DNA of 61,917 nucleotides, taken from contig JASBUK010000100.1 in assembly GCA_030147925.1 (NCBI GenBank), positions 1 through 61,917 on the forward strand. Direction: 5' to 3'. Source of the DNA: Trueperaceae bacterium (GTDB taxonomy: Bacteria; Deinococcota; Deinococci; Deinococcales; Trueperaceae). Shown here in pieces: positions 1-61,917 of this stretch. Each line of letters starts with the position of its first letter. Position 1 is the first letter of the stretch. The position numbers were made by a program, and so were the translations under genes. The notes below the pieces were generated by a model that saw only the letters and a list, made by a program, of their open reading frames with translations, searched no databases and was not told the origin of the DNA.

Positions 1-151
1 CTTAAAAATCACGGCTATCTACCCGTCAGTTTCTTTAAAAGAGGCTTGGCTTACTTAACAACAGCTATCCTCGCTACGCCCGATAAGCCTGCTAGACTAC
101 CCTTGAGCAATTGTCTTCAGCTTTTGTCCCCGTAGTGAACTCCTTACCCCC
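1..151. other. Window edge, no gene seen
   Basis: This stretch lies downstream of purA, which is on the minus strand. I see no open reading frame of believable composition, no strong hairpin and no tRNA-like element in it. It may hold the 3' untranslated end of the purA transcript. Confidence 0.5.
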
Positions 152-1378
152 TCACGCCTCACTCTCACTCCAGCTTACTTCGCCGTAGGTGTCTTCCCGG
201 TCAGGGCTAGTAGAGAACATCATAACCGGGGTTTTAGTAAAGTCTTCAATCAGCTCTAGATATTGCAGGACTTCTTTAGGTAAAGCCGAGCGCTGACCCA
301 GGCCTTGCAATTCTCCCCAGCCGGGCATGTCCTGGTAGACGGCCTGGCCGTTTTCATAAGCCGTGCAGACCTTAATGCTGTCAAAACCGGAGAGAATATC
401 CAGTTTGGTTACGATCAGACCGTCAAAACCGTTGATTTCGCAGGCGTATTTTAGCTGAACCAAGTCCAGCCAGCCTACGCGACGAGGTCTGCCAGTGGTG
501 GTGCCGTATTCGTCCCACTGATTTTTGCCTGTACCACGAAGCCTGGTCGCAGTGATTTCATCGTGTATTTCGGTAATAAAGGGGCCGTGACCCACACGGG
601 TGGTAAAGGCTTTAACCACGCCCAGCACATTGCCTAAGGCCTTATGGCTGACACCTGCACCGACCAGAATACCGCCCACGGTGGGGTGGCTGCTGGTAAC
701 GTAGGGATAGGTGCCATAGGCTAAATCGAGCATAGTGCCCTGACCACCTTCAAATAAGACCTTCTGTTGGTTTTTTAGTGCCTCGCGCACCATTTTGCCG
801 GTATCGGCTATAAAAGGCAGAACGTAGTCACGGACATCCCTTAAAGCCTCAAAGGCGGCATCTACGCTGAGCCAGCCAACTCTGGCGGTTGAGTTGGGTT
901 TGGCCGCTAGCAGACGATGCAAACGCTCGCGGAGTACGGCTTCGTCTTTTAAGTCGCCACAGCGCAGGCCGACACGGCGCGCTTTATCGGAATAAGCCGG
1001 GCCGATGCCGCGCCCGGTAGTGCCGACAAAACCGCCCCCCTCATCATTTTTTTTGTGATGGGGTAAGACCAAATGTGCCTCTTCCGAGATATAAACCTGC
1101 CCGGGGTCGCGGCGTAAGCCAAGGTTCTGATATTCCTCACGAAAAGACCAGGGGTCAATGACCATTCCACCACCAAGGATGGAGCCGGGTTTATCGTGCA
1201 AGGTACCGCAGGGCAGATGATGGAGCTTAAAAATCTCCTCGCCGACAACGACGGTATGTCCCGCATTGGCCCCGCCCGAGTAGCGCACCACCAAGTCTGC
1301 TTCGCTGGCCAGGGCGTCAACGACCTTGCCTTTGCCTTCATCACCCCACTGGGCACCGATAATTGCAATTCCGGACAT
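152..1378 (-). CDS. purA: Adenylosuccinate synthetase
   Basis: PurA joins IMP and aspartate using GTP, the first step from IMP to AMP, in the cytosol. The 408-residue product starts with the family's glycine-rich phosphate loop GAQWGDEGKGK (residues 8-18). It also has the IMP-binding segment GTTGRGIGPAYSDKARR near residue 120, TRVGHGP in the middle and GTTTGRPRRVGWLD in the C-terminal half. Length is normal for the family. I chose the ATG at 1376-1378 because AGGAG lies about eight bases upstream and homologues begin MxxIxxIGAQWGDEGKGK. A longer in-frame start at 1447 would add 23 unlike residues and lacks a ribosome site. The gene stands alone and is divergent from modA. Confidence 0.97.
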   Translation of the reverse strand: MSGIAIIGAQWGDEGKGKVVDALASEADLVVRYSGGANAGHTVVVGEEIFKLHHLPCGTLHDKPGSILGGGMVIDPWSFREEYQNLGLRRDPGQVYISEEAHLVLPHHKKNDEGGGFVGTTGRGIGPAYSDKARRVGLRCGDLKDEAVLRERLHRLLAAKPNSTARVGWLSVDAAFEALRDVRDYVLPFIADTGKMVREALKNQQKVLFEGGQGTMLDLAYGTYPYVTSSHPTVGGILVGAGVSHKALGNVLGVVKAFTTRVGHGPFITEIHDEITATRLRGTGKNQWDEYGTTTGRPRRVGWLDLVQLKYACEINGFDGLIVTKLDILSGFDSIKVCTAYENGQAVYQDMPGWGELQGLGQRSALPKEVLQYLELIEDFTKTPVMMFSTSPDREDTYGEVSWSESEA

Positions 1379-1467
1379 CTTTTGTCTCCTAGCCTCACAC
1401 TTAAAAAAACAGCCACCGCACAGTATGACATAGGTAGGGTGGGACATTAGGAGCGAGTTTTGAGTTG

Positions 1468-1495
1468 TTGATTTTGAGCTTGCCCCTGTTATAGT
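1468..1495 (+). promoter_or_regulatory. Possible promoter for modABC
   Basis: TTGATT (1468-1473) and TATAGT (1490-1495) are separated by 16 bases and face modA about 105 bases downstream. The match is fair, not strong. I looked in the leader for a molybdenum-cofactor riboswitch and saw none. The short word GGGACATT appears twice nearby (1441 and 1538), for no reason I can give. Confidence 0.35.
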
Positions 1496-1601
1496 CGTCT
1501 TACTCCGAGCCTGTGTCGCCTGAAGCCTAAGGGCTGTGGGACATTGGCTGCTTTAGCCTGCTCTGCTAAGAAACCCTCTAGGCTCATTGGAGCTCTTTAA
1601 G

Positions 1602-2345
1602 ATGCGCTCACACCTTTTAATTGCCGCTTACCTGCTGATGACTACCGCCTGGGCGCAGGAATTGGTAGTCTTTGCTGCTGCAAGCCTCAGCGAAGTCTTT
1701 GAGGATGTGGCCATTGCATTTGAAGCCGAAAACCCCGGCGTGAATGTCGAACTTAACTTTAGTGGCTCCGCCACCTTAAGCACCCAAATTATTCAGGGGG
1801 CGCCAGCAGATGTCTTTGCCAGTGCCGATACGGTGCAGATGCGGCGCCTAAGTGACGAAAACCTGCTTTTTGATAGCGCCCGGCTTTTCACCGTAAACCG
1901 TTTGGCGGCCATTACTCCAAAGGACTCACCTTTAACTGAGCTAGAAGACTTATCACACCCCGGTGTCATCTTGGTGCTGGCTGGCCCGGAAGTGCCAGCG
2001 GGGCGGTATGCGCGCTCGGTGCTTGAAAAGCTAAATGAAGTTTATGGGGCGGATTTTGCTACCAAGGTTTTTGCCAATGTTGTATCGGAAGAACCCAATG
2101 TGCGGCAGGTGGCTGCCAAGGTCGAGTTGGGTGAGGCAGACGCGGCTTTGGTCTATCTGACCGACGCCGCTGCGCTGCAACAGGTGCGCCTTATCGAGGT
2201 TCCTGCTGCTTATAACATAGTCGCCGAGTATCCTATTGCGGTTATGCGTGAGAGCCGCCAGCTTGAGCTGGCACAAGTTTTTGTCGATTTTGTCTTGTCT
2301 ACAGCAGGACAAGATATTTTGCAACGTTACGGTTTTGGACCCTGA
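1602..2345 (+). CDS. modA: Molybdate ABC transporter binding protein
   Basis: This is the periplasmic molybdate (or tungstate) receptor of a ModABC importer. A signal peptide of about 19 residues ends in AWAQ. The mature protein opens with the ModA hallmark VVFAAASLSEVFED and continues with NFSGSATLSTQIIQGAPADVFASAD, the oxyanion-contacting strands. C-terminal PIAVMRES and the FVDFVLSTAGQDILQRYGF ending are also typical. The 247-residue length fits the family. I took ATG 1602 as start because GGAG lies nine bases upstream; a TTG at 1587 in frame overlaps that site. The next gene starts two bases after the stop, so modA and modB are translated from one message. Confidence 0.95.
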   Translation: MRSHLLIAAYLLMTTAWAQELVVFAAASLSEVFEDVAIAFEAENPGVNVELNFSGSATLSTQIIQGAPADVFASADTVQMRRLSDENLLFDSARLFTVNRLAAITPKDSPLTELEDLSHPGVILVLAGPEVPAGRYARSVLEKLNEVYGADFATKVFANVVSEEPNVRQVAAKVELGEADAALVYLTDAAALQQVRLIEVPAAYNIVAEYPIAVMRESRQLELAQVFVDFVLSTAGQDILQRYGFGP

Positions 2346-2347
2346 AT

Positions 2348-3154
2348 ATGCGTACATCCACTTTGGCAACTCCCCGTTTGCCGCCGCTTTTGCCGGTGGC
2401 GGCCAGCCTGATTTTGCTGCTGCTGTTGATCTTACCCACCGCTGCGCTGCTGTGGCGTGCCCTAAACCCGCAATTTGCCGCAGCCTTGCTGCGCCCTGCC
2501 GTTATCGAGGCGCTGCGGCTCAGTTTGCTCACGACTACGCTCAGCATGTTGCTAACACTGCTTTTGGGTACTCCGGTCGCCTATTTGTTGGCACGTTACC
2601 GTTTCCCGGGACATCGCTTGCTTGATGTGTTGCTGGACCTGCCTTTGGTCTTGCCCCCGGTGGTGGCCGGTGTGGGCTTGCTGCTGGTTTTTGGGCGGCG
2701 GGGTTTTATCGGCAGTTGGTTAAACGACCTGGGTATCCGGGTTGCCTTTACTACCTTAGCGGTGGTCATGGCGCAAATTTTTGTGGCCAGCCCGCTTTAT
2801 ATCAGGGCGATGAAAGCAGGGTTTTTATCCGTGTCCAAGCGCCTTGAGGCTGTTTCGCTGACGCTGGGCCGCAGCCGTTGGGAAACCTTTTGGCGCGTTA
2901 CCTGGCCGCTGACCTTGCCCTATCTGATTGAGGGTTTTGTGCTGGCCTGGGCTCGAGCCCTGGGTGAATTTGGGGCCACCATTGTTTTTGCCGGTAGCTT
3001 TGCCGGACGCACCAGAACCATGCCTTTGGCAATTTATGCCACCTTGGAAAGCGATTTGGATGCTGCTCTTGCTCTAGCCGCAGTTTTGACCATAGCGGCC
3101 TTTTTGCTGCTTTTTGTCTTTCGTCTGCTGCTGCGCTTTGGGCGTAGGAGATAA
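2348..3154 (+). CDS. modB: Molybdate ABC transporter permease
   Basis: This is the inner-membrane channel subunit of the ModABC importer. The 268-residue protein has about six hydrophobic segments. After four of them comes the EAA loop that docks on ModC, seen around residues 172-197 as EAVSLTLGRSRWETFWRVTWP. The sequence RALGEFGATIVFAGSFAGRTRTMPLAIY is diagnostic of ModB/CysT permeases. It begins two bases after modA and is followed by a 180-base gap before modC, unusual because modB and modC are often adjacent or fused. Confidence 0.95.
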   Translation: MRTSTLATPRLPPLLPVAASLILLLLLILPTAALLWRALNPQFAAALLRPAVIEALRLSLLTTTLSMLLTLLLGTPVAYLLARYRFPGHRLLDVLLDLPLVLPPVVAGVGLLLVFGRRGFIGSWLNDLGIRVAFTTLAVVMAQIFVASPLYIRAMKAGFLSVSKRLEAVSLTLGRSRWETFWRVTWPLTLPYLIEGFVLAWARALGEFGATIVFAGSFAGRTRTMPLAIYATLESDLDAALALAAVLTIAAFLLLFVFRLLLRFGRRR

Positions 3155-3274
3155 CTGAGTGGGGCGTGAGACATTGATTCTTAGCCGGATAGTGTATTTC
3201 TTTCTTGCTGACAGTAAGCTGGCGACCTTTATTTCTACTCGTAATTCAGTCTCGACTGCTTCGGCAGCTGCTCG

Positions 3275-3302
3275 GGTGGTATTGACAGTTGTCAATACCA
3301 CC
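3275..3302. promoter_or_regulatory. 28-base inverted repeat between modB and modC
   Basis: Two perfect 13-base arms, GGTGGTATTGACA (3275-3287) and its complement (3290-3302), flank a two-base centre. This is either a tight operator for a dimeric regulator or an RNA hairpin that slows transcription into modC. No T-run follows. It does not look like the ModE box I know from enterobacteria. Its place inside the mod operon, 33 bases before the modC start, suggests a role in setting ModC level. Confidence 0.55.
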
Positions 3303-3334
3303 GAAACACCCTTTAAATCTGCCAACTTTTAACC

Positions 3335-4399
3335 ATGCTGGATATTGACATCAAAACCACACTGGGACGTTTCATACTAAACCCTGTCATGCGCAGTAGC
3401 AGCACGCGCCTGGCGCTTTTTGGCGCTTCGGGTTCCGGTAAAAGCCTGACCTTAGAGGCCATCGCCGGACTGCTCAAACCCCAAGCCGGGCACATCCGAG
3501 TGGGTGATAAGGTCTTGTTTGATGCCGATCAGCGCTATCACCTTGCACCCCAGTTGCGGCGCGTGGGTTATGTGACACAGCATTATCACCTGTTCCCGCA
3601 TCTAAATGCCGAGCAGAATATTGCCTATAGCATTCGTAACAGGCGGCAGGCCAAGGCAAAAGCTCAGGAATTACTTGAGCTTTTGGGGCTAAGCGAGTTC
3701 GCACAGCGCTTTCCCGAGCAGCTTTCCGGTGGTCAGCAGCAGCGTATTGCGCTGGCTCGAGCCCTGGCCAGAGAACCGCAATTGCTTTTGCTGGACGAAC
3801 CCTTCTCGGCACTTGACGAATTGGTACGCACAGCTTTGCGGCGTCGTTTGGGTGAACTGCTGCAGGGGCTTAACATACCCATGATTATCGTGACTCATGA
3901 CCTAAGCGAAGCGACCATGTTAGCGGATAGCATTGCGATTTTTGAAGCCGGGCAAATCGTGCAGCTTGGCAGCACTGAGGAGATTTTTAATCGTCCCAGC
4001 AATTCACAGATTGCCATGCTGGTGGGCATGAGCAACATACTAAAGACGACTATTGTAGCCACTGACGGCGAGACCAGCGTGCTTCGCTGGGGTGAGCATA
4101 AGCTGCTGGCGCCAAAGCAGCGCTTAGGCCCGGGGGCGACGCTTAGCTTAGGCATCAGACCAGAGCATATTATCTTCGCCCGTTCTGATCGCTTTGCTGA
4201 CGAGTCTGAAACTTGCCTAAAGGCCGTGATCACCCAGGATATTCCTCAGGGCACCGATAGGTTGTTAAGGCTCTTTGTCGCGGGTGGGGGAGAGCTTGAG
4301 GTAATGCTTTCAAGCTTGGCCTATGCGCGCCTGGGCTTAAGCAAAGGAGCTAGCGCACGCATCCTGCTCAAACGTGAGCACCTCTGGCCGCTGAAATAG
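3335..4399 (+). CDS. modC: Molybdate ABC transporter ATPase
   Basis: ModC hydrolyses ATP to drive molybdate import. Walker A is GASGSGKS (residues 30-37), the Q-loop is YVTQHYHLFPHL, the ABC signature is LSGGQQQR, Walker B is LLLLDEP, and the switch histidine sits in VTHD. After about residue 265 comes a TOBE-type molybdate-binding domain (LGIRPEHI, DIPQGTDRLLRL). The 354-residue length is normal. No clear ribosome site precedes ATG 3335, so a later or coupled start is possible. The gene follows modB after a gap that holds a 28-base palindrome. It ends in a convergent intergenic region filled with repeats. Confidence 0.94.
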   Translation: MLDIDIKTTLGRFILNPVMRSSSTRLALFGASGSGKSLTLEAIAGLLKPQAGHIRVGDKVLFDADQRYHLAPQLRRVGYVTQHYHLFPHLNAEQNIAYSIRNRRQAKAKAQELLELLGLSEFAQRFPEQLSGGQQQRIALARALAREPQLLLLDEPFSALDELVRTALRRRLGELLQGLNIPMIIVTHDLSEATMLADSIAIFEAGQIVQLGSTEEIFNRPSNSQIAMLVGMSNILKTTIVATDGETSVLRWGEHKLLAPKQRLGPGATLSLGIRPEHIIFARSDRFADESETCLKAVITQDIPQGTDRLLRLFVAGGGELEVMLSSLAYARLGLSKGASARILLKREHLWPLK

Positions 4400-4403
4400 A
4401 GGT

Positions 4404-4512
4404 GTTGGTGGTGAGTAGTTTGTAGTTGGTGGTAGGTGGTAAGTAGTTTGTGGTTAATGGTAGGTAGTGAGTGGTTGGTTAATGGTAGGTGGTAGGTAGT
4501 TTGTGGTCGGTA
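4404..4512. repeat. Heptanucleotide tandem array (GTNNGTR)
   Basis: About fifteen consecutive seven-base units read GTTGGTG, GTGAGTA, GTTTGTA, GTAGGTG, GTAAGTA, GTTTGTG, GTAGGTA, GTCGGTA and so on. All keep GT at positions 1-2 and nearly all GT at positions 5-6. A single four-base AATG breaks the register at 4481-4484. The array lies between the 3' ends of modC and the short-chain dehydrogenase gene. Shorter relatives occur at 13.7, 44.9, 46.2 and 58.4 kb. The design recalls the short tandemly repeated repetitive sequences of cyanobacteria. Confidence 0.85.
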
Positions 4513-4605
4513 GGAAAAGCCATTGCTAAAAAGTTCCTCACCGAGTTCATTTTGGATGTTTGCGGTCAACTGACAAATTCCCGTTGCCTGATTTTACCCT
4601 CGCCA

Positions 4606-4652
4606 GAAAACCCCACTTTCCTCTTTTTACTTTCCACTTACTTTTCACTTTT
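4606..4652. repeat. Pyrimidine tract of the dispersed repeat family
   Basis: This tract runs from GAAAACCCC through a CTTTCC/TTTTTACTTT/CACTTT series and matches the tracts at 46237-46285 and 58463-58517. In those copies it follows the heptad array directly; here about 90 unrelated bases (4517-4605) separate the two parts. It reaches the stop codon of the dehydrogenase gene. Confidence 0.65.
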
Positions 4653-4654
4653 TA

Positions 4655-5362
4655 TCAAAACTGCGTTTTTTGCCCCGTGGGATGAAAGAGTAATTCATCC
4701 AGCCGCATCCGCTTGGGCCTTGTCAGGGCAAAGACCACGGCTTCCGCAACATCATCAGCTCCTAAAGCGTCCTGGTTGGCGGTGCGGGGTAGATTATCGG
4801 CAAAATAGGTGCTGACTATGCCGGGGCGAACTTCGGTGACGCGCACGCCGTCTTTTTCGACCTCCATTTGCAGTGCCCGGCTAAAGGCGCGCTGGGCGTG
4901 CTTTGAAGCGGTATAAAGGCTGCCCCCGGCAAAGGTGTAGCCGCTTACGTCCGAGGTGATGTTGACAATATGGCCCTGCTGTCGGCGGATGCTGCCCAAA
5001 AATGCCTGTGTGACCAAAAAAGTGCCGCGCACGTTTACGTCAAAGATGCGATCCCAGTCATCTACGCTGAGTTCTTCGATAGATTTGAAGACACCCACAC
5101 CGGCGTTATTGATTAAATAATCTATTGGCTGCTCGGCTAAAACGGCCTGGCTAAAGGCCTGCACACTTTTGGGGTCGGCCACGTCGAGGGGAATGCCACG
5201 GATGTTTTCTTGAGATTGCTCGAGCCCTTGTAATTCGCTTTTAGAACGTGCCCCGGCGTAAACCAAGGCTCCGGCTTTAGCTAGCTGGAGGCAAAGCGCC
5301 CGCCCGATGCCACGGCTTGCTCCGGTGACCACCGCTGCTTTTTGTGATAAGTCATTTCCCAT
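4655..5362 (-). CDS. Short-chain dehydrogenase/reductase
   Basis: This is an NAD(P)-dependent oxidoreductase of the classical SDR family; the substrate is unknown. The Rossmann motif TGASRGIG is at about residues 13-20, NNAG near residue 87 and the catalytic YxxxK as YTASK near residue 148. An upstream serine is present in NITSDVSG. ARSKSE after the second strand suggests NADP(H) preference. The 235-residue length is typical. It follows the acetyltransferase gene by 60 bases on the same strand, so the two probably share a transcript. The C-terminus (PTGQKTQF) runs up against a repeat element. Confidence 0.88.
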   Translation of the reverse strand: MGNDLSQKAAVVTGASRGIGRALCLQLAKAGALVYAGARSKSELQGLEQSQENIRGIPLDVADPKSVQAFSQAVLAEQPIDYLINNAGVGVFKSIEELSVDDWDRIFDVNVRGTFLVTQAFLGSIRRQQGHIVNITSDVSGYTFAGGSLYTASKHAQRAFSRALQMEVEKDGVRVTEVRPGIVSTYFADNLPRTANQDALGADDVAEAVVFALTRPKRMRLDELLFHPTGQKTQF

Positions 5363-5422
5363 GAGGCCAGTTTAACCCTGGGTGTTGGCCGGGTAAGTAT
5401 TGATTGGTGTTGTTGAGGTTTC

Positions 5423-5980
5423 TTAAAGTTCTGCTGCTCTTTGCCTATCGGTTTGAGGGCGTAGCAACCAGGCGTTGCGGTTTATTTGCATCTGTACGTC
5501 GGTGCGTCCGGCAGGGGTTTTTAGGCGGCGCATTTCAATAAAACCGACCTTCTTAAAGGCTTCTTGGGCGCGTAGATTGTCGGCAAAGGTGCTCAGTTTG
5601 ACACGCTGTAGCCCCAGGTCCTTAAAGGCGTGTTTAAGCAGGGCATGAATAGCCTCGGGGCCGTAGCCTCTGTTCCAGTGCGTCCGCTCGCCAATGATAA
5701 TGCCCAGGGTCGCCTCGTCCTGATGCATGTCATAGAGTTCGATGGTGCCGATGTAAGCTCCTAATTCATCAAAAATGCCAAAGGTCATACGATCTGGTCG
5801 GCGACTGTCGGCTTTGAGAATGCGTTTGAGTAACCACAGCGGCATGCGATTGGGTGCTGTGCCGTTGAGATAGGCAATTTCGGGATCGCGAAAATGCGCG
5901 TGGATACGTCGCCAAGCTTGCTGGTCAAGCTCGGCTAAGGGTTTTAGCAGAACCCGCTTAAAGCGGAGCGGAGCAGTCAT
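5423..5980 (-). CDS. RimJ/RimL-type GNAT acetyltransferase
   Basis: This is a predicted N-acetyltransferase using acetyl-CoA. The 185-residue protein shows the GNAT pattern of the RimL group: FGIFDELGAYIGTIELYDMH, then IIGERTHWNRGYGPEAIHALLKHAF with the acetyl-CoA loop RGYGPEA, then FADNLRAQEAFKKVGFIEMRR at the end of the fold. Such enzymes acetylate ribosomal protein N-termini or small amines; nothing here tells which. It heads a likely two-gene unit with the dehydrogenase downstream. Confidence 0.85.
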   Translation of the reverse strand: MTAPLRFKRVLLKPLAELDQQAWRRIHAHFRDPEIAYLNGTAPNRMPLWLLKRILKADSRRPDRMTFGIFDELGAYIGTIELYDMHQDEATLGIIIGERTHWNRGYGPEAIHALLKHAFKDLGLQRVKLSTFADNLRAQEAFKKVGFIEMRRLKTPAGRTDVQMQINRNAWLLRPQTDRQRAAEL

Positions 5981-6049
5981 AGCTGCATTTTATCCTGTCC
6001 TGGGGCCACAAGCTGCGTTAAAGACTTGCAGTTTTCCGAAGCTAAATGC

Positions 6050-6073
6050 TAACGTTAACGCAACCGATTGCGA
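6050..6073. promoter_or_regulatory. Palindromic operator-like sites before the LacI regulator gene
   Basis: A perfect eight-base palindrome TAACGTTA (6050-6057) is followed at once by ACGCAACCGATTGCGA (6058-6073). The second has the central CG and flanking GCAA/TTGC of LacI/PurR-family operators. The site ends 16 bases before the regulator's ATG, so autoregulation is likely. A related word, GCTAACGTAACG, lies upstream of the second sugar operon near 30014. Confidence 0.6.
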
Positions 6074-6089
6074 AGGGACGCCTCTTTAG

Positions 6090-7106
6090 ATGAAGGTGAC
6101 CATGCAAGACCTGGCCAGCAGGCTGGGCGTATCACGCTCGACGATATCGCGTGCCCTGCGTGATGATCCGCAGATTGCAGCTTTGACCCGTCAGCGTATT
6201 CAGGAGCTTGCCCGCGAGTTGGACTATCGCCCCAATGCCGCTGCCCAGGCGCTAACAAGCCGCCGCTCCGGTGTGGTGGGTTTGCTCTTGCCACGCTCCT
6301 CAAGTTTTGTTTTTGCCAACCCTTATTTCAGCGAGCTCTTGCAAGGGCTCAGTGATGTGGCAGAGCAGCAGGGCTATCCACTTATGTTTTCTACCGCGCT
6401 TAAGCCACCATATGAAGCGTGGTTGCGTGAAGGCCGGGTAGACGGTCTCATCACTTTGGGTAGCAGCGTGAGTGACGAGGATGTCGTTTTGCTTAACCAA
6501 TTGGTCAACCAGGGCTATCCTGTTGTGGTGATTCATGCCGCTCCCAGGGCGCTAAAGGCCGTCACCATTGGCAGCAACGAACGTGCCGGTATCTGGCAAG
6601 CGCTGTCGCACTTAGCACAGTTGGGGCATCGCCGGGTAGTCTTTTTGGCTGGGCCACGGCACTCACGTTATGCCCGCAAACGCGAGCACGCTTATTGGAG
6701 CGGGGTAGACACCTTTGCCCTGGAAAAAGACGAGCGCTTGCGTGTTTATGGCGACGACACCCAATTGGGTGCTTATCAACAAATCCAGCGACTGCTGGAT
6801 GGCGAGGCGCGTTTTACCGCAGTCTTGGCCGACAATGACCTGAGCGCTATCGGAGCCATGAAAGCCCTGCAGGACTTGGGCTACCGCGTCCCCGAGGATG
6901 TTTCGGTGGTAGGTTTTGATGATATCGTCTTAGCCTCGGTGGTGCAGCCGGCTCTGACTACGGTGCAGCAGCCGGTGAATGAACTCGGGCGGCGGGCTAT
7001 GTCTGCTGTGCTCGAGCTCATTGCTGGGCGCAAACTAGAGTCGCTGCGCCTTGCAACCCGACTTGTAGTACGACAGAGCACAGCAATCGCTAAGGAGTCA
7101 GCATGA
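6090..7106 (+). CDS. LacI-family transcriptional regulator
   Basis: This is a DNA-binding repressor of the LacI/GalR family, likely controlling the sugar genes that follow. The N-terminal helix-turn-helix reads MQDLASRLGVSRSTISRAL, followed by the hinge helix region LDYRPNAAAQALTSRRSG (about residues 45-62). The rest is a periplasmic-binding-protein-like sensor domain with VVGFDDIVLASVVQPALTTVQQP near residue 270, the normal end of the family. Length is 338 residues. ATG 6090 fits homologues; ATG 6102, preceded by AAGGTGA, is an alternative. The stop overlaps the next start by four bases (ATGA), so it is the first gene of the operon. Confidence 0.95.
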   Translation: MKVTMQDLASRLGVSRSTISRALRDDPQIAALTRQRIQELARELDYRPNAAAQALTSRRSGVVGLLLPRSSSFVFANPYFSELLQGLSDVAEQQGYPLMFSTALKPPYEAWLREGRVDGLITLGSSVSDEDVVLLNQLVNQGYPVVVIHAAPRALKAVTIGSNERAGIWQALSHLAQLGHRRVVFLAGPRHSRYARKREHAYWSGVDTFALEKDERLRVYGDDTQLGAYQQIQRLLDGEARFTAVLADNDLSAIGAMKALQDLGYRVPEDVSVVGFDDIVLASVVQPALTTVQQPVNELGRRAMSAVLELIAGRKLESLRLATRLVVRQSTAIAKESA

Positions 7107-7960
7107 GTATGCAACTTGGTTTTATCAGTAACGCCTTCGTCGGTAGAACGCTTGCAGATATCGCTTCCTGGGGTAAGGCCCAGGGCTATGACTTTGTCGA
7201 GGTGGGGCCACATGCACCCTTAGAGGAATTAAGGACTTATCTTGCTAAGGGGCCTCAGTTAGAGGTCAGGGCGCTGCTTTATTGCCGTAATATTCGCCAC
7301 CCGGACAAGTCGCAGCGCGAGGTTTTTCTAAGCGCCACTAAAGCGCGCATTGATATTGCCAAAGAATATGGCGTGCCGATTGTCAACATCTCGACCGGTA
7401 TCGACCCGGCCAAGAGTTTGCGAGCCAACGTCACAGAGAGCGCCGAAGTCCTAAAGCGGCTTTGTGACCGGGCCGGAGAAAACGTCACGGTGGCCGTGGA
7501 AAATTGCCCCGATACCGGCAATATCGCCGTGAGCCCCGAAATTTGGGCGCTTTTGCTAGAGGCCGTAAACATGCCGAACTTCAAGCTAACCTATGATCCC
7601 TCCCATTTGCTCAGATTGCTTATCGAACCCTATGAGCCGCTTTATGATTTTAGCCAGCAGATTGTGCACATACACGCTAAAGACACCGAAGTGATTGATG
7701 CTAAACTGAAACGTCAAGGATTTCTAGATGACGGCTGGTGGCGTTACCGGGTACCCGGTTGGGGTCAGGTGGATTGGCGGGCGGTGCTTACGCGTCTGCA
7801 CGAAACGGGTTTTAGCGAAGGTATCAGCCTTGAACACGAAGACCCGCTTTTTGGCGGCAGTCATGATGGCGCGACAATTGCGGGTCGGGGGGTGGAAGCA
7901 GGCCTAAACGCCGGTGCGGCACACTTGCAGCCGCTGCTCAAGCAAATCTATAGAGGCTAA
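7103..7960 (+). CDS. Sugar phosphate isomerase/epimerase-like TIM barrel protein
   Basis: This is a predicted cytosolic TIM-barrel isomerase or epimerase of the xylose-isomerase-like/AP-endonuclease-2 fold, the group of IolE, IolI and tagatose/psicose epimerases. Visible metal-site motifs are VAVENCPDTG, KLTYDPSHLLRL, IVHIHAKDTE and GISLEHEDP, giving the Glu/Asp/His/Glu set. The 285-residue length is normal. It starts with ATG overlapping the regulator's stop and has AAGGAG six bases upstream. In context it probably rearranges the imported sugar or an oxidised derivative made by the Gfo/Idh/MocA enzymes downstream. The exact substrate is not readable from sequence. Confidence 0.85.
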   Translation: MSMQLGFISNAFVGRTLADIASWGKAQGYDFVEVGPHAPLEELRTYLAKGPQLEVRALLYCRNIRHPDKSQREVFLSATKARIDIAKEYGVPIVNISTGIDPAKSLRANVTESAEVLKRLCDRAGENVTVAVENCPDTGNIAVSPEIWALLLEAVNMPNFKLTYDPSHLLRLLIEPYEPLYDFSQQIVHIHAKDTEVIDAKLKRQGFLDDGWWRYRVPGWGQVDWRAVLTRLHETGFSEGISLEHEDPLFGGSHDGATIAGRGVEAGLNAGAAHLQPLLKQIYRG

Positions 7961-8027
7961 GGAGGTGGAGCTTAAGAGAAAACCTGAATGTTTTTACTGC
8001 AGCAAACAAATTTTTAGGGAGGTTGTT

Positions 8028-9287
8028 ATGAATCGCCGCATCATCTTGGCTTTAATCATTGGAGTTCTCGCTTCGCTGGTCTATGCGCAGACCGAGGTCA
8101 CCGTTTTTATTGGCAGTCGGCAGAACCCGGAGCTAATTGGTAGTCTGCTCGAGCAATTCAATGCCGCAAACCCAGATATTGTCGCCAGCTACGAGCTTGG
8201 TGGAACCACCAGCGAGGTGCAACAGCAGTACCTCAATACCGTGTTAACTTCCAAGAGTGATGACATAGACATCTTCTTAATCGACGTAGTGCGCCCCGCC
8301 ACCTATGCCGCAGCGGGTTGGGCCGCACCTCTAAACGAATACTTTGAGAGCGAAGCCGCCATGATGGAATTCCTGGATCAGTTTTTACCTGGTCCGGTAA
8401 ACGCCAACCTAATTGACGGCACGCTTTATGCACTGCCCTCATACACCGACGCGCAATTTTTGTACTACCGCCAGGACTTACTGGACAAATACGGTTTTGA
8501 GCCACCGGCTACCTGGGACGAGTTGATGTCGCAGGCGATCATCATCATGCAGGGAGAAAACAACCCCAACTTGCAAGGTTTTAACTACCAGGGTGCCGCT
8601 ATCGAGGGTGCTAACTGCACCTTCTTAGAGCCGCTGTGGTCAGCTGGAGGCAACTGGCGTGACGAAGCCGGAGCTATCACGGTGGACTCCTTTGAGGGTC
8701 GCCGGGCGTTAAACTGGCTTTTAAACACCATGGATGTAGGCATCACCAAGCCCAATATCGCCGAGACCGCCACAGATAACAGCCGCCAGGAAATGCAGGC
8801 CGGCGATGTGATCTTTATGCTCAACTGGGGCTATGCCTGGGGCCGCTTCCAAAATGATGAGGACTCGCAGGTCAAGGGTTTGATCGGTGTAGCGCCCTTA
8901 CCTTCGTTTACGGGTTTTGAATCGGCTACCTGCATTGGTGGCTGGCAGTGGGCTATTAACAACTACAGCTCTAACAAAGAAGCCGCTTTCAAGGTATTGC
9001 AATACATGACCAGTGAAGACGTGCAGCGCGTTTTAGCTGCTCAGGACAGCCGTATTCCGGCCCGCATCAGCTTGTATAGTGACCCGGAAGTCTTAGCCGC
9101 CGCTCCGCACTTCGGCCAGTTCTTCGACGTGATCATCAACGCCCGCCCGCGCCCGGTGACACCTTTTTATGATGAAGTTAGCGAGTTGATTCGTACCACT
9201 GTAAACGCGGTCTTATCTCGCTCGATAAGCGTTGATGATGCTTTAGAAACCATGCAAACAGGCTTAGAGGACATTATCGGTAATTGA
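8028..9287 (+). CDS. Sugar ABC transporter binding protein
   Basis: This is an extracytoplasmic solute-binding protein of family 1 (MalE/UgpB type) that delivers a sugar to the two permeases downstream. The signal peptide of about 21 residues (MNRRIILALIIGVLASLVYAQ) is followed by TEVTVFIGSRQNPELIGSLLEQFNAANP. Typical later motifs are YTDAQFLYYRQDLLDKYGFEPPATWDEL and WAINNYSSNKEAAFKVLQYM. The 419-residue length is normal. I chose ATG 8028 because AGGGAGG precedes it at ideal spacing; a longer frame back to 7914 overlaps the epimerase gene. A strong hairpin lies just after the stop. Confidence 0.93.
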   Translation: MNRRIILALIIGVLASLVYAQTEVTVFIGSRQNPELIGSLLEQFNAANPDIVASYELGGTTSEVQQQYLNTVLTSKSDDIDIFLIDVVRPATYAAAGWAAPLNEYFESEAAMMEFLDQFLPGPVNANLIDGTLYALPSYTDAQFLYYRQDLLDKYGFEPPATWDELMSQAIIIMQGENNPNLQGFNYQGAAIEGANCTFLEPLWSAGGNWRDEAGAITVDSFEGRRALNWLLNTMDVGITKPNIAETATDNSRQEMQAGDVIFMLNWGYAWGRFQNDEDSQVKGLIGVAPLPSFTGFESATCIGGWQWAINNYSSNKEAAFKVLQYMTSEDVQRVLAAQDSRIPARISLYSDPEVLAAAPHFGQFFDVIINARPRPVTPFYDEVSELIRTTVNAVLSRSISVDDALETMQTGLEDIIGN

Positions 9288-9293
9288 CTTTCA

Positions 9294-9311
9294 GGGCGGC
9301 TTATGCCGCCC
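9294..9311 (+). terminator. Hairpin after the binding-protein gene
   Basis: GGGCGGC (9294-9300), loop TTAT, GCCGCCC (9305-9311), then ACTTTTATTTT. It lies between the binding-protein gene and the first permease gene of the same operon. It can act as a partial terminator or as a 3' stabiliser that keeps binding protein in excess over membrane subunits. This also argues against the TTG start at 9284, which would place the hairpin inside the permease gene. Confidence 0.75.
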
Positions 9312-9322
9312 ACTTTTATTTT

Positions 9323-10492
9323 ATGGCTGCAATAAAAACAGAAAAAATAACTTATCGCAAACCAGGATTCTGGCAGCGTCTGCGCACGGGCAACCTAAAC
9401 GACACTCAGTTGGGCTTACTGCTTTTGGCACCCGCTCTTATCACCCTGTTTGTCGTTATGCTTTATCCCGTACTGAACGTTTTTTGGCAGTCGCTACGCG
9501 GTGAGCATCTGCTGCGCCCCTGGTTGGGCTCGCCCTTTGTGGGGCTCGAGCACTTTCAGAAGATTCTCTGGGGCCGCAATATGGTTTGGGATTTGCAGAA
9601 TTTGCTAAGCTGGCGCATTTTGGGGATAGCGACTTTGCTGCCGCTGTGGTGGTTTGCAGCGCGAGGCGTACTAAAAAGATGGACCGCCCTGGCCTGGACT
9701 CTGACCATTCTGGTGGTTTTTGGCTTCTTGCTGGGTCTTCATCCTGGCGATAGCGGGCGTTGGGGGGACGCGCGTTTCTGGAATTCTTTTAATATCACCT
9801 TGCTGATAATTGTGTTGAGCGTAGCCGGTTCGTTTTTGGTCGGTTTGCCTATGGCTTTGCTGGCCAACATCACATCACCGCTGCGCTGGCTGGTGCGTTT
9901 GGCCATGCTCTTGCCCTGGGCCATGCCCCGCGTCTTTACCGGGCTTACTTTCGCCTGGCTCTTTCAGAGCGACTACGGAGTGTTAAATGACCTCTTGGCT
10001 CGAGCCGGGGTCAATAATTTACTCCAGGGAGTGCTCGAGCCCAATCTTATCGGTGCTCAGGGAATTTTGTGGCTCTCACGGGTAGTACCGGCGATAATAG
10101 CTGTCAATATCACCATCATCTGGAAGACCTCCTCTTTTGTCGGGCTGATTTTGCTGGCGGGCTTACAATCGATTGACAAGAGCCTCTACGAAGCCGCCAC
10201 CGTCGATGGTGCCAACGCCTGGCAACGCTTCTGGAGCATAACGCTGCCAATGTTGCGTCCAGCTATTGCCGTGGCGCTTATCTTCCGTACGCTTACAGCT
10301 ATTCAGACCTTTGATATTCCCTATGCCATGACCCGTGGCGCCCCGGGGCGCTCGTTAGAAACGCTGGGTCTTTATATCTACAACACCATTCAGGCTTCCA
10401 ATATCGGCTACGCGGCAGCGCTTTCGGTAGTGCTGTTTGCCCTGAGTTTGGGTATCACCATTCTTTACCTGCGTTGGATATATACAGAATGA
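9323..10492 (+). CDS. Sugar ABC transporter permease, MalF type
   Basis: This is an inner-membrane channel subunit. The 389-residue protein has the binding-protein-dependent transport fold. The EAA loop is seen late as LYEAATVDGANAWQRFWSITLPML, preceded by about seven hydrophobic segments. It is longer than usual because an extra membrane hairpin (LLSWRILGIATLLPLWWFAARG to VVFGFLLGLHPG, about residues 95-145) sits between the first and second core segments. ATG 9323 is preferred since an upstream TTG frame would span the 9294-9311 hairpin. It overlaps the next permease by four bases. Confidence 0.92.
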   Translation: MAAIKTEKITYRKPGFWQRLRTGNLNDTQLGLLLLAPALITLFVVMLYPVLNVFWQSLRGEHLLRPWLGSPFVGLEHFQKILWGRNMVWDLQNLLSWRILGIATLLPLWWFAARGVLKRWTALAWTLTILVVFGFLLGLHPGDSGRWGDARFWNSFNITLLIIVLSVAGSFLVGLPMALLANITSPLRWLVRLAMLLPWAMPRVFTGLTFAWLFQSDYGVLNDLLARAGVNNLLQGVLEPNLIGAQGILWLSRVVPAIIAVNITIIWKTSSFVGLILLAGLQSIDKSLYEAATVDGANAWQRFWSITLPMLRPAIAVALIFRTLTAIQTFDIPYAMTRGAPGRSLETLGLYIYNTIQASNIGYAAALSVVLFALSLGITILYLRWIYTE

Positions 10493-11355
10493 GCAGACAA
10501 TCACCTTTTACCGCCCGCTTGTTTACCAATATCGGCTTGATTTTGCTGATTGTGGCCGGTTTGTTTCCGGCCATCTGGCTGATACTCACCTCCTTTAAGC
10601 TCGATGGTGAATTGGTGCGCCTACCCATCACCTACTGGCCGGACGCCGCCACGCTGAGCAATTATGTGCAGGTCTTTGAGCGCAATCCCTTTGCGCGTTT
10701 TTTGCTCAACTCTTTTGTCGTCTCACTCGGCGCTACTTTGATCTGCGTGCTTTTTGCCGCGCTGGCGGGCTATGCGCTGGCGCGTCTGCGCATTCCCGGG
10801 CGCCGCCTCATCCTTACCGGAATTGTCATGACCAGCATGTTTCCGGCGCTGGTGTTGCTGGTGCCGCTCTACCGGCTCTTTGTCGGCGCTGAGATTCCCG
10901 GCTTGGGGATTTCCACGCCAAATCTGCTCAATACCTATTGGGCGCTGATCATTCCCTATGTGGCGCTTAGTTTGCCGATAGCCACGCTTATTCTCACCAG
11001 TTTTTTTCAGCTTATTCCCGAGGACCTAGAGAGCGCTGCCATGGTTGATGGTAGCTCGCGCACCGGGGCGCTCTTTCGCATCGTGGCTCCTTTAAGTGCG
11101 CCGGGTATGGTTACCGCCGGGATCATCGTCTTTGTAAATTCCTGGAACGAGTTTTTACTGGCGTTAACCTTTAACACCTCGCTGATGATGCGTACCGTAC
11201 CGGTGGGCATAACCTTTTATCAGGGGGAATACGCTTTCCCCTGGGCGATTATCAGCGCTGCGGTCACCGTGGGCATCGTGCCGCTGGTGGCCCTGATCCT
11301 CTTTTTTCAGCAGCGCATTATCAGCGGTCTGACTGCCGGAGGAGTCAAGGGGTGA
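10489..11355 (+). CDS. Sugar ABC transporter permease, MalG type
   Basis: This is the second inner-membrane subunit of the sugar importer. The 288-residue protein has six hydrophobic segments and the EAA loop DLESAAMVDGSSRTGALFRIVAPLSAPG, followed by the typical SWNEFLLALTF. ATG 10489 overlaps the stop of the MalF-type gene (ATGA). A TTG 15 bases earlier is less likely. No ATPase gene follows, so the complex must borrow a nucleotide-binding subunit such as an MsmK/MalK-like protein encoded elsewhere. Confidence 0.93.
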   Translation: MSRQSPFTARLFTNIGLILLIVAGLFPAIWLILTSFKLDGELVRLPITYWPDAATLSNYVQVFERNPFARFLLNSFVVSLGATLICVLFAALAGYALARLRIPGRRLILTGIVMTSMFPALVLLVPLYRLFVGAEIPGLGISTPNLLNTYWALIIPYVALSLPIATLILTSFFQLIPEDLESAAMVDGSSRTGALFRIVAPLSAPGMVTAGIIVFVNSWNEFLLALTFNTSLMMRTVPVGITFYQGEYAFPWAIISAAVTVGIVPLVALILFFQQRIISGLTAGGVKG

Positions 11356-12734
11356 GCTTACGGCTGGGTTTTGTCAGCGTTATGCGCCCGCTGTTTAAAG
11401 GCGACAGCGCCGGGGCAGCGGCGCGTAGTCTAGCCGGTCTGCGCGTTTTAGGCAAGGAACTTGACTTTGAACTGTTCAGCCCCGCTGTGGCCGCCAGCGA
11501 CCCCGAGACTGCTACTCAGGCAGCCCGAGAACTCCAGGCCCAAGAGCTTGACTTTTTGCTTATCCAGCACAGCACTTTTGCCACCAGCGAACTGCTGTTG
11601 CCGCTGTTACGGGCCTGTAAACGTGTGGGTGTTTGGGCGCTGCCCGAGTCGGCGGGGAACGGTTCTGCACGAGGGCCTTTGCCCCTGAACTCACTTTGCG
11701 GTCTGAATATGACGCTGAGTTTTTTAGATCATCCCAAGCTTGCCAAGCGTGAGCCGGTGAAGTGGTTTTATGGCGAAATGGACAGTGCTTGGTTTCGAGC
11801 CAGGCTCGAGCCCACCCTGGCCGCCTTGCGTGCGCTCAAGGCGATTGAGGGGGCACGTATCCTGCAAATTGGCGGCACCGCCCCCGGGTTTTATGGCATT
11901 GAAGGGCAACCGGCACTGGCCGCTGTAAAAGTAGACAAGATGGAACTGGCCGAAGTCTTTGTACGGGTGGCAAAAGTGAGCGAGGCCGACGCTAAGGCCA
12001 GAGCCGCAGACTGGCAAAAAGAGGAGGCCTGGGACGCGCCTACCGAGCATTTAGAACGTGCCGCTAAGGTGGAACTGACTCTGAAGGATATTGCCGAGAA
12101 AGGTGCTTATGACGCGCTGGCACTGCGCTGCTGGCCGGAATTTCCCGATACTTGCGGGGTGATGGTTTGTGCCGCGGTGGGTCGTATGGGCGACGCCGAG
12201 ATTCCCACTGCCTGCGAAGGCGACGTGATGGGGGCGCTGTCTATGCTGGCCTTACAGGCGCTGAGCAAGCAACCGACTATTTTGATGGACTTATCCGACT
12301 TAGACCTTGCTGATGACAGTTTGCAGTTCTGGCACTGCGGCAACGCCCCTATGGCCTGGGCGGCAACACCCGGAACCAGGCTCACCACACACTTTAACCG
12401 TGACGGCTTAGGCGTGGTGCGCGATATGGTTTTGCGCCCCGGTCCGACCACGGGCTTGCGCCTGTTGGCTGGGGGCAAACGCGCGGTGATTGTTTCAGGG
12501 GAATTCGCCGAGCCTGACAAAGCCGGTTTTGACGGGGTGCGCGGTTGGTTAAAAGACTTGCATTGGCAGAGTGAACCGCTAAGTGCTCGAGCCTTTATTG
12601 CCAACGTACTTGACTACCGCTTACCTCATCATTTGGCCTTTGCTACAGGAGACGTGCAGGCAGGACTTAGCGAGTTTTGCGCCTGGCTTGGCGCCGAGGT
12701 TTTACCGGCACGACCCTTAAAGGACACGCTCTAA
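11352..12734 (+). CDS. L-fucose/L-arabinose isomerase-like protein
   Basis: This is a predicted cytosolic aldose-ketose isomerase related to L-fucose isomerase. The 460-residue product has an N-terminal segment that finds FLLIQHSTFATSELL, as in this superfamily, and the diagnostic C-terminal stretch CWPEFPDTCGVMVCAAVGRMGD followed by IPTACEGDVMGALSM. That stretch supplies metal-binding Glu and Asp residues. GTG 11352 overlaps the permease stop (GTGA) and has GGAG/AAGGGG upstream. In this operon it likely makes the ketose that the PfkB kinase next door phosphorylates. The sugar itself is not identifiable. Confidence 0.85.
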   Translation: MSLRLGFVSVMRPLFKGDSAGAAARSLAGLRVLGKELDFELFSPAVAASDPETATQAARELQAQELDFLLIQHSTFATSELLLPLLRACKRVGVWALPESAGNGSARGPLPLNSLCGLNMTLSFLDHPKLAKREPVKWFYGEMDSAWFRARLEPTLAALRALKAIEGARILQIGGTAPGFYGIEGQPALAAVKVDKMELAEVFVRVAKVSEADAKARAADWQKEEAWDAPTEHLERAAKVELTLKDIAEKGAYDALALRCWPEFPDTCGVMVCAAVGRMGDAEIPTACEGDVMGALSMLALQALSKQPTILMDLSDLDLADDSLQFWHCGNAPMAWAATPGTRLTTHFNRDGLGVVRDMVLRPGPTTGLRLLAGGKRAVIVSGEFAEPDKAGFDGVRGWLKDLHWQSEPLSARAFIANVLDYRLPHHLAFATGDVQAGLSEFCAWLGAEVLPARPLKDTL

Positions 12735-13663
12735 TGACGCCAAAACCCCGACTTTTGATGGTGGGTTTATCCTGTCTCGATCACATCTGGCAAGTCGAGC
12801 GTTTTCCGCCCACGCAGTCGCGCACTCCGGCAACCGCCTACCGGTTACAGGGTGGTGGCCCCGCCGCCACCGCCGCCGTTACTGCCGCTAAGCTTGGCGC
12901 GGAGGTGGAATTGTGGACTATTCACGGCGCGGACGCCGCTGGTGACGCTGCTAAAGCAGAGTTAGAAAGCTTTGGAGTTGACTGCTCACAGATTCGCACG
13001 CCGCTAAACGCCGAAACCTTTGTGAGCGCCATTTTGGTAACGCCAGAAGGCGAGCGCTACATCTTTCCCTATTACAGTAAGGGGCTAATGGATAATACCG
13101 AAGGGCTCGAGCTTTCCCGCGTAAATAAGGCCGACTGCGTGCTGGTAGACGCACGCCACCCGCCGATGAGCGAGGCAGTCTTGCACGAAGCGAAGCGTCT
13201 GGGGATTCCCACCGTAGGCGACTTTAGCAATATGCGCAACTGGCAACTGGCACAATACATTGATTATCTGATTGTCTCCGAGGAATGTGCCGCCGAAGTC
13301 TTGGGTCGCCAGGACCCGGAAGTGGCTTTAACTGCACTCAGGCAATTTGATGAACAATTTGTGGGCATCACCTTGGGTGAGCAGGGATTTATTTATGACC
13401 ATCAGGGTCAAATGTGGCATATCCCGGCTTTTAACGTCAAGGTGGTCGATACTACCGGCGCCGGCGATGTCTTTCATGGGGCTTATGCCTACGGAGTGGC
13501 CAGTGCTTGGAGTGTAGAGCGTTGTGGCCTCTTTGCCTCGGTAACGGCGGCGCTAAAATGCAGCCAGCTTGGTGGCCGTGCCGGTATTCCTGGCGCTAGC
13601 GAGGTTAATGAACTGTTGCTGGAGATGAGCGCTAAAGAGATGGAGGAGATGGAATGGATGTAA
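12734..13663 (+). CDS. PfkB-family sugar kinase
   Basis: This is an ATP-dependent carbohydrate kinase of the ribokinase/PfkB family. The 309-residue product has LSCLDHIW near the start, the substrate-side glycine motif QGGGPAATAAVTAAKLGA at about residues 40-57, and the catalytic signature VDTTGAGDVFHGAYAYG near residue 240, with Asp as the general base. ATG 12734 shares one base with the isomerase stop (TAATG), so translation is coupled. It probably phosphorylates the ketose made by the isomerase, before cleavage by the aldolase encoded downstream. A dispersed repeat follows the stop. Confidence 0.92.
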   Translation: MTPKPRLLMVGLSCLDHIWQVERFPPTQSRTPATAYRLQGGGPAATAAVTAAKLGAEVELWTIHGADAAGDAAKAELESFGVDCSQIRTPLNAETFVSAILVTPEGERYIFPYYSKGLMDNTEGLELSRVNKADCVLVDARHPPMSEAVLHEAKRLGIPTVGDFSNMRNWQLAQYIDYLIVSEECAAEVLGRQDPEVALTALRQFDEQFVGITLGEQGFIYDHQGQMWHIPAFNVKVVDTTGAGDVFHGAYAYGVASAWSVERCGLFASVTAALKCSQLGGRAGIPGASEVNELLLEMSAKEMEEMEWM

Positions 13664-13745
13664 AGAGGAAAGGAGAAAGGAAAAAGAGGAAAGTAGGGGG
13701 TTTTGCCACCTACCACTCCCTACCAACTACTCACTCACTACTAAC
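13664..13745. repeat. Dispersed heptad/pyrimidine repeat, inverted copy
   Basis: Read on the minus strand, this copy begins with GTTAGTA and GTGAGTG, runs through GTTGGTA and GTAGGTG, then GCAAAACCCCC and a CTTTCC/TTTTTCC pyrimidine tract. It is the same order as the copies at 4.4, 46.2 and 58.4 kb, inverted. It separates the kinase gene from the aldolase gene. Confidence 0.75.
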
Positions 13746-13815
13746 TTCTTTGTGCCGGGTAACTTAATTTAACGAACGCCATAAACCGCCATAGACAATT
13801 TGTGATACACCGCCG

Positions 13816-13839
13816 AAAATATTAGCAGCAAAATATTTT
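13816..13839. promoter_or_regulatory. AT-rich inverted repeat before the aldolase gene
   Basis: AAAATATT (13816-13823) and its complement AATATTTT (13832-13839) are separated by eight bases and lie about 60 bases before the aldolase start. It could be a regulator site or an AT-rich upstream promoter element for the second half of the sugar island. Confidence 0.35.
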
Positions 13840-13898
13840 ATTTAGAATCCAAGGGCCGATAAACTCAGAGGCAAAAAATAAGAAAGTTGAAGATCAAG

Positions 13899-14966
13899 AT
13901 GACAAAAACACTCTCTGCAGGTAGATTTCGCGGTTTGATGACCCTGGCCGATGACCGGGGCGTCTTTAAGATGCTGGCCGTCGATCAGCGCCCGCCGATT
14001 TTCAAGGCTTTGGCAAAACACAAGCAGCGCCAACCCAGCGAGGTGCGTTATGACGAAGTGGCCGCAGTAAAAACTCTGCTGACGCGCATCTTGGCTCCGG
14101 AGACTTCGGCCATACTGATTGATCCGGTGTGGACGCATCCTCATGCCCTTGCTTACATTCCGGGTCGGGTAGGGCTCTTGAGCACACTTGAGGACTACAG
14201 CTTTAAGCTACATGACGGTGAGCGCTGGTCCTATCCGATTCCTGATTGGTCGGTGGCTAAAATAAAGCGCAGCGGTGCAGCGGCTGTCAAGGTGCTGGCC
14301 TGGGATCGTCCTGACGTGCGCCAGGACACCCGTGAACACCAGGACGCCTTTGTGCGCGAGGTTGGCGCAGCCTGTAAAAAGCACGACATCCCCTATGTGC
14401 TCGAGCTCTTAATCTATCCTATGCCTGGTGAAGAAGACGATTCGTTTGCCTATGCCAAGGCAAAACCGCAGCTTGTATTAGATTCGGTGCGTCACTATGC
14501 CGACGATAGCTTTGGAGCTGACCTCCTGAAGCTGGAATTTCCGGTCAACTTAAAATACTGCCGCGAGTTTGCTGGCGGTGCTTTTGACGGTAAGGCTCGA
14601 GCCCCGGCCTACACTTTAGCCGAAACAAGAGAATTTTTAGCCGAACTAAACGAGCTTAGCCACGTACCCTGGGTCTTGCTCAGCGCCGGAGTAGGGCCAA
14701 GTGAATTTGCCCTCAATCTGGATTTAGCCTTCGCGGCGGGTGCCAGCGGCTTTTTGGCGGGCCGGGCCGTGTGGATGGAGGCGCTTGATGCTTATCCCGA
14801 TATGGAGGCCGTGGAAGCTGCGTTAAAAACCCAGGCTGTCCCGTATTTGCGGCAAATCTCTGCTTTGGCGGATAAGGCTCTTCCCTGGACGAGTCACCAC
14901 GCTTTTGGGGGTCAGCCTAAGCTTGAGGCGGCCTCCGAGCAGTGGCTAAAGGACTACTTGGCATGA
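13899..14966 (+). CDS. LacD-like aldolase (tagatose-bisphosphate aldolase family)
   Basis: This is a predicted class I aldolase of the DeoC/LacD family, cleaving a phosphorylated ketose into dihydroxyacetone phosphate and an aldehyde. Family features are MLAVDQRPP near residue 26, ILIDPVWTHP, AAAVKVLAWDRPD (with the likely Schiff-base lysine in VKVL), YVLELLIYP and LLKLEFPVNLKYCREF. The relatives I recognise are tagatose-1,6-bisphosphate aldolase and the sulfofructose-phosphate aldolase YihT. Length is 355 residues from ATG 13899; a TTG four codons earlier is possible. It overlaps the next gene by four bases. Confidence 0.87.
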   Translation: MTKTLSAGRFRGLMTLADDRGVFKMLAVDQRPPIFKALAKHKQRQPSEVRYDEVAAVKTLLTRILAPETSAILIDPVWTHPHALAYIPGRVGLLSTLEDYSFKLHDGERWSYPIPDWSVAKIKRSGAAAVKVLAWDRPDVRQDTREHQDAFVREVGAACKKHDIPYVLELLIYPMPGEEDDSFAYAKAKPQLVLDSVRHYADDSFGADLLKLEFPVNLKYCREFAGGAFDGKARAPAYTLAETREFLAELNELSHVPWVLLSAGVGPSEFALNLDLAFAAGASGFLAGRAVWMEALDAYPDMEAVEAALKTQAVPYLRQISALADKALPWTSHHAFGGQPKLEAASEQWLKDYLA

Positions 14967-15994
14967 AGCGGCAGCTAGGCGTTGTCATCATTGGTGCAGG
15001 GGATATGGGGGCGCGGCATGCCCACCACTGGGTGATCGCCGGGGCAAAATTGATTGCCGTTTGCGATCCAAATTGTGCCAGGGCCGAGGCGGTGGCCGCA
15101 CCATTTGGCGCGGAAGCCTATGACAGCCCGGATGAACCGCTAAAGCGTGATGATGTTGATGTGGTCTCGGTTTGCACACCCACTTTTTTGCACGACGAAT
15201 ACAGCATTCAGGCGCTAGAAGCGGGCAAAGACGTGCTTTGTGAAAAACCCGTGGCGCTAACGCTGGCCGATGCCGAGCGGATGAAAGCGGCGGCCTTAAA
15301 GAGCAGACGCAAACTGCGTATTGGTTTTATGCGCCGTTTTGACCCGGCCTATCATCAGCTGATGGCTTATAGACAACACATCGGCAATCCGGTGCTGGCA
15401 CAAGCTACCATTGCCGCCGGTATCCGGCCCAAGCTGCTCATGCATGACGCTATGGCCAACGGTGGACCGATAATCGACATGTGCTGTCATATTTTTGACC
15501 AGTGGGTCGGCCTGTTTGACTCACAACCAGAGAGCGTGACGGCCTATGGCTATACCTTCAGCCAAAACAAGCCCGAGCTTGAAAGCATCAAACAAAAAGC
15601 GCTGGACAGCGCCCACATCACCTTAAATTACCCCGATGGCAGCGTGGGACAAATCCAGGTGTCCTGGGGCTTGCCTGCTGGTATTGCGCCCATCGAGCAT
15701 CACACCTATATGGGCCCGGACGGCTTGATTACGCTGGATTGGCCACAGCAGCTCACCTTGCGCAACTCTGCAGGCACCACCCGTTGGGACAATAACGGCG
15801 TCGACCCGTGGAAGACGGAAATAATGCTGTTTTATCGCGAGCTGGTCGATGGTGAACGGCGGCATTTGGCCACGGTTGGCGATGGGATTGAAGTGCTTAA
15901 GACCTCATTGGCGGTGCTCGAGTCGGTAGCCCGGCAACGGGCGGTAAACCCTGCCGAGATAGTGCTTAAGCCGGAACTTAAGGAGACCGCATGA
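14963..15994 (+). CDS. Gfo/Idh/MocA-family oxidoreductase (first copy)
   Basis: This is a predicted NAD(P)-dependent sugar or inositol dehydrogenase. The Rossmann motif IGAGDMGARH is at about residues 9-18, the conserved EKP in DVLCEKPVALT near residue 95, and the catalytic GGPIIDMCCHIFDQ near residue 170, with the Asp/His pair of the family. Length is 343 residues. ATG 14963 overlaps the aldolase stop (ATGA). A second, distinct family member starts in the same way at its end, so two oxidation steps or two anomers may be handled. Confidence 0.92.
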   Translation: MKRQLGVVIIGAGDMGARHAHHWVIAGAKLIAVCDPNCARAEAVAAPFGAEAYDSPDEPLKRDDVDVVSVCTPTFLHDEYSIQALEAGKDVLCEKPVALTLADAERMKAAALKSRRKLRIGFMRRFDPAYHQLMAYRQHIGNPVLAQATIAAGIRPKLLMHDAMANGGPIIDMCCHIFDQWVGLFDSQPESVTAYGYTFSQNKPELESIKQKALDSAHITLNYPDGSVGQIQVSWGLPAGIAPIEHHTYMGPDGLITLDWPQQLTLRNSAGTTRWDNNGVDPWKTEIMLFYRELVDGERRHLATVGDGIEVLKTSLAVLESVARQRAVNPAEIVLKPELKETA

Positions 15995-17016
15995 GCTTTA
16001 AGGCTGCCATCATCGGTGCGGGGCGCTGGGCCGAGGTTCACCGTCAGACCCTGCTTGACGCCGGACATGAACTTATTGGGGTGCTGGTCTCGAGCCAAGG
16101 CTCGCGGGAACGGGTCGAGCGCGAATGGGGTGTGGCGGCCACAACCGATTTGGATCAATTTATGGCTTGGGATAGCGAAGCCGTGATTGTGGTGAGCCCT
16201 AACTATCTGCATGCCGAGCATGCCATAGCAGCGCTTAAAGCTAATAAGCACGTCTTGATCGAAAAGCCGATGGCGACAAATTTATCTGATTGTGACCGCA
16301 TTTTAGCGGCGGCGCGTCAGGCTGGAAAAGTTGTGGCCGTGGGTCTGGAGATGCGGGTTTTTGAGTTGTTTAGGCGGGTCAAAGAAATCATTGATTCGGG
16401 GCAGTTGGGCTTGCCGCTGCATCTAAAGCTTGATTTGTGGCGTCGGCCTTATCGTTCCGGCGCGGGTGGCTGGAAGTCCGACCCGCAGAAGCTGGGCAGT
16501 GCAATTTTGGAAGAGCCGATTCACTATCTGGATTTAGCGCGTTGGTATTTTTCTGCTCTTGGCGAACCCCTGGTTGTGCAGGCCTGGGCCAACAGCCGAC
16601 CAGGACGCGAGTATTTGAATGAGAACTTAGACGTGCGGCTCGAGCTACCCGGCGGAGCCCAAGCACTGGTCACGCGTAGCATTGCCGCTTATAAGCATGC
16701 GGTAAATATCAAGCTGGTAGGGGATAAGGGCGCATTAGAGGCCCGTTGGGAAGGTGAGATGGATTTAGACCTAGAGCCCAAGGTGTCGCTTACGGTGCAC
16801 ACCGAACAGGGCACCAGCGCGGTGGCCGTTACGCAAAACAGCGGTCATGTCTATGATCTGCCCAAACAGACCCAGGCGTTTTTCCAGGCCATTGCCACAG
16901 GGACGCCTCCGGTAGTGACCGGTGAAGATGGCCGAGCGGCGGTGGCGCTTTGTCTGGCGGTGGAGGAATCCTTAAAACAACATGCGCCCGTTGGCCTTGA
17001 TGAGAACCTCGCTTGA
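15991..17016 (+). CDS. Gfo/Idh/MocA-family oxidoreductase (second copy)
   Basis: This is another NAD(P)-dependent dehydrogenase of the same family but clearly diverged from its neighbour. It has IGAGRWAEVH near the start, EKPMATNLSD near residue 93 and LEEPIHYLDLARWYF near residue 172 with the catalytic His and Asp. Length is 341 residues. Its ATG overlaps the previous stop (ATGA). It is the last gene of the sugar island and is followed by a small hairpin. Confidence 0.92.
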   Translation: MSFKAAIIGAGRWAEVHRQTLLDAGHELIGVLVSSQGSRERVEREWGVAATTDLDQFMAWDSEAVIVVSPNYLHAEHAIAALKANKHVLIEKPMATNLSDCDRILAAARQAGKVVAVGLEMRVFELFRRVKEIIDSGQLGLPLHLKLDLWRRPYRSGAGGWKSDPQKLGSAILEEPIHYLDLARWYFSALGEPLVVQAWANSRPGREYLNENLDVRLELPGGAQALVTRSIAAYKHAVNIKLVGDKGALEARWEGEMDLDLEPKVSLTVHTEQGTSAVAVTQNSGHVYDLPKQTQAFFQAIATGTPPVVTGEDGRAAVALCLAVEESLKQHAPVGLDENLA

Positions 17017-17042
17017 AAAAAAAATCGCTAAAAAACACGTCC

Positions 17043-17061
17043 CTTAGCCAAAAAAGCTAAG
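17043..17061 (+). terminator. Weak hairpin after the sugar island
   Basis: CTTAGC (17043-17048), a seven-base A-rich loop, then GCTAAG (17056-17061). The stem is short and no T-run follows, so termination would be partial at best. Confidence 0.35.
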
Positions 17062-17166
17062 AATGTAGTGTAGCACGGCTCTCATCAAACCTAATGGTTT
17101 TCATGTCAGGCTCCGCTAGATTCAGGGCAAGAAAGGGAAACGGGTCTAGGAATTGGGAGATGGAAG

Positions 17167-17484
17167 ATGCCGTACCTCAGTCACGCTACCATTAAGCCGC
17201 AAGCGTCAGAGTTACGTCTTCATGCCCTTAAGCAAGCGCTCGAATCTTTTGATTGTCAGGTTTTTATTAAACGCGCCGAAAAGCAACTGGAATTCGAAGT
17301 CCCAGCAGAGGATTTGAGCTGGGTGTTGAGTGGTTTTATCACCACGCTCTTTGATGCTTATGCGGATGTGGCCACTTGGTCGTTCCAGTTTAGCGAAACT
17401 CCGGTAGCCGAGCCGCAAGAGCCGGATGTGTTTGTGGGTTTTGGCAAGAGTTCCAAACCAGCCGTGGACAGAGCCAAGTCCTGA
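17167..17484 (+). CDS. Small protein of unknown function, paralogue of the 40.2 kb protein
   Basis: I do not recognise this family. The 105-residue soluble protein is clearly homologous to the one encoded at 40213-40482. Both begin M-x-Y-x-SHATIK, then AS-x-x-RLH and a C-x-V element (DCQVFIKR here, GCTVEINQ there). Both then have an E/D-F-E motif (LEFEVPAEDLSWVLSG against IDFELSDHDLPWTLTG), TLFDAYADVATW against TIFLSHDDVVTW, and an aromatic/His end. The pattern suggests a small alpha/beta fold. The start has a purine-rich GGGAGATGGAAG upstream. It stands alone between two operons; an acidic and basic tail follows the conserved part. Confidence 0.75.
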   Translation: MPYLSHATIKPQASELRLHALKQALESFDCQVFIKRAEKQLEFEVPAEDLSWVLSGFITTLFDAYADVATWSFQFSETPVAEPQEPDVFVGFGKSSKPAVDRAKS

Positions 17485-17567
17485 AATACCGGATTGATTT
17501 AAGCAGTGGTTTGGTAATTCTTTAAGCGGGAAACGCGAACATCATCAAAATAAACTCAAAATAGCCG

Positions 17568-17864
17568 TTAAATTTTTTGGTGGCTATTTAATTTTGTCCA
17601 GGCGACTAAGTCGTCAATGAGTTGATGGCTGGCTAAATTGAGGATGATGGCTCCGGCTTGCTGCCCCCGATTTTGTTGATAGACCTCGGCTAAATGTGTC
17701 TTGACAATCTGGCGATATGCTTCAAGCGATAAACATTCGCCCTGATCGCTTAGCTTGGCCCAGCGTGCTTCAAAACCACCGCGTTGCTCTAGCTCCAAAG
17801 TGTTGCGCTCGAGCCTCACCACCACTTCACCGAGTGGAGTCCTGACCAGGTGTTCTAGGGCCAT
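17568..17864 (-). CDS. Hypothetical protein, 98 residues
   Basis: I do not recognise this protein. It is soluble, with MALEHLVRTPLGEVVVRLERNTLELE at the start and a C-terminal half rich in helices (LEAYRQIVKTHLAEVYQQ). It begins four bases after the stop of the 2-hydroxyacid dehydrogenase gene, and its ribosome site (TAGGA) overlaps that stop, so it is the last gene of that operon. A longer in-frame start at 17930 lies inside the dehydrogenase gene and is unlikely. Confidence 0.65.
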   Translation of the reverse strand: MALEHLVRTPLGEVVVRLERNTLELEQRGGFEARWAKLSDQGECLSLEAYRQIVKTHLAEVYQQNRGQQAGAIILNLASHQLIDDLVAWTKLNSHQKI

Positions 17865-17868
17865 AATC

Positions 17869-18813
17869 CTAAGTAACCAAACTGAGCGGGCGCTGACCCT
17901 TGAGCACGCGCAGAACGTCACTTGCCACATGCAAAGATGCCCGCCGGTTAGACTCCTGGGTCACCCCGGCGATATGCGGGGTCAAGATAACGTTATCAAG
18001 CCCTCTTAAAGGATCGTCTTCCGGGGGTTCTTGCTGGCGGACATCAAGAACGGCAGCGGCCAGAGTTTTGTTTTTAAGTGCCGCAGCCAAATCTGCCTCT
18101 TGCACCAGACCGCCACGCGCTGTGTTGATGAGTACGGCACTGGTTTTCATCAGTGCCAGACTTTCAGCATTCAGCAAGTGCCGGGTGCTGGACAGCAAGG
18201 GCGCATGCAGTGATACAAAATCAGACTGCGCTAAGAGTTGCTCGAGCCCTAGCAACTCAACACCGTATTCCTGCACTGCAAAGCTACTCTGATGAACTAT
18301 CGGGTCGCTGGCTAAGATGCGCATGCCAAAAGCAGCCGCACGCTTGGCCAAGCGACTGCCGATATCTCCTAAACCTACGATGCCCAGGGTTTTGCCAAAA
18401 AGCTCTTGTCCGATGGCTGTGCGACGATCCCAGAGCCCGCCGTGCAACTTGGTTGAGGTTCCGGCGAAACGGCGGTTGAGCTGAAGCATTGCCCCCATGA
18501 CATACTCGGCTACACTGACAGCATTGGTTCCTGGCGCCCAGGTGACGGTGATGCCGCGCTCTTTTAACACCGGCAGTTCAAGATTGTCCAGCCCCACGCC
18601 GACACGCCCCACCACCCTGAGATTGGGTGCATGGTTGAGCAGCGCTTGATTGACCCTTGTCTGATTGCGCACAATCAGCGCGTCGGCGCTGTGTAGCGCT
18701 TCTTGCAAGGCTGCTTTGTCTTGGTAAAGCTCTGCATTGTAATGCAAGTCGGCTTCTTCTTTTAAATAGTCCAGGGCGGCTAGGTGCACATATTCCGTCA
18801 CAACGATTTTCAT
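17869..18813 (-). CDS. D-isomer-specific 2-hydroxyacid dehydrogenase
   Basis: This is a predicted NAD-dependent dehydrogenase of the SerA/GyaR family. The 314-residue protein has the substrate-loop VGRVGVGLDNLE near residue 74, the NAD motif GIVGLGDIGSRLAK near residue 145, NTARGGLVQEADLAAAL with the catalytic Arg near residue 235, and PHIAGVTQESNRRA with the catalytic His near residue 285. Members include 3-phosphoglycerate, hydroxypyruvate and (S)-sulfolactate dehydrogenases. The neighbouring PLP lyase and racemase suggest a role in amino-acid-derived hydroxyacids. It has no C-terminal ACT domain. The start lies three bases after the racemase stop. Confidence 0.9.
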   Translation of the reverse strand: MKIVVTEYVHLAALDYLKEEADLHYNAELYQDKAALQEALHSADALIVRNQTRVNQALLNHAPNLRVVGRVGVGLDNLELPVLKERGITVTWAPGTNAVSVAEYVMGAMLQLNRRFAGTSTKLHGGLWDRRTAIGQELFGKTLGIVGLGDIGSRLAKRAAAFGMRILASDPIVHQSSFAVQEYGVELLGLEQLLAQSDFVSLHAPLLSSTRHLLNAESLALMKTSAVLINTARGGLVQEADLAAALKNKTLAAAVLDVRQQEPPEDDPLRGLDNVILTPHIAGVTQESNRRASLHVASDVLRVLKGQRPLSLVT

Positions 18814-18816
18814 ACA

Positions 18817-19542
18817 CTAAGGCTCACTTTCTATTTTGCGCCGACCTTGCGCATAAGCAATAGTGCTCTCTACCAGCACATCGGTGGAATTTATCAGCGG
18901 ACAGGGCAAATCCTCGTCAAAAAGCACTAAAGGTACTTCGGTGCAACCGGCAATGATGGCCTCGGCACCCTGCTGGATAAGTTGCATTGCCAAAGCCCGC
19001 ATGCTTAAGCGCAATTCTGTTCCCTTATCTCCTGCCTTGATGCGGTAGAGCAGTTCCATAAATTCATCCCGAGCTCTGCCTGTAGGAATGATTGTGCTTA
19101 TACCTTTTTTGGCAAAGGCATTTTGGTAAAGTCCGGTGTTCAGACAGCCGCTGGAGGCCAGCACGCCCACGGTCTTAACTCCGGGTAGTTGCCGCAGAGT
19201 TGCGTCTCGGGTTTCGCTGATGATGCTGACAAAGGGAATGTCAACAGCTGCCTCTATCTCTGCTTGAAAGGCATGCGCGGCGTTGCAGACCATCACCAGA
19301 AAATCCGCCCCGGCTTGCTTAAGCGCCTTAGCCATTTCTGCCAAGATAGGCCCGGGTGAAGGGCCAAGGCCCGCCACCGCCTCGTTGCGGTTGGGCACTT
19401 TGGGGTTGTTATTTATTAGCAGATGCAGATGTTCCTGATCGGCCTTAGCGGGGGTTTTTTGCAGCACTTTGGCAAAAAAGTCCAGTGTGGCCTCCGGGCC
19501 GAGTCCACCGAGAACGCCCACTGTTTTTTGCTCACTTGACAT
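18817..19542 (-). CDS. Aspartate/glutamate racemase family protein
   Basis: This is a predicted cofactor-independent racemase. Two catalytic cysteines are present, in VMVCNAAHAF (about residue 86) and IAGCTEVPLVL (about residue 195). The N-terminal VGVLGGLGPEATLDFF motif is typical of aspartate racemases. Length is 241 residues. It sits six bases after the PLP enzyme and three bases before the dehydrogenase, so the three act together. Substrate chirality and identity cannot be read from sequence. Confidence 0.9.
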   Translation of the reverse strand: MSSEQKTVGVLGGLGPEATLDFFAKVLQKTPAKADQEHLHLLINNNPKVPNRNEAVAGLGPSPGPILAEMAKALKQAGADFLVMVCNAAHAFQAEIEAAVDIPFVSIISETRDATLRQLPGVKTVGVLASSGCLNTGLYQNAFAKKGISTIIPTGRARDEFMELLYRIKAGDKGTELRLSMRALAMQLIQQGAEAIIAGCTEVPLVLFDEDLPCPLINSTDVLVESTIAYAQGRRKIESEP

Positions 19543-19548
19543 AATTAC

Positions 19549-20550
19549 TTAGCCTCTTAAAAAGCTGTCCTGATAGGCATATAGCGCCGGTGAGCCCCCG
19601 GTATGAACAAAGAGCAGGTTCTCGCCCTGCTTGAAATGACCCTGGCGCACCAGATCAAGCAGTCCGGCGGCGGCCTTGCCCGTATAGACCGGGTCAAGCA
19701 GGATACCCTCCAGATGGGCAAAGACTTTTACCGCCTCGATCATGCTTTCTGTGGGTAACGAATAGCCAGGGCCTACGTGGTCATCAAAGACCGTAAAAGC
19801 TTCACGAGGAATTTCGGCTCTAATGCCCAGCAGGGCGGCGGTTTCGTTGGCCAGGCCATGCAATTTATCTTCCTGGGCTTCTTTTTGAGCACGTACACTA
19901 ATACCCGTTACGGGAAGGTTGGCGTTGTTGCCAATCAAACCGGTGACCAGCCCGGCATGGGTGCCGCCGCTGCCGCTGGCACAGACCACGTGGTCGAGTT
20001 TTAGACCTAAGTCAAAGGTCTGCTGCAAGAGCTCTTCCGCGCAGGAAACGTAGCCGAGAGCACCCAGCGCATTTGAGCCGCCTCCGGGGATGATATAGCC
20101 CTGGCGGCCCTCGGCGGCCAGTTCGTCGGCTATCTCCTGCATAGCGGTGGCTAAGTCCGTTCCTGCCTTGACGACCTTAATGTCTTCGACGCCAAGCAAG
20201 TGAAAAAGAAAGTTATTACCGCTGGCAGTGGGTTTATAGCTGTTGGGTACACGCTCTTCAAGAATCAAGCGGCATTTCAGCCCCTCTTTGATGGCGGCAG
20301 CTAAGCTTAGGCGGCAGTGGTTGGACTGCACCGCGCCGACGGTAATCAGAGTGTCTGCACCCTGAGCCAGAGCGTCGGCGACTAAAAATTCAAGTTTGCG
20401 GGTTTTATTGCCTCCGGCGGTTAAGCCCAAAAGATCATCGCGTTTGATATAGATTTCAGGGCCATTTAAATAGGCGCTTAAGTGCTTAAGTTTTTCAATA
20501 GGGGTAAAGTCGGGGGTATAGCGTCTGCGGGGAAAGCGGGCCAAGTGCAT
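19549..20550 (-). CDS. PLP-dependent D-cysteine desulfhydrase/L-cysteate sulfo-lyase-like enzyme
   Basis: This is a fold-type II PLP enzyme of the D-cysteine desulfhydrase/ACC deaminase group. IKRDDLLGLTAGGNKTRKLEF (residues about 36-56) contains the PLP-binding lysine, and VGAVQSNHCRLSLAAA (about 78-93) the catalytic loop. GGGSNALGALGYV and CASGSGGTHAGL bind the phosphate. From memory, the TAGGNKTRKLEF and QSNHCRL details are closer to L-cysteate sulfo-lyase CuyA than to enteric D-cysteine desulfhydrase, but I cannot align them here. Either way the product is pyruvate plus ammonia, with sulfide or sulfite. A clear TAGGAG precedes the ATG; it is the first gene of its operon. Confidence 0.85.
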   Translation of the reverse strand: MHLARFPRRRYTPDFTPIEKLKHLSAYLNGPEIYIKRDDLLGLTAGGNKTRKLEFLVADALAQGADTLITVGAVQSNHCRLSLAAAIKEGLKCRLILEERVPNSYKPTASGNNFLFHLLGVEDIKVVKAGTDLATAMQEIADELAAEGRQGYIIPGGGSNALGALGYVSCAEELLQQTFDLGLKLDHVVCASGSGGTHAGLVTGLIGNNANLPVTGISVRAQKEAQEDKLHGLANETAALLGIRAEIPREAFTVFDDHVGPGYSLPTESMIEAVKVFAHLEGILLDPVYTGKAAAGLLDLVRQGHFKQGENLLFVHTGGSPALYAYQDSFLRG

Positions 20551-20721
20551 AACTTACTCCTAATCAGCTGACGTTTTTGCAGTATAACGCTGTAGCTAAG
20601 CTAAAGATAAAGATAAACCCAATCCTCGCGTCTCAATCCCCAATCCTCAAAATGTCTATTCGATAGCGCTAGGGTTGGCTGTTGCGCTAAACTAGGAAAC
20701 CGCAATGAGAGGAAGTATTTT

Positions 20722-21705
20722 ATGATTCAGGAAACAAGCCAGCTCGAGCAAGTAGGGCTCGAGCGAAACCCCGGCATGCCGCTTAAACTTGACTGGTTGA
20801 AAAATACCCAGGTTAACTTAAGCGCAGTTGAACGTCGCGCGGCGACTTTGGGCACCAGGCGCACGGTAAAAAAGCAGTGGCAGGCCGCCTGGCTGCTGCG
20901 GGCGATCACCCTCATGGACTTAACCACCTTAGCCGGTGATGACACGCCCGGCAGGGTGCGCCGACTGTGCGCTAAGGCCCGGCAGCCTGTGCGTCCGGAT
21001 TTGCTGGCGGCTTTAGGCGTGAGTGATCTGAACATCACTACGGCTGCAGTTTGCGTTTATCCCACCATGGTCAGAACCGCAGTAAAAGCCTTAGAAGGCT
21101 CCAATATCCCCGTGGCCTCGGTAGCCACAGGCTTCCCGGCGGGTCTCATACCCTTTGGGCAACGGCTGGAGGAAATTCGCTATGCTGTGGCGGAAGGCGC
21201 CAAGGAAATAGACATCGTCATTACCCGTGAGTACGTATTAACCGGCAATTGGGAAGCGCTCTATGACGAGATAGCGGCATTTCGCTCAGCCTGCGGCGAG
21301 GCCCATCTTAAAACCATCTTGGCTACCGGCGAGCTAGGCACGCTGCGCAATGTCTACAAGGCCAGCATGGTGGCGATGATGGCCGGGGCAGACTTTATTA
21401 AAACCTCGACTGGCAAGGAAAGCGTCAATGCCACTTTGCCCGTGAGTCTGGTGATGGTGCGTGCCGCCCGCGATTATTTCGAGCGCACAGGCTACCGGAT
21501 TGGTTTTAAGCCCGCCGGGGGTATCCGCACAGCCAAAGATGCCCTTAACTGGCTGATTTTGATGAAAGAGGAAGTGGGCCGAGAATATTTAGAGCCCGAG
21601 CTATTTCGCTTTGGCGCCAGCAGTTTGCTGACTGATATTGAGCGGCAGCTCGAGCACTTTGTTACCGGACGTTATTCAGCGGCGTTTAGACATCCGCTGG
21701 CTTAA
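20722..21705 (+). CDS. deoC: Deoxyribose-phosphate aldolase
   Basis: DeoC cleaves 2-deoxyribose 5-phosphate into glyceraldehyde 3-phosphate and acetaldehyde. The 327-residue protein is the long form, with a leader of about 70 residues. Diagnostic elements are AAVCVYPTMV, VASVATGFPAG, AKEIDIVITREYVLTGNW, LKTILATGELG and FIKTSTGK with the Schiff-base lysine, then GFKPAGGIRTAKDAL. GAGAGGAAG precedes ATG 20722. The aldehyde dehydrogenase encoded next probably oxidises the acetaldehyde. Confidence 0.95.
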   Translation: MIQETSQLEQVGLERNPGMPLKLDWLKNTQVNLSAVERRAATLGTRRTVKKQWQAAWLLRAITLMDLTTLAGDDTPGRVRRLCAKARQPVRPDLLAALGVSDLNITTAAVCVYPTMVRTAVKALEGSNIPVASVATGFPAGLIPFGQRLEEIRYAVAEGAKEIDIVITREYVLTGNWEALYDEIAAFRSACGEAHLKTILATGELGTLRNVYKASMVAMMAGADFIKTSTGKESVNATLPVSLVMVRAARDYFERTGYRIGFKPAGGIRTAKDALNWLILMKEEVGREYLEPELFRFGASSLLTDIERQLEHFVTGRYSAAFRHPLA

Positions 21706-21920
21706 AGACAGCAGAATTAAGATGATTAAATTCGCCCTATCTCACCATTGCCAAAGCCCAAGACATGACGCTTTATATGCCCTATCAGACGCTGCCGCGG
21801 CGCATTCCCTGGGCATTAAGTTAAGGCAAGTGACACAGTTGAAACTGCTAGATTGCAAGAATAAGTAAATGTGTTCGAATTACGAAAGTGATCAGACTTA
21901 TTCGGTATGAGGAGTCCTAA

Positions 21921-24308
21921 ATGACAGTAAAGGATATTTTTGAAACCATGGATTACGGCCCCGCGCCAGAAAGCGCCGAGCTGGCTAATGCCTGGCTCGA
22001 GCGCCATAAACGCAAGCTCAACCTCTTTATTGACGGCAAATGGGTCAAGCCCAAAAGCGGTGAATATTTTGAAACCATAAACCCGGCCAGCGCCAAAGTC
22101 ATGGCCAAAGTCGCCCTAGGCGGCGAAAAAGACGTCGATGCGGCGGCAAAGGCCGCACGTCAGGCACAACCGGAGTGGCATAAAATCGGCGGTCACGCCC
22201 GGGCGCGTTATCTTTATGCTATTGCTCGCCACTTACAAAAACACAGCCGACTCTTTGCCGTGCTCGAGACGATGGACAACGGCAAGCCTATTCGCGAAAC
22301 CCGCGATATTGACGTTCCTTTAGTCGCACGCCACTTTTACCACCACGCTGGTTGGGCACAGCTCATGGACACAGAGATGCCGGGCTATGAACCAATAGGT
22401 GTAGCTGGTCAGATCATCCCCTGGAATTTCCCGTTGCTGATGCTTGCCTGGAAGATTGCTCCGGCCCTGGCTATGGGTAATACCGTGGTGCTCAAACCCG
22501 CTAGCTTTACTCCGCTGACCGCAATACTCTTTGCCGAAATCTGTCAGGAGGTGGGTTTGCCGCCCGGGGTGGTGAATATCCTGACCGGTAACAGTGCCAT
22601 GGGGCAAAAAATCGTCACCCATCCAGATATCGACAAGTTGGCCTTTACCGGCTCGACCGAAGTAGGCCGTTATCTGCGTGAGGCTACCGCCGGCAGCGGT
22701 AAAAAGCTTTCGCTCGAGCTCGGCGGTAAGTCGCCATTTATCGTCTTTGACGATGCCGATATTGACAGCGCCATCGAAGGCATAGTTGACGCCATCTGGT
22801 TTAATCAGGGCGAAGTTTGCTGCGCTGGTTCGCGTCTACTGGTCCAAGAAGGTATCGCCGAAAAAACCATTACTAAACTTCGTGCTCGCATGGAAAGCCT
22901 GCGCGTCGGTGACCCGCTTGACAAAGCTGTCGATATGGGTGCGGTTGTCTCGGCTGAACAGTTACAAACGATTGACGATTTAGTCAAACAGGGAGTGGCC
23001 GAGGGCGGACAGTGCTGGCAACCTTCCTGGGCCTTGCCCGAGCAGGGCTACTTTTATCCGCCCACGCTGATTACCGAGTTGAGCCCTTCGGCTACCTTAG
23101 CCCAAGAGGAGATATTCGGCCCGGTTCTAGTAGCTATGACTTTCAGGACACCTGCCGAGGCTGTAGAGCTGGCCAACAATACCCGCTACGGTTTGGCGGC
23201 CAGTGTCTGGACTGAAAACGTAAATTTGGCTCTGGATATCGCACCGAAAATAAAAGCCGGTGTGGTCTGGGTTAACAGCACGAATATCTTTGACGCCGCC
23301 TCCGGTTTTGGCGGCTACCGCGAGAGCGGTTTTGGCCGCGAGGGCGGCAAAGAAGGACTTTATGAGTATGTGAAGCCCGTATGGGAAAAGAACTTACCGA
23401 GCTATAAAGAAGAAATAGCGCCTCAGCTAGGAGCTGCAGAAGCGGCGGGTTTTGTTACGCCCGTTATAGACCGCACGGCCAAGCTCTATATCGGCGGCAA
23501 ACAAGCGCGACCCGATTCCGGCTACAGCTATCCGGTAATCGGCAAAAATGGCCAGAACATTTCAGAAGCCGGACTGGGTAACCGCAAGGATATTCGCAAT
23601 GCGGTAGAAGCCGCTGCTAAAGCCGGTGCTTGGTCGCGGGCCACTGCGCATAATCGCGCTCAGGTGCTTTACTATCTCGCCGAGAACTTAGCCGCCAGAG
23701 CGCCGGAGTTTGAAGCGCGGCTTATGGCCATGACCGGCGTATCGCGCAGGAAAGCCGCCGATGAGGTGGCGACCTCGATAGAGCGCATTTTCTACTATGC
23801 CGCCTACGCTGATAAATACGATGGTGCTGTGCACCATACCCCACTGCGCAATGTCACCTTGGCCATGCCGGAGCCGCTCGGCATCATGGGTATTGCCTGT
23901 CCGGAAGAAGCACCCTTGCTGGCCTTTGTATCGCTGGTGATTCCGGCTATTGCCATGGGCAATCGCGTGATAGCTGTGCCCTCGTTTCGCTATCCACTGG
24001 CGGCAACTGATCTATATCAGGTCCTTGATACCTCGGATTTACCTGCCGGGGTGGTCAACATCGTGACTGGTGAGCAAGACGATTTAGCCAATACTTTGGC
24101 TGAACACGACGAAGTCGTGAGCATGTGGTACGTGGGTTCGTTTGCAGGTAGTGGCATGGTTGAGCAAGGCTCGCTTGGCAACCTCAAACAAACCTGGGTC
24201 AACTATGGTAAAAAACGTGACTGGTTTGATGCTGAACAAGGACAGGGACGCGAGTATTTGCGCCGGGCTACGCAGGTGAAAAATATCTGGGTGCCTTACG
24301 GCGAGTAG
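21921..24308 (+). CDS. Double-domain aldehyde dehydrogenase (ALDH16-like)
   Basis: This is an NAD(P)-dependent aldehyde dehydrogenase of 795 residues, about 300 longer than the usual enzyme. Residues about 30-500 form a complete ALDH domain with IIPWNFPLLMLAWK, FTGSTEVGRYL, the catalytic Glu in LELGGKSP and the catalytic Cys in NQGEVCCAGSRL, and EEIFGPV. A second ALDH-like domain follows from about residue 510 (KLYIGGKQARPDSGYSYPVIG, AGVVNIVTG) but lacks a recognisable catalytic cysteine segment. That layout matches the ALDH16 family. It follows deoC on the same strand after 215 bases, has its own GAGGAG site, and likely turns acetaldehyde into acetate. A hairpin terminator follows. Confidence 0.92.
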   Translation: MTVKDIFETMDYGPAPESAELANAWLERHKRKLNLFIDGKWVKPKSGEYFETINPASAKVMAKVALGGEKDVDAAAKAARQAQPEWHKIGGHARARYLYAIARHLQKHSRLFAVLETMDNGKPIRETRDIDVPLVARHFYHHAGWAQLMDTEMPGYEPIGVAGQIIPWNFPLLMLAWKIAPALAMGNTVVLKPASFTPLTAILFAEICQEVGLPPGVVNILTGNSAMGQKIVTHPDIDKLAFTGSTEVGRYLREATAGSGKKLSLELGGKSPFIVFDDADIDSAIEGIVDAIWFNQGEVCCAGSRLLVQEGIAEKTITKLRARMESLRVGDPLDKAVDMGAVVSAEQLQTIDDLVKQGVAEGGQCWQPSWALPEQGYFYPPTLITELSPSATLAQEEIFGPVLVAMTFRTPAEAVELANNTRYGLAASVWTENVNLALDIAPKIKAGVVWVNSTNIFDAASGFGGYRESGFGREGGKEGLYEYVKPVWEKNLPSYKEEIAPQLGAAEAAGFVTPVIDRTAKLYIGGKQARPDSGYSYPVIGKNGQNISEAGLGNRKDIRNAVEAAAKAGAWSRATAHNRAQVLYYLAENLAARAPEFEARLMAMTGVSRRKAADEVATSIERIFYYAAYADKYDGAVHHTPLRNVTLAMPEPLGIMGIACPEEAPLLAFVSLVIPAIAMGNRVIAVPSFRYPLAATDLYQVLDTSDLPAGVVNIVTGEQDDLANTLAEHDEVVSMWYVGSFAGSGMVEQGSLGNLKQTWVNYGKKRDWFDAEQGQGREYLRRATQVKNIWVPYGE

Positions 24309-24329
24309 TTAACCAACAGACAGTTTACT

Positions 24330-24356
24330 AAAGGGACAAGCTATGCTTGTCCCTTT
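24330..24356. terminator. Terminator between convergent genes
   Basis: A perfect 12-base stem, AAAGGGACAAGC (24330-24341), with loop TAT and the complement at 24345-24356. It begins with AAA and ends with TTT, so it can stop transcription of the aldehyde dehydrogenase gene and of the minus-strand sugar operon that ends at 24409. Confidence 0.8.
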
Positions 24357-24408
24357 AGGATCAAAGATCAAAAAACTCAACGCTTTTACCTGGCTGTGGC
24401 CAAGCGGC

Positions 24409-25218
24409 TTAAGTAACTGCTGTGGCAAGTGTACGCAAGTGGTTCACGCTATTGCGCACGTCATCGGCATTGCCACCAATCTCTAAACAGATTGTCCCCG
24501 GGAAGTCCCGCAAATAACTTATATAGCGCTGATAGGAGATAGTCCCCCGGTTGGTAGGGAGATGCTGGTCAGCGCTGCCGTCGTTGCCGTGCAAATGCAA
24601 GTGGATGACGCGGCCATCAAGGGTATCGATGTATCGCTGGATTAAGTCTTCGCCGCGCTTTTTGGGGTCTCGCCAGGGCTGAAGGCTCTCAACATGAGCA
24701 TGGCCAAAATCCAGGCAGTTGCCTAGACCGGCCTCGTCGGTAAAGGCCCTTAAATCCTCGGGTTCGCGGATTAGGTCGGTGGCGTGCAAAGCCAGATTCT
24801 CCAGTGCGATGGGTACCGGTGAATCCTTTAATTCGGCTAGGGACTGCTTTTGTGCTTCTCTGGCATAGTCACGGGCTATCGGCTGATAAAAAGGATTGTC
24901 GCCGCTGTGTAAAACGCCGCAACTCGCGCCGATTTTAGCGGCATAGTCAAGGCTTCTTTTTACCCTTTCAATAGCCGTTTGTCTGGCCGTAGGAATCAGC
25001 GAGGCCAAGTTGAGATCGACAAAGGGCAGATGGAGCGTGGTGCCGATGCCGGTGGCGCGGCTTAGCTCTATGACCTGTTCAGCGGGTTGGGCTTGCGGGG
25101 CGATTTCCTGTAGTTCCCAGGCCAGTTCAATAAAGGCAAGATTCAGTTCATCGGCTAAGCGAAAGGCCTGCTCGAGCTCAAGAATCGAGGCGGTGGTAGG
25201 GCTGTAACCCAGCTTCAT
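24409..25218 (-). CDS. Sugar phosphate isomerase/epimerase-like TIM barrel protein
   Basis: This is a predicted metal-dependent TIM-barrel isomerase or epimerase of the xylose-isomerase-like superfamily, unlike the copy at 7.1 kb in detail. Metal-site motifs are VPIALENLALHA, GNCLDFGHAHVES, VIHLHLHGNDG and TICLEIGG. The 269-residue length is normal. It is the last gene of the minus-strand operon that carries two sugar-binding proteins and two permeases, so it likely acts on the imported sugar or polyol. Confidence 0.82.
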   Translation of the reverse strand: MKLGYSPTTASILELEQAFRLADELNLAFIELAWELQEIAPQAQPAEQVIELSRATGIGTTLHLPFVDLNLASLIPTARQTAIERVKRSLDYAAKIGASCGVLHSGDNPFYQPIARDYAREAQKQSLAELKDSPVPIALENLALHATDLIREPEDLRAFTDEAGLGNCLDFGHAHVESLQPWRDPKKRGEDLIQRYIDTLDGRVIHLHLHGNDGSADQHLPTNRGTISYQRYISYLRDFPGTICLEIGGNADDVRNSVNHLRTLATAVT

Positions 25219-25342
25219 GAGCTCTCACCTGGCCACAGGGCGGTTATAAAGGGGGAAAAGAAATTGTATAGCATAATTGATTCCTGTATAAGCTTAGTTT
25301 GCTAAGGTCAAAAAGCGCTGTGATGGTTGTCGTGTATTGCTG

Positions 25343-26542
25343 CTAACGGTCTTCTAAGGCGCGGCGCTGGGCTTCGGCTAAGGCGGTGGCCGGATCGACT
25401 CCGGCTTTTAGGGCTTTATCGAGGGCTTCTTGTAAATAGCTTTGCCAGACGGCATAAGACCCTATGCGTGGGCGGGGAACGGCTTGCTCGAGCTGTTCTA
25501 AAGAAATGCGTCTTGCCGGGTCTTCATTGTACCAGGGCTCTAACAAAGGCAAGGCGGCGCGGCGCACCGGCAGAAAATAAGAAGCCTCCACCCAGGTCTT
25601 GATATTTTCGGCCCGGGTTAAGAATTGCCAGAAGGCGAAAGCTCCCTGGCGCTGCGCCTCACTGGCACCTTTAATGACCACCAATTGTGCGCCCATCAGC
25701 GGCGCGGCACCACTTACCCCGGCAGGCACCGGCGCCACCCCGAGCTCAAAGGCAATGGCATAGCGCTGACCCTGGGGCAAAAAGGCAAAGCTGGCAAAAG
25801 ACATCATGCCCTTGGTGCGCACAAAATCAAGCAGGGCGACATCCAACTCTGCAAAACTGCGCACGATCATGGCGCGTTCTTTGGCCAGACGCTGTAGCAT
25901 CGTTAAAGCTTCGATGGCTTCCGGACTGTCAAAATTCGGCTTGCCGTTGTCAGTAACGATTTGTCCGCCACGGGTGCTGACCATCATCTCAAAGATAAAG
26001 GCGATGTTCACACCGATATAACCTTTGGTCTGGCGGGTGGTTAGGTGCTTGGCGGCGGCTTCGAACTCTGCCCAGTTTAGCGGCGGCGTCGCAATGCCGC
26101 GTTGCTTAAAAGCCGTGGCATTGTAAAAAAGCATCGTGACCGACATATTCCAGGGCAGGCCATAGCGTCCACCCAAATCACCATAGTTCCACAGGGCCGG
26201 ATAAAAGTCGGCTATAAAATCTGCGGGCAAGGCCGCCGTTAGATCGTCAAGGTTAAGCACTGTGCCTTCTTCGACTAAGCGGGGAAACACGGTTAATTCG
26301 GCATCGAAAAGCACCGGCTGATTACCCGCGCTATAGGCCGCTATGAGTTTAAAGGCGGCTTCGTCATAACTGCCGGCATAACGAGGCAGCACCTGATAAT
26401 CGCTCTGTGACTGGTTAAAAGCCGCTGCTAAAGCCTCGATGGTCTCGACGGTGCTGTCTTGCGAGTGCCAGAACTCAATTACCGTCTGGGCAAAAGCCGG
26501 TGAGAGTAAAAGGGTGAGGAGAAAAAGCAGGCTTCGGATCAT
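25343..26542 (-). CDS. Sugar ABC transporter binding protein, tandem copy B
   Basis: This is an extracytoplasmic binding protein of the UgpB/MalE family. The signal peptide (about 18 residues) ends in SPAFAQ, followed by TVIEFWHSQDS. Later come RYGLPWNMSVTMLFYNATAFKQRG and the C-terminal LLEPWYNEDPARRISLEQLEQAVPRPRIG. The 399-residue product is closely similar over its full length to the product of the preceding gene. The DNA of the two is identical for 53 bases at 25519-25571 and 26758-26810. That points to a recent duplication or gene conversion. It begins 40 bases after the stop of copy A. Confidence 0.92.
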   Translation of the reverse strand: MIRSLLFLLTLLLSPAFAQTVIEFWHSQDSTVETIEALAAAFNQSQSDYQVLPRYAGSYDEAAFKLIAAYSAGNQPVLFDAELTVFPRLVEEGTVLNLDDLTAALPADFIADFYPALWNYGDLGGRYGLPWNMSVTMLFYNATAFKQRGIATPPLNWAEFEAAAKHLTTRQTKGYIGVNIAFIFEMMVSTRGGQIVTDNGKPNFDSPEAIEALTMLQRLAKERAMIVRSFAELDVALLDFVRTKGMMSFASFAFLPQGQRYAIAFELGVAPVPAGVSGAAPLMGAQLVVIKGASEAQRQGAFAFWQFLTRAENIKTWVEASYFLPVRRAALPLLEPWYNEDPARRISLEQLEQAVPRPRIGSYAVWQSYLQEALDKALKAGVDPATALAEAQRRALEDR

Positions 26543-26582
26543 GTTTTGAGTTTAAGACGCCTCCATGATGGCTTGCTGAAAG

Positions 26583-27782
26583 TCAAGGTTGAGCCTCGGC
26601 GCGACGTTGGGCCTCGGCTAAGGCGTCCTCGGCTGAAGACCTACCTTTGATGACTTTTTCGATGGCTTCTTCCAGATAGCGCTGCCACACTGCATAAGCT
26701 GCCACTCGCGGCCTTGGTATGGCCTGCTCGAGCTGGCTGAGCGCGGCGCGGCGGTTGGGGTCTTCATTGTACCAGGGCTCTAACAAAGGCAAGGCGGCGC
26801 GGCGCACCGGGATGTAATAGGAGTTTTCAACCCAGGTCTGCAAGTTTTCCGGTTGGATTAAAAATTGCCAGAAGGCAAAAGCGGCGTCGCGCTCGGCTGC
26901 CGAAGCCTCGGCCATGACCACCAGTTGGGCGCCACCTAAGGGCAAGGTCTGACTTTGGCCTGTGGGCACGGGTGCCGCGGCAATGTCAAAGGCTACCGCA
27001 AAACGCTTGGCATCGGGCCAGTTGGCAATGCTGGCAAAGACCATCATGCCTTTGGTGCGCACAAAATCAAGCTGGGCAAAGGTTGACTCCGCTAAGTTGC
27101 GAGCAATGGCATTGCGTTCTCTAACCATGCGCTCGAGCATTTTTAGGGCCTCGACGGCTTCCGGGCTGTCAAAGTTGGGCTTACCGTCGTCAGTGACTAT
27201 CTGCCCACCCCGGGTATCAACCATCATTTCAAAAGTCCAGGAATCGGCCACGGCAATATAGCCTTTGGTCTGGCGCGTGGTTAAGCGTTCGGCGACGGCT
27301 TCGAACTCTTCCCAGTTTGTCGGCACCTCGACGCCGCGTTGCTTAAGGGCGGTGGCGTTATAAAACAGAACCGGAGTAGACATGTTCCAGGGCAGGCCGT
27401 AACGTTTGCCGGCCAACTCGCCATAAGACCAGAGCCCCGGATAAAAGTCATTTATTAGCTCGGGTGGCAAAGTAGCTACCAAATCACTCAAATCCTGCAC
27501 GGCACCTTCGGCCACTAAGCGTGGGAAAAAGCCGATTTCCGCCTGATAGAGCGCCGGAATGTCCTGACCGCTTAGGGCCGCTAAAATACGAGTCTGACTC
27601 TCAGGATAGCTGCCGACATAGCGAGGTTCTACCCGATACTGAGTCTGCGATCCATTAAACGCTGCGGCTAAGTCATTGATGGTTTCTTCGACCGACTCCA
27701 TAGAGTGCCAGAACTCGATGGTGGTTTGTGCCAGGGCCAGGGGGTTTATTAGCAGCAGTGTCAGTAAAATCGTTCTTATCAT
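26583..27782 (-). CDS. Sugar ABC transporter binding protein, tandem copy A
   Basis: This is the first of two tandem solute-binding proteins. The signal peptide (about 18 residues) ends in PLALAQ, then TTIEFWHSMESVEETINDLAAAFN. It shares KRYGLPWNMSTPVLFYNATALKQRG, TTRQTKGYIAV, MMVDTRGGQIVTDDGKPNFDSPEA and PLLEPWYNEDPNRR with copy B. Length is also 399 residues. I chose ATG 27782 because GAGGAGG precedes it; the longer frame to 27845 enters the permease gene. Two receptors for one permease pair could widen substrate range. Confidence 0.93.
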   Translation of the reverse strand: MIRTILLTLLLINPLALAQTTIEFWHSMESVEETINDLAAAFNGSQTQYRVEPRYVGSYPESQTRILAALSGQDIPALYQAEIGFFPRLVAEGAVQDLSDLVATLPPELINDFYPGLWSYGELAGKRYGLPWNMSTPVLFYNATALKQRGVEVPTNWEEFEAVAERLTTRQTKGYIAVADSWTFEMMVDTRGGQIVTDDGKPNFDSPEAVEALKMLERMVRERNAIARNLAESTFAQLDFVRTKGMMVFASIANWPDAKRFAVAFDIAAAPVPTGQSQTLPLGGAQLVVMAEASAAERDAAFAFWQFLIQPENLQTWVENSYYIPVRRAALPLLEPWYNEDPNRRAALSQLEQAIPRPRVAAYAVWQRYLEEAIEKVIKGRSSAEDALAEAQRRAEAQP

Positions 27783-27792
27783 TGGTGCCTCC

Positions 27793-28569
27793 TCATTTAA
27801 AACTAGTTTCAAATATGGTAATGATACGCTTTTCAAAAATGACATAGAGAACCAACAGCGGCAAAGTGGTTATCAGGGCGGCGGCGCCCAAAATACCCCA
27901 ATCAAGCGGACGGCTGCGTAATAGTTCGGTCAGAAAGACCTGCACGGTGTAAAGCTTTTGATCGTCAGTCATGATTTTAGGATAGAGCACCAGATTCCAG
28001 TGGGCGGCGAAGCCCAGAATGCCTGCCGCAACCAGTTCCGGACGTAGCAACGGGGCCAAAATGCGCCAGACTATGGTCACCTCCCTTGCGCCGTCGAGAC
28101 GGGCGGCCTCGACCATTTCCCAGGGAAGGCGGCGCAAGGATTGCAACAGCAAAAAGATAATGAGCGGGCTGGCTAAAAATGGCACGAACAGCGCGGCCAG
28201 TGTGTCATAAAGGCCAAGCACTTGCAACTCGCGATATAGCGGCACCATCAGCAGCTCACTGGGTAAAGCCAGAGCCAGGAGCACAATCCCTAAAACTCTT
28301 AAACCGGCGCGAATGGCATAGGCGGCCATCAAACCAAAAACAAGCTGTCCTAAAACAGTCAAACCGCTGGCTAACAGTGAAACCAGCAGGGCACGCCAGA
28401 TGCCGGTATCTTTAAGGGCGGCAAAGTTTGCCAGGCTAAAGCCCCAGGTAGCCAAACTGGCGCTAAGAATGGCCTCTGCTGGTAAAAAAGCAGCATAGAG
28501 CAACCAGAGGATGGGCAGTGCCACAAAAAGACAAAATACCAGGGTAACGAGGCGGTTAAAGAGCATCAT
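27793..28569 (-). CDS. Sugar ABC transporter permease, MalG type
   Basis: This is an inner-membrane subunit of the sugar importer. It has six hydrophobic segments over 258 residues and the EAA loop WEMVEAARLDGAREVTIVWRILAPLLRPE, then FAAHWNLVLYPKIM. Its ATG overlaps the stop of the MalF-type gene (ATGA). The gene ends ten bases before the start of binding protein A. No ATPase gene is present in the operon. Confidence 0.92.
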   Translation of the reverse strand: MMLFNRLVTLVFCLFVALPILWLLYAAFLPAEAILSASLATWGFSLANFAALKDTGIWRALLVSLLASGLTVLGQLVFGLMAAYAIRAGLRVLGIVLLALALPSELLMVPLYRELQVLGLYDTLAALFVPFLASPLIIFLLLQSLRRLPWEMVEAARLDGAREVTIVWRILAPLLRPELVAAGILGFAAHWNLVLYPKIMTDDQKLYTVQVFLTELLRSRPLDWGILGAAALITTLPLLVLYVIFEKRIITIFETSFK

Positions 28570-29417
28570 GAGCTGTGCCGCAGTTGGTGGCTACCCAAAA
28601 ATCTGGCCTGGATGACAGCAACCGCTAGGGTAAGCAACATGATAAAGATAGTGAGCGCAGCCCCATAGCCCACCTGAAAGCGTTCAAAGGCGGTTTCATA
28701 AAGATAGTAGCCGACTACGCGGGTGCTGCCAAAAGGAGCACCACGCGTGAGCAAAAAGACGGCGGTGTAAGACTGGATGGCCAAGACCGTACCGATGACC
28801 GTTAAAAACAGCAGTGTGGGCCTAAGCAGCGGATTTATGACAAAGCGCCTGATTTGTGTTTCGGTGGCGCCATCCACACGGGCTGCCTCCTTAATTTCGC
28901 CGGGTATGCCCTTTAAGGCAGCCGAAACCACCAGCACGCCATAGCCGGTACTCTGCCAGAGGGTAAACAGCACGATATAGAGCAGCCCGGCCCAGGGTTC
29001 GCTGCCCCAGGGCAGCGAAAGAGTGGTTAACTCTGGGATAAGGCCGTAATCGGGGTTGTAAAGCAGATACCAGGCGACCGCCGACCCACCCACGGTAATC
29101 AGCCCCGGCAAAAAAAGCAGGGCCTTTACAAAACGCTCGCTGCGCAAGCCCTCGATGGCAATGGCAATGGTGCGTGACAGCCACAGAAAGCTCGGTAGTA
29201 TCAGCAGGGCAAAAAAGAAGGTGGTGCGCAGCGAACGCCAAAGTTCTCTGTCACTAAGCATGCGCTGGAAGTTGCGCAGACCGATCACCGTTGGCTCTGA
29301 GAGCCCCGACCAGTCCCAGCTGGCATAGCGCAGCACGCTAAAGAGTGGGAAGAAGGTAAAGGCGGCCAAGATGAGCAACACTGGTGTTGCCAGCCACCAG
29401 CTAGGTTTTATCCGCAT
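28566..29417 (-). CDS. Sugar ABC transporter permease, MalF type
   Basis: This is the partner inner-membrane subunit. The 283-residue protein has about six hydrophobic segments starting with WWLATPVLLILAAFTFFPLFSVL and the EAA loop PGEIKEAARVDGATETQIRRFVINPLLRP. I chose the ATG at 29415-29417 (MRIKPSWW), 17 bases after the preceding stop. A longer frame from 29498 would overlap the exported protein gene, and neither start has a good ribosome site. Confidence 0.9.
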   Translation of the reverse strand: MRIKPSWWLATPVLLILAAFTFFPLFSVLRYASWDWSGLSEPTVIGLRNFQRMLSDRELWRSLRTTFFFALLILPSFLWLSRTIAIAIEGLRSERFVKALLFLPGLITVGGSAVAWYLLYNPDYGLIPELTTLSLPWGSEPWAGLLYIVLFTLWQSTGYGVLVVSAALKGIPGEIKEAARVDGATETQIRRFVINPLLRPTLLFLTVIGTVLAIQSYTAVFLLTRGAPFGSTRVVGYYLYETAFERFQVGYGAALTIFIMLLTLAVAVIQARFLGSHQLRHSS

Positions 29418-29433
29418 GTTTGCACAGAGATAT

Positions 29434-29985
29434 TTAGAACAGGATACGAGCGCCCAGGCTGATGGCGGTAATATCGCTGCTGGCAAGCTCGAGCGCAAAG
29501 TTATCGAAGTAATAGCGCAGTTGCGCGGCCCAGGCCAGGGAAAACCCCGTGTTTGTGGCGTAACCGGGGGCCAGATAAACAGAAGCCGTCATGGGCAGGT
29601 CCAGGGTGAAAAGCAGGTCGGTGCCCACTATAGCCCCGGCATGGATATTAAAACCCTGCGCCCCGGTGCCAATATCCGCGCCTACGCCTAAAGCCAGTGG
29701 CGGGGTGGTGCCAAAAGCAGGAAAAAGCAGGGCGCTGCCCGAAAGACGCACGCTCCAATTGTTGTTAAAGTCGCTTAAGGGCGCGTAGAGCTCGAGCCCT
29801 AGCGAGCTGTCAACGACATTAAGAGGCAAGAGCAGTTCACCAGCTATATTTAGCCCCGGCTCACCGTTATAGCCAAAGCTTAGTGCAGCGGCGTTTTCCG
29901 GGAAAGCCGAAGGGGAGGCCAGACCCAAGCTTGCCGACATAAGAACCAACACGAACAGTAAACGGCTTAAAAAAGTTTTTGTCAT
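29434..29985 (-). CDS. Small exported beta-barrel-like protein
   Basis: I recognise no named family. The 183-residue product has a signal peptide of about 23 residues ending in LGLASPSA. The rest is built of short alternating hydrophobic and glycine-rich strands (ALSFGYNGEPGLNIAGELLLP, WSVRLSGSALLFPAFG, FSLAWAAQLRYYFDN) and ends in phenylalanine (LGARILF), the usual last residue of outer-membrane barrels. It is the first gene of the sugar operon, 16 bases ahead of the MalF-type permease. An outer-membrane channel or sugar-binding barrel is a fair inference. TAGGA precedes the ATG. Confidence 0.7.
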   Translation of the reverse strand: MTKTFLSRLLFVLVLMSASLGLASPSAFPENAAALSFGYNGEPGLNIAGELLLPLNVVDSSLGLELYAPLSDFNNNWSVRLSGSALLFPAFGTTPPLALGVGADIGTGAQGFNIHAGAIVGTDLLFTLDLPMTASVYLAPGYATNTGFSLAWAAQLRYYFDNFALELASSDITAISLGARILF

Positions 29986-30332
29986 TTGTGAAATCCTACC
30001 AAAAATTCTCGTAGCTAACGTAACGGCTTTGTCACGTTGCCGTGCTTTATATAAGGAGTAGGTTAGCGGTTTTTGATAGATTGAGTGTCAGTCCTGAAAA
30101 TTCACATCATCAAGTGGTGGTCAGCCTTAGTTCTTGTCCACATAAGTTAGTGACAAAAATTAACCTTCAGGTGTAAAGCCGTTAGTAGAGGAAGAGGCTT
30201 TACCTGTTGCTGGATCACAGCTTAAGTTAAACCTCTGTAGTTCCGGAATTGACTCGGTAGTAGAGCCAGGGGATGCGTAAAAGAGTGCTCTATAAGTTTG
30301 TACTGAGTATTACTAGCAAAGCCTTTTTAAGG
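29986..30332. other. Intergenic region between the liv and sugar operons
   Basis: Both flanking operons read on the minus strand, so this 347-base gap holds the end of livF and the promoter of the sugar operon. It contains the operator-like repeat at 30017-30038. It also has a longer imperfect hairpin with arms at 30168-30180 and 30196-30206 (CAGGTGTAAAGCC against GGCTTTACCTG) and the small hairpin at 30320-30334. I find no coding region in it. Confidence 0.6.
30017..30038. promoter_or_regulatory. Operator-like inverted repeat upstream of the sugar operon
   Basis: AACGTAAC (30017-30024) and GTCACGTT (30031-30038) match at seven of eight positions across a six-base spacer. The site lies 32-53 bases before the start of the exported barrel-like protein gene, where a repressor could act. 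Its left part resembles the TAACGTTAACG site before the LacI regulator gene at 6050. Confidence 0.4.
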
Positions 30333-30334
30333 CT
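30320..30334 (-). terminator. Short hairpin at the livF stop codon
   Basis: AGCCTT and AAGGCT flank a TTT loop and overlap the livF stop codon. On the minus strand no T-run follows, so it is a weak terminator or a 3' end stabiliser. Confidence 0.35.
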
Positions 30335-31049
30335 AGATAGAAAGATAAGCTGCCTGCACGTCCGGATCATGCAGTAACTTAGCACCACTGGCCTCCTTAA
30401 TTATCTCACCATTTTCGAGCACAAAGGCTCGGTCAGCCAGTTTTAGCGACTGCTGTACGTTTTGTTCAACCAGCACCACGGTGACTCCCTCTTTATTGAT
30501 TTGCTGCAAAGCGCCAAAGACGGTTTTGGTTAGCGCCGGGGCCAGCCCCAAACTCGGTTCATCAACGAGTAGCAATCTGGGTTTGCTCATCAGGGCGCGG
30601 CCAATGGCCAACATCTGTAATTCACCACCAGAGAGCGTACCAGCCAGTTGTGGCTCACGCTCGGCCAGCCGGGGAAAGAGCTTATAGACAAAATCCTTGG
30701 TCTTAGCGGCCTCTTTTCTGGCCTCAGGCAGATAATCCGCACCGCTCTCGATGTTTTCCAGCACCGTCATGAGCCCAAAAAGTTGTCTGCCTTCGGGTAC
30801 GTGACCCAGGCCTGCGCGCACGATTTTGGCGGCGCTAAAACCCTTTAGAGATTTGCCAAAGGCCTGTACGCTGCCGCCACGCAAAGGAATCAGTCCGGAA
30901 ATAGTTTTTAAGACGGTGGTCTTACCGGCGCCATTGGCGCCAATAATAGTGACGAACTCACCCTCGTCAACATGAAAGCTAATATTCCAGAACACTTGGA
31001 TTTTGCCATAGCTGGCGGCTAAGCCCTCAACTTTGAGTGCCGTGCTCAT
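30333..31049 (-). CDS. livF: Branched-chain-type ABC transporter ATPase
   Basis: LivF-type ATPase of a five-component importer. The 238-residue protein has Walker A GANGAGKT, signature LSGGELQMLAIGRALM, Walker B LLLVDEPSLGL, and the LivF-typical ending EQNVQQSLKLADRAFVLENGEI. It starts one base after livG. Systems of this class carry branched-chain amino acids but also amides, urea and aromatic or other carboxylic acids, and the acyl-CoA ligase operon upstream hints at the latter. Confidence 0.94.
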   Translation of the reverse strand: MSTALKVEGLAASYGKIQVFWNISFHVDEGEFVTIIGANGAGKTTVLKTISGLIPLRGGSVQAFGKSLKGFSAAKIVRAGLGHVPEGRQLFGLMTVLENIESGADYLPEARKEAAKTKDFVYKLFPRLAEREPQLAGTLSGGELQMLAIGRALMSKPRLLLVDEPSLGLAPALTKTVFGALQQINKEGVTVVLVEQNVQQSLKLADRAFVLENGEIIKEASGAKLLHDPDVQAAYLSI

Positions 31050-31050
31050 A

Positions 31051-31773
31051 TTATTCCTCCGCCCCCAAATAAGCCTCGATCACCTGGGGGTTATTAGTCA
31101 CTTGCTGATACGAGCCTTCGGCCAGTTTTTTGCCATAATCCATGACCATGACCCGGTCTGCTAAGTCGCGCACTACCGGCATTACGTGTTCTATAAAGAC
31201 GATAGTGACGCCCTTGTTACGAATGTTTTTGACCAGTTCCACGGCTTGCCGGGCTTCTCCCGGCCTGAGCCCGGCCATGACCTCGTCAAGCAGCAGAACT
31301 TTTGGCTGTGTCGCCAGCGCTCTGGCAATCTCCAGCCGTTTTTCCTGCAAAAGCGTTAATTCTTCGGCGGGAGTGTCTTTTAACGCTAGTAGTCCGGTTT
31401 GTTTAAGAACTTCCTGGGCTAGCTTTCGGCCTGTGGCTTCACTCACGCCGGACTTGCCAAAAAGCGCTCCTACCAGCACGTTTTCTTCCACCGTCATCTC
31501 GGGGAAGGGTTGCACCACCTGAAAAGCTCGACCCAAACCCAAATGACAGCGTTCAGCCGAATCTTTTATGCTGATCTCTTGACCGTTTAGCTTAAGTTTG
31601 CCAGCGCTGGGCTTGATAAGCCCAGAAATCATGTTCAGGGTAGTTGTCTTACCGGCGCCATTGGGGCCGATGATGGCGAAAATCTCTTTGGCTTCGACGG
31701 CAAAACTAAGCTCGCTAACGGCGTCCAGCCCACCAAATTTCTTGCTCAATCCCTGGGCTTGCAAAATACTCAT
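31051..31773 (-). CDS. livG: Branched-chain-type ABC transporter ATPase
   Basis: LivG-type ATPase, 240 residues. Walker A is GPNGAGKTTTLNMISG, followed by the LivG-typical GLGRAFQVVQPFPEMTVEENVLVGAL. The signature region is somewhat unusual, LTLLQEKRLEIARALA, in place of LSGGQQR, as often seen in this subfamily. Walker B is LLLDEVMAGLRP, and IEHVMPVVRDLADRVMVMDYGK completes the family pattern. It overlaps livM by four bases. Confidence 0.94.
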   Translation of the reverse strand: MSILQAQGLSKKFGGLDAVSELSFAVEAKEIFAIIGPNGAGKTTTLNMISGLIKPSAGKLKLNGQEISIKDSAERCHLGLGRAFQVVQPFPEMTVEENVLVGALFGKSGVSEATGRKLAQEVLKQTGLLALKDTPAEELTLLQEKRLEIARALATQPKVLLLDEVMAGLRPGEARQAVELVKNIRNKGVTIVFIEHVMPVVRDLADRVMVMDYGKKLAEGSYQQVTNNPQVIEAYLGAEE

Positions 31774-32792
31774 ACCGCTTCCTCTGCAGAGCGGGGCAGT
31801 TTGCGGCGACGGCGTTTCAGGCTGTCGATCAAGCCCACTATGCCCTTGGGCATAAAGAGAATTGACGCTACTAACACAATCCCGTAGCCAATCAAATAAC
31901 CCTCCTCGAAGGTGCGGCGCAGCAACTCCTCGACGCTGGCTAAACCGGCGGCGCCCAAAATCGGCCCTAAAGTGGTGTAAAGACCGCCGAAAATTGGTGT
32001 TACCAGAGCAAAGACAGTGGTGCCGATGCCAAAGGTTTCATCCGGTAAGACCGAGCCGATGCGGTGCGCTTCGCTTGCTCCTAACAGGCCCACTAAAAAG
32101 CTTGAGAGCGCAAAGGCCAAGAGCTTGTAGCGGGCGGGTTTGACTCCCATTACGGCAGCGACTTCTTCATTGGTGCGAATAGCTGTAAAGGCAGGTTTGA
32201 GTCTTGAGCGTTGTACAAGGATACTCACTAAGATGCTCAAGAGCAAAATGCCCACATAGACAAGAAAATAACTTTGATTTCTTAAGAAGGCCACTTCCCA
32301 GCGTTCCATCTCGCCAGGGATAAAAGCAGGTCTGAAAAGTGCCGCCACATTGATACCTGCAGCTCCACCTGCAATGCGGGTAGGCAGTTGTTGTACCACG
32401 GCTTTGAGCACTTCGGCAAAGGCTAAGGTCGCGATAGCAAAGTAAATACCGCGCAGCCTCAGTGTCACTGAGCCGAGCAGCAGTGCCAGCAAAACGGCCA
32501 CGATACCTCCAAGTGGAATACCAAGCCACAGCGGCCAGTCGGCTAGCTTTAGCAGTATGGCGGTGGTATATGCCCCCGCCCCGTAAAAGGCGGCATGAGC
32601 CAAAGAAAGTTGGCCGGTGCGCGCTAAGATATCCCAGGAAAGGGCTAAAATGGCTAAGCCGGTGGCGTTTATCAGCAAGGACAAATAGCTCACCGAAGCC
32701 TTGCCGTAAAGCGCTTTTAGGGTAGCGGGCAGGAAAAAGAGCAAAGCAGCCGCGAGGAGGACAAACAGCAAGTCGTAGGAAATGCGTCTCAT
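31770..32792 (-). CDS. livM: Branched-chain-type ABC transporter permease
   Basis: LivM-type permease of 340 residues with about nine hydrophobic segments. The family stretch LSLAHAAFYGAGAYTTAILL is near residue 62, and the loop RSRLKPAFTAIRTNEEVAAVMGVKPARYKLLAF near residue 195 contacts the ATPases. Its ATG at 32790-32792 overlaps the stop of a cryptic 52-residue reading frame, not that of livH, so translation seems coupled through that frame. Confidence 0.93.
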   Translation of the reverse strand: MRRISYDLLFVLLAAALLFFLPATLKALYGKASVSYLSLLINATGLAILALSWDILARTGQLSLAHAAFYGAGAYTTAILLKLADWPLWLGIPLGGIVAVLLALLLGSVTLRLRGIYFAIATLAFAEVLKAVVQQLPTRIAGGAAGINVAALFRPAFIPGEMERWEVAFLRNQSYFLVYVGILLLSILVSILVQRSRLKPAFTAIRTNEEVAAVMGVKPARYKLLAFALSSFLVGLLGASEAHRIGSVLPDETFGIGTTVFALVTPIFGGLYTTLGPILGAAGLASVEELLRRTFEEGYLIGYGIVLVASILFMPKGIVGLIDSLKRRRRKLPRSAEEAV

Positions 32793-32947
32793 AGTGCTAT
32801 TTCCTGATAACTAATGTCGCGTTTCACAGGTTCATCAGGACCGATTATGGCAACGCTGGAGGCTCGAGCGCTGAGATGACGTGCAGCGGCGCTGCCGATA
32901 AGCCCTTTGCCGATAACCAGATAGTCAAAACGCCCACTTAAATTCAT
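32789..32947 (-). CDS. Cryptic 52-residue gene: FAD/NAD-binding fragment inside the liv operon
   Basis: The gap between livH and livM is filled exactly by a 52-codon frame. Its ATG (32945-32947) overlaps the livH stop and its stop (32789-32791) overlaps the livM start, both as ATGA. The product begins MNLSGRFDYLVIGKGLIGSA and continues through AARHLSARASSVAIIGPDEP. This is the beta-alpha-beta dinucleotide-binding start (GxGxxG) of a DadA/GlpO-type FAD oxidoreductase, ending just after the second strand. No continuation of the enzyme is seen in any frame. It is either a remnant kept for translational coupling or a real small protein. Confidence 0.75.
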   Translation of the reverse strand: MNLSGRFDYLVIGKGLIGSAAARHLSARASSVAIIGPDEPVKRDISYQEIAL

Positions 32948-33810
32948 GCCAGCCTCCGGCTGCGGGCGATTAGCACCACAAAAATAATTGCGAAAAAGAC
33001 GGCGTTTCTCAGCGCGTCACCATTAGGAACCAGCGTGGCCACCAGAGATTCGGAGAGGGCTACTACCAACGAGGCCCACAGAATGCCACGGATATTGCCC
33101 AGCCCGGCTAAAACCACGATGGCAAAGGCCTTTAAGGTAAAGGCAAAACCCACGATGGGCGTAGGGGACTGGATGACGGCAATCATCACGCCGCCAAGAC
33201 CTGCTAACAGGGCCGAAAGCGCAAAAGTGACCAGGTAAACTCGGTTGACCTCGAGCCCAATAAGGCTGGCGCCCATGCGGTTTTGCGCTACTGCTCGCAT
33301 GGCCCGACCTGCCGGAGTCTTTAGCAGGGCATAATATAGGCTGCCCACAATGACAAGAGAAATAAGAAAGCTGGCCAGCGGTACCAAACCAATACTGACG
33401 CCGCCAAGCTGGTAGCCGATAGAGCGGTAGGCCACGCTACTGATCGTGCGCGGATCACCACCCCAAATAAGCAAGGCTAAATTTTGCAGGATGATACTGA
33501 TGCCAAAAGTAAGGAGCATCTGATTGAGCTCGGGAGCTTTTAAGACATAACGAATGCTGCTTTGATAGATAGCGCCTCCCAAGAGAAACAGGGTCGGTGC
33601 AACAAAAAACAAAGAGATAACAGGGTCGAAGCCAAAGCTGATAAACAGTTGATAGGTGATAAAGGCCCCGACCATAAAAAATTCGCCATGGGCGAAGTTG
33701 ACAATGCCAATTACACCGATGGCCAAGGCCAGGCCCACCGAAACCAGCGCATACAGCCCGGAGGCCAAGATACCGGAAACAATCCCTTGTAACAGAAGCG
33801 TTAAATCCAT
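32944..33810 (-). CDS. livH: Branched-chain-type ABC transporter permease
   Basis: LivH-type permease, 288 residues with about eight hydrophobic segments. Typical motifs are GLYALVSVGLALAIGVIGIVNFAHGEFFMVGAF near the start and RAMRAVAQNRMGASLIGLEVNRVY in the ATPase-contact loop, then AVIQSPTPIVGFAFTLKAFAIVVLAGLGNI. I chose ATG 33810 (MDLTLLLQG), where homologues start. The longer frame to 33843 would run through the post-livJ hairpin. Confidence 0.93.
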   Translation of the reverse strand: MDLTLLLQGIVSGILASGLYALVSVGLALAIGVIGIVNFAHGEFFMVGAFITYQLFISFGFDPVISLFFVAPTLFLLGGAIYQSSIRYVLKAPELNQMLLTFGISIILQNLALLIWGGDPRTISSVAYRSIGYQLGGVSIGLVPLASFLISLVIVGSLYYALLKTPAGRAMRAVAQNRMGASLIGLEVNRVYLVTFALSALLAGLGGVMIAVIQSPTPIVGFAFTLKAFAIVVLAGLGNIRGILWASLVVALSESLVATLVPNGDALRNAVFFAIIFVVLIARSRRLA

Positions 33811-33823
33811 GAGTTTTTGTTTA

Positions 33824-33845
33824 GGGTGCACCCCAGGATGCACCC
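33824..33845 (-). terminator. Hairpin between livJ and livH
   Basis: GGGTGCA (33824-33830) and TGCACCC (33839-33845) flank an eight-base loop. On the minus strand the stem is followed by TAAACAAAAA. Like the hairpin at 9294, it sits directly after a binding-protein gene inside an operon, and probably keeps receptor mRNA more abundant than permease mRNA. Confidence 0.65.
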
Positions 33846-33855
33846 CTATAAAGAA

Positions 33856-35046
33856 TTAGCGGCAGCTCCGCAGCGGCGCGGTAGCTTTCTCGGGCGGATA
33901 GACAATCTCGCGTTTACCGTCCTGATACTGGAATACCAGCCACATGCTCTCATCAAAACCCTGACGGCTGGTAATTTCTGAACTGCCAAATGACCATTCA
34001 CCCATCGGTGAACGGAAACTACCATTTTCTAAAGCGGCAATTACCGCGTCCTGCTCGGTGGTGCCAGCGGTGTTGATGGCATCGGCGTAGGCCCAGAGCT
34101 GTGCATAGGCCAGCGCAGCCATGTAGTTATCGGGCTCACTGCCATGCATGGCTGTATAGGCCTCGGTAAATGCCTGCGCTTCGGCTGTGGGCAGGTTTGG
34201 CAAAAAGCCGATAAGCCCGGCGACACATTCTGCTTCGGGGGCGGCGGCAAAGTCTGTGGGCCAGCCGGGTGGGGTGCCAAAGATGTACTGCGGCGTGAAG
34301 TTAAGCTCGCGCACCTGCGAGGTCATGGGTAAGACATCGCTGTCGTAACCAATCCAGTAAAGCATGTCAGGGTTTGTCGCGGCGGCCTTGCTGATGGTTG
34401 CGCGGAAGTCGCCCGCGCCGCCAAAAAGGGTGGACTTAAAGGCTTCGCGCAAAGTCACGTCAATGCCCTGCGATTCAATAACGGCCTCCGAAGTAGCCGC
34501 GCCCGGGCCACCAAAGGCGGAGTCTTCGTGCAGTAAGCCGACAGTTTCAACGCCCGTCGAGGCAATAAAGGCATTGGCGGCTGCGGTGTTTTGATAATCC
34601 CAGGGGTGAATGTGGAAGAACCAGGGTTCGTTGCCCAGCAATTCCTCGATGCCGTCAAAACCGTCTATGCCGACCCCGGAGACCGCCCCGCCAATCCAGG
34701 TGACCAGCGGCTGGAAGGTTCTAAAAGACTCGACCAGCGCCAGCGTGACGCCGCTGGAAAAGCCGCCACCGATAAACTCGACTTCGTCTTCGGTCATGAG
34801 TTTTTCAAAAGCGGCCAGCGCCACGGCGGGGGTGGCTTGGGTATCTTCGATGATTATTTCTAAGGGTTCTCCCAGCACGCCACCGGCGGCGTTTATTTCC
34901 TCAAGCGCCAGTTCAAAACCCGCTTTTTGGGCCTGGCCGGTACCGGCGGCACCACCGGTTAAGGGGCTTAAGATGCCGATTTTTACTGGCTGAGCATAAG
35001 CTAAGGCCAGCAGCAGTGCGGCAGTGAGGGTGAGCAGTTTTTTCAT
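33856..35046 (-). CDS. livJ: Branched-chain-type ABC transporter binding protein
   Basis: This is the periplasmic receptor of the five-component importer. The signal peptide (about 19 residues) ends in ALAYAQ, then PVKIGILSPLTGGAAGTGQAQKAGFELALEEINAAGGVLG, the standard start of Leu/Ile/Val-type receptors. GLLHEDSAFGGPGAATSEAV and PDMLYWIGYDSDVLPMTSQ follow. The 396-residue length is normal. I chose the second ATG (35046), six bases after AAGGAG; an ATG two codons earlier abuts that site. Its likely ligand is a carboxylic acid rather than an amino acid, judged only from the adjacent acyl-CoA ligase operon. Confidence 0.93.
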   Translation of the reverse strand: MKKLLTLTAALLLALAYAQPVKIGILSPLTGGAAGTGQAQKAGFELALEEINAAGGVLGEPLEIIIEDTQATPAVALAAFEKLMTEDEVEFIGGGFSSGVTLALVESFRTFQPLVTWIGGAVSGVGIDGFDGIEELLGNEPWFFHIHPWDYQNTAAANAFIASTGVETVGLLHEDSAFGGPGAATSEAVIESQGIDVTLREAFKSTLFGGAGDFRATISKAAATNPDMLYWIGYDSDVLPMTSQVRELNFTPQYIFGTPPGWPTDFAAAPEAECVAGLIGFLPNLPTAEAQAFTEAYTAMHGSEPDNYMAALAYAQLWAYADAINTAGTTEQDAVIAALENGSFRSPMGEWSFGSSEITSRQGFDESMWLVFQYQDGKREIVYPPEKATAPLRSCR

Positions 35047-35215
35047 AAACATCTCCTTTGCAAGTTCGGTTGATTGGGCTTAACCGCGGCTAAATTGCGA
35101 GGTTTTAAACGGCTTCTGTCGATTTGCATTCCGCTGGGCGAGAAGAGTTTGGGCCGAGGCGCTGGCTTTTCTTTTTCTGTAACGCAAAACCCTTTAACCG
35201 TCATCTTTCTCTAAG

Positions 35216-35995
35216 TCATGGCAGGCCCTCCAGAAAGTCATGCAAGATTTTGTTGAATCTCGGCGGGTCTTCGACTTGGGGAGAATGTCCGATACCGTCT
35301 AAGAGTTTGAGCTGGGCCTGGGTAAAGGCGCTGGTGGTTTCCCTAGCCATTGCTTCGCTTATGAGGTAGTCAAGCGCTCCGCGCAGCACCAGCACCGGGC
35401 AAGTGACGGCGCTTAAATCAGCACTGACATTAAAGACCTCTAGGGCTCGAGCATTACCGCTATAGGCCGCCGGTTGCATCACTAGAGCGTCTTGTACTAA
35501 GTCTTCAAAATAGGCGGGTTGCCCTAAGGCCATGGTCGGCGCCAAGGCCTGGCGCATAAGCTCGGCATTGCCTTTTAGAGATTCTAAGAGGGGATATTGC
35601 TCTTCAGGGGTCTTGAGCCCGCTGGGCGGGGCCGAGGACAGCAGTATCAGCCCGCTTAGTGTCTGAGGGTGTCTAGCGGCATAAGCCTGCGCTACAGCGC
35701 CGCCCAAAGAATGCCCTAGTAGTGTAGCTGAGGAAAGCTCGAGCCCTGCAATAAATGCCTGTAAATAAGTAGCATAGGCTGCAATGCTGATCTCTGTAGG
35801 CAGAGCCGCTGACTCGCCGAAATTGGGTAAATCCAGGGCTATAACCCGCCAGCCGGCAATCGGAGCCTGTAATTGTTCTTTAAACCAGCGTTTGCTGGCA
35901 AAATTGCCGTGAATGCAGACGAGGGGTCGTCCTGCCCCGGCCTCCTGATAGGCTAGTGAGACGTCACTTAAATCCAAACGTTTAACTAGGGTCAT
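35216..35995 (-). CDS. Alpha/beta-hydrolase (second of two)
   Basis: This is a predicted serine hydrolase of 259 residues. The nucleophile elbow is LGHSLGGAVAQAY (about residues 88-100), the acid is probably Asp in LVLRGALDYLISE, and the histidine is in GIGHSPQVEDP near the C-terminus. The oxyanion region is VCIHGNFASKRWF. It overlaps the preceding hydrolase gene by 14 bases and is the last gene of the TetR-KAS III-ligase-hydrolase-hydrolase operon. Lactonase, esterase or carbon-carbon hydrolase activity are all possible. Confidence 0.88.
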   Translation of the reverse strand: MTLVKRLDLSDVSLAYQEAGAGRPLVCIHGNFASKRWFKEQLQAPIAGWRVIALDLPNFGESAALPTEISIAAYATYLQAFIAGLELSSATLLGHSLGGAVAQAYAARHPQTLSGLILLSSAPPSGLKTPEEQYPLLESLKGNAELMRQALAPTMALGQPAYFEDLVQDALVMQPAAYSGNARALEVFNVSADLSAVTCPVLVLRGALDYLISEAMARETTSAFTQAQLKLLDGIGHSPQVEDPPRFNKILHDFLEGLP

Positions 35996-36842
35996 AAGAA
36001 TCTTCCGTTTCTCCCCAAAGCGGGGTCATAAAATCCTTATGGCGAGCAATGAAACCCCGTAATATTTTGCTCACCGCCTCCGGACGTTCTATTGGTGCGG
36101 CGTGACCGGCATGATCGACAGTAACCAACATGCCGTAACGCGCCCACTCGACGATTTCATGGCTGTAGCGTAGCGGGGTGAGGATGTCCTCCTGGCCGAC
36201 TATAGCCAGCAAAGGGCCTTCATAGCTACGCAGACTCTTGTGGGCATTGCCAAAGCTGAGCAATCCGTCAAGCAGATAGCTGATTATTTCCGGATCAGCG
36301 GCGGCGGCCTGCTCACGAAAGGCGGCAATTTCCGCAGCGTGTTGATTGACAAAGGAATGCCCCCAGACCCAGGGAGTGGCGACATCAAAACGCAATGCCG
36401 CGCCACCGCTGTTAAGCGCGGCCTTCCAGGACTCTACGATTAGCTTGAGCATAGGATCGACATGTACAAAAGAGTCAATAACGCTCAAACTCAGGATGCG
36501 CTGTGCTGCTGTGCTAAGCTCACCGGCGACAATCATGGCAATCAGTCCGCCGTTGCTTAAGCCCACTAAATGAACTTTTTCTAGTTTAAGACCATTCAAG
36601 AGAGATTTTAAGTCAGCGGCGTGTTGCGTGGGTGAATATGGCCCCGGGGGTTTGTCGGATTGACCCTGGCCGCGACAGTCGTAGACCAGCGTCCGGTAAC
36701 TGTCGGCAAAAGCCGTGGCTACGCCGTTCCAGGCGCTAGTGTCCACGGTTAGACCATTGACAAAGACTATGGTTTCTTCTGTGGCGGCGCCGCCTAACTG
36801 ATAGTAAAGCTCGATGTCGGCGGCAACATTAAGGCGTGCCAT
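35982..36842 (-). CDS. Alpha/beta-hydrolase (enol-lactonase-like)
   Basis: This is a predicted serine hydrolase of 286 residues resembling 3-oxoadipate enol-lactonases. It has IVFVNGLTVDTSAWNGVA, YDCRGQGQSDKP, the nucleophile elbow GLSNGGLIAM (serine near residue 95), acid in VGQEDILTPLRYS and histidine in DHAGHAAPIERPE. It overlaps the acyl-CoA ligase gene by 14 bases and the next hydrolase by 14. Its partners suggest opening of a ring or cleavage of a beta-diketone before CoA activation. Confidence 0.88.
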   Translation of the reverse strand: MARLNVAADIELYYQLGGAATEETIVFVNGLTVDTSAWNGVATAFADSYRTLVYDCRGQGQSDKPPGPYSPTQHAADLKSLLNGLKLEKVHLVGLSNGGLIAMIVAGELSTAAQRILSLSVIDSFVHVDPMLKLIVESWKAALNSGGAALRFDVATPWVWGHSFVNQHAAEIAAFREQAAAADPEIISYLLDGLLSFGNAHKSLRSYEGPLLAIVGQEDILTPLRYSHEIVEWARYGMLVTVDHAGHAAPIERPEAVSKILRGFIARHKDFMTPLWGETEDSYDPS

Positions 36843-38340
36843 GCTTGTCTCCTTTGAGAGAACCGGGTGTAGAGCTATGCAAAAAGTCGTTGGCCAGCTC
36901 AGTTTTTAAGATTTTGCCTGCACCGCTTTTGGGCAGGGCATCATAAAAATAGATGTGTTTGGGAATCTTGTAGTTTGCCAGCCGCCTGCCCAAATAGCTC
37001 TTAAGCTCAGCAGCACCCAAACTAGCGCCAGGTCGCAGTACCACAGCGGTCAAGCCCACCTCGCCCCAGCGCGCATCAGGCACGCCCAGAACCGCACATT
37101 CTGAAATATCCGGGTGTTGATAAAGTGCATTTTCAATTTCTACCGGGAAGATATTTTCGCCGCCGGAAATAAACATTTCCTTGCGTCTACCCACGATGTA
37201 AAAAAAGCCTTCTTCATCTTGTTCGGCCAAGTCACCCGTCCACAGCCAGCCGTCGCGTAGCGCCTTAGCGCTGTCTTCGGGCCGTTCAAAATAACCTGTA
37301 AAGACGTGGGGGCCGTGCAGGGTTAGCTCACCAACTTCGCCTGTTTTTACGGCCTGACCCGCAGTATTGCGAATGACTGCCTCGGCGTGCATTACCGTTT
37401 TGCCAACCGAGGTAGGGCGCTTTTCTGCGTCGCTAAGTTCCATGGCAAAGCAATTTACTCCGGCTTCGGTAAGGCCGTAACCTTGTTTAAAGCGAATGCC
37501 CCGACGTGCAAAAGCCACGCGTACAGGTTCTGGGCAGGGGGCGCCACCAGAAATCGCCCAGCGCACGCTGCTTAAGTCGGCGTTGGCAAAAGTAGGGTGG
37601 TCGCTGAGCATTTTAAACATCGTCGGCACCATAAAAAGGATGGTGCAGCGCTCTTGAGCCACCAGCTCCAGGTATTCGGCGGGGTCGAAGTTTTGCTCTA
37701 AAACAACCCTGGCTCCCAAATGCAGCAAGGGCAGGGTGAAGGCGTTGACGGCGGCATGAAAACAGGGCGTGGCCTGAATTACGCAATCGTCGTCGCGCAG
37801 ACCCCAGGAGCAAATGGTGTTTACGGCGTTATAAAAGCCCTGCCGGTAAGCTTGCATAGCTCCCTTGGGAATGCCGGTAGTGCCGCCGGTAAAGAGGATC
37901 ATCTGGGTATCTTCGGCCTTCAAATCTGGCGTTGGTGGGACGGGGGCGGCGGTATTGAGCCAGCTTTCGTAATCTGTTAGCGCTAAGCTCGTAGCGCCGG
38001 TGGCTGCGGCTGCGGCGGCGTTGGCCTCATCAAAAAAGAGCAAGCGCGGGCGCACATAAGCGGCGATTTGCGCGTTTTCAGCCGGGGAGAGCCGATAGTT
38101 AAAAGGCGTGTAGCTATAACCCAGTTTGGCGGTGGCCAGAATCAAATCGATATGGGCTAGGTGGTTTTGCGCCAAGATGCTGACGCGGTCGCCCTTTTTA
38201 ACGCCTGCCTGGGCCAAACGGGCGGCAAGCCGCGTGGCGCGTTCATTTAGGGTTTTATAGCTATACCACTGTCCCGCAAAATACAGCGCCTTGCGCTCAG
38301 GAGTCAGTTGGGCGCGTTTTGCCGCTAAGTCAAAGATCAT
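36829..38340 (-). CDS. AMP-forming acyl-CoA ligase
   Basis: This is an ATP-dependent CoA ligase of the ANL (adenylate-forming) superfamily, 503 residues. The AMP-binding loop is ILFTGGTTGIPKGAMQA (about residue 151), then GYGLTEAGVN, WLWTGDLAEQDEEGFFYIVGRRKEMFISGGENIFPVEIE in the hinge region, and the catalytic lysine in KSGAGKILKTEL. It activates a fatty, aromatic or other organic acid to its CoA thioester. It overlaps the KAS III-like gene by four bases and the hydrolase by 14, so it is part of a tightly coupled catabolic operon. Confidence 0.93.
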   Translation of the reverse strand: MIFDLAAKRAQLTPERKALYFAGQWYSYKTLNERATRLAARLAQAGVKKGDRVSILAQNHLAHIDLILATAKLGYSYTPFNYRLSPAENAQIAAYVRPRLLFFDEANAAAAAATGATSLALTDYESWLNTAAPVPPTPDLKAEDTQMILFTGGTTGIPKGAMQAYRQGFYNAVNTICSWGLRDDDCVIQATPCFHAAVNAFTLPLLHLGARVVLEQNFDPAEYLELVAQERCTILFMVPTMFKMLSDHPTFANADLSSVRWAISGGAPCPEPVRVAFARRGIRFKQGYGLTEAGVNCFAMELSDAEKRPTSVGKTVMHAEAVIRNTAGQAVKTGEVGELTLHGPHVFTGYFERPEDSAKALRDGWLWTGDLAEQDEEGFFYIVGRRKEMFISGGENIFPVEIENALYQHPDISECAVLGVPDARWGEVGLTAVVLRPGASLGAAELKSYLGRRLANYKIPKHIYFYDALPKSGAGKILKTELANDFLHSSTPGSLKGDKHGTP

Positions 38341-39341
38341 TGCCGCTCACCCCAACGCAAACAAATGGCGTTCCAGACATAACCCACGCCTGCCGCTACC
38401 AGCACGACCAAATCGCCGGTTTTCAGGCGGCCTTGCTGCTCGGCCAGCTTTAGGCTTAGGAATTGATCAATCTGACCCAAGTGGCCGTAGTCAGTGAGGT
38501 AGATAGATTGCTCGGGGTTTAGCTCGAGCTGTTCAAGAAGATAATCATGCGCACTGCGTTTGACGTGCAGCATGGCCAAGTAGTCGATATCCGCTACGCT
38601 GTAACCGGATTTGCCGACCGCGTCTTTTACCACCTTGATGAAATTCGCTAAGGATTTTTCCTCCAGCCGGGTTTTCATGCCTGCCGGATCGGCTACTTCT
38701 AGCTTATAGCGCCCGGTATTTTCCTGGTTAAGCGGCTCCTTAGTGCCACCTACCGGCACCAGCACATCGAGCGAAAAGCTGCCGTCGGTGATGATGGCGG
38801 ATTCCAGAATTTCGTTTTTGGCCGTGCCACGTTGCAACAGCGCCGCCGCGCCACCAGCGCCAAGGTTGTACATAAAGCGTACCCTGGGGTTAGCAAAGTT
38901 AATCAAGTCGCCATTGCGATAGCCGCCTGCTACCAGCACGGTATTCACGCTCTTATCGGCACGAATTAAGTCTTTGGCCTGTTTTAATGCCAGGACGCCG
39001 CTGCCACATTTCTGACCGAGATCATAGGCATAGGCGCTAAAAGCGCCTAAGTCATGGGCCAGTTTGATGCCTGCGGTCCAGACCGGATATTCTTTGTATT
39101 CCTCGGTGATTGAGATGACTACATCGATATCGTCGGCCACAACCTGGGCCTGTTCAAGGGCTTCCTGCGCCGCCCAAACACCCATGGCGGTGGGGTGATC
39201 TTCCGGCCCTGGTTTAGGTTTGGCCCTTAAACCCAGTTTTTCTTTGACCACCCACTCGGACAGACCGCTAGCCTGGGCGATTTCTGCAGCCGTAATGCGC
39301 CCTTCGGGCACATAGACCCCTATACCGCTGATGCCGATCAT
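38337..39341 (-). CDS. KAS III/HMG-CoA synthase-like thiolase-fold enzyme
   Basis: This is a 334-residue thiolase-fold condensing or cleaving enzyme. It begins IGISGIGVYVPEGRITAAEIAQ and has the catalytic cysteine in DLGQKCGSGVLALKQA (about residue 112). A candidate active-site His lies in MLHVKRSAHDYLL. Where FabH enzymes carry an Asn in the next motif, this protein has YGHLGQIDQF, so the Asn seems replaced by His. Such a change and its catabolic neighbours make classical fatty-acid initiation unlikely; a thiolytic or hydrolytic role on a beta-keto acid is an inference. It overlaps the TetR gene by four bases. Confidence 0.82.
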   Translation of the reverse strand: MIGISGIGVYVPEGRITAAEIAQASGLSEWVVKEKLGLRAKPKPGPEDHPTAMGVWAAQEALEQAQVVADDIDVVISITEEYKEYPVWTAGIKLAHDLGAFSAYAYDLGQKCGSGVLALKQAKDLIRADKSVNTVLVAGGYRNGDLINFANPRVRFMYNLGAGGAAALLQRGTAKNEILESAIITDGSFSLDVLVPVGGTKEPLNQENTGRYKLEVADPAGMKTRLEEKSLANFIKVVKDAVGKSGYSVADIDYLAMLHVKRSAHDYLLEQLELNPEQSIYLTDYGHLGQIDQFLSLKLAEQQGRLKTGDLVVLVAAGVGYVWNAICLRWGERQ

Positions 39342-39937
39342 GACCCCTCCGGTGTTAATCCGTGGGCAATAAAGTCAAAGGTTGTCGCCATTACCTCAGC
39401 AGGTGGGGTAAGCCCTTCCCAAATGACATAGCGCAGACCCAGAAAGTGAGCTATGCCCATGAGCGCCCAGGCTTGTGCCTCGGCTTCTCCCTGGCGGATT
39501 TGCCCATTGCCTTGAGCCTTTTTTAGCCCTGCGGCATAGGCGCTGGCCAACGTTTGATAGTATTCGCGGTAGATATCCTCATCGACAAATTGCGCTTGCA
39601 TTACCACCCGGTAAAGGTTTTTGTGTTGGCGGCAAAACTCGATAAAGGCGTTAAAACCTACGCGCTCGAGCTCGAGCCTTTCCTCTATACCCTCAATTGC
39701 CTGAGTAAGCGTATGCCTTAATTCCTGACCCATGTGACGGACTAAAGCTCTTAAGATATCTTCCTTGCTGGGGAAATAAAGATAAAACGTTCCCTGGCCT
39801 ACACCGGCGCGTTGTGTGATGCTCGAAACCGAAGCGGCATGAAAGCCGCGCTCGCCAAACTCCAACTCGGCGGCAGCAAGCAGCTTTTGGCGAGTTACTT
39901 CGCCCCTGGCGGTAGCAGGCTGTGGTAAGTCTGACAA
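39338..39937 (-). CDS. TetR-family transcriptional regulator
   Basis: This is a DNA-binding repressor of the TetR/AcrR family, 199 residues. The N-terminal helix-turn-helix reads TRQKLLAAAELEFGERGFHAASVSSITQRAGVGQGTFYLYFPSKEDILRAL. The C-terminal ligand domain resembles the FadR/AcrR group. The only in-frame starts are TTG; I chose 39937, preceded by GAAAGGAT. It is the first gene of the operon and a strong palindrome at 40032-40052 is its likely operator. The inducer may be the CoA thioester made by the ligase. Confidence 0.92.
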   Translation of the reverse strand: MSDLPQPATARGEVTRQKLLAAAELEFGERGFHAASVSSITQRAGVGQGTFYLYFPSKEDILRALVRHMGQELRHTLTQAIEGIEERLELERVGFNAFIEFCRQHKNLYRVVMQAQFVDEDIYREYYQTLASAYAAGLKKAQGNGQIRQGEAEAQAWALMGIAHFLGLRYVIWEGLTPPAEVMATTFDFIAHGLTPEGS

Positions 39938-39986
39938 GATCGATCCTTTCAAAGCATCTGAAATCCGACCCAGAAAACCATTGTGA

Positions 39987-40000
39987 CTTCTTATTAGAAG
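39987..40000. promoter_or_regulatory. Secondary inverted repeat upstream of the TetR gene
   Basis: CTTCT and AGAAG arms flank TATT. It is short, and may be a second binding half-site or chance. It lies between the main palindrome and the TetR start. Confidence 0.25.
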
Positions 40001-40031
40001 CTAGTTATTTATCCTCTAGGCAAAGCTTAGA

Positions 40032-40052
40032 TGACAACTGATTCAGGTGTCA
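40032..40052. promoter_or_regulatory. Candidate TetR operator
   Basis: TGACAACTGA (40032-40041) and TCAGGTGTCA (40043-40052) are inverted repeats matching at nine of ten positions around a central T. Length, symmetry and position, about 95 bases before the TetR start, fit an operator for the adjacent TetR-family protein. Confidence 0.65.
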
Positions 40053-40212
40053 GAATCTTAGAGCAAATTAAAGAAACTTGTCAAGAGGTAGTGAGCTGTG
40101 TAGTGATGTTGTTTCACATCAAATTAAATGTCAAGAAGTTACCGTGAATGTGACAGATAATTTGACGTAATTTTTAACTCAATTAGGCTAAGGATTAGAA
40201 GAATCTTTAAGA

Positions 40213-40482
40213 CTAGCGCTGCTCTGGTCGGTGGGCAGGACTTTCGGTATTTTTGTGAAAATGATGACCCCAAGTTACTACGTCATCATGCGACAGAAAG
40301 ATGGTGTTGATATTTCCTGTCAGTGTCCAGGGCAGGTCGTGATCCGAGAGTTCAAAATCAATACGGTTTTTTACCTGGTTGATTTCTACGGTGCAGCCTA
40401 GAGTTTGCAAGCTTTGTATTAGTGAATGGAGGCGCGCTTTAGAAGCATTAGCTTTGATTGTGGCGTGGCTTTGATAAGACAT
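40213..40482 (-). CDS. Small protein of unknown function, paralogue of the 17.2 kb protein
   Basis: I do not recognise this family. The 89-residue soluble protein starts MSYQSHATIKANASKARLH and aligns along nearly its whole length with the 105-residue protein at 17.2 kb: SHATIK, AS, RLH, a C-x-V element, DFEL/EFEV, LPWTLTG/LSWVLSG and DDVVTW/ADVATW. The last part is rich in histidine (WGHHFHKN). I chose ATG 40482 because AGGAGGTGA lies just upstream; a longer frame to 40521 starts ahead of that site. It is divergent from aceK. Confidence 0.8.
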   Translation of the reverse strand: MSYQSHATIKANASKARLHSLIQSLQTLGCTVEINQVKNRIDFELSDHDLPWTLTGNINTIFLSHDDVVTWGHHFHKNTESPAHRPEQR

Positions 40483-40795
40483 CAACTCACCTCCTGGCAA
40501 TGCGGATATAGTGCGAGTCATGCTTTGAGTGAGGCAGATAACAAGAAGTTATGACTCGGCTAATTTTATTATTAGAACAGTTCACTTCGGATTTGCCCAG
40601 GGATATTTGTCCTCAACGCAATTTCTCTCATTTTCTTAAGAGGGTCACTACTGGTTTGTTCTGTATAGGATGACCGTTTTGGATGGCTGTGCCTTGTGGC
40701 GGTACAACAGTTGTTAAGGACGTATTGGCTTCTATACTGTGCTCTGTGAGCAGCCTTAATACTTGTCTTGTCGCCAAAGATTGAGGGGGTCTGTG
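40483..40795. other. Divergent intergenic region, small protein gene and aceK
   Basis: This 313-base region must hold the promoters of two diverging genes. A possible aceK promoter is TTGTTA (40711-40716) and TATACT (40733-40738) with a 16-base spacer. I see no reading frame, no strong palindrome and no repeat-family copy in the rest. Confidence 0.5.
40711..40738 (+). promoter_or_regulatory. Possible aceK promoter
   Basis: TTGTTA and TATACT boxes separated by 16 bases point toward aceK, whose start is about 58 bases past the -10 box. The -10 box is good and the -35 box fair. Confidence 0.45.
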
Positions 40796-42544
40796 GTGCA
40801 AATGCTCTCTGACAGTAGGCGTGCCAATTTAGCGGCTACCATTATCTTTGAGTCCTTTGGCGCTTACCGGAGCCGTTTTGAATCCATAAGTCAACGGGCC
40901 AAGCTACGTTTTGAGCACCAAGACTGGCTAGGCATGCGCGAAGATGCCGCCGAACGCTTAGCGCTGCGTCGGCAGATGGTCGATATCGCGGTGGCTCAGT
41001 TGCGCTCGCTTTTGGCCGAGCGTTTGCATGACAAGTTTGTCTGGGTGAGCATGAAGGCCGTTTATTCGGGCTTTTTGGCTGATCTTGACGACTGGGAGCT
41101 GGCCGAGACTTTTTTCAATTCGGTGACTCGCCGCATCTTTAGCACAGTTGGCGTAGACGCGCAGATTGAGTTTGTGCATACCGATTTTGCCATGCCGCCC
41201 AGAGCAGCGACCTTTTCGATTTATCGCAGTTATGACCCTGCCCCCACGCTAACGGCGCTGGTGGCCGCAATTGTGGCCGATTATGGTTTTAAGTCAGGTT
41301 TTGCAAACATAAAGCGTGACACGCGGCTGGCCGCCACCGAAATAGAGACGCATATCAAGATAGAGAGTGGGCATAGCGGTCCAATAGGGCTCGAGCGCAT
41401 CGAAATGCTCAAATCCGTCTTTTACCGGGGTAAAGCCGCCTATCTGTTAGGGCGCATCATCAGCAATACACGGGTGATACCCCTGGCACTGGCCTTGCTT
41501 AACACGCCCCAGGGTATTGTCATCGATGCCGCATTGCTCAAAGAGGACGATGTCAGCATTCTCTTTAGTTTTACTTATTCCTATTTTCATGTCTTGGCAA
41601 AGCGCCCCTATGATCTGGTGCAGTTTCTGCACAGCATAATTCCGCGTAAGCGCTTAGGTGAGCTTTATATTGCCGTTGGTTTTCACAAACACGGCAAGAC
41701 CGAGCTTTACCGCTATCTGTTACAGCGCTTAGCCGAAACCGAAGCTTGTCTGGACGTAGCGCCAGGCAAGCGCGGCATGGTCATGGCGGTTTTTACCATG
41801 CCGGGTCTTGACTTTGTCTTTAAGATCATCAAGGATCGCTTTGACCCGCCAAAAAACACCAGCCGCGAGGCGATTTTGGCTAAATACCGGCTGGTCTTTA
41901 AGCATGACCGGGTCGGACGGCTGATTGACGCCCAGACCTTTGAACACCTAAAGCTGCAAAGGCGGCATTTTTCCGCCGAGTTGTTAGAGGACTTGCAGCG
42001 CACTGCCGCTAAGACGGTGCGGGTCGAAGGTGACGATGTCATCATCGAGCATGCTTATATCGAGCGACGCGTGATCCCGCTGGATATTTACCTGCGTCAG
42101 GCAAGCGAAGAACAGGCCAAAGCAGCCGTGATTGATTATGGCCAGGCGATAAAAGACCTAGCGGTCAGCAATATCTTCCCGGGAGATTTGCTGGTTAAAA
42201 ACTTTGGTGTTACCCGCCATGACCGAGTGGTTTTTTATGACTACGATGAACTTAGCCTCTTGACAGACTGTAATTTTCGCAAATTGCCACAGCCGCAAAC
42301 CCACGAACAGGAGATGGCGGCGGAGCCCTGGTACTACGTGGCCGAGGCGGACGTTTTCCCCGAGGAGTTCCTACCCTTTTTAGGCATTCCCAAAGCGCTC
42401 AAGAGTGTTTTTGTGGCTAAACAGGGAGACCTGCTTAGCCCGGATTTTTGGCAGCAGACCCAGGCGCGCATTATGGCCGGTGAAATTATCAGCATTTTGC
42501 CCTATGACCGCTCTCGGCAGCTACAGCTTGATTTAAGCTCGTGA
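40796..42544 (+). CDS. aceK: Isocitrate dehydrogenase kinase/phosphatase
   Basis: AceK phosphorylates and dephosphorylates isocitrate dehydrogenase, sending isocitrate to the glyoxylate bypass during growth on acetate. The roughly 582-residue protein shows the N-terminal regulatory half (IFESFGAYRSRFESISQRAKLRFEHQDW). Its kinase half has FHKHGKTELYRYL, FVFKIIKDRFDPPKNTSR, VIDYGQAIKDLAVSNIFPGDLLVKNFGVTRHDRVVFYDYDEL and EPWYYVAEADVFPEEF. All are AceK signatures. I favour GTG 40796, six bases after AGGGGG; ATG 40802 and a TTG at 40763 are alternatives. No aceA or aceB lies beside it. It overlaps the next gene by four bases. Confidence 0.93.
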   Translation: MQMLSDSRRANLAATIIFESFGAYRSRFESISQRAKLRFEHQDWLGMREDAAERLALRRQMVDIAVAQLRSLLAERLHDKFVWVSMKAVYSGFLADLDDWELAETFFNSVTRRIFSTVGVDAQIEFVHTDFAMPPRAATFSIYRSYDPAPTLTALVAAIVADYGFKSGFANIKRDTRLAATEIETHIKIESGHSGPIGLERIEMLKSVFYRGKAAYLLGRIISNTRVIPLALALLNTPQGIVIDAALLKEDDVSILFSFTYSYFHVLAKRPYDLVQFLHSIIPRKRLGELYIAVGFHKHGKTELYRYLLQRLAETEACLDVAPGKRGMVMAVFTMPGLDFVFKIIKDRFDPPKNTSREAILAKYRLVFKHDRVGRLIDAQTFEHLKLQRRHFSAELLEDLQRTAAKTVRVEGDDVIIEHAYIERRVIPLDIYLRQASEEQAKAAVIDYGQAIKDLAVSNIFPGDLLVKNFGVTRHDRVVFYDYDELSLLTDCNFRKLPQPQTHEQEMAAEPWYYVAEADVFPEEFLPFLGIPKALKSVFVAKQGDLLSPDFWQQTQARIMAGEIISILPYDRSRQLQLDLSS

Positions 42545-43422
42545 TTGAGCGCGTCGAATTCCCACAGGGCATCATTGGCTATCGCATGGGGGTAGGTAAA
42601 AAGCCGTTCATGACGGTTTGGGCTTACCGGGTGGGGCAGACGCTGATAGATTCGGGTAATCCCCGGGCCATGGCTGAATTTTTGCCGCTGCTATTAAAAG
42701 ACGGCCCAGTGCGGAACATCTATGTCACCCATCACCACGAAGATCACAGCGGCGGTGCGGCGCAAATTCGCCAGCTGACCGGCGCAAGAATAAGCACTTC
42801 GCAATACTGCGCGCCGCTGCTTAGGCAAGGTTATAGGCTCTACCCTTATCAGTTTTGGCTTTGGGGCCGCGGCCCTCGTTACCAGGAGGATACAACGCTC
42901 CATATACCCCCACTGAACGAGCTTAGCTGGTCTACACCGGATGGTGATTTCGTCATTTTGCACGCTCCGGGGCACAGCCACGACATGACGGTAGTGTGGC
43001 TAAGAGAGCGTAACGCAATATTCACTGCCGATCTATATCTGGCTGCGCGGCTGCGCTCCATGCGCCGGGACGAGGTCTGGTCCAGCCTGAAGATCTCTGT
43101 AGGTCGCGTTTTGCAGCGCACGGAATTTGACTTGCTGTTTTGCGGACATCGCCCCTTAAAAGAAGGGGGCAAAGCTGCGCTGGCTCAGAAATATGCCTGG
43201 ATGTGTGAAGCCGAGACGCGGATGCAACAGGGTCTGGCTGTCGGCAAGACAAGGCCCAGTCTCGCCCGGGAAATTTTTGGCCCCGAGAACTGGCGCTTTA
43301 AGCTCATTACCTTAGGAAACCTGAGGCGCGCGAACATGGTTAACTCCTTGCTCGGAGAGTTAAAACCGCGTCCGGATGTGCTAAGCCGGATTGGGCGGGA
43401 CTGGGCCGAATGCCGTTTTTAG
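42541..43422 (+). CDS. Metallo-beta-lactamase-fold hydrolase
   Basis: This is a predicted metal-dependent hydrolase, 293 residues. The zinc motif HxHxDH appears as THHHEDHSGGAA near residue 62; further ligands are HAPGHSHD near residue 140, Asp in FTADLYLA, and a late His in FCGHRP. GTG 42541 overlaps the aceK stop (GTGA), so the pair is translated together. Its substrate is unknown; thioesters or glyoxalase-type hydroxyacyl thioesters are common for the fold. The tight coupling to aceK suggests a link to acetate metabolism. Confidence 0.87.
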   Translation: MIERVEFPQGIIGYRMGVGKKPFMTVWAYRVGQTLIDSGNPRAMAEFLPLLLKDGPVRNIYVTHHHEDHSGGAAQIRQLTGARISTSQYCAPLLRQGYRLYPYQFWLWGRGPRYQEDTTLHIPPLNELSWSTPDGDFVILHAPGHSHDMTVVWLRERNAIFTADLYLAARLRSMRRDEVWSSLKISVGRVLQRTEFDLLFCGHRPLKEGGKAALAQKYAWMCEAETRMQQGLAVGKTRPSLAREIFGPENWRFKLITLGNLRRANMVNSLLGELKPRPDVLSRIGRDWAECRF

Positions 43423-43476
43423 CTTAAGGGGTCGAATATTGAACACACTGACTCCAGTTTAAACCATCGGAAGATT

Positions 43477-43617
43477 ATGACCGCAGTACGCATTTACCGA
43501 GTGCTGTTGGCTTTTCATCATAAGCCTCATCTAGAGTTCTACAGTGTGCCCCCACAGCGCTTGTCTTTAATCCTCAATGAGGCGCGGCTAGTGCTTGGCT
43601 ATGATATAAGGCATTGA
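43477..43617 (+). CDS. Possible 46-residue protein ahead of the GNAT gene
   Basis: A short frame begins at ATG 43477, four bases after GGAAG, and ends with TGA at 43615-43617, two bases before the acetyltransferase ATG. The product starts MTAVRIYRVLLAFHHKPHLE and ends in LVLGYDIRH. It matches nothing I know. The close fit to the next gene suggests a translated leader or small protein, but chance cannot be excluded at this length. Confidence 0.4.
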   Translation: MTAVRIYRVLLAFHHKPHLEFYSVPPQRLSLILNEARLVLGYDIRH

Positions 43618-43619
43618 CA

Positions 43620-44450
43620 ATGGATGAGCTAGAGATCAGGCCGCTGAATACAGTGGCGGAATTTCACCAGGCCGAGCAGGTGCAAAGGCAGATATGGGGT
43701 TTTGTCGATGTTGAGGTTCTGCCGCTTCATTTGCTGTTGACCGCACAGAAAAACAGTGGCCTGGTTTTGGGTGCCTTTATCAACGGTGAGATGGTTGGGG
43801 TATTGTTTGGCTTTTTGGGTATGACGGCGACGGGTAAACTAAAACACTGCTCGCATATTATGGGAGTTATCCCCGAGTACCAGGGCCGAGGAATTGGCTA
43901 TTTACTGAAAATCAAACAGCGCGACTATGTGCTGGCCCAAGGGCTTAAGCTGATCACCTGGACCTATGACCCTTTAGAAAGCCGCAATGCCTACGTCAAT
44001 ATTCACAAGCTGGGCGCCATATGCCGGACTTATCTGCCCAATCTCTATGGCGAAATCCGCGATGACTTGAATAAAGGACTACCCAGCGACCGCTTTGAAG
44101 TCGAATGGTGGTTGCGCTCTTTAAGGGTTGAGGCCAAGCTAAGTGAATCTTCAGAAGAAAAGGCTTGGTCCCTTGAGCGCTTAGAGCCTGTCAATACCGT
44201 GGATACAGCATCGTCCAGTTTACTACGACCTGTCAGTTGGACTTTTGAAGCTGTGCCGCAAGTGCTGGTCGAGATTCCGGCGGATTTCCAGCAGATAAGG
44301 GCGCAAGATAACAGCCTGGCTTTGGCCTGGCGCGAATTGAGCCGCGAGTTATTTGCAAGATATTTTGCTGCGGGTTATGCCGTGGTGGAGATATTCAATA
44401 GTTTAAAAGAAAGGCGTTGTTTTTATCTTTTGGAGGCAGGCGAAAGATAA
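43620..44450 (+). CDS. GNAT acetyltransferase of the COG3375 type
   Basis: This is a predicted acetyltransferase of 276 residues. Residues 1-150 hold the GNAT fold: IRPLNTVAEFHQAEQVQRQIWG, VGVLFGFLG, SHIMGVIPEYQGRGIGYLLKIKQRDYVLAQGL with the acetyl-CoA loop QGRGIG, then TWTYDPLESRNAYVNIHKLGAICRTY. That last motif marks the COG3375 family. The C-terminal 120 residues are less conserved. I chose ATG 43620; a TTG two codons upstream is in frame. In other genomes this family often lies near N-acylamino acid racemase genes; none is here. Confidence 0.87.
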   Translation: MDELEIRPLNTVAEFHQAEQVQRQIWGFVDVEVLPLHLLLTAQKNSGLVLGAFINGEMVGVLFGFLGMTATGKLKHCSHIMGVIPEYQGRGIGYLLKIKQRDYVLAQGLKLITWTYDPLESRNAYVNIHKLGAICRTYLPNLYGEIRDDLNKGLPSDRFEVEWWLRSLRVEAKLSESSEEKAWSLERLEPVNTVDTASSSLLRPVSWTFEAVPQVLVEIPADFQQIRAQDNSLALAWRELSRELFARYFAAGYAVVEIFNSLKERRCFYLLEAGER

Positions 44451-44460
44451 AGGCAAAAAA

Positions 44461-44542
44461 CAACTCTCTGTAACCTTTTCCTGCTCTGTCGTTACTCCGC
44501 TGTGGAGTTAATCGCTCGAGCCTCTAGTGGCTAAGAGAGTTG
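44461..44542. other. Cruciform-capable segment after the GNAT gene
   Basis: CAACTCTCT (44461-44469) pairs perfectly with AGAGAGTTG (44534-44542). Between them lies a smaller hairpin, TTACTCC to GGAGTTA, with a five-base loop near 44482-44500. The nested stems start about 10 bases after the GNAT stop and could form the structured 3' end of that mRNA. Confidence 0.4.
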
Positions 44543-44661
44543 CTTGTTAAAAAGCTGATTTTCTCCTCTTCTATAAGCTCGCCTCCTTTCTGATAAGCCG
44601 ATTATAAATTATCGGGCTGGTCACAAAGGAGAAAAGAATACTAGTGTTTAGGCCCGCAGGC

Positions 44662-44670
44662 TGCTATAAT
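44662..44670 (+). promoter_or_regulatory. Extended -10 promoter for the MFS gene
   Basis: TGCTATAAT contains a perfect TATAAT with the TGn extension. No good -35 box is seen at 17 bases, as is usual for extended -10 promoters. Transcription from here would give a 5' leader of about 280 bases before the MFS start at 44960. Confidence 0.6.
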
Positions 44671-44691
44671 CGAAAATTGGGTGGATATAAG

Positions 44692-44845
44692 CCTAAGCTT
44701 TCCTTTAAAAATTGCCACAATAAAATCCCCGGTGAACCTATGACGCGGCTTACCACCGGGGAGGTATAGAGACCGGCATCAGACCAACCTCTAGATTAGA
44801 CAGCTTAGGATTTTGGCCCGTGCCCCACCAGAGGCGAAAGTCCCT
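44692..44845 (+). ncRNA. Candidate structured mRNA leader (possible riboswitch)
   Basis: An outer stem CCTAAGCT (44692-44699) with AGCTTAGG (44802-44809) closes a multibranch region. Inside are the perfect stem CCCCGGTG (44727-44734)/CACCGGGG (44754-44761) and a smaller AGGT (44762-44765)/ACCT (44787-44790) stem. A further hairpin, CCAGAGG to TCCCTGG with a CGAAAG loop, follows at 44827-44846. This is the layout of a metabolite-sensing leader. I compared it from memory with TPP, FMN, cobalamin, manganese, fluoride, guanidine, purine and c-di-GMP classes and found no match. The gene it would control is an MFS transporter. Confidence 0.45.
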
Positions 44846-44850
44846 GGTTT

Positions 44851-44898
44851 CCACCTCCTACTAACTACTTTCTACCTACCAAATACTTTCTACTTAAC
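44851..44898. repeat. Dispersed heptad repeat, short inverted copy
   Basis: On the minus strand the heptad series (GTAGAAA, GTATTTG, GTAGGTA, GTAGTTA, GTAGGAG) is recognisable, though no long pyrimidine tract is attached. It lies in the leader of the MFS gene, downstream of the structured segment. Confidence 0.6.
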
Positions 44899-44959
44899 TC
44901 AATGACATATTAACTAAATGACATAGAAAAGTCTGGGGCAGCGTTAGGCTGGTAAATCT

Positions 44960-46210
44960 ATGACGCCTACGCAGCACGCCCGAAATGCCCGCAAAATCAC
45001 TCGCACCCTTTTTGCCGTGCAGAGCCTTGGCTCGGCGGGGTTTATCGCCTCGGCAACTATTTCCGCCCTGGTGGGTGCCGAGCTTAGTGGCCGGGCCTCC
45101 TGGGCCGGTGTGCCTTCGGGGGTTTACCAGTTGGGTGCGGCTTTTGCCGCCTTGCTCTGGGGGCTTAGTATGGATCGCTTGGGTAGACGCGGGGGAATTG
45201 CGCTGGGGCTGTTTTTTGGGGTGCTTGGCGCGCTGCTTGCCGCCGGAGCTGTGGTGGCGGGGTCATTGATCTTCTTGCTTGTGGGCCTGGTGATGATGGG
45301 TTCGGCGCAGGCAGCGGTGCGTTTAGGCCGTTTTGCCGCCGCCGAAGTGCAACTACCGCAGCGGCGTGGCCGGGCGGTGGCACTGGTGGTTTTAGGGGGG
45401 ACGGTGGGCTCGGTCTTGGGGCCGCTGTTAGTAGGGCCAAGCGGACGTTGGGCTAACGCTTTTGGCGCCAATGAGCTGGCCGGACCCTATGCAGTTGGTG
45501 CGATGCTTTTTGCGCTGGCGGCAGTGGTGATCTTTTTGCTTTTGCGCCCTGACCCGCGTGACTTGGGGCTCGAGCTGGCCAAGAACTATCCCGAGGTGGG
45601 GCCGGTAGGGCAGCTTCGCTCTATCAACAAGTTGCTGCGCGAACCCGGGGTAATGGCGGCGGTGGGCACTATGGTCTTTGGTCAGGCGGTGATGGTGATG
45701 ATGATGGTTATTACCTCACTTTATATGCGCGACAATGCCCACTCGCTGGAGAGCATTTCGCTGGTTTTTGCCGCTCATACCTTTGGCATGTATGCCTTTT
45801 CGGTCTTTTCGGGTTGGTTGACCGATCACTGGGGCCGGACGCCGGTAATTTTAAGCGGTGCTAGCGCCTTGGCTTTAGCCAGCCTCATTGCTCCACTTTC
45901 GGCGCAACTTCTACCTCTTATCGTAGCGCTGTTTTTGCTGGGCCTGGGTTGGAATTTTAGCTTTGTAGGCGGTTCGGCGCTGCTTTCTGACCAGTTGTCG
46001 CCAGCGGAAAAGTCCAAAACGCAGGGCGTGAATGATCTGCTTATCGGCCTGGCCTCGGCTGCCGGTAGCATTGGCAGCGGGGTGGTTTTTGCCGCCTTAG
46101 GTTATGGCGTTATGGGCATTATCGGGGCGGTGGTGGCGCTGATCCCCTTTGCTCTGGTGCTGTGGTGGCAGTGGACACAGCGAGGCCTGTTAAACACCGA
46201 CACGGTGTGA
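44960..46210 (+). CDS. Major facilitator superfamily transporter
   Basis: This is an inner-membrane transporter with about twelve hydrophobic segments over 416 residues. The MFS loop 2-3 signature is present as GLSMDRLGRRGGIALG near residue 73, with a second-half equivalent at GWLTDHWGRTPVILSG near residue 285. A cytoplasmic loop in the middle holds DLGLELAKNYPEVGPVG. The substrate is not readable; the shape resembles drug or metabolite exporters. A long structured leader precedes it, and the start (ATG 44960) has only a weak ribosome site. A repeat lies directly after the stop. Confidence 0.92.
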   Translation: MTPTQHARNARKITRTLFAVQSLGSAGFIASATISALVGAELSGRASWAGVPSGVYQLGAAFAALLWGLSMDRLGRRGGIALGLFFGVLGALLAAGAVVAGSLIFLLVGLVMMGSAQAAVRLGRFAAAEVQLPQRRGRAVALVVLGGTVGSVLGPLLVGPSGRWANAFGANELAGPYAVGAMLFALAAVVIFLLLRPDPRDLGLELAKNYPEVGPVGQLRSINKLLREPGVMAAVGTMVFGQAVMVMMMVITSLYMRDNAHSLESISLVFAAHTFGMYAFSVFSGWLTDHWGRTPVILSGASALALASLIAPLSAQLLPLIVALFLLGLGWNFSFVGGSALLSDQLSPAEKSKTQGVNDLLIGLASAAGSIGSGVVFAALGYGVMGIIGAVVALIPFALVLWWQWTQRGLLNTDTV

Positions 46211-46222
46211 GAACTAAAAGAA

Positions 46223-46306
46223 GTTAGTGGTTGGTAGGAAAACCTCAACTTTCCTCTTTTTACTTTCTACTTTTCACTTTTTCTTTAACACCCAATTTGG
46301 GACAGC
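46223..46306. repeat. Dispersed heptad/pyrimidine repeat
   Basis: GTTAGTG and GTTGGTA, then GGAAAACC, then the pyrimidine tract and the ending TTAACACCCAATTTGGGACAGC. The ending matches the right terminal repeat of the element at 58411-58537 (ACACAATTT then GGACAGC). It sits between two convergent genes. Confidence 0.75.
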
Positions 46307-46308
46307 TT

Positions 46309-47124
46309 CTAGAGTTTAATAGGCTCGAGCTTAACCAACACCATCGAGCCGGGTTTTAACGCCAGGACCTGCTGGGCGCTGCCGTCGCGAACGGCAATCT
46401 CCAGATAACTGCTGCTACCCACATAGGCCAGCGGTTTGCCGGGGTTTACATCGGTAAAAGTGCGGCAGATGCGCCCAATCATGATGGGGCCAAAGCGCAC
46501 CTGCCAGTCTTCTAGGCGGGGCTTAAGTTTGTTGCTGTGCAAATTGGTAATGAGGTTGCCAAACTGGTCGGCATGAACCACGGCGGCCTCCCAGCCCTGC
46601 TCTGTCCGCTGGGCTTTGGGCCAGGGTAAACGCAAGAGGTTCTCAGCCATGATTTGCGGCCCCAATTCACTCAAACTCAAACCCTTGGCGATATAAGCGG
46701 CGGCCGGAGCGAAGATGTCCCGGCCATGAAAGGTGCTGCTGACTTCGCTCAACTGGTAGTGAGGGTTTTCCAGCGACACGACCTCTAAGACAAAGGTTTC
46801 GGCCAGCACGGCGCTTAAAATGCCGTTATCCGGGCAGACAAAGCTATAGGTCTTGCCGTCAGCCGAGCTTAGCCGCAAGGCCATAGCCCGTCTGCTGCTG
46901 CCTACGCCGGGGTCGACGACACAGTAAAAGACGGTATCGGCGGGAAAATAACGGTAGCTGGCAACCAGATCGAAGGCCGCTTCGCGCACATCATGGCGCG
47001 ACACCTGGTGGCCGAGGTCGATGAGTTGCGCATTTGGGGCGAGACCCAGAATCACCCCTTTAACCATGCCAACATAGGCGTCACGCAGGCCAAAATCTGT
47101 GAGCAAAGCAATTACAGGCGGCAT
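46309..47124 (-). CDS. SAM hydroxide adenosyltransferase family protein (DUF62)
   Basis: This protein belongs to the family of SAM-dependent chlorinases/fluorinases and the common SAM hydroxide adenosyltransferase, which splits S-adenosylmethionine to adenosine and methionine using water. Signatures are ALLTDFGLRDAYVGMVKGVI at the start, CVVDPGVGSSRRAM near residue 70, CPDNGILS near residue 96, STFHGRDIFAPAAAYIA near residue 130 and VVHADQFGNLITNL near residue 185. The 271-residue length is normal. GGAGGGAG precedes the ATG. Nothing suggests a halogenase rather than a hydrolase. Confidence 0.93.
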   Translation of the reverse strand: MPPVIALLTDFGLRDAYVGMVKGVILGLAPNAQLIDLGHQVSRHDVREAAFDLVASYRYFPADTVFYCVVDPGVGSSRRAMALRLSSADGKTYSFVCPDNGILSAVLAETFVLEVVSLENPHYQLSEVSSTFHGRDIFAPAAAYIAKGLSLSELGPQIMAENLLRLPWPKAQRTEQGWEAAVVHADQFGNLITNLHSNKLKPRLEDWQVRFGPIMIGRICRTFTDVNPGKPLAYVGSSSYLEIAVRDGSAQQVLALKPGSMVLVKLEPIKL

Positions 47125-47146
47125 AGGCTCCCTCCTTGAATCAGTC

Positions 47147-50100
47147 CTAAGAACGGTCAGGCTTGAGTGTCACTCCCGTCCAATCTACCGCTTCGGCGGC
47201 GCTGCTGTTAACGGCTGTGTTTTTTTCTGTTGCGCTTGTCTCCGAGATTACCGCGGCCAGCCGGGTCTCATAGCCCTTGCGCTCAAAGCGGTAAAAGGCC
47301 GCTGGCACCACAAACAGTGTCAAGAAGGTAGAGGAGAGCACGCCGCCCAAAATAACCAGCCCGAGCGGTTGTCTGAATTCGCTGCCTTCGCCCAGCCCTA
47401 AGAGCAAGGGCACGCTGATAATCAGGATGGTAATAGCCGTCATCAGAATGGGACGCAGCCTCAGCCGTCCGGCCTTGATAAGCGCTTCTTTTAGGTTGTC
47501 GCTTTGCTCGACCTGGCTGACCACCACATCCAGCAGCAAGATGGCGTTTTTGGTCACCAGGCCAATAAGGATGACCACCCCTAAGACGCTGATGACATCG
47601 AGCGAGTTGCCGGTGAGCAGAAATATCCAGAAAGCGCCGACCAAAGCCAGCGGGACGGTGAGCAAGAGATAGAGCGGGTACTTAAAGGAGTTAAACTGGC
47701 TGGCAATTACCAGATAGTTGAGCAAGATGGCTAAAGCAAAGGCGATAGGGCCATAAAGCGCCAGGTCGCCTAAAAGGTCGGGGCCTACCCCGGTTCCTAA
47801 GCGCACGCGTTCATCGGTTATGCCCTGCGTGGCCAGCTCCGCTTCTACTTCCCGGCGCACCTGTAAGAGCCCGGGGGCGTTAGGACTAAGATCGGCGGTA
47901 ATCGTGGCGGTATAGGCCTGATTGGCCCGGTCGATGCTAACCGCTGTTGCTTGCGGTTCAAAACCACCCAGTTGCTCGAGCGGTAAAAATGATTGCAGTG
48001 CCGGGGCATAAATTGGCAGGCTCAGTAGCGTCTGTTCGTCGCGGATATACAGCGGGTCCATCTTGACGTTAATGGGGATTTCGTTGCCGCCCTCACGCAG
48101 GTTGGCCGCCTCAATGCCGACATTGTAAGCACGCAGAGTTTGGGCTAAGTCAGCAGCAGTGAGACCGGTACCGGCTAAGCGGGCTGGGTTTAAGACAAAG
48201 ACGCGTTCGCTTATCGTACCCTCTAAGCTCGAGCTGACATTGTTTAGTTGCGGGTTTTGACTTAGCAGGGCTCGAGCTTGTCTATCGCGGCTGGCTAAGA
48301 GTACACGGTCATTAGACATCAGGGTGATTTCCAAGCCGGTTTCCACCGGGATTGCACCCCCATCGCTCGAAGCAATTTGCACCTCGGCCTCGGGAAAGGC
48401 GGCTAAGGCTTGCTCGAGCTTAGGCTGCATCTCAGCGGCTAAGGTGTTGGTGTCTTTGACCCGCTGGCTCTTGGCGATAAGTTCTATGGTGATAGCGGCT
48501 CTCTCTGGGCTGGGTATGCCCACCGTGCCTGCGGCCCCGGCAGTAGCCTGGATGGTCTTGGCTTCGGGCAGCCGGCTTAGCTCGGCCTCCAAAAGACGCG
48601 TGAGCGCATCGGTTTTTTCCAGCGAGCTGCCCGGGGGGAGCTCGAGCGTTACGGCCAGTTCTCCGACGTCCACATCAGGCACAAAGTTAAAGGGAATCAT
48701 TGGGAAGATCACGCCTAAGCTGCCAATTAAGAGCGCGGCAACAACCAGCATGGCGTTGCTGTGGTTGAGCGCTAAGCCCAGGGCCTTAGCATAGGCTTCA
48801 CGCAGGCGCGCAACCAGGCCGTCGGTAAACTCAAAAAGGCTGCGCAAAATAGCGCCCACAAACCACAGCACCAAACGACCCAAATAACGAAAGGCCAGCA
48901 GAGCCAGCGGCAATAAGATAAGCAGCGGCAGGTAGATAAGCCCCACTGTGCGCCACAGGACAACGGCGCTGGCTAAGCTGAGCAGCCACAGCCAGGGTCG
49001 GCGCAGTGCTTGCCAGGCCCAGCGACTGTCGCTGGGCAGCTTACCGGGAGCTTTAGCCAGGTCGCGCCAACTGGCCGGTAGCGGGTCGGGCAGATAGGCT
49101 AAGCGCACGGTGAGAAAGAACATTGCCTCTAAATAGGAAAAGACAATGGTGGCGGCCAGACTAAGGCCGAACTGGGCAAAGAATTGCCCCACCACACCAG
49201 GCAAAAAAGCAATGGGGATAAAGACCGCCAAGAGTGAAAGAGTAGAGCTGAGAACCGCCACCGAAACTTCGCCGGCGCCCTGAAAAACTGCTTCTTTAGC
49301 TGAATAACCCAAACTCCTATAGCGATCAACATTTTCGGAAATGACGATGGAGTCGTCAACTACTAACCCTACGGCTACGGTGATAGCTAAGAGCGTTATG
49401 GTATTGAAGGTAAAACCCAGCAAGCCAAAGACCATGACCGCACCAATCAAGGTGATGGGGATAGCCAGAACCACGGAAAAGGTCGAGCCGAGCCTACCGA
49501 CAAAAAGCAGGACCACAAAGGCTACGGCCAGCACCGCCAGCGCTGTTTCGCGCATGGTGTCAAAAACCGAGGTGGCCACAAAGACCGTGGTGTCTCTGAT
49601 GATAGTGGTGTCATAGCCTGTGGGCAGAGAAATACTCGCCAGCGCTTTGCGCACATTGCTGGCGGTACTTACCGAGTTAGAACCTGAGACCTTGCGCACC
49701 TCAAGCATCACCACCGGCTCGCCGTTTAAACGCACAAAGGTGCTTGGTTTGGCAGCGCTGTCGCGCACGGTAGCAACATCATTCACTTTCAGGCCGCGCA
49801 CCGGATCGACAATCATCTGCTCGAGCTCGCGGGTGCTGGTCGGGTTGTTGCGCACGGTCAGCAAGATACGCTCGTCACCCAGCGTCAGGCTACCCGCAGG
49901 AAGATTTAGCGATGAAGCCGTAATAGCTCCAGCCACCTGTTGGGGGCTTAAATTAAAGCGCTCGAGCTTAGCAGGGTTTAGCAATACCTGTATTTCACGC
50001 TCGACCGAACCTACCACCGTGACATCAGCCACGCCCTCGACCTGCTGCAAGGGGGGCTCGAGCAAATCCTCGGCTAACTGCTGCACTTCACGCAGGTCAA

Positions 50101-50545
50101 ACCCCGGTGCCGAGACGGCGATATTCATAATTGGTTCGTCAGCCGGGTCAAACTTTTGGATGATAGGAGTGCTGGCATCTTCGGGCAGGATGTTGACTAA
50201 GGTATCGGTGCGCTGCTTGGTATCGACCGCGGCCTGGTTGACACTGGTGCCAAAATTGAACTGCACGATAACCGAGCTAAAACCCTCGCCGCTAAACGAG
50301 CTGATGCTGCTGATATCAGGTAGAGTGGCCAGGGCGTCCTCGATAGGCTCAGATAAGAGCTGGGCAGTTTCTTCGGCGCTGGCGCCAGGATAGCTGGTGA
50401 CGACCGCCACGATAGGGAAGTCAAAATTTGGCAGCAGATCGACCCCCAGGCGGCTACCGGCGGTAAGGCCAAAAAAGACCAGAGCAGCAAAGATGCTTAT
50501 AGCAAAGACAAAGCGCCTGACAAAAAAGCGGATTAAGACGTTCAC
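47147..50545 (-). CDS. RND multidrug efflux transporter (HAE1/AcrB type)
   Basis: This is a proton-driven inner-membrane pump of 1132 residues that exports hydrophobic compounds through the TolC-like proteins encoded upstream. It starts with FFVRRFVFAISIFAALVFFGL and GVDLLPNFDFPIVAVVTSYPGASAEETAQLLSEPIEDAL. The proton-relay aspartates are in AVGLVVDDSIVISENVDRYR. It is longer than AcrB by about 80 residues because three extra hydrophobic segments sit in the loop between the sixth and seventh membrane helices (RPWLWLLSLASAVVLW through WFVGAILRSL). GTG 50545 overlaps the fusion-protein stop (GTGA). Confidence 0.94.
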   Translation of the reverse strand: MNVLIRFFVRRFVFAISIFAALVFFGLTAGSRLGVDLLPNFDFPIVAVVTSYPGASAEETAQLLSEPIEDALATLPDISSISSFSGEGFSSVIVQFNFGTSVNQAAVDTKQRTDTLVNILPEDASTPIIQKFDPADEPIMNIAVSAPGFDLREVQQLAEDLLEPPLQQVEGVADVTVVGSVEREIQVLLNPAKLERFNLSPQQVAGAITASSLNLPAGSLTLGDERILLTVRNNPTSTRELEQMIVDPVRGLKVNDVATVRDSAAKPSTFVRLNGEPVVMLEVRKVSGSNSVSTASNVRKALASISLPTGYDTTIIRDTTVFVATSVFDTMRETALAVLAVAFVVLLFVGRLGSTFSVVLAIPITLIGAVMVFGLLGFTFNTITLLAITVAVGLVVDDSIVISENVDRYRSLGYSAKEAVFQGAGEVSVAVLSSTLSLLAVFIPIAFLPGVVGQFFAQFGLSLAATIVFSYLEAMFFLTVRLAYLPDPLPASWRDLAKAPGKLPSDSRWAWQALRRPWLWLLSLASAVVLWRTVGLIYLPLLILLPLALLAFRYLGRLVLWFVGAILRSLFEFTDGLVARLREAYAKALGLALNHSNAMLVVAALLIGSLGVIFPMIPFNFVPDVDVGELAVTLELPPGSSLEKTDALTRLLEAELSRLPEAKTIQATAGAAGTVGIPSPERAAITIELIAKSQRVKDTNTLAAEMQPKLEQALAAFPEAEVQIASSDGGAIPVETGLEITLMSNDRVLLASRDRQARALLSQNPQLNNVSSSLEGTISERVFVLNPARLAGTGLTAADLAQTLRAYNVGIEAANLREGGNEIPINVKMDPLYIRDEQTLLSLPIYAPALQSFLPLEQLGGFEPQATAVSIDRANQAYTATITADLSPNAPGLLQVRREVEAELATQGITDERVRLGTGVGPDLLGDLALYGPIAFALAILLNYLVIASQFNSFKYPLYLLLTVPLALVGAFWIFLLTGNSLDVISVLGVVILIGLVTKNAILLLDVVVSQVEQSDNLKEALIKAGRLRLRPILMTAITILIISVPLLLGLGEGSEFRQPLGLVILGGVLSSTFLTLFVVPAAFYRFERKGYETRLAAVISETSATEKNTAVNSSAAEAVDWTGVTLKPDRS

Positions 50546-51840
50546 GGGCCGATCACCCTTACACTGCTGCCCTCACGGACGTCTAAGGGCCGAGGATAAA
50601 TAACCAGCAGACCTTCACTCAACCCCTCAATCACAACCTCGCCACCGGCTTCGGCCAGGATGTCGATGCGCTGGCGTTTGGCCCTGCCGCTCTCGACGAC
50701 ATAGACATAGTTCTGCCCACCTTCGGTGCTAACAGCCTGCGAGGGCAGGATGATACCGCTGCCCAGCTTGATCTCGTAGTTAAGCTGCGCTACCGTACCG
50801 GCGGGGATAGGGTTCTGTGAAGGGTATATTTCGGCAGTTAGATTGATCAGGCGTTGTGGCCCCGGCACCGAACTGCTGCGCGTGATAAAGGCCGCATAGT
50901 CAAGACCGCCATAGCGGATGTAAAAGTTGTCCAGCGCTCTTAGCGCGGCGGCGTCTTCCGGTGGGACGTCAAAACTGGCCAGCTGGCGCTGGTTGCTGAC
51001 CAGACGAAAGGCTGGGCTGCCCGCCCCTACAAATTCGCCCTCCTCGACATAAATCTCGGCGATATCACCGGCAAAGGGCGCGGCGATGCGCGTCTCGGCT
51101 AAGGCGTCGCGTGCCTGAGCCAGCTGGTTCTCTGCTTGCTGTGTCTGCACACGCAGCAGCGCCAAGTCTTCTTCGCCAGCTCGCTGGCTGCGTGCTAGGG
51201 CGTCTTGCGTTTGTAATAGTGCCGATTGCGCCTGGGAGAACTGTGCTTCTAAACCGGTGAGCTGTGTTGCGGCGATGCCACCGGCTTCATAGAGCGCCTG
51301 ACCTTCGCGGTATTGCTGTTGCGCCAGTTCCAGATTGGTCTGCGCCAGCTTAATTTGCGCCTTAAGTTGCGCTACCGACTCACCGCTGGCACGTTCAGCT
51401 TTTTGCAGGTTTATGCGAGCTGCCTCTAGAGCCAGTTGGGCGTTGCGAACCTGGATTTGCAGATTGCTGTCGTCTAAAAGGATTACCGCTTCGCCAACCA
51501 GGATATTTTGCCCTTCGCGCTTAATGATGCGCTGCACGCGTCCGTTAGTGCCGGCGGCCACCCGGCTCTCCTGCCCCGGCTCAATGGTGACCGAGGTGCT
51601 GCGCGTGGCGTTTAGGCTGCCGGACTTAGCCGTTATGGTGCGCACCTGCCGGACCGTTTCGGCTGGCTGGGCAGTTGTTTGCGTTGGACTCTCCTGGGGC
51701 GCTTGTGGCCCGCAGGCCGCCAGCACCAAGGCCAGCATCAGCAAGAGACTCAGAGCTAACAGGCTTTTTTTGCGCCGAAGTTTTGTTTTTCTTAGCGCTC
51801 TTGGGCCGGGCTGAAAAAATAGTTTTTCTTTAGAAGCCAT
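50542..51840 (-). CDS. Efflux membrane-fusion lipoprotein (HlyD/AcrA type)
   Basis: This is the periplasmic adaptor linking the RND pump to the outer-membrane channel. The N-terminus has a basic stretch, a hydrophobic segment and the lipobox LAAC (LALVLAACGPQ), so it is a lipoprotein anchored in the inner membrane. VEPGQESRVAAGTNGRVQRIIKREGQNILVGEAV is the biotinyl-lipoyl-like half, then a coiled-coil hairpin of about 120 residues (residues about 135-255), then IAAPFAGDIAEIYVEEGEFV. Length is 432 residues. The start is ATG 51840, preceded by GGAGGGG. It overlaps the TolC-like gene upstream by 11 bases. Confidence 0.93.
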   Translation of the reverse strand: MASKEKLFFQPGPRALRKTKLRRKKSLLALSLLLMLALVLAACGPQAPQESPTQTTAQPAETVRQVRTITAKSGSLNATRSTSVTIEPGQESRVAAGTNGRVQRIIKREGQNILVGEAVILLDDSNLQIQVRNAQLALEAARINLQKAERASGESVAQLKAQIKLAQTNLELAQQQYREGQALYEAGGIAATQLTGLEAQFSQAQSALLQTQDALARSQRAGEEDLALLRVQTQQAENQLAQARDALAETRIAAPFAGDIAEIYVEEGEFVGAGSPAFRLVSNQRQLASFDVPPEDAAALRALDNFYIRYGGLDYAAFITRSSSVPGPQRLINLTAEIYPSQNPIPAGTVAQLNYEIKLGSGIILPSQAVSTEGGQNYVYVVESGRAKRQRIDILAEAGGEVVIEGLSEGLLVIYPRPLDVREGSSVRVIGP

Positions 51841-52843
51841 CAAGCCCCTCCAGTGCTGTCATGCTGCCTGCTTGCAGCTTCAGCAGAGCCAAGAGATAAG
51901 CGTGCTGCGCTTCTAGGGCTTCTAACTCGGCCTGTTTGTTGTTTAATTCGGCTTGCCTGTAGCTGATCTCGGCAATCAAACCGGATGCAAGCCTTTGTCG
52001 CTCAATCTCTAAGCGGGCATTGGCATTTCTTAAGGCGTCCTGGCGAATAAGCCAGGTCTTGGCCGCAGTTTGTGCCTGATTGTAGAGACTTTTTGTTTGC
52101 AGTTGTAAACCGCGCCGCGCTTCGCGCGAAAACTCCTGAGTCTGGCTGACTTGTAGTTTGGCGCTGTCAATCTGGGCCTGTGGTGCATAGCTGGGGTCTA
52201 AAAGCTCTAAACCAAGGCTAGCCAGCTCGAGCCCCTGCTGAGCTTTTAAGAGCTCGGGGTACTGTGCCAGTCCGGGCAAAATATCTGCTAAAGGCGGCAG
52301 TTCGATAAGCAGCTTAGCGTCCAGCGGCTCGATCTCCTCAAATTCCTGACCGATAAGTCCGGCTAAGTTGCTGCGGGCCAGTTGCAGCCCCTCGCTGGCG
52401 GCAGCCAAGTTTTTCTCGGCGTCGGCTAAGTTGTTTTGCGCGTCTTCGACGTCTAAATCAGTGGCGCTGCCCTTCTCGAAGCGGATGCGGGCAATCTCCA
52501 AAGCCTGCTCGCTTAGAGATTTAGCCATATCCGCTAACTCAAGCTGCGCCTTGGCGCTCAGCACCTGCGTATAGGCCTCGGCAATTTCGTTAAAAGCCTG
52601 ATAGCGTGCCTGGTCTAAGCTGGCCTCGGCCAGCACTAGGCGCTGCTCGGCTTGCAGGTTTTCAAAACGCAAAGCCAGTGGGTCGGCCTGGGTGCGCTCC
52701 AGTGCGCTTCTAGCGTCGCTGAGCTCGAGCCGGGAATTGATGACAGCCGGACGCTGAGCAGCCTGGCTTAAGGCTTCGGGGAGGCTAAGAGCCTGAACTG
52801 AACCAAACAACAGGGTGGTTATGAGCATGAGCAGATATTTCAC
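51830..52843 (-). CDS. TolC-family outer-membrane efflux protein (short, second copy)
   Basis: This is an outer-membrane efflux protein of 337 residues, about 100 shorter than TolC. The signal peptide ends near SVQALS, and the rest is long amphipathic helices with the family repeat (AEAYTQVLSAKAQLELADMAKSLSEQALEIARIRFEKGSATDLDVEDAQNNLADAEKNL). The first half resembles a contracted form of the copy encoded just upstream, so one repeat may be shortened. It overlaps its neighbours on both sides. Confidence 0.86.
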   Translation of the reverse strand: MKYLLMLITTLLFGSVQALSLPEALSQAAQRPAVINSRLELSDARSALERTQADPLALRFENLQAEQRLVLAEASLDQARYQAFNEIAEAYTQVLSAKAQLELADMAKSLSEQALEIARIRFEKGSATDLDVEDAQNNLADAEKNLAAASEGLQLARSNLAGLIGQEFEEIEPLDAKLLIELPPLADILPGLAQYPELLKAQQGLELASLGLELLDPSYAPQAQIDSAKLQVSQTQEFSREARRGLQLQTKSLYNQAQTAAKTWLIRQDALRNANARLEIERQRLASGLIAEISYRQAELNNKQAELEALEAQHAYLLALLKLQAGSMTALEGLDGF

Positions 52844-54174
52844 TTGACGACCTCCGAGAGGGGAATGGCGTAATAGTTATAGGTGGCCAGCACAGTTTTT
52901 AGGGCTTCAAGCTGGGCGTTTTGCAGCTCGAGCCGAGCTTGCTGAAAAGCAACAAAGGTCTGTTGTCGCTCTAAGGCCGTCGCCAGACCCAGACTTTCCC
53001 TGACGCTGATTTCGTCTAGGTCTTGTTGCGCGTTCTCTAGCGCCAGTTGGCTAAGGGCTAGGCTGCGCTCGGTCTTCTGGATATTGTTTGCCAGTATGCG
53101 CTGCTCGATGGCGTCGCGGTCCCGGTTGGCTTCAAGCCCGGCGCTGGCGGCCTTAACTTGTGCTTTGGCGGCGTCTATCCGGTTAAACACTCCAGGAGAA
53201 ATACTCAAACCCACCCCAATCTGAAAGCTAGTATTTACTAGGTTTTCGGGGAGTTGCCGCCCCGGATCCTGATAGTTGTAAGCAACACTTGGTTGTAAGG
53301 TGCGTGACTCAAGCGAAAGCGAGAGGCTGTTGTTGTCGTCGATATTCCAGTTAAAGCCAGCCTGGGCCACCGGGTAAAGTTCGCGTTCGGCACGGCGTAA
53401 GCCGACTTGAGCGCGGCGCAGATTGAGCTCGGCGCGGCTTATTGCTGGTGCTGTGCCCTGGGCCGGGGGAATTGCCGGAATTTCCGGCAGGATGACTTCT
53501 CCCACTAAGTCAAGCAGGGCAAGCTTAGCCAATTCGAAATCAGCTTCGCTGTTAAGCAGTCTGTTTTCGGCTTGACGCAGATTTTGCTCAGCCAGGCGCA
53601 GTTCTGCGGCACTGGCTGCGCCCTTAGCAAAGCGTGCGCTGTTAATGTCAAAGGCTTCTTGGGCTAGCTTAGCCCCTTCTTGCGCTAGCTTAAACGCCTC
53701 TTGTGCCAGCGCGGCATTAAGTGCCGATTCCAAAGCCTGCACCTGCAAAGTGGCCACCATCTCGCGAAAGCTGAGCAGGGCATCGCGCAGATCGATTTCG
53801 GCAGTTTCGGCTAAGTCGGCAATATCGCCAAAGGGGACGGGGCGAAAGGACAGCTCGAGCGACAATTGGGTGGAGCTTTCGGGGATTTCCGTGGTTGGGC
53901 CGTTAACTTGTTGGGGGTTGGCACCCAAATCTTCATTGTCAAAAAGGGCGTAACCGGCATCGGCTGATAGCACCACCGGGTCAAAGGCGCTGCGCAACTG
54001 TGCCTGGGCAGCTTCGGCTTGGGCTTTAGCCGCGACCAGAGCCGGGTAGTCTTCTAATTTGCTGAGCAGCCTTTCTAACTCGGCTAACTGCTCTTGGCTT
54101 AAGGTGATGGTCTGGGCCTGGGCTGGTAAGAACAGCAGGAGCAGAGCAAGTAAAAAACTCAGTGAAAATCTCAC
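52840..54174 (-). CDS. TolC-family outer-membrane efflux protein (first copy)
   Basis: This is an outer-membrane efflux channel protein of 444 residues. The signal peptide (about 20 residues) ends in LPAQAQ, then TITLSQEQLAELERLLSKLEDYPALVAAKAQAEAAQAQL. It has two helical repeats, including AQEAFDINSARFAKGAASAAELRLAEQNLRQAENRLLN and LDEISVRESLGLATALERQQTFVAFQQARLELQNAQLEAL. GTG 54174 overlaps the MarR gene stop (GTGA). With its shorter paralogue it may form a mixed trimer or two alternative channels. Confidence 0.9.
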   Translation of the reverse strand: MRFSLSFLLALLLLFLPAQAQTITLSQEQLAELERLLSKLEDYPALVAAKAQAEAAQAQLRSAFDPVVLSADAGYALFDNEDLGANPQQVNGPTTEIPESSTQLSLELSFRPVPFGDIADLAETAEIDLRDALLSFREMVATLQVQALESALNAALAQEAFKLAQEGAKLAQEAFDINSARFAKGAASAAELRLAEQNLRQAENRLLNSEADFELAKLALLDLVGEVILPEIPAIPPAQGTAPAISRAELNLRRAQVGLRRAERELYPVAQAGFNWNIDDNNSLSLSLESRTLQPSVAYNYQDPGRQLPENLVNTSFQIGVGLSISPGVFNRIDAAKAQVKAASAGLEANRDRDAIEQRILANNIQKTERSLALSQLALENAQQDLDEISVRESLGLATALERQQTFVAFQQARLELQNAQLEALKTVLATYNYYAIPLSEVVK

Positions 54175-54614
54175 GCCTCCTCCACAATCTTGCGGTAAAT
54201 GCGAATTAGCGCCGCTAAGTCTTCGGGGCTTAAACGCTTTAGCCGTGTCACCCCGGTTTTGTACCAGGCTTCTTTGAGCTGCTGGCGCATGGCCTGGCCC
54301 TTTTCGGTCAGTTGCAAGATGACGCGACGCCGGTCGTTTGGGTCGATGGCGCGTGCTAACAAGTCCTGGGTTTCAAGCTCAGTTAGCATGCTTGAGATGG
54401 CCGGGGGTACGGTGTCAAGGATTTCGGCAAGTTCTTTGGGGTGAATCATGCCGCGCCCGATGAGCTCGAGCAACAAAGCCTTGACCGGGCGCAACCCCAG
54501 GGGCTCAAAGGCACGCATGGCTTCCTGGCGCAAGGTCCACATAAATTGCAAGGAAAACTCACTCAGTTCTTCGATTAGGTTGTCTATATCGGCTTGGGAT
54601 AAAGTAGACGACAT
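54171..54614 (-). CDS. MarR-family transcriptional regulator
   Basis: This is a dimeric winged-helix repressor, 147 residues, first gene of the efflux operon. The recognition region reads GMIHPKELAEILDTVPPAISSMLTELETQDLLARAIDPNDRRRVILQLTEKGQAM, with the wing motif DPNDRRRV. The operon order is regulator, two TolC-like proteins, adaptor, pump. This resembles ligand-induced multidrug efflux units. The likely operator is the inverted repeat just upstream. Confidence 0.93.
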   Translation of the reverse strand: MSSTLSQADIDNLIEELSEFSLQFMWTLRQEAMRAFEPLGLRPVKALLLELIGRGMIHPKELAEILDTVPPAISSMLTELETQDLLARAIDPNDRRRVILQLTEKGQAMRQQLKEAWYKTGVTRLKRLSPEDLAALIRIYRKIVEEA

Positions 54615-54623
54615 GACTGAATT

Positions 54624-54647
54624 ATTAGTTAAAAAACCCTAACTATT
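54624..54647. promoter_or_regulatory. Candidate MarR operator
   Basis: ATTAGTTA (54624-54631) and TAACTATT (54640-54647) are inverted repeats matching at seven of eight positions with an eight-base spacer. They lie 10-33 bases before the MarR gene start, where binding would block the efflux operon. Confidence 0.55.
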
Positions 54648-54831
54648 TAGGATTTGTAATACATTTTGGGTGGCGGTTTGTGTTGTTGTGTACTTCGTTT
54701 AAAATATCACAAGGGAGTACAACTAATAGATCGGGACATTTTTCACTATCGGTCCTCTGCTTTTAACTGGCATCCTTAGTTTCGAAGATAAGACGTTGCT
54801 AAAGAGTAACGATCTTGTTAAGGAGGAAAAG

Positions 54832-56448
54832 ATGAATCATAGAGGTCATCACATCAAAGCCGAAAGCCTGGCAGCCTTTGGTATCACAGAGGCTGCCAAC
54901 GTCAGTTGGAACTTAACCAGCGCCGAGCTTTATGAAGAAGCTCTTAAACGCGACGAAGGTAATGTCGCGCACTTAGGGCCTCTGGTTGTGGATACGGGGC
55001 GTTACACCGGTCGTTCACCTAAGGACAAATTTGTCGTCAAGGATCAAGTCAGCCAGGACACCGTTGATTGGGGCGATGTCAACCAGCCCATGACGTCTGA
55101 ACAATTTGCTAACTTGCGCAAGGCCATGCTGGAATTCACCAAAGGCAAGGACCTCTATATTCAGGATATCTTTGTAGGCACACATCCGGATTACCGCGTG
55201 CCTATTCGCATCATCACCCAGTATGCCTGGCACAACCTCTTTGCCCGGGATATGTTCGTTCGCCCCACCGCCAAATCCCGCGCCGAACACGTCGAACCGG
55301 TATACACCGTGCTCGACCTGCCGGATTTCAAGGCCGATCCTGCGACCATGGGCAGCCGTAATGAAACGATAATTGCCGTGGATATCGGCCAAAAGCAGGT
55401 CTTAATTGGCAGTACCGAATACGCCGGCGAAATCAAGAAGTCGATCTTCTCGATGATGAACTACGAATTGCCCTTTAAGGGCGTCATGCCCATGCACTGC
55501 TCGGCTAATGTCGGCCCTGATAACGAAGTCGCCCTGTTCTTCGGCCTTTCCGGTACCGGCAAGACCACTCTTTCCGCTACCGCCGAACGCACCCTGATTG
55601 GTGATGATGAACACGGCTGGTCGAATGACGGCGTCTTTAATTTTGAAGGTGGTTGCTATGCCAAGATTATCAACCTAAGCGAACGGGCCGAGCCAGAGAT
55701 TTATCAGACCACTCGCCGTTTTGGCACTATCTTAGAGAATGTGGTCATGGATTCCGAAACGCGCCGCGTCAATTTAGATGACTCCAGCAAGACCGAAAAC
55801 ATGCGCGCCGCTTATCCCATCAGCCACATTTCCAATGCCAGCAAAGTGGGTTTTGCCGGTCACCCGAGCGACGTTATCTTCTTGACCGCCGACGCCTTTG
55901 GTGTTTTGCCGCCCATCTCCAAACTCAGCTACGAACAAGCCGTGTACTACTTCTTAAGCGGCTACACCGCCAAACTCGCCGGCACCGAACGTGGTGTCAC
56001 CGAACCGCAGGCAACCTTCAGCGCTTGCTTTGGCTCACCCTTTATGCCCCTTAAGCCCACGGTTTATGCCGACTTGCTGGTCAAGAAACTCAAGCAGCAC
56101 AAGTCCAATGTCTGGTTGATTAACACTGGTTGGACCGGTGGCCCTTATGGTGTTGGCAAACGTATGCCCATCGGCTACACCCGCGCCATGATCAGCGCCG
56201 CGCTTGACGGTCGCCTCAATGACGTGCAAACGGTTGACGACAACCTCTTTGCTTTGCCCGTGCCCCTAAGCTGCCCGGGAGTGCCCTCTGATGTGCTCGA
56301 TCCCTATCAGACCTGGGACGACAAAGACGCTTACGAAGCCCAGGCCCGCAAGCTGGCTAAGATGTTCCAGGACAACTTCAAGACCTTCGAAGCCGATGTT
56401 AGTGAAGAAGTTCGTCAGGCTGGTCCCAAACTGGAAACTATAGCTTAA
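54832..56448 (+). CDS. pckA: ATP-dependent phosphoenolpyruvate carboxykinase
   Basis: PckA converts oxaloacetate and ATP to phosphoenolpyruvate, CO2 and ADP, the entry to gluconeogenesis. The 538-residue protein has RSPKDKFVVKD near residue 60, MHCSANVGPDNEVALFFGLSGTGKTTLSA with the P-loop near residue 240, and DDEHGWSNDGVFNFEGGCYAKIINLS with the metal site near residue 258. NTGWTGGPYGVGKRMPIGYTRAMI is near residue 430. All mark the ATP-type enzyme. ATG 54832 follows AAGGAGG at ideal spacing. With AceK in the same window it fits growth on acetate or organic acids. Confidence 0.96.
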   Translation: MNHRGHHIKAESLAAFGITEAANVSWNLTSAELYEEALKRDEGNVAHLGPLVVDTGRYTGRSPKDKFVVKDQVSQDTVDWGDVNQPMTSEQFANLRKAMLEFTKGKDLYIQDIFVGTHPDYRVPIRIITQYAWHNLFARDMFVRPTAKSRAEHVEPVYTVLDLPDFKADPATMGSRNETIIAVDIGQKQVLIGSTEYAGEIKKSIFSMMNYELPFKGVMPMHCSANVGPDNEVALFFGLSGTGKTTLSATAERTLIGDDEHGWSNDGVFNFEGGCYAKIINLSERAEPEIYQTTRRFGTILENVVMDSETRRVNLDDSSKTENMRAAYPISHISNASKVGFAGHPSDVIFLTADAFGVLPPISKLSYEQAVYYFLSGYTAKLAGTERGVTEPQATFSACFGSPFMPLKPTVYADLLVKKLKQHKSNVWLINTGWTGGPYGVGKRMPIGYTRAMISAALDGRLNDVQTVDDNLFALPVPLSCPGVPSDVLDPYQTWDDKDAYEAQARKLAKMFQDNFKTFEADVSEEVRQAGPKLETIA

Positions 56449-56473
56449 GCAAAAATAAGCTAGATAGTAACCC

Positions 56474-56497
56474 GGGGTTGAGCCTAGGCTCAACCCC
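56474..56497. terminator. Perfect palindrome between pckA and the exchanger gene
   Basis: GGGGTTGAGCC (56474-56484) and its complement (56487-56497) flank TA, giving an 11-base stem. No T-run follows, so it is an attenuating or stabilising hairpin 20 bases before the exchanger start. It could also serve as an operator. Confidence 0.6.
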
Positions 56498-56517
56498 AAA
56501 TTCTTGGAGAAAGAACC

Positions 56518-58155
56518 ATGATTCAGCTCCTTATTGACAACCCGTTACTGCTGCTTTTTGTAGTAGCCGCGCTTGGTTATCCGCTAGGACGCATTAAGAT
56601 TGGCAGTTTCAGCTTAGGTGTCGCGGCGGTGCTTTTTGTCGGGCTTGCCATTGGTGCGCTTGACCCCAACCTAAAGCTGCCCAGCTTTGTCTATCTCTTT
56701 GGTCTGGCTATCTTTATTTACACTATCGGCCTGGCCAGCGGTCCGGGCTTTTTTGCCTCGTTCCGCCGCCAGGGCCTGCGTGACAACATCTTTATTTTGC
56801 TGATGATCTTATTTGCGACGGCGCTTGCCGTAGGCGCTTATGTGCTGTTTAATCTCAAGCCGGGCTTAACCGCCGGTATGTTTACCGGCAGTCTTACCAA
56901 CACCCCGGCCTTGGCCGGCCTGCTCGATTACATCAAGGATAATGTTCCTGCCAACTTAGTTGAAATTATGCAAGCCGAACCGGTCGTGGCCTATTCCATT
57001 GCTTACCCGGTTGGTGTTATTGGCGTTATCTTCTCCATTTATTTGTTTCAGCGACTCTGGAAAGTTGACTACAGGCAAGAAGCCAAAGAACTGCGCGATT
57101 TGGGCGCTAGTGGCGAGCATCTTAGCAACCTAACCATAAGGGTCACGCGGGACGACCTGACGGGCACAACTATCGATACGTTGCGACAAGAGCAAAACTG
57201 GCACATCATCTTTGGCCGCTATAAGCGTGGTGAGGAAATGGGCCTGGTTCATGGTGATATGACCTTGGCCGCCGGGGACTTAGTGAGCTTGATTGGCGAT
57301 GAAGATGACATTGCTCGGGCGCTTGCTTATTTAGGTGAAGAAAGCCATGAACACCTTGAGTTTGATCGCAGTCAGCTTGATTTTCGTCGCATATTTGTGT
57401 CCAACTTAGCGGTGGTGGGTAAGCCTTTAGCCGAACTCAAGCTTTCACAGCGTTTTGGCGCCTTGATTACCCGCGTACGCCGTGGGGACATTGATCTTTT
57501 GCCCTCCGGTGACATGAAGCTCGAGCTCGGTGATCGCGTGCGGGTGGTCGCACAGCGTCAGCGCATGCCCAAAGTCAATGAGTTCTTTGGCGACTCTTAT
57601 CGTTCTTTAAGCGAAATCGACATCATGACCTTTGGCCTGGGTATGGCCCTGGGTCTGCTAATCGGCGAGATTCCCTTTCCGCTACCCGGCGGCGGGGTCT
57701 TTAAGCTGGGTTTAGCCGGTGGTCCGCTCTTAGTAGCGCTGGTTTTGGGCGCTCTGGGACGCACCGGCCCCATCGTCTGGCAGTTGCCCTACAGCGCCAA
57801 CCTCACGCTGCGGCAGATTGGTCTGATTTTATTTTTGGCCGGGGTGGGCACGCGTTCGGGTTATGCCTTTGCCAGCACCTTTAGCCAGGGCGGTGGCATT
57901 TACATTTTCTTGGCCGGGGCGGTTATGACCATCGCCACCGCTATGCTGACGCTGTTTATCGGCTATAAGTTGCTGCGCATTCCCATGAGCCTGCTCATTG
58001 GTATGCTGGCCGGGCTGCAAACACAACCGGCGGTTTTAGGCTACGCCAACGAACAGACCGGCAACGACCTGGCTAATATCGGCTATGCCACGGTTTACCC
58101 GCTAGCGACTATCAGTAAAATCTTGCTAGCGCAGCTCTTGTTGACCTTGCTTTAA
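56518..58155 (+). CDS. AspT/YidE/YbjL-type transporter
   Basis: This is an inner-membrane transporter of the aspartate:alanine exchanger family, 545 residues. Five or so hydrophobic segments at the N-terminus (LLLLFVVAALGYPLGRIKIG onward) contain the duplicated family motif (GLASGPGFFASFRRQGLRDN; TGSLTNTPALAG). Residues about 195-365 form two cytosolic TrkA-C (RCK-C) domains. The C-terminal membrane half repeats the motif (LFLAGVGTRSGYAFASTF; GMLAGLQTQPAVLGYANEQ). Substrate is uncertain, perhaps a dicarboxylate given the pckA neighbour. GGAGAAAG precedes the ATG and a strong terminator follows. Confidence 0.9.
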   Translation: MIQLLIDNPLLLLFVVAALGYPLGRIKIGSFSLGVAAVLFVGLAIGALDPNLKLPSFVYLFGLAIFIYTIGLASGPGFFASFRRQGLRDNIFILLMILFATALAVGAYVLFNLKPGLTAGMFTGSLTNTPALAGLLDYIKDNVPANLVEIMQAEPVVAYSIAYPVGVIGVIFSIYLFQRLWKVDYRQEAKELRDLGASGEHLSNLTIRVTRDDLTGTTIDTLRQEQNWHIIFGRYKRGEEMGLVHGDMTLAAGDLVSLIGDEDDIARALAYLGEESHEHLEFDRSQLDFRRIFVSNLAVVGKPLAELKLSQRFGALITRVRRGDIDLLPSGDMKLELGDRVRVVAQRQRMPKVNEFFGDSYRSLSEIDIMTFGLGMALGLLIGEIPFPLPGGGVFKLGLAGGPLLVALVLGALGRTGPIVWQLPYSANLTLRQIGLILFLAGVGTRSGYAFASTFSQGGGIYIFLAGAVMTIATAMLTLFIGYKLLRIPMSLLIGMLAGLQTQPAVLGYANEQTGNDLANIGYATVYPLATISKILLAQLLLTLL

Positions 58156-58173
58156 GCCAACAAACTGTGCTCG

Positions 58174-58206
58174 AGCCGGTATCTTGCAAGATACCGGCTT
58201 TTTTGG
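58174..58206 (+). terminator. Rho-independent terminator
   Basis: A 26-base perfect palindrome with arms AGCCGGTATCTTG and its complement is followed by a run of six T. It ends the pckA-exchanger transcript. Confidence 0.92.
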
Positions 58207-58263
58207 GGCATGTAGGGCAGACTCGGTAATTTTGCGCTGAGCTTTGGTAGTTTTGTTCTCTGA

Positions 58264-58392
58264 GATGGAAGTCCTGCCGCCCTTTATCGCCTGAGGATAG
58301 CTCGAGCCTCTGCGGAGGAACGCGCCGACTATCTTAACGCCTATCGCGAGCGGTTGCTGTGCTTAGAGAGCAGCCCAACATTAAAGTTCTAG
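58264..58392 (+). pseudogene. Possible gene relic
   Basis: A 42-codon frame without a start codon ends in TAG at 58390-58392. Its last part reads like real protein (ASAEERADYLNAYRERLLCL) in a frame with coding-like composition. It could be the tail of a decayed gene, and the family is unknown. Chance is a serious alternative. Confidence 0.25.
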
Positions 58393-58410
58393 CCTCAAGA
58401 TTTTGGGAGT

Positions 58411-58537
58411 TGTCAAGCAAATTGTGTAAAGAACTGAGTGGTTAGTGACCGGTAGTTTGTGGGAAAAACCTTTACATCGCTCTTTCCACTTTTTACCTTC
58501 TACTTTTTACTTTCTCCTTAACACACAATTTAGGACA
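58411..58537. mobile_element. Possible MITE containing the heptad/pyrimidine repeat
   Basis: The left end TGTC plus AAATTGTGT (58411-58427) is inverted at the right end as ACACAATTT plus GACA (58523-58537). Between them lie GTTAGTG and GTTTGTG heptads, GGGAAAAACC and the pyrimidine tract. Near-identical words flank it: AGCCTCAAGATTTTG (58391-58405) and AGCCTCAAATTTTG (58537-58550), like a duplicated target. At 127 bases it has no coding capacity. The ends remind me of IS256/Mutator-type insertion sequences, from memory only. Confidence 0.5.
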
Positions 58538-58578
58538 GCCTCAAATTTTGCTTACCAAGGTCGAAGATAAGGAAAAAT

Positions 58579-59304
58579 ATGAAACGTGTGTTAATTACCG
58601 GTGCAAATAGAGGTCTGGGGCTCGAGTTCACCCGCTACGCCCTGGGTCGTGGCGATCAGGTCTTTGCCGGGCTAAGGAATCCAAACAAGGCTACGGCACT
58701 ACAAGAACTGCAAGCGCTTTACCCGGGGCAATTGCAATTGCTGCGCATAGATGTGGCCAGCCGGGCGTCTATCGAGGCGTCGGCCAGAGAGCTTAGAACA
58801 AATCTGAGCGGTCTTGACCTGCTTATTAACAATGCCGGTATAAACTCACGCAGCGCCGACGCCGGAGAATTTGACAAACACGTAAAGCTGGGGCGGCTCG
58901 AGCCCGAGGCCATGATTGATATGTTCCGGGTCAATTCGTTGGGGCCGCTTTTGGTGGCGCAGCAGTATCTAGACCTGCTAAAAGCCGGTGATGAGCCAAA
59001 GGTGGTTAGCATCTCTTCTTGGCTGGGTTCACTAAGCGATAAGCAAAGCGGCGGCAACTATTCTTATTGTGCCAGTAAAACCACCTTGAACATGCTCATG
59101 CGTGCCTTTGCTTTTGATGTGCTCGAGCACGGCATTATTTCGGTCTTGCTCAACCCCGGTTGGGTGCAAACGGATATGGGCGGAAACAGAGCCAAACTCA
59201 CACCCTCAGAATCGGTGGCGGGAATGTTCAAATTGATTGACAATCTCACAGAAGAACACGCCGGACGCTTTTTTGACTGGGATGGTAAAGAACATCCGTG
59301 GTAA
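58579..59304 (+). CDS. Short-chain dehydrogenase/reductase
   Basis: This is an NAD(P)-dependent oxidoreductase of the SDR family, 241 residues. TGANRGLGLEFTRYAL at residues 7-22 is the cofactor loop, INNAGINSRSADA near residue 86, then SISSWLGSLSDKQSGGNYSYCASKTTLNML with the catalytic Ser, Tyr and Lys near residues 140-160. NPGWVQTDMGGNRAKLTPSESV is typical of carbonyl reductase-like SDRs of the CsgA/sniffer type. AAGGA precedes the ATG. It stands alone after a repeat element. Confidence 0.9.
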   Translation: MKRVLITGANRGLGLEFTRYALGRGDQVFAGLRNPNKATALQELQALYPGQLQLLRIDVASRASIEASARELRTNLSGLDLLINNAGINSRSADAGEFDKHVKLGRLEPEAMIDMFRVNSLGPLLVAQQYLDLLKAGDEPKVVSISSWLGSLSDKQSGGNYSYCASKTTLNMLMRAFAFDVLEHGIISVLLNPGWVQTDMGGNRAKLTPSESVAGMFKLIDNLTEEHAGRFFDWDGKEHPW

Positions 59305-59350
59305 TCCTGAACTCGCTGTCGCTAAAGCCCACCGACCAGAAGGTTGCGGT

Positions 59351-60205
59351 CTAACCGGGTAACAGGCCCAGAACAAGCGGCAATATGGGCGTGAGCAAGC
59401 TGACATCGGCCAGTACGCGCAGCGCTGCAGAGCTAAACCGTGCCGAAGTCTGCTGCAATAAATAAAGAAGGCTCGAGCTTGCGGCAACAGCCAATAGCAG
59501 GGGGCTTGGTGGCAAAAAGATTACAAGTAATAGCGCTAAGACGGCTAAACCCAGAGCCAGCCAGGGCAGCCAGTTTGCTACCCCTGGATAATCCTGCAAG
59601 AGCGAATGCTGCCCTTGTTGCCTGTCGATTTGCTCCTCCCAGAGTGCAATAAAACTACAGTTCAAAAAACAGAGGACGACAAAAAGCAATAGCGGTAGCA
59701 AAACTGCTGCAGTTTTTAACGGCACGATAAAGAGGGTCACGCCCGCCCCAAAAAGCAGACTGATAAACAGCTCCTTGGGGATACGCCGAAACACCGGCTC
59801 GGCCAGATGAACCCCAGCAAAATAAACCAAAACGGCGGCAAGCAACAGGCTGCCGCTGATGATTTCGCTACCATCAAGCGTGAACAGCACAAAGACCAAG
59901 CTAAGCAGCAAGACCGCCAGCCAGAGATAAAGAAGCGGCCAACGCCTTAAGACATAAAAGCGGTGGCGGCTGCTTTGCGCCGTGCTGACGCTTAGCTTGA
60001 GACCGTCTACCCAACGATCAGCGACATAGAGCAGCCACACGGCCAGCGCCAGCAAGAAATAATGATGCCCTGCCAGATCAATTTTTAGGGCTCGAGCAAA
60101 AAGTGCCTGCCATAAAACGGCAATTAGCGGGGCGTCCAAAGACAGGATAGTGGGCCATTCCCAGAGATGGGGGAGGCTGAGTTTTTTTACGGTGGTTGTT
60201 GTCAT
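59351..60205 (-). CDS. Multi-spanning membrane protein, distantly UbiA-like
   Basis: This 284-residue protein has about eight hydrophobic segments and no soluble domain. LLYVADRWVDGLKLS near residue 65 carries an Asp-x-x-x-Asp pattern, and LRVLADVSLLTPILPLVLGLLPG ends the protein. This recalls the prenyltransferase UbiA fold but lacks the full N-D-x-x-D-x-x-x-D motif. IALWEEQIDRQQGQHSLLQDYPGVANWLP is the longest loop. I chose ATG 60205; a TTG at 60223 is in frame. Function unknown. Confidence 0.65.
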   Translation of the reverse strand: MTTTTVKKLSLPHLWEWPTILSLDAPLIAVLWQALFARALKIDLAGHHYFLLALAVWLLYVADRWVDGLKLSVSTAQSSRHRFYVLRRWPLLYLWLAVLLLSLVFVLFTLDGSEIISGSLLLAAVLVYFAGVHLAEPVFRRIPKELFISLLFGAGVTLFIVPLKTAAVLLPLLLFVVLCFLNCSFIALWEEQIDRQQGQHSLLQDYPGVANWLPWLALGLAVLALLLVIFLPPSPLLLAVAASSSLLYLLQQTSARFSSAALRVLADVSLLTPILPLVLGLLPG

Positions 60206-60305
60206 GGGCTTAGGCGCTGCCAACCTTTATACAACAACTGGGTCTTAGTACAGGGATAGCCTGCTTACGTTTCGGGGCTTTTGTCAGGCTTTTTGTTGGT
60301 ACCGC

Positions 60306-60334
60306 TTGACAGCAACCCCAAAGACTCTTATGGT
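60306..60334 (+). promoter_or_regulatory. lexA promoter
   Basis: A perfect TTGACA (60306-60311), a 17-base spacer and TATGGT (60329-60334). The predicted transcription start, near 60341, falls inside the large palindrome at 60337-60361, so repressor binding there would block initiation. Confidence 0.7.
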
Positions 60335-60336
60335 AG

Positions 60337-60361
60337 ATATACCCAAATTATTTGGGTATAT
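60337..60361. promoter_or_regulatory. Perfect 25-base palindrome, likely LexA operator
   Basis: Arms ATATACCCAAAT (60337-60348) and ATTTGGGTATAT (60350-60361) are perfect complements around a single T. It lies 23 bases before the repressor's ATG and overlaps the predicted transcription start. It differs from the LexA boxes I know, CTGT-N8-ACAG and GAAC-N4-GTTC. Confidence 0.8.
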
Positions 60362-60384
60362 TGCGGGTAAACTGTGGAGGGACA

Positions 60385-61005
60385 ATGGCGCAACTATCGC
60401 CACGACAGGCCAAAATTTATAAGCGACTGCAAGCCTTTTGGCAGCGCAGCGGGCAATTGCCCGAACTTGCTGACTTGGCACGCAGCCTGAAAATCGACTA
60501 CACCACTTTGCGCCAGCATTTGCAGGCACTGGATAAAAAAGGCTATGTGCGTTTTGAAAGCCGTGGAGTGGGTCGCTCACCACGCTTAAGCCTGCTAAAG
60601 ACTCCTGCTGGGGTTCCGCTGATTGGCTCCATACCCGCCGGGCCACTTAGTGAAGCGCTCGAGCACCCCGAGGGCTATGTAGCCCTTAAAGGTAAGTCAG
60701 CGTTTTTTGCCCTGCGAGTACAAGGCGATTCCATGGCCGATCTGATTCAAGACGGTGACGTGGTCTTGCTAGAAAAATCCACCCGTCCTCGCCCGGGCGA
60801 AATTTGTGCGGTGCGCTTTGAGCAAAGCGATGTCACCCTTAAATATCTTGACTGGTCGTCAGAAAAGCCCGAAATAGTCACCTTGCGCCCCCATAATCCG
60901 CTTTTCCCCACACTAAGTCTAAACAGCCGCGATGTTTACATTGCCGGTGTTTACCGGGGGCTGCTCCGGGGTGATGTGATTGGCTTGCTTTATCAGGAGG
61001 AATAG
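60385..61005 (+). CDS. lexA: LexA-like repressor with S24 peptidase domain
   Basis: This is a self-cleaving repressor of the DNA-damage response type, 206 residues. The N-terminal winged helix-turn-helix reads KIYKRLQAFWQRSGQLPELADLARSLKIDYTTLRQHLQALDKKGYVRFE. The cleavage site Ala-Gly is in PLIGSIPAGPLSEA near residue 86, the catalytic serine in LRVQGDSMADLIQDGDVVLLEK and the catalytic lysine in SDVTLKYLDW. The HTH differs from classical LexA (it reads IDYTTLRQHL where LexA has a conserved S-x-x-x-V-x-x-H-L), in keeping with an unusual operator. ATG 60385 follows GGAGG. Confidence 0.88.
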   Translation: MAQLSPRQAKIYKRLQAFWQRSGQLPELADLARSLKIDYTTLRQHLQALDKKGYVRFESRGVGRSPRLSLLKTPAGVPLIGSIPAGPLSEALEHPEGYVALKGKSAFFALRVQGDSMADLIQDGDVVLLEKSTRPRPGEICAVRFEQSDVTLKYLDWSSEKPEIVTLRPHNPLFPTLSLNSRDVYIAGVYRGLLRGDVIGLLYQEE

Positions 61006-61150
61006 CACCTTAAGACTTAGGCATTGCCGACATAAGTAGCCTGAGGGACACTAAACTAGAGGGTAAAATTTGAGGTTTAAACAGGTTTTCTGAGTTTTAG
61101 CCGGACGAGTGTGCATCCCTTGCAATACTCATTTATGTGCGTCAAAGGAG

Positions 61151-61414
61151 CTACTTCGTGTAGTGATAACGCAGTGAGGCAATATGTAGTTGCTCAGCTT
61201 GAATGCGATAAACGATACGGTGCTCATCAGTAATTCGCCTTGACCACCAGCCAGATAGATTGTGCTTAAGGGCTTCAGGTTTACCAAGACCTTCATAAGG
61301 GGATCGCTCAATGTCTTTAATTAGTGAGTTGATGCGTTTGAGGATTTTATTATCCTGGTTAATCCAGTAAAGATAGTCTTCCCAAGCTGTTTGATGGAAA
61401 ACCTTATACTTCAC
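61151..61414 (-). CDS. yoeB: YoeB-family toxin (mRNA interferase)
   Basis: This is a ribosome-dependent mRNA endonuclease, toxin of a type II pair. The 87-residue protein matches YoeB throughout: WEDYLYWINQDNKILKRINSLIKDIERSPYEGLGKPEALKHNLSGWWSRRITDEHRIVYRI. The catalytic Glu is in GKPEALKH, Arg in WSRRI and the terminal His in LRYHY. Length is normal and all key residues are present, so it should be active. The ATG overlaps the antitoxin stop by four bases. Confidence 0.95.
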   Translation of the reverse strand: MKYKVFHQTAWEDYLYWINQDNKILKRINSLIKDIERSPYEGLGKPEALKHNLSGWWSRRITDEHRIVYRIQAEQLHIASLRYHYTK

Positions 61415-61668
61415 TCAGGGATTAACTCTTTAGAAACAAGATTCTTGCCTTCGTCAAAGTCACGAATAGCCCCGAGTAAACGCTCAGCATTGGCAGGGTT
61501 GCGTAGTAGATACATCGTTTCTTGCCAGGCATTCCAGTCATCTAGACTCATCATGACAACAGCCTTGTCACTACCTTTGGTAATTACAAGAGGAGTGTGA
61601 TCATCTACAACGCTATCTATAGCAGAGGCCAGGTTTTGGCGTGCTGTTGTATAGTTGAGAGTTCTCAT
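61411..61668 (-). CDS. yefM: YefM-family antitoxin
   Basis: This is the antitoxin and autorepressor of the YefM/Phd family, 85 residues. MRTLNYTTARQNLASAIDSVVDDHTPLVITK is the DNA-binding and dimer part, VVMMSLDDWNAWQETMYLLRNPANAERLL the core, and the C-terminal acidic tail wraps the toxin. It is encoded first and overlaps yoeB. Its own promoter region holds three TGTACA words, the known core of YefM operators. Confidence 0.95.
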   Translation of the reverse strand: MRTLNYTTARQNLASAIDSVVDDHTPLVITKGSDKAVVMMSLDDWNAWQETMYLLRNPANAERLLGAIRDFDEGKNLVSKELIPE

Positions 61669-61702
61669 ATGTACATTTTACTGTACATATAGAAATTGTA
61701 CA
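61667..61702. promoter_or_regulatory. YefM-YoeB operator cluster
   Basis: TGTACA occurs at 61670-61675, 61682-61687 and 61697-61702. The first two form a larger inverted repeat, ATATGTACA (61667-61675) and TGTACATAT (61682-61690). This sits directly at and upstream of the antitoxin start, as in the enteric yefM promoter, where TGTACA palindromes are bound by YefM-YoeB. Confidence 0.8.
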
Positions 61703-61753
61703 AGGTTTAAGATACATAACGACCTAAGCTCAAGGCTGCTGAATACTCGATAG

Positions 61754-61779
61754 GGTGATTTGAATGATTTCAGATCACC
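61754..61779. promoter_or_regulatory. 26-base imperfect palindrome
   Basis: GGTGATTTGAA (61754-61764) and TTCAGATCACC (61769-61779) match at ten of eleven positions with a four-base centre. It lies between the antitoxin promoter and the gene beginning at 61899 and could be an operator or an RNA hairpin. Confidence 0.35.
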
Positions 61780-61850
61780 TCCAGAAATTGAATAGGACGA
61801 TTCAGCGTCCCATGCAGCGCCTTGATACTAATAGAGGCTCCCAAGATTTA

Positions 61851-61870
61851 CTTTTACCGTACAGTAAAAG
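61851..61870. promoter_or_regulatory. GTAC-centred palindrome before the last gene
   Basis: CTTTTAC (61851-61857) and GTAAAAG (61864-61870) flank CGTACA, giving a 20-base palindrome with one mismatched pair. The 11-mer TTTTACTGTAC at 61676-61686, in the yefM promoter, is found here in inverse orientation (61859-61869), so the same protein may bind both. Confidence 0.5.
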
Positions 61871-61898
61871 CCTAAACAAATCCAAAGGAGGAAGCCTC

Positions 61899-61917
61899 AT
61901 GAACTATTATAGCGGGC
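61899..61917 (+). CDS. Start of a gene cut by the window edge
   Basis: An ATG at 61899 follows AAAGGAGGA at good spacing and opens MNYYSG before the sequence ends. Too little is visible to name the product. The strong ribosome site and the palindromes upstream argue that the gene is real. Confidence 0.6.

Follow-up and report, generated by a model that had tools for sequence, protein, structure and literature searches.

PHB is an abundant natural polyester as well as a bioplastic, and 3-hydroxybutyrate (3HB) is its building block. To our knowledge, the import into cells of the products that PHB depolymerases release is poorly defined. The catabolism of PHB and 3HB is already known, and in its classical form 3HB passes through a 3HB dehydrogenase, activation of acetoacetate and a thiolase. 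The gene set that we describe here shares with that route a dehydrogenase, a CoA ligase or CoA-transferase and, in some loci, a thiolase, but it differs in having a dedicated Liv-type importer, and its most conserved part is a KAS III-like enzyme. The combination of importer and KAS III-like enzyme appears to be new: our search of open-access papers returned no account of a Liv-type importer with such an enzyme and nothing on PRK06840 or on the gene set. The enzyme shares its fold (TM about 0.84-0.87) and length with FabH (KAS III) and keeps the nucleophilic Cys, but it is about 20% identical, has an invariant His in place of an Asn, fails the FabH cut-off, and has a CoA ligase and an importer as neighbors rather than a fatty acid synthesis cluster. 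The operon of PfmR (TTHB023) in Thermus thermophilus shares TetR control, an SDR, MaoC and a CoA ligase with our module, but it includes acyl-CoA dehydrogenases, and neither a KAS III-like gene nor an importer is in the listed operon (PMC7022988). We considered whether the PfmR regulon is the same system and rejected this, because the gene set differs.

Results

The window, by which we mean the whole stretch of 61,917 nucleotides analyzed here (contig JASBUK010000100.1 of a Trueperaceae bacterium), carries five genes head-to-tail on the minus strand, and family searches agree with the label of each. The first operon gene encodes a TetR-family regulator (39338..39952, with a TTG start as called; PF00440, 60.5 bits). 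It is followed by the KAS III-like enzyme of the NF005308 (PRK06840) family (38337..39341), an AMP-forming acyl-CoA ligase (36829..38340; PF00501 263.5 bits, PF13193 75 bits), and two alpha/beta hydrolases, HYD2 (35982..36842; PF00561 71.7 bits, with orthologs in Thermaceae) and HYD1 (35216..35995). Neighbors in this series overlap by 4, 4, 14 and 14 bp, and a gap of 163 bp separates HYD1 from a LivJHMGF importer on the same strand, a spacing compatible with a single operon of which the importer is possibly the second unit. The importer comprises a LivJ-type substrate-binding protein (33856..35052; PF13458 209.6 bits), LivH-type (32944..33843; PF02653 135.3 bits) and LivM-type (31770..32792; PF02653 124.8 bits) permeases, and LivG-type (31051..31773; PF00005 and PF12399; PRK11300 201 bits) and LivF-type (30333..31049; PF00005; PRK11614 255 bits) ATPases, so that one operon supplies all five parts of a Liv/HAAT ABC importer: the binding protein, both permeases and both ATPases. 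Coordinates and family searches therefore bear out the layout in the original prediction, five overlapping genes and then a same-strand importer. Divergent from the operon lies aceK, for isocitrate dehydrogenase kinase/phosphatase (40763..42544, plus strand; PF06315 369.5 bits, PF20423 309.9 bits), which is supportive context outside the conserved module; a metallo-beta-lactamase-fold gene comes after it.

TetR orthologs that are 47-68% identical precede the KAS gene in Trueperaceae, Gammaproteobacteria and some Bacillota. A search for operators upstream of TetR found no palindrome common to the Trueperaceae loci, and a promoter scan did no better than chance. In the gammaproteobacterial loci L026 and L079 the palindromes TGAAACATGTTTCA and TGAGACATGACTCA, which are related, stand close to the start of TetR on its upstream side; they are a possible operator that was not seen in Trueperaceae. 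Other regulators also occur: Bacilli have a large MalT/LAL-like regulator instead of TetR (for example L069:1597-4887, with TPR and BTAD domains), and in several Thermaceae a divergent MalT/LAL-like regulator replaces TetR.

The gene set recurs at about 100 other loci in Deinococcota, Bacillota, Gammaproteobacteria and Halobacteria; a single scan of a genome collection yielded 80 loci. Genes at these loci were called with a codon-usage caller and tblastn, and partners were counted by clade when they lay within 10 kb on the same strand; the genus labels Meiothermus, Thermus and Marinithermus were assigned to the relatives provisionally, with the named Thermus composti as control. Among 60 loci from Bacilli, the ligase is present in 58, LivJ in 58, a hydrolase in 59 and an SDR in 57. 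All 13 loci of Thermaceae and Marinithermus type have the ligase, Liv genes, a hydrolase and MaoC, and the 15 from Trueperaceae (a few duplicate or truncated) have the ligase in 14 and Liv genes in 12, with both hydrolases absent from some operons. The five gammaproteobacterial loci keep the ligase but not Liv. On haloarchaeal plasmids LivJGFHM stands directly before KAS, accompanied in L112 by MaoC, a hydrolase and the ligase. CoA-transferases replace the ligase at L072, L086 and L098; Moorella and two MAGs, one of Firmicutes and one of Halanaerobiales, have a CoA-transferase next to KAS and no ligase that could be found. As side observations, the haloarchaeal pairing of a KAS III-like gene with LivJGFHM is on megaplasmids (L110-L113), and in two Halobaculum loci the neighborhood also includes an amidotransferase and a long cysteine desulfurase of SufS type. 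Ten FabH loci of the same phylum served as controls and had no ligase, LivJ/H or depolymerase; apart from the FabG expected beside fatty acid synthesis genes, they gave only a few matches to ABC ATPases and SDRs, which were weak or distant. Given this recurrence and these partner-free controls, the gene set is not a chance grouping. Co-occurrence, the check that had been proposed for these genes, is thus strong, and it supports the predicted uptake and breakdown of an organic acid by what is a conserved module. The KAS family itself was found in 54 of 111 Deinococcota genomes.

The module appears to have been put together repeatedly. Between the window and Bacillus, the KAS enzymes are 55% identical, as against 37% for the ligases, 27% for LivJ and 35% for LivF; the window's LivF is nearer to one of generic type in a different genome (51%) than to that of the Bacillus module, and the Liv genes stand in different orders (JHMGF and JGFHM). 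This divergence between lineages is most simply read as repeated recruitment of importer and ligase around one KAS-like enzyme, which strengthens the functional link among them.

The KAS III-like protein passes NF005308 (487 bits against a cut-off of 315) and fails every FabH cut-off (TIGR00747, 110.6 against 292.1 bits; PRK09352, 107.5 against 249 bits), and the same genome encodes a separate FabH. It is therefore not a standard FabH, which would have undone the original prediction. Its AlphaFold model (pLDDT 95) has a FabH-like fold. The Cys-His-Asn triad of FabH is altered: Cys is kept, and in a profile comparison His287 falls on the Asn of FabH, as had been predicted, with His at this position in 105 of 105 aligned homologues. 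His259 aligns one residue after the FabH His, so we assign it a probable catalytic role from its invariance; Cys112, His259 and His287 are all invariant in the 92 catalytic-type homologues of that alignment. The other 13 form a second group with Ser instead of Cys112. Ser-type genes occur as a second KAS III-like gene upstream of LivJ at L039, L040, L049, L051, L052, L055, L063, L083 and L100, with a TetR and ligase of their own, joined at some loci by MaoC. By analogy with PqsB/PqsC, the Ser-type protein could pair with the Cys enzyme.

Does this enzyme cleave or condense? The KAS I/II enzymes, which condense, have a Cys-His-His triad too, so the His residue by itself gives no direction. The enzyme does not pass the thiolase Pfam domains (the Thiolase_N match is weak and sub-threshold, 20.7 against 26.4 bits), though it may still work in a thiolase-like manner. 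One could imagine that it condenses, with imported short acids priming or extending acyl chains, the SDR acting as reductase and MaoC as dehydratase; the triad would fit, as would the FabG-like SDR and MaoC of the relatives, whose reactions are reversible. We consider this very improbable, because the importer, depolymerases, 3HB dehydrogenase and glyoxylate-shunt neighbors indicate breakdown and because the gene is present in Halobacteria, which are without bacterial-type fatty acid synthesis. The catabolic context is a better argument for cleavage than the His residue.

The clues to the substrate come mostly from relatives. A 3HB dehydrogenase (TIGR01963, cut-off 307 bits) is the last operon gene in the Meiothermus loci L143 (335 bits) and L107 (331 bits) and in Thermus L162 (310 bits), and an ortholog is encoded elsewhere in the window's genome (318.5 bits). 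The L162 operon also contains a secreted-type PHB depolymerase (NF050058, 261 bits, cut-off 150), the only strong PF10503 match among 111 Deinococcota genomes. In Paenibacillus L080 a secreted-type PHB depolymerase (321 bits) follows KAS-PhaZ-SDR and scores 445 bits to LtPHBase, which we take to be chain 8daj. LtPHBase is a characterized PHB hydrolase (PMC11544428). A secreted PHB depolymerase gene adjoins the cluster in Tumebacillus L077, and a protein of gammaproteobacterial L079 scores as acetoacetyl-CoA reductase (330 bits against a cut-off of 302). Downstream of the cluster, the Paenibacillus loci L078 and L080 both encode isocitrate lyase and malate synthase; these glyoxylate-shunt genes, the aceK that adjoins the window's operon and the isocitrate lyase present in its genome are what would be expected for growth on acetyl-CoA. 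Three gammaproteobacterial loci have mutually related secreted lipases, one of which was tested and showed weak PhaZ7 similarity. At these loci (L032, L059, L079), KAS and ligase are found with PF13557-type outer-membrane proteins, and two of the lipases have a chitobiase-like C-terminal domain (Pfam); they are a candidate new group of PhaZ7-like depolymerases. As far as sequence comparison reaches, then, the gene set, its conservation and the family identity of the relatives' depolymerases and dehydrogenases are established. The claim that no assigned pathway has such genes was too strong, since relatives place them in PHB and 3HB metabolism, and nothing points to the cyclic ketone once offered as a substrate.

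The hydrolase of the homologous operon in Bacilli, beside KAS, is the intracellular scl-PHA depolymerase PhaZ (NF050089; 57 of 57 loci at E <= 1e-90; 459 bits for L069 and 437 bits for another, against a cut-off of 300), whereas both window hydrolases are more distant relatives below that cut-off, HYD1 scoring 116.5 bits with NF050089 as its best NCBIfam match. No PF10503 depolymerase was found in the window's genome, and single-genome searches run with no positive control detected no MaoC or PhaZ7-like relative there. With hydrolases below the cut-off and no secreted depolymerase, the step from the relatives to the window is one that we infer. PHA synthase (PF07167) was found in 0 of 111 Deinococcota genomes, so the substrate in that phylum must be external, and we rejected PHB storage by the host on the same ground. 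The window's organism may live on 3HB or oligomers that others release.

The ligase invites a different interpretation, because its closest relative among solved structures is a feruloyl-CoA synthetase (369 bits). On a hydroxycinnamate-type route, the ligase would form an aryl-enoyl-CoA, MaoC would hydrate it, the SDR would oxidize it, the KAS-like enzyme would cleave the beta-ketoacyl-CoA to aroyl-CoA and acetyl-CoA, and a hydrolase would free the aromatic acid. The Thermaceae operons, with MaoC and no recognized acyl-CoA dehydrogenase, would suit such a scheme, and the LivJ of Bacillus has a match in a binding protein from Rhodopseudomonas, with further uncharacterized binding proteins matching less strongly. 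But the LigB, intradiol dioxygenase and PaaA/BoxB families have no match in the window's genome, which leaves an aromatic product without a tested route, and the depolymerases, 3HB dehydrogenase and glyoxylate-shunt neighbors would go unexplained. We rejected the aromatic route as a poor fit to this genome and regard it as quite improbable.

Discussion

We propose that the operon serves the uptake of (R)-3-hydroxybutyrate, and probably of short 3HB oligomers freed from surrounding PHB, and their catabolism to acetyl-CoA. We put the probability of this reading, which covers substrate and direction, at roughly 0.68; we infer the substrate in the window's own organism, the sequence of steps and what the KAS-like enzyme catalyzes. 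LivJHMGF would import its putative ligand, 3HB or an oligomer, the hydrolases would convert oligomers to monomer, and the ligase, or a CoA-transferase in some anaerobes, would form the CoA ester. Oxidation would fall to a dehydrogenase for 3HB or 3HB-CoA; the window's genome encodes a 3HB dehydrogenase outside the operon. The KAS III-like enzyme, with Cys112 as nucleophile, would then perform a CoA-dependent cleavage, and the resulting acetyl-CoA would enter the glyoxylate shunt, with the whole set under TetR control.

In its simplest form the KAS-like step would be thiolysis of acetoacetyl-CoA, an assignment that we hold tentatively and at less than even odds. Some operons contain thiolase genes, and so does the window's genome; with these ordinary thiolases present, there is no obvious need for another acetoacetyl-CoA thiolase. 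Within the same 3HB/PHB pathway, the enzyme might instead thiolyse the ester of an oligomer (3HB-3HB + CoA giving 3HB-CoA + 3HB), so that the ester energy is kept and the ligase activates the freed monomer. This would account for the persistence of KAS and ligase where both hydrolases are missing and for a thiolase alongside KAS. Acyltransferases are found among the KAS III relatives that lack the Asn; CerJ, one of the matches of our enzyme, is an example. A Ser112 paralog also exists. We know of no KAS-fold enzyme that thiolyses such an oxo-ester, and we think this reaction unlikely. We speculate, as a rather unlikely extension, that the Cys-His-His family, sometimes with its Ser paralog, is a new type of enzyme that uses CoA to cleave 3HB oligomers to 3HB-CoA, saving ATP, in a Liv-importer PHB-utilization module of bacteria and archaea.

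Under the preferred reading, 3HB uptake and catabolism, the NF005308 family, until now annotated only as "3-oxoacyl-ACP synthase", acquires a class of substrates and can be assayed directly. Half of the searched Deinococcota genomes encode a member of that family, as do many Bacilli and haloarchaea, and the module points to Liv-type importers for the uptake of PHB depolymerase products.
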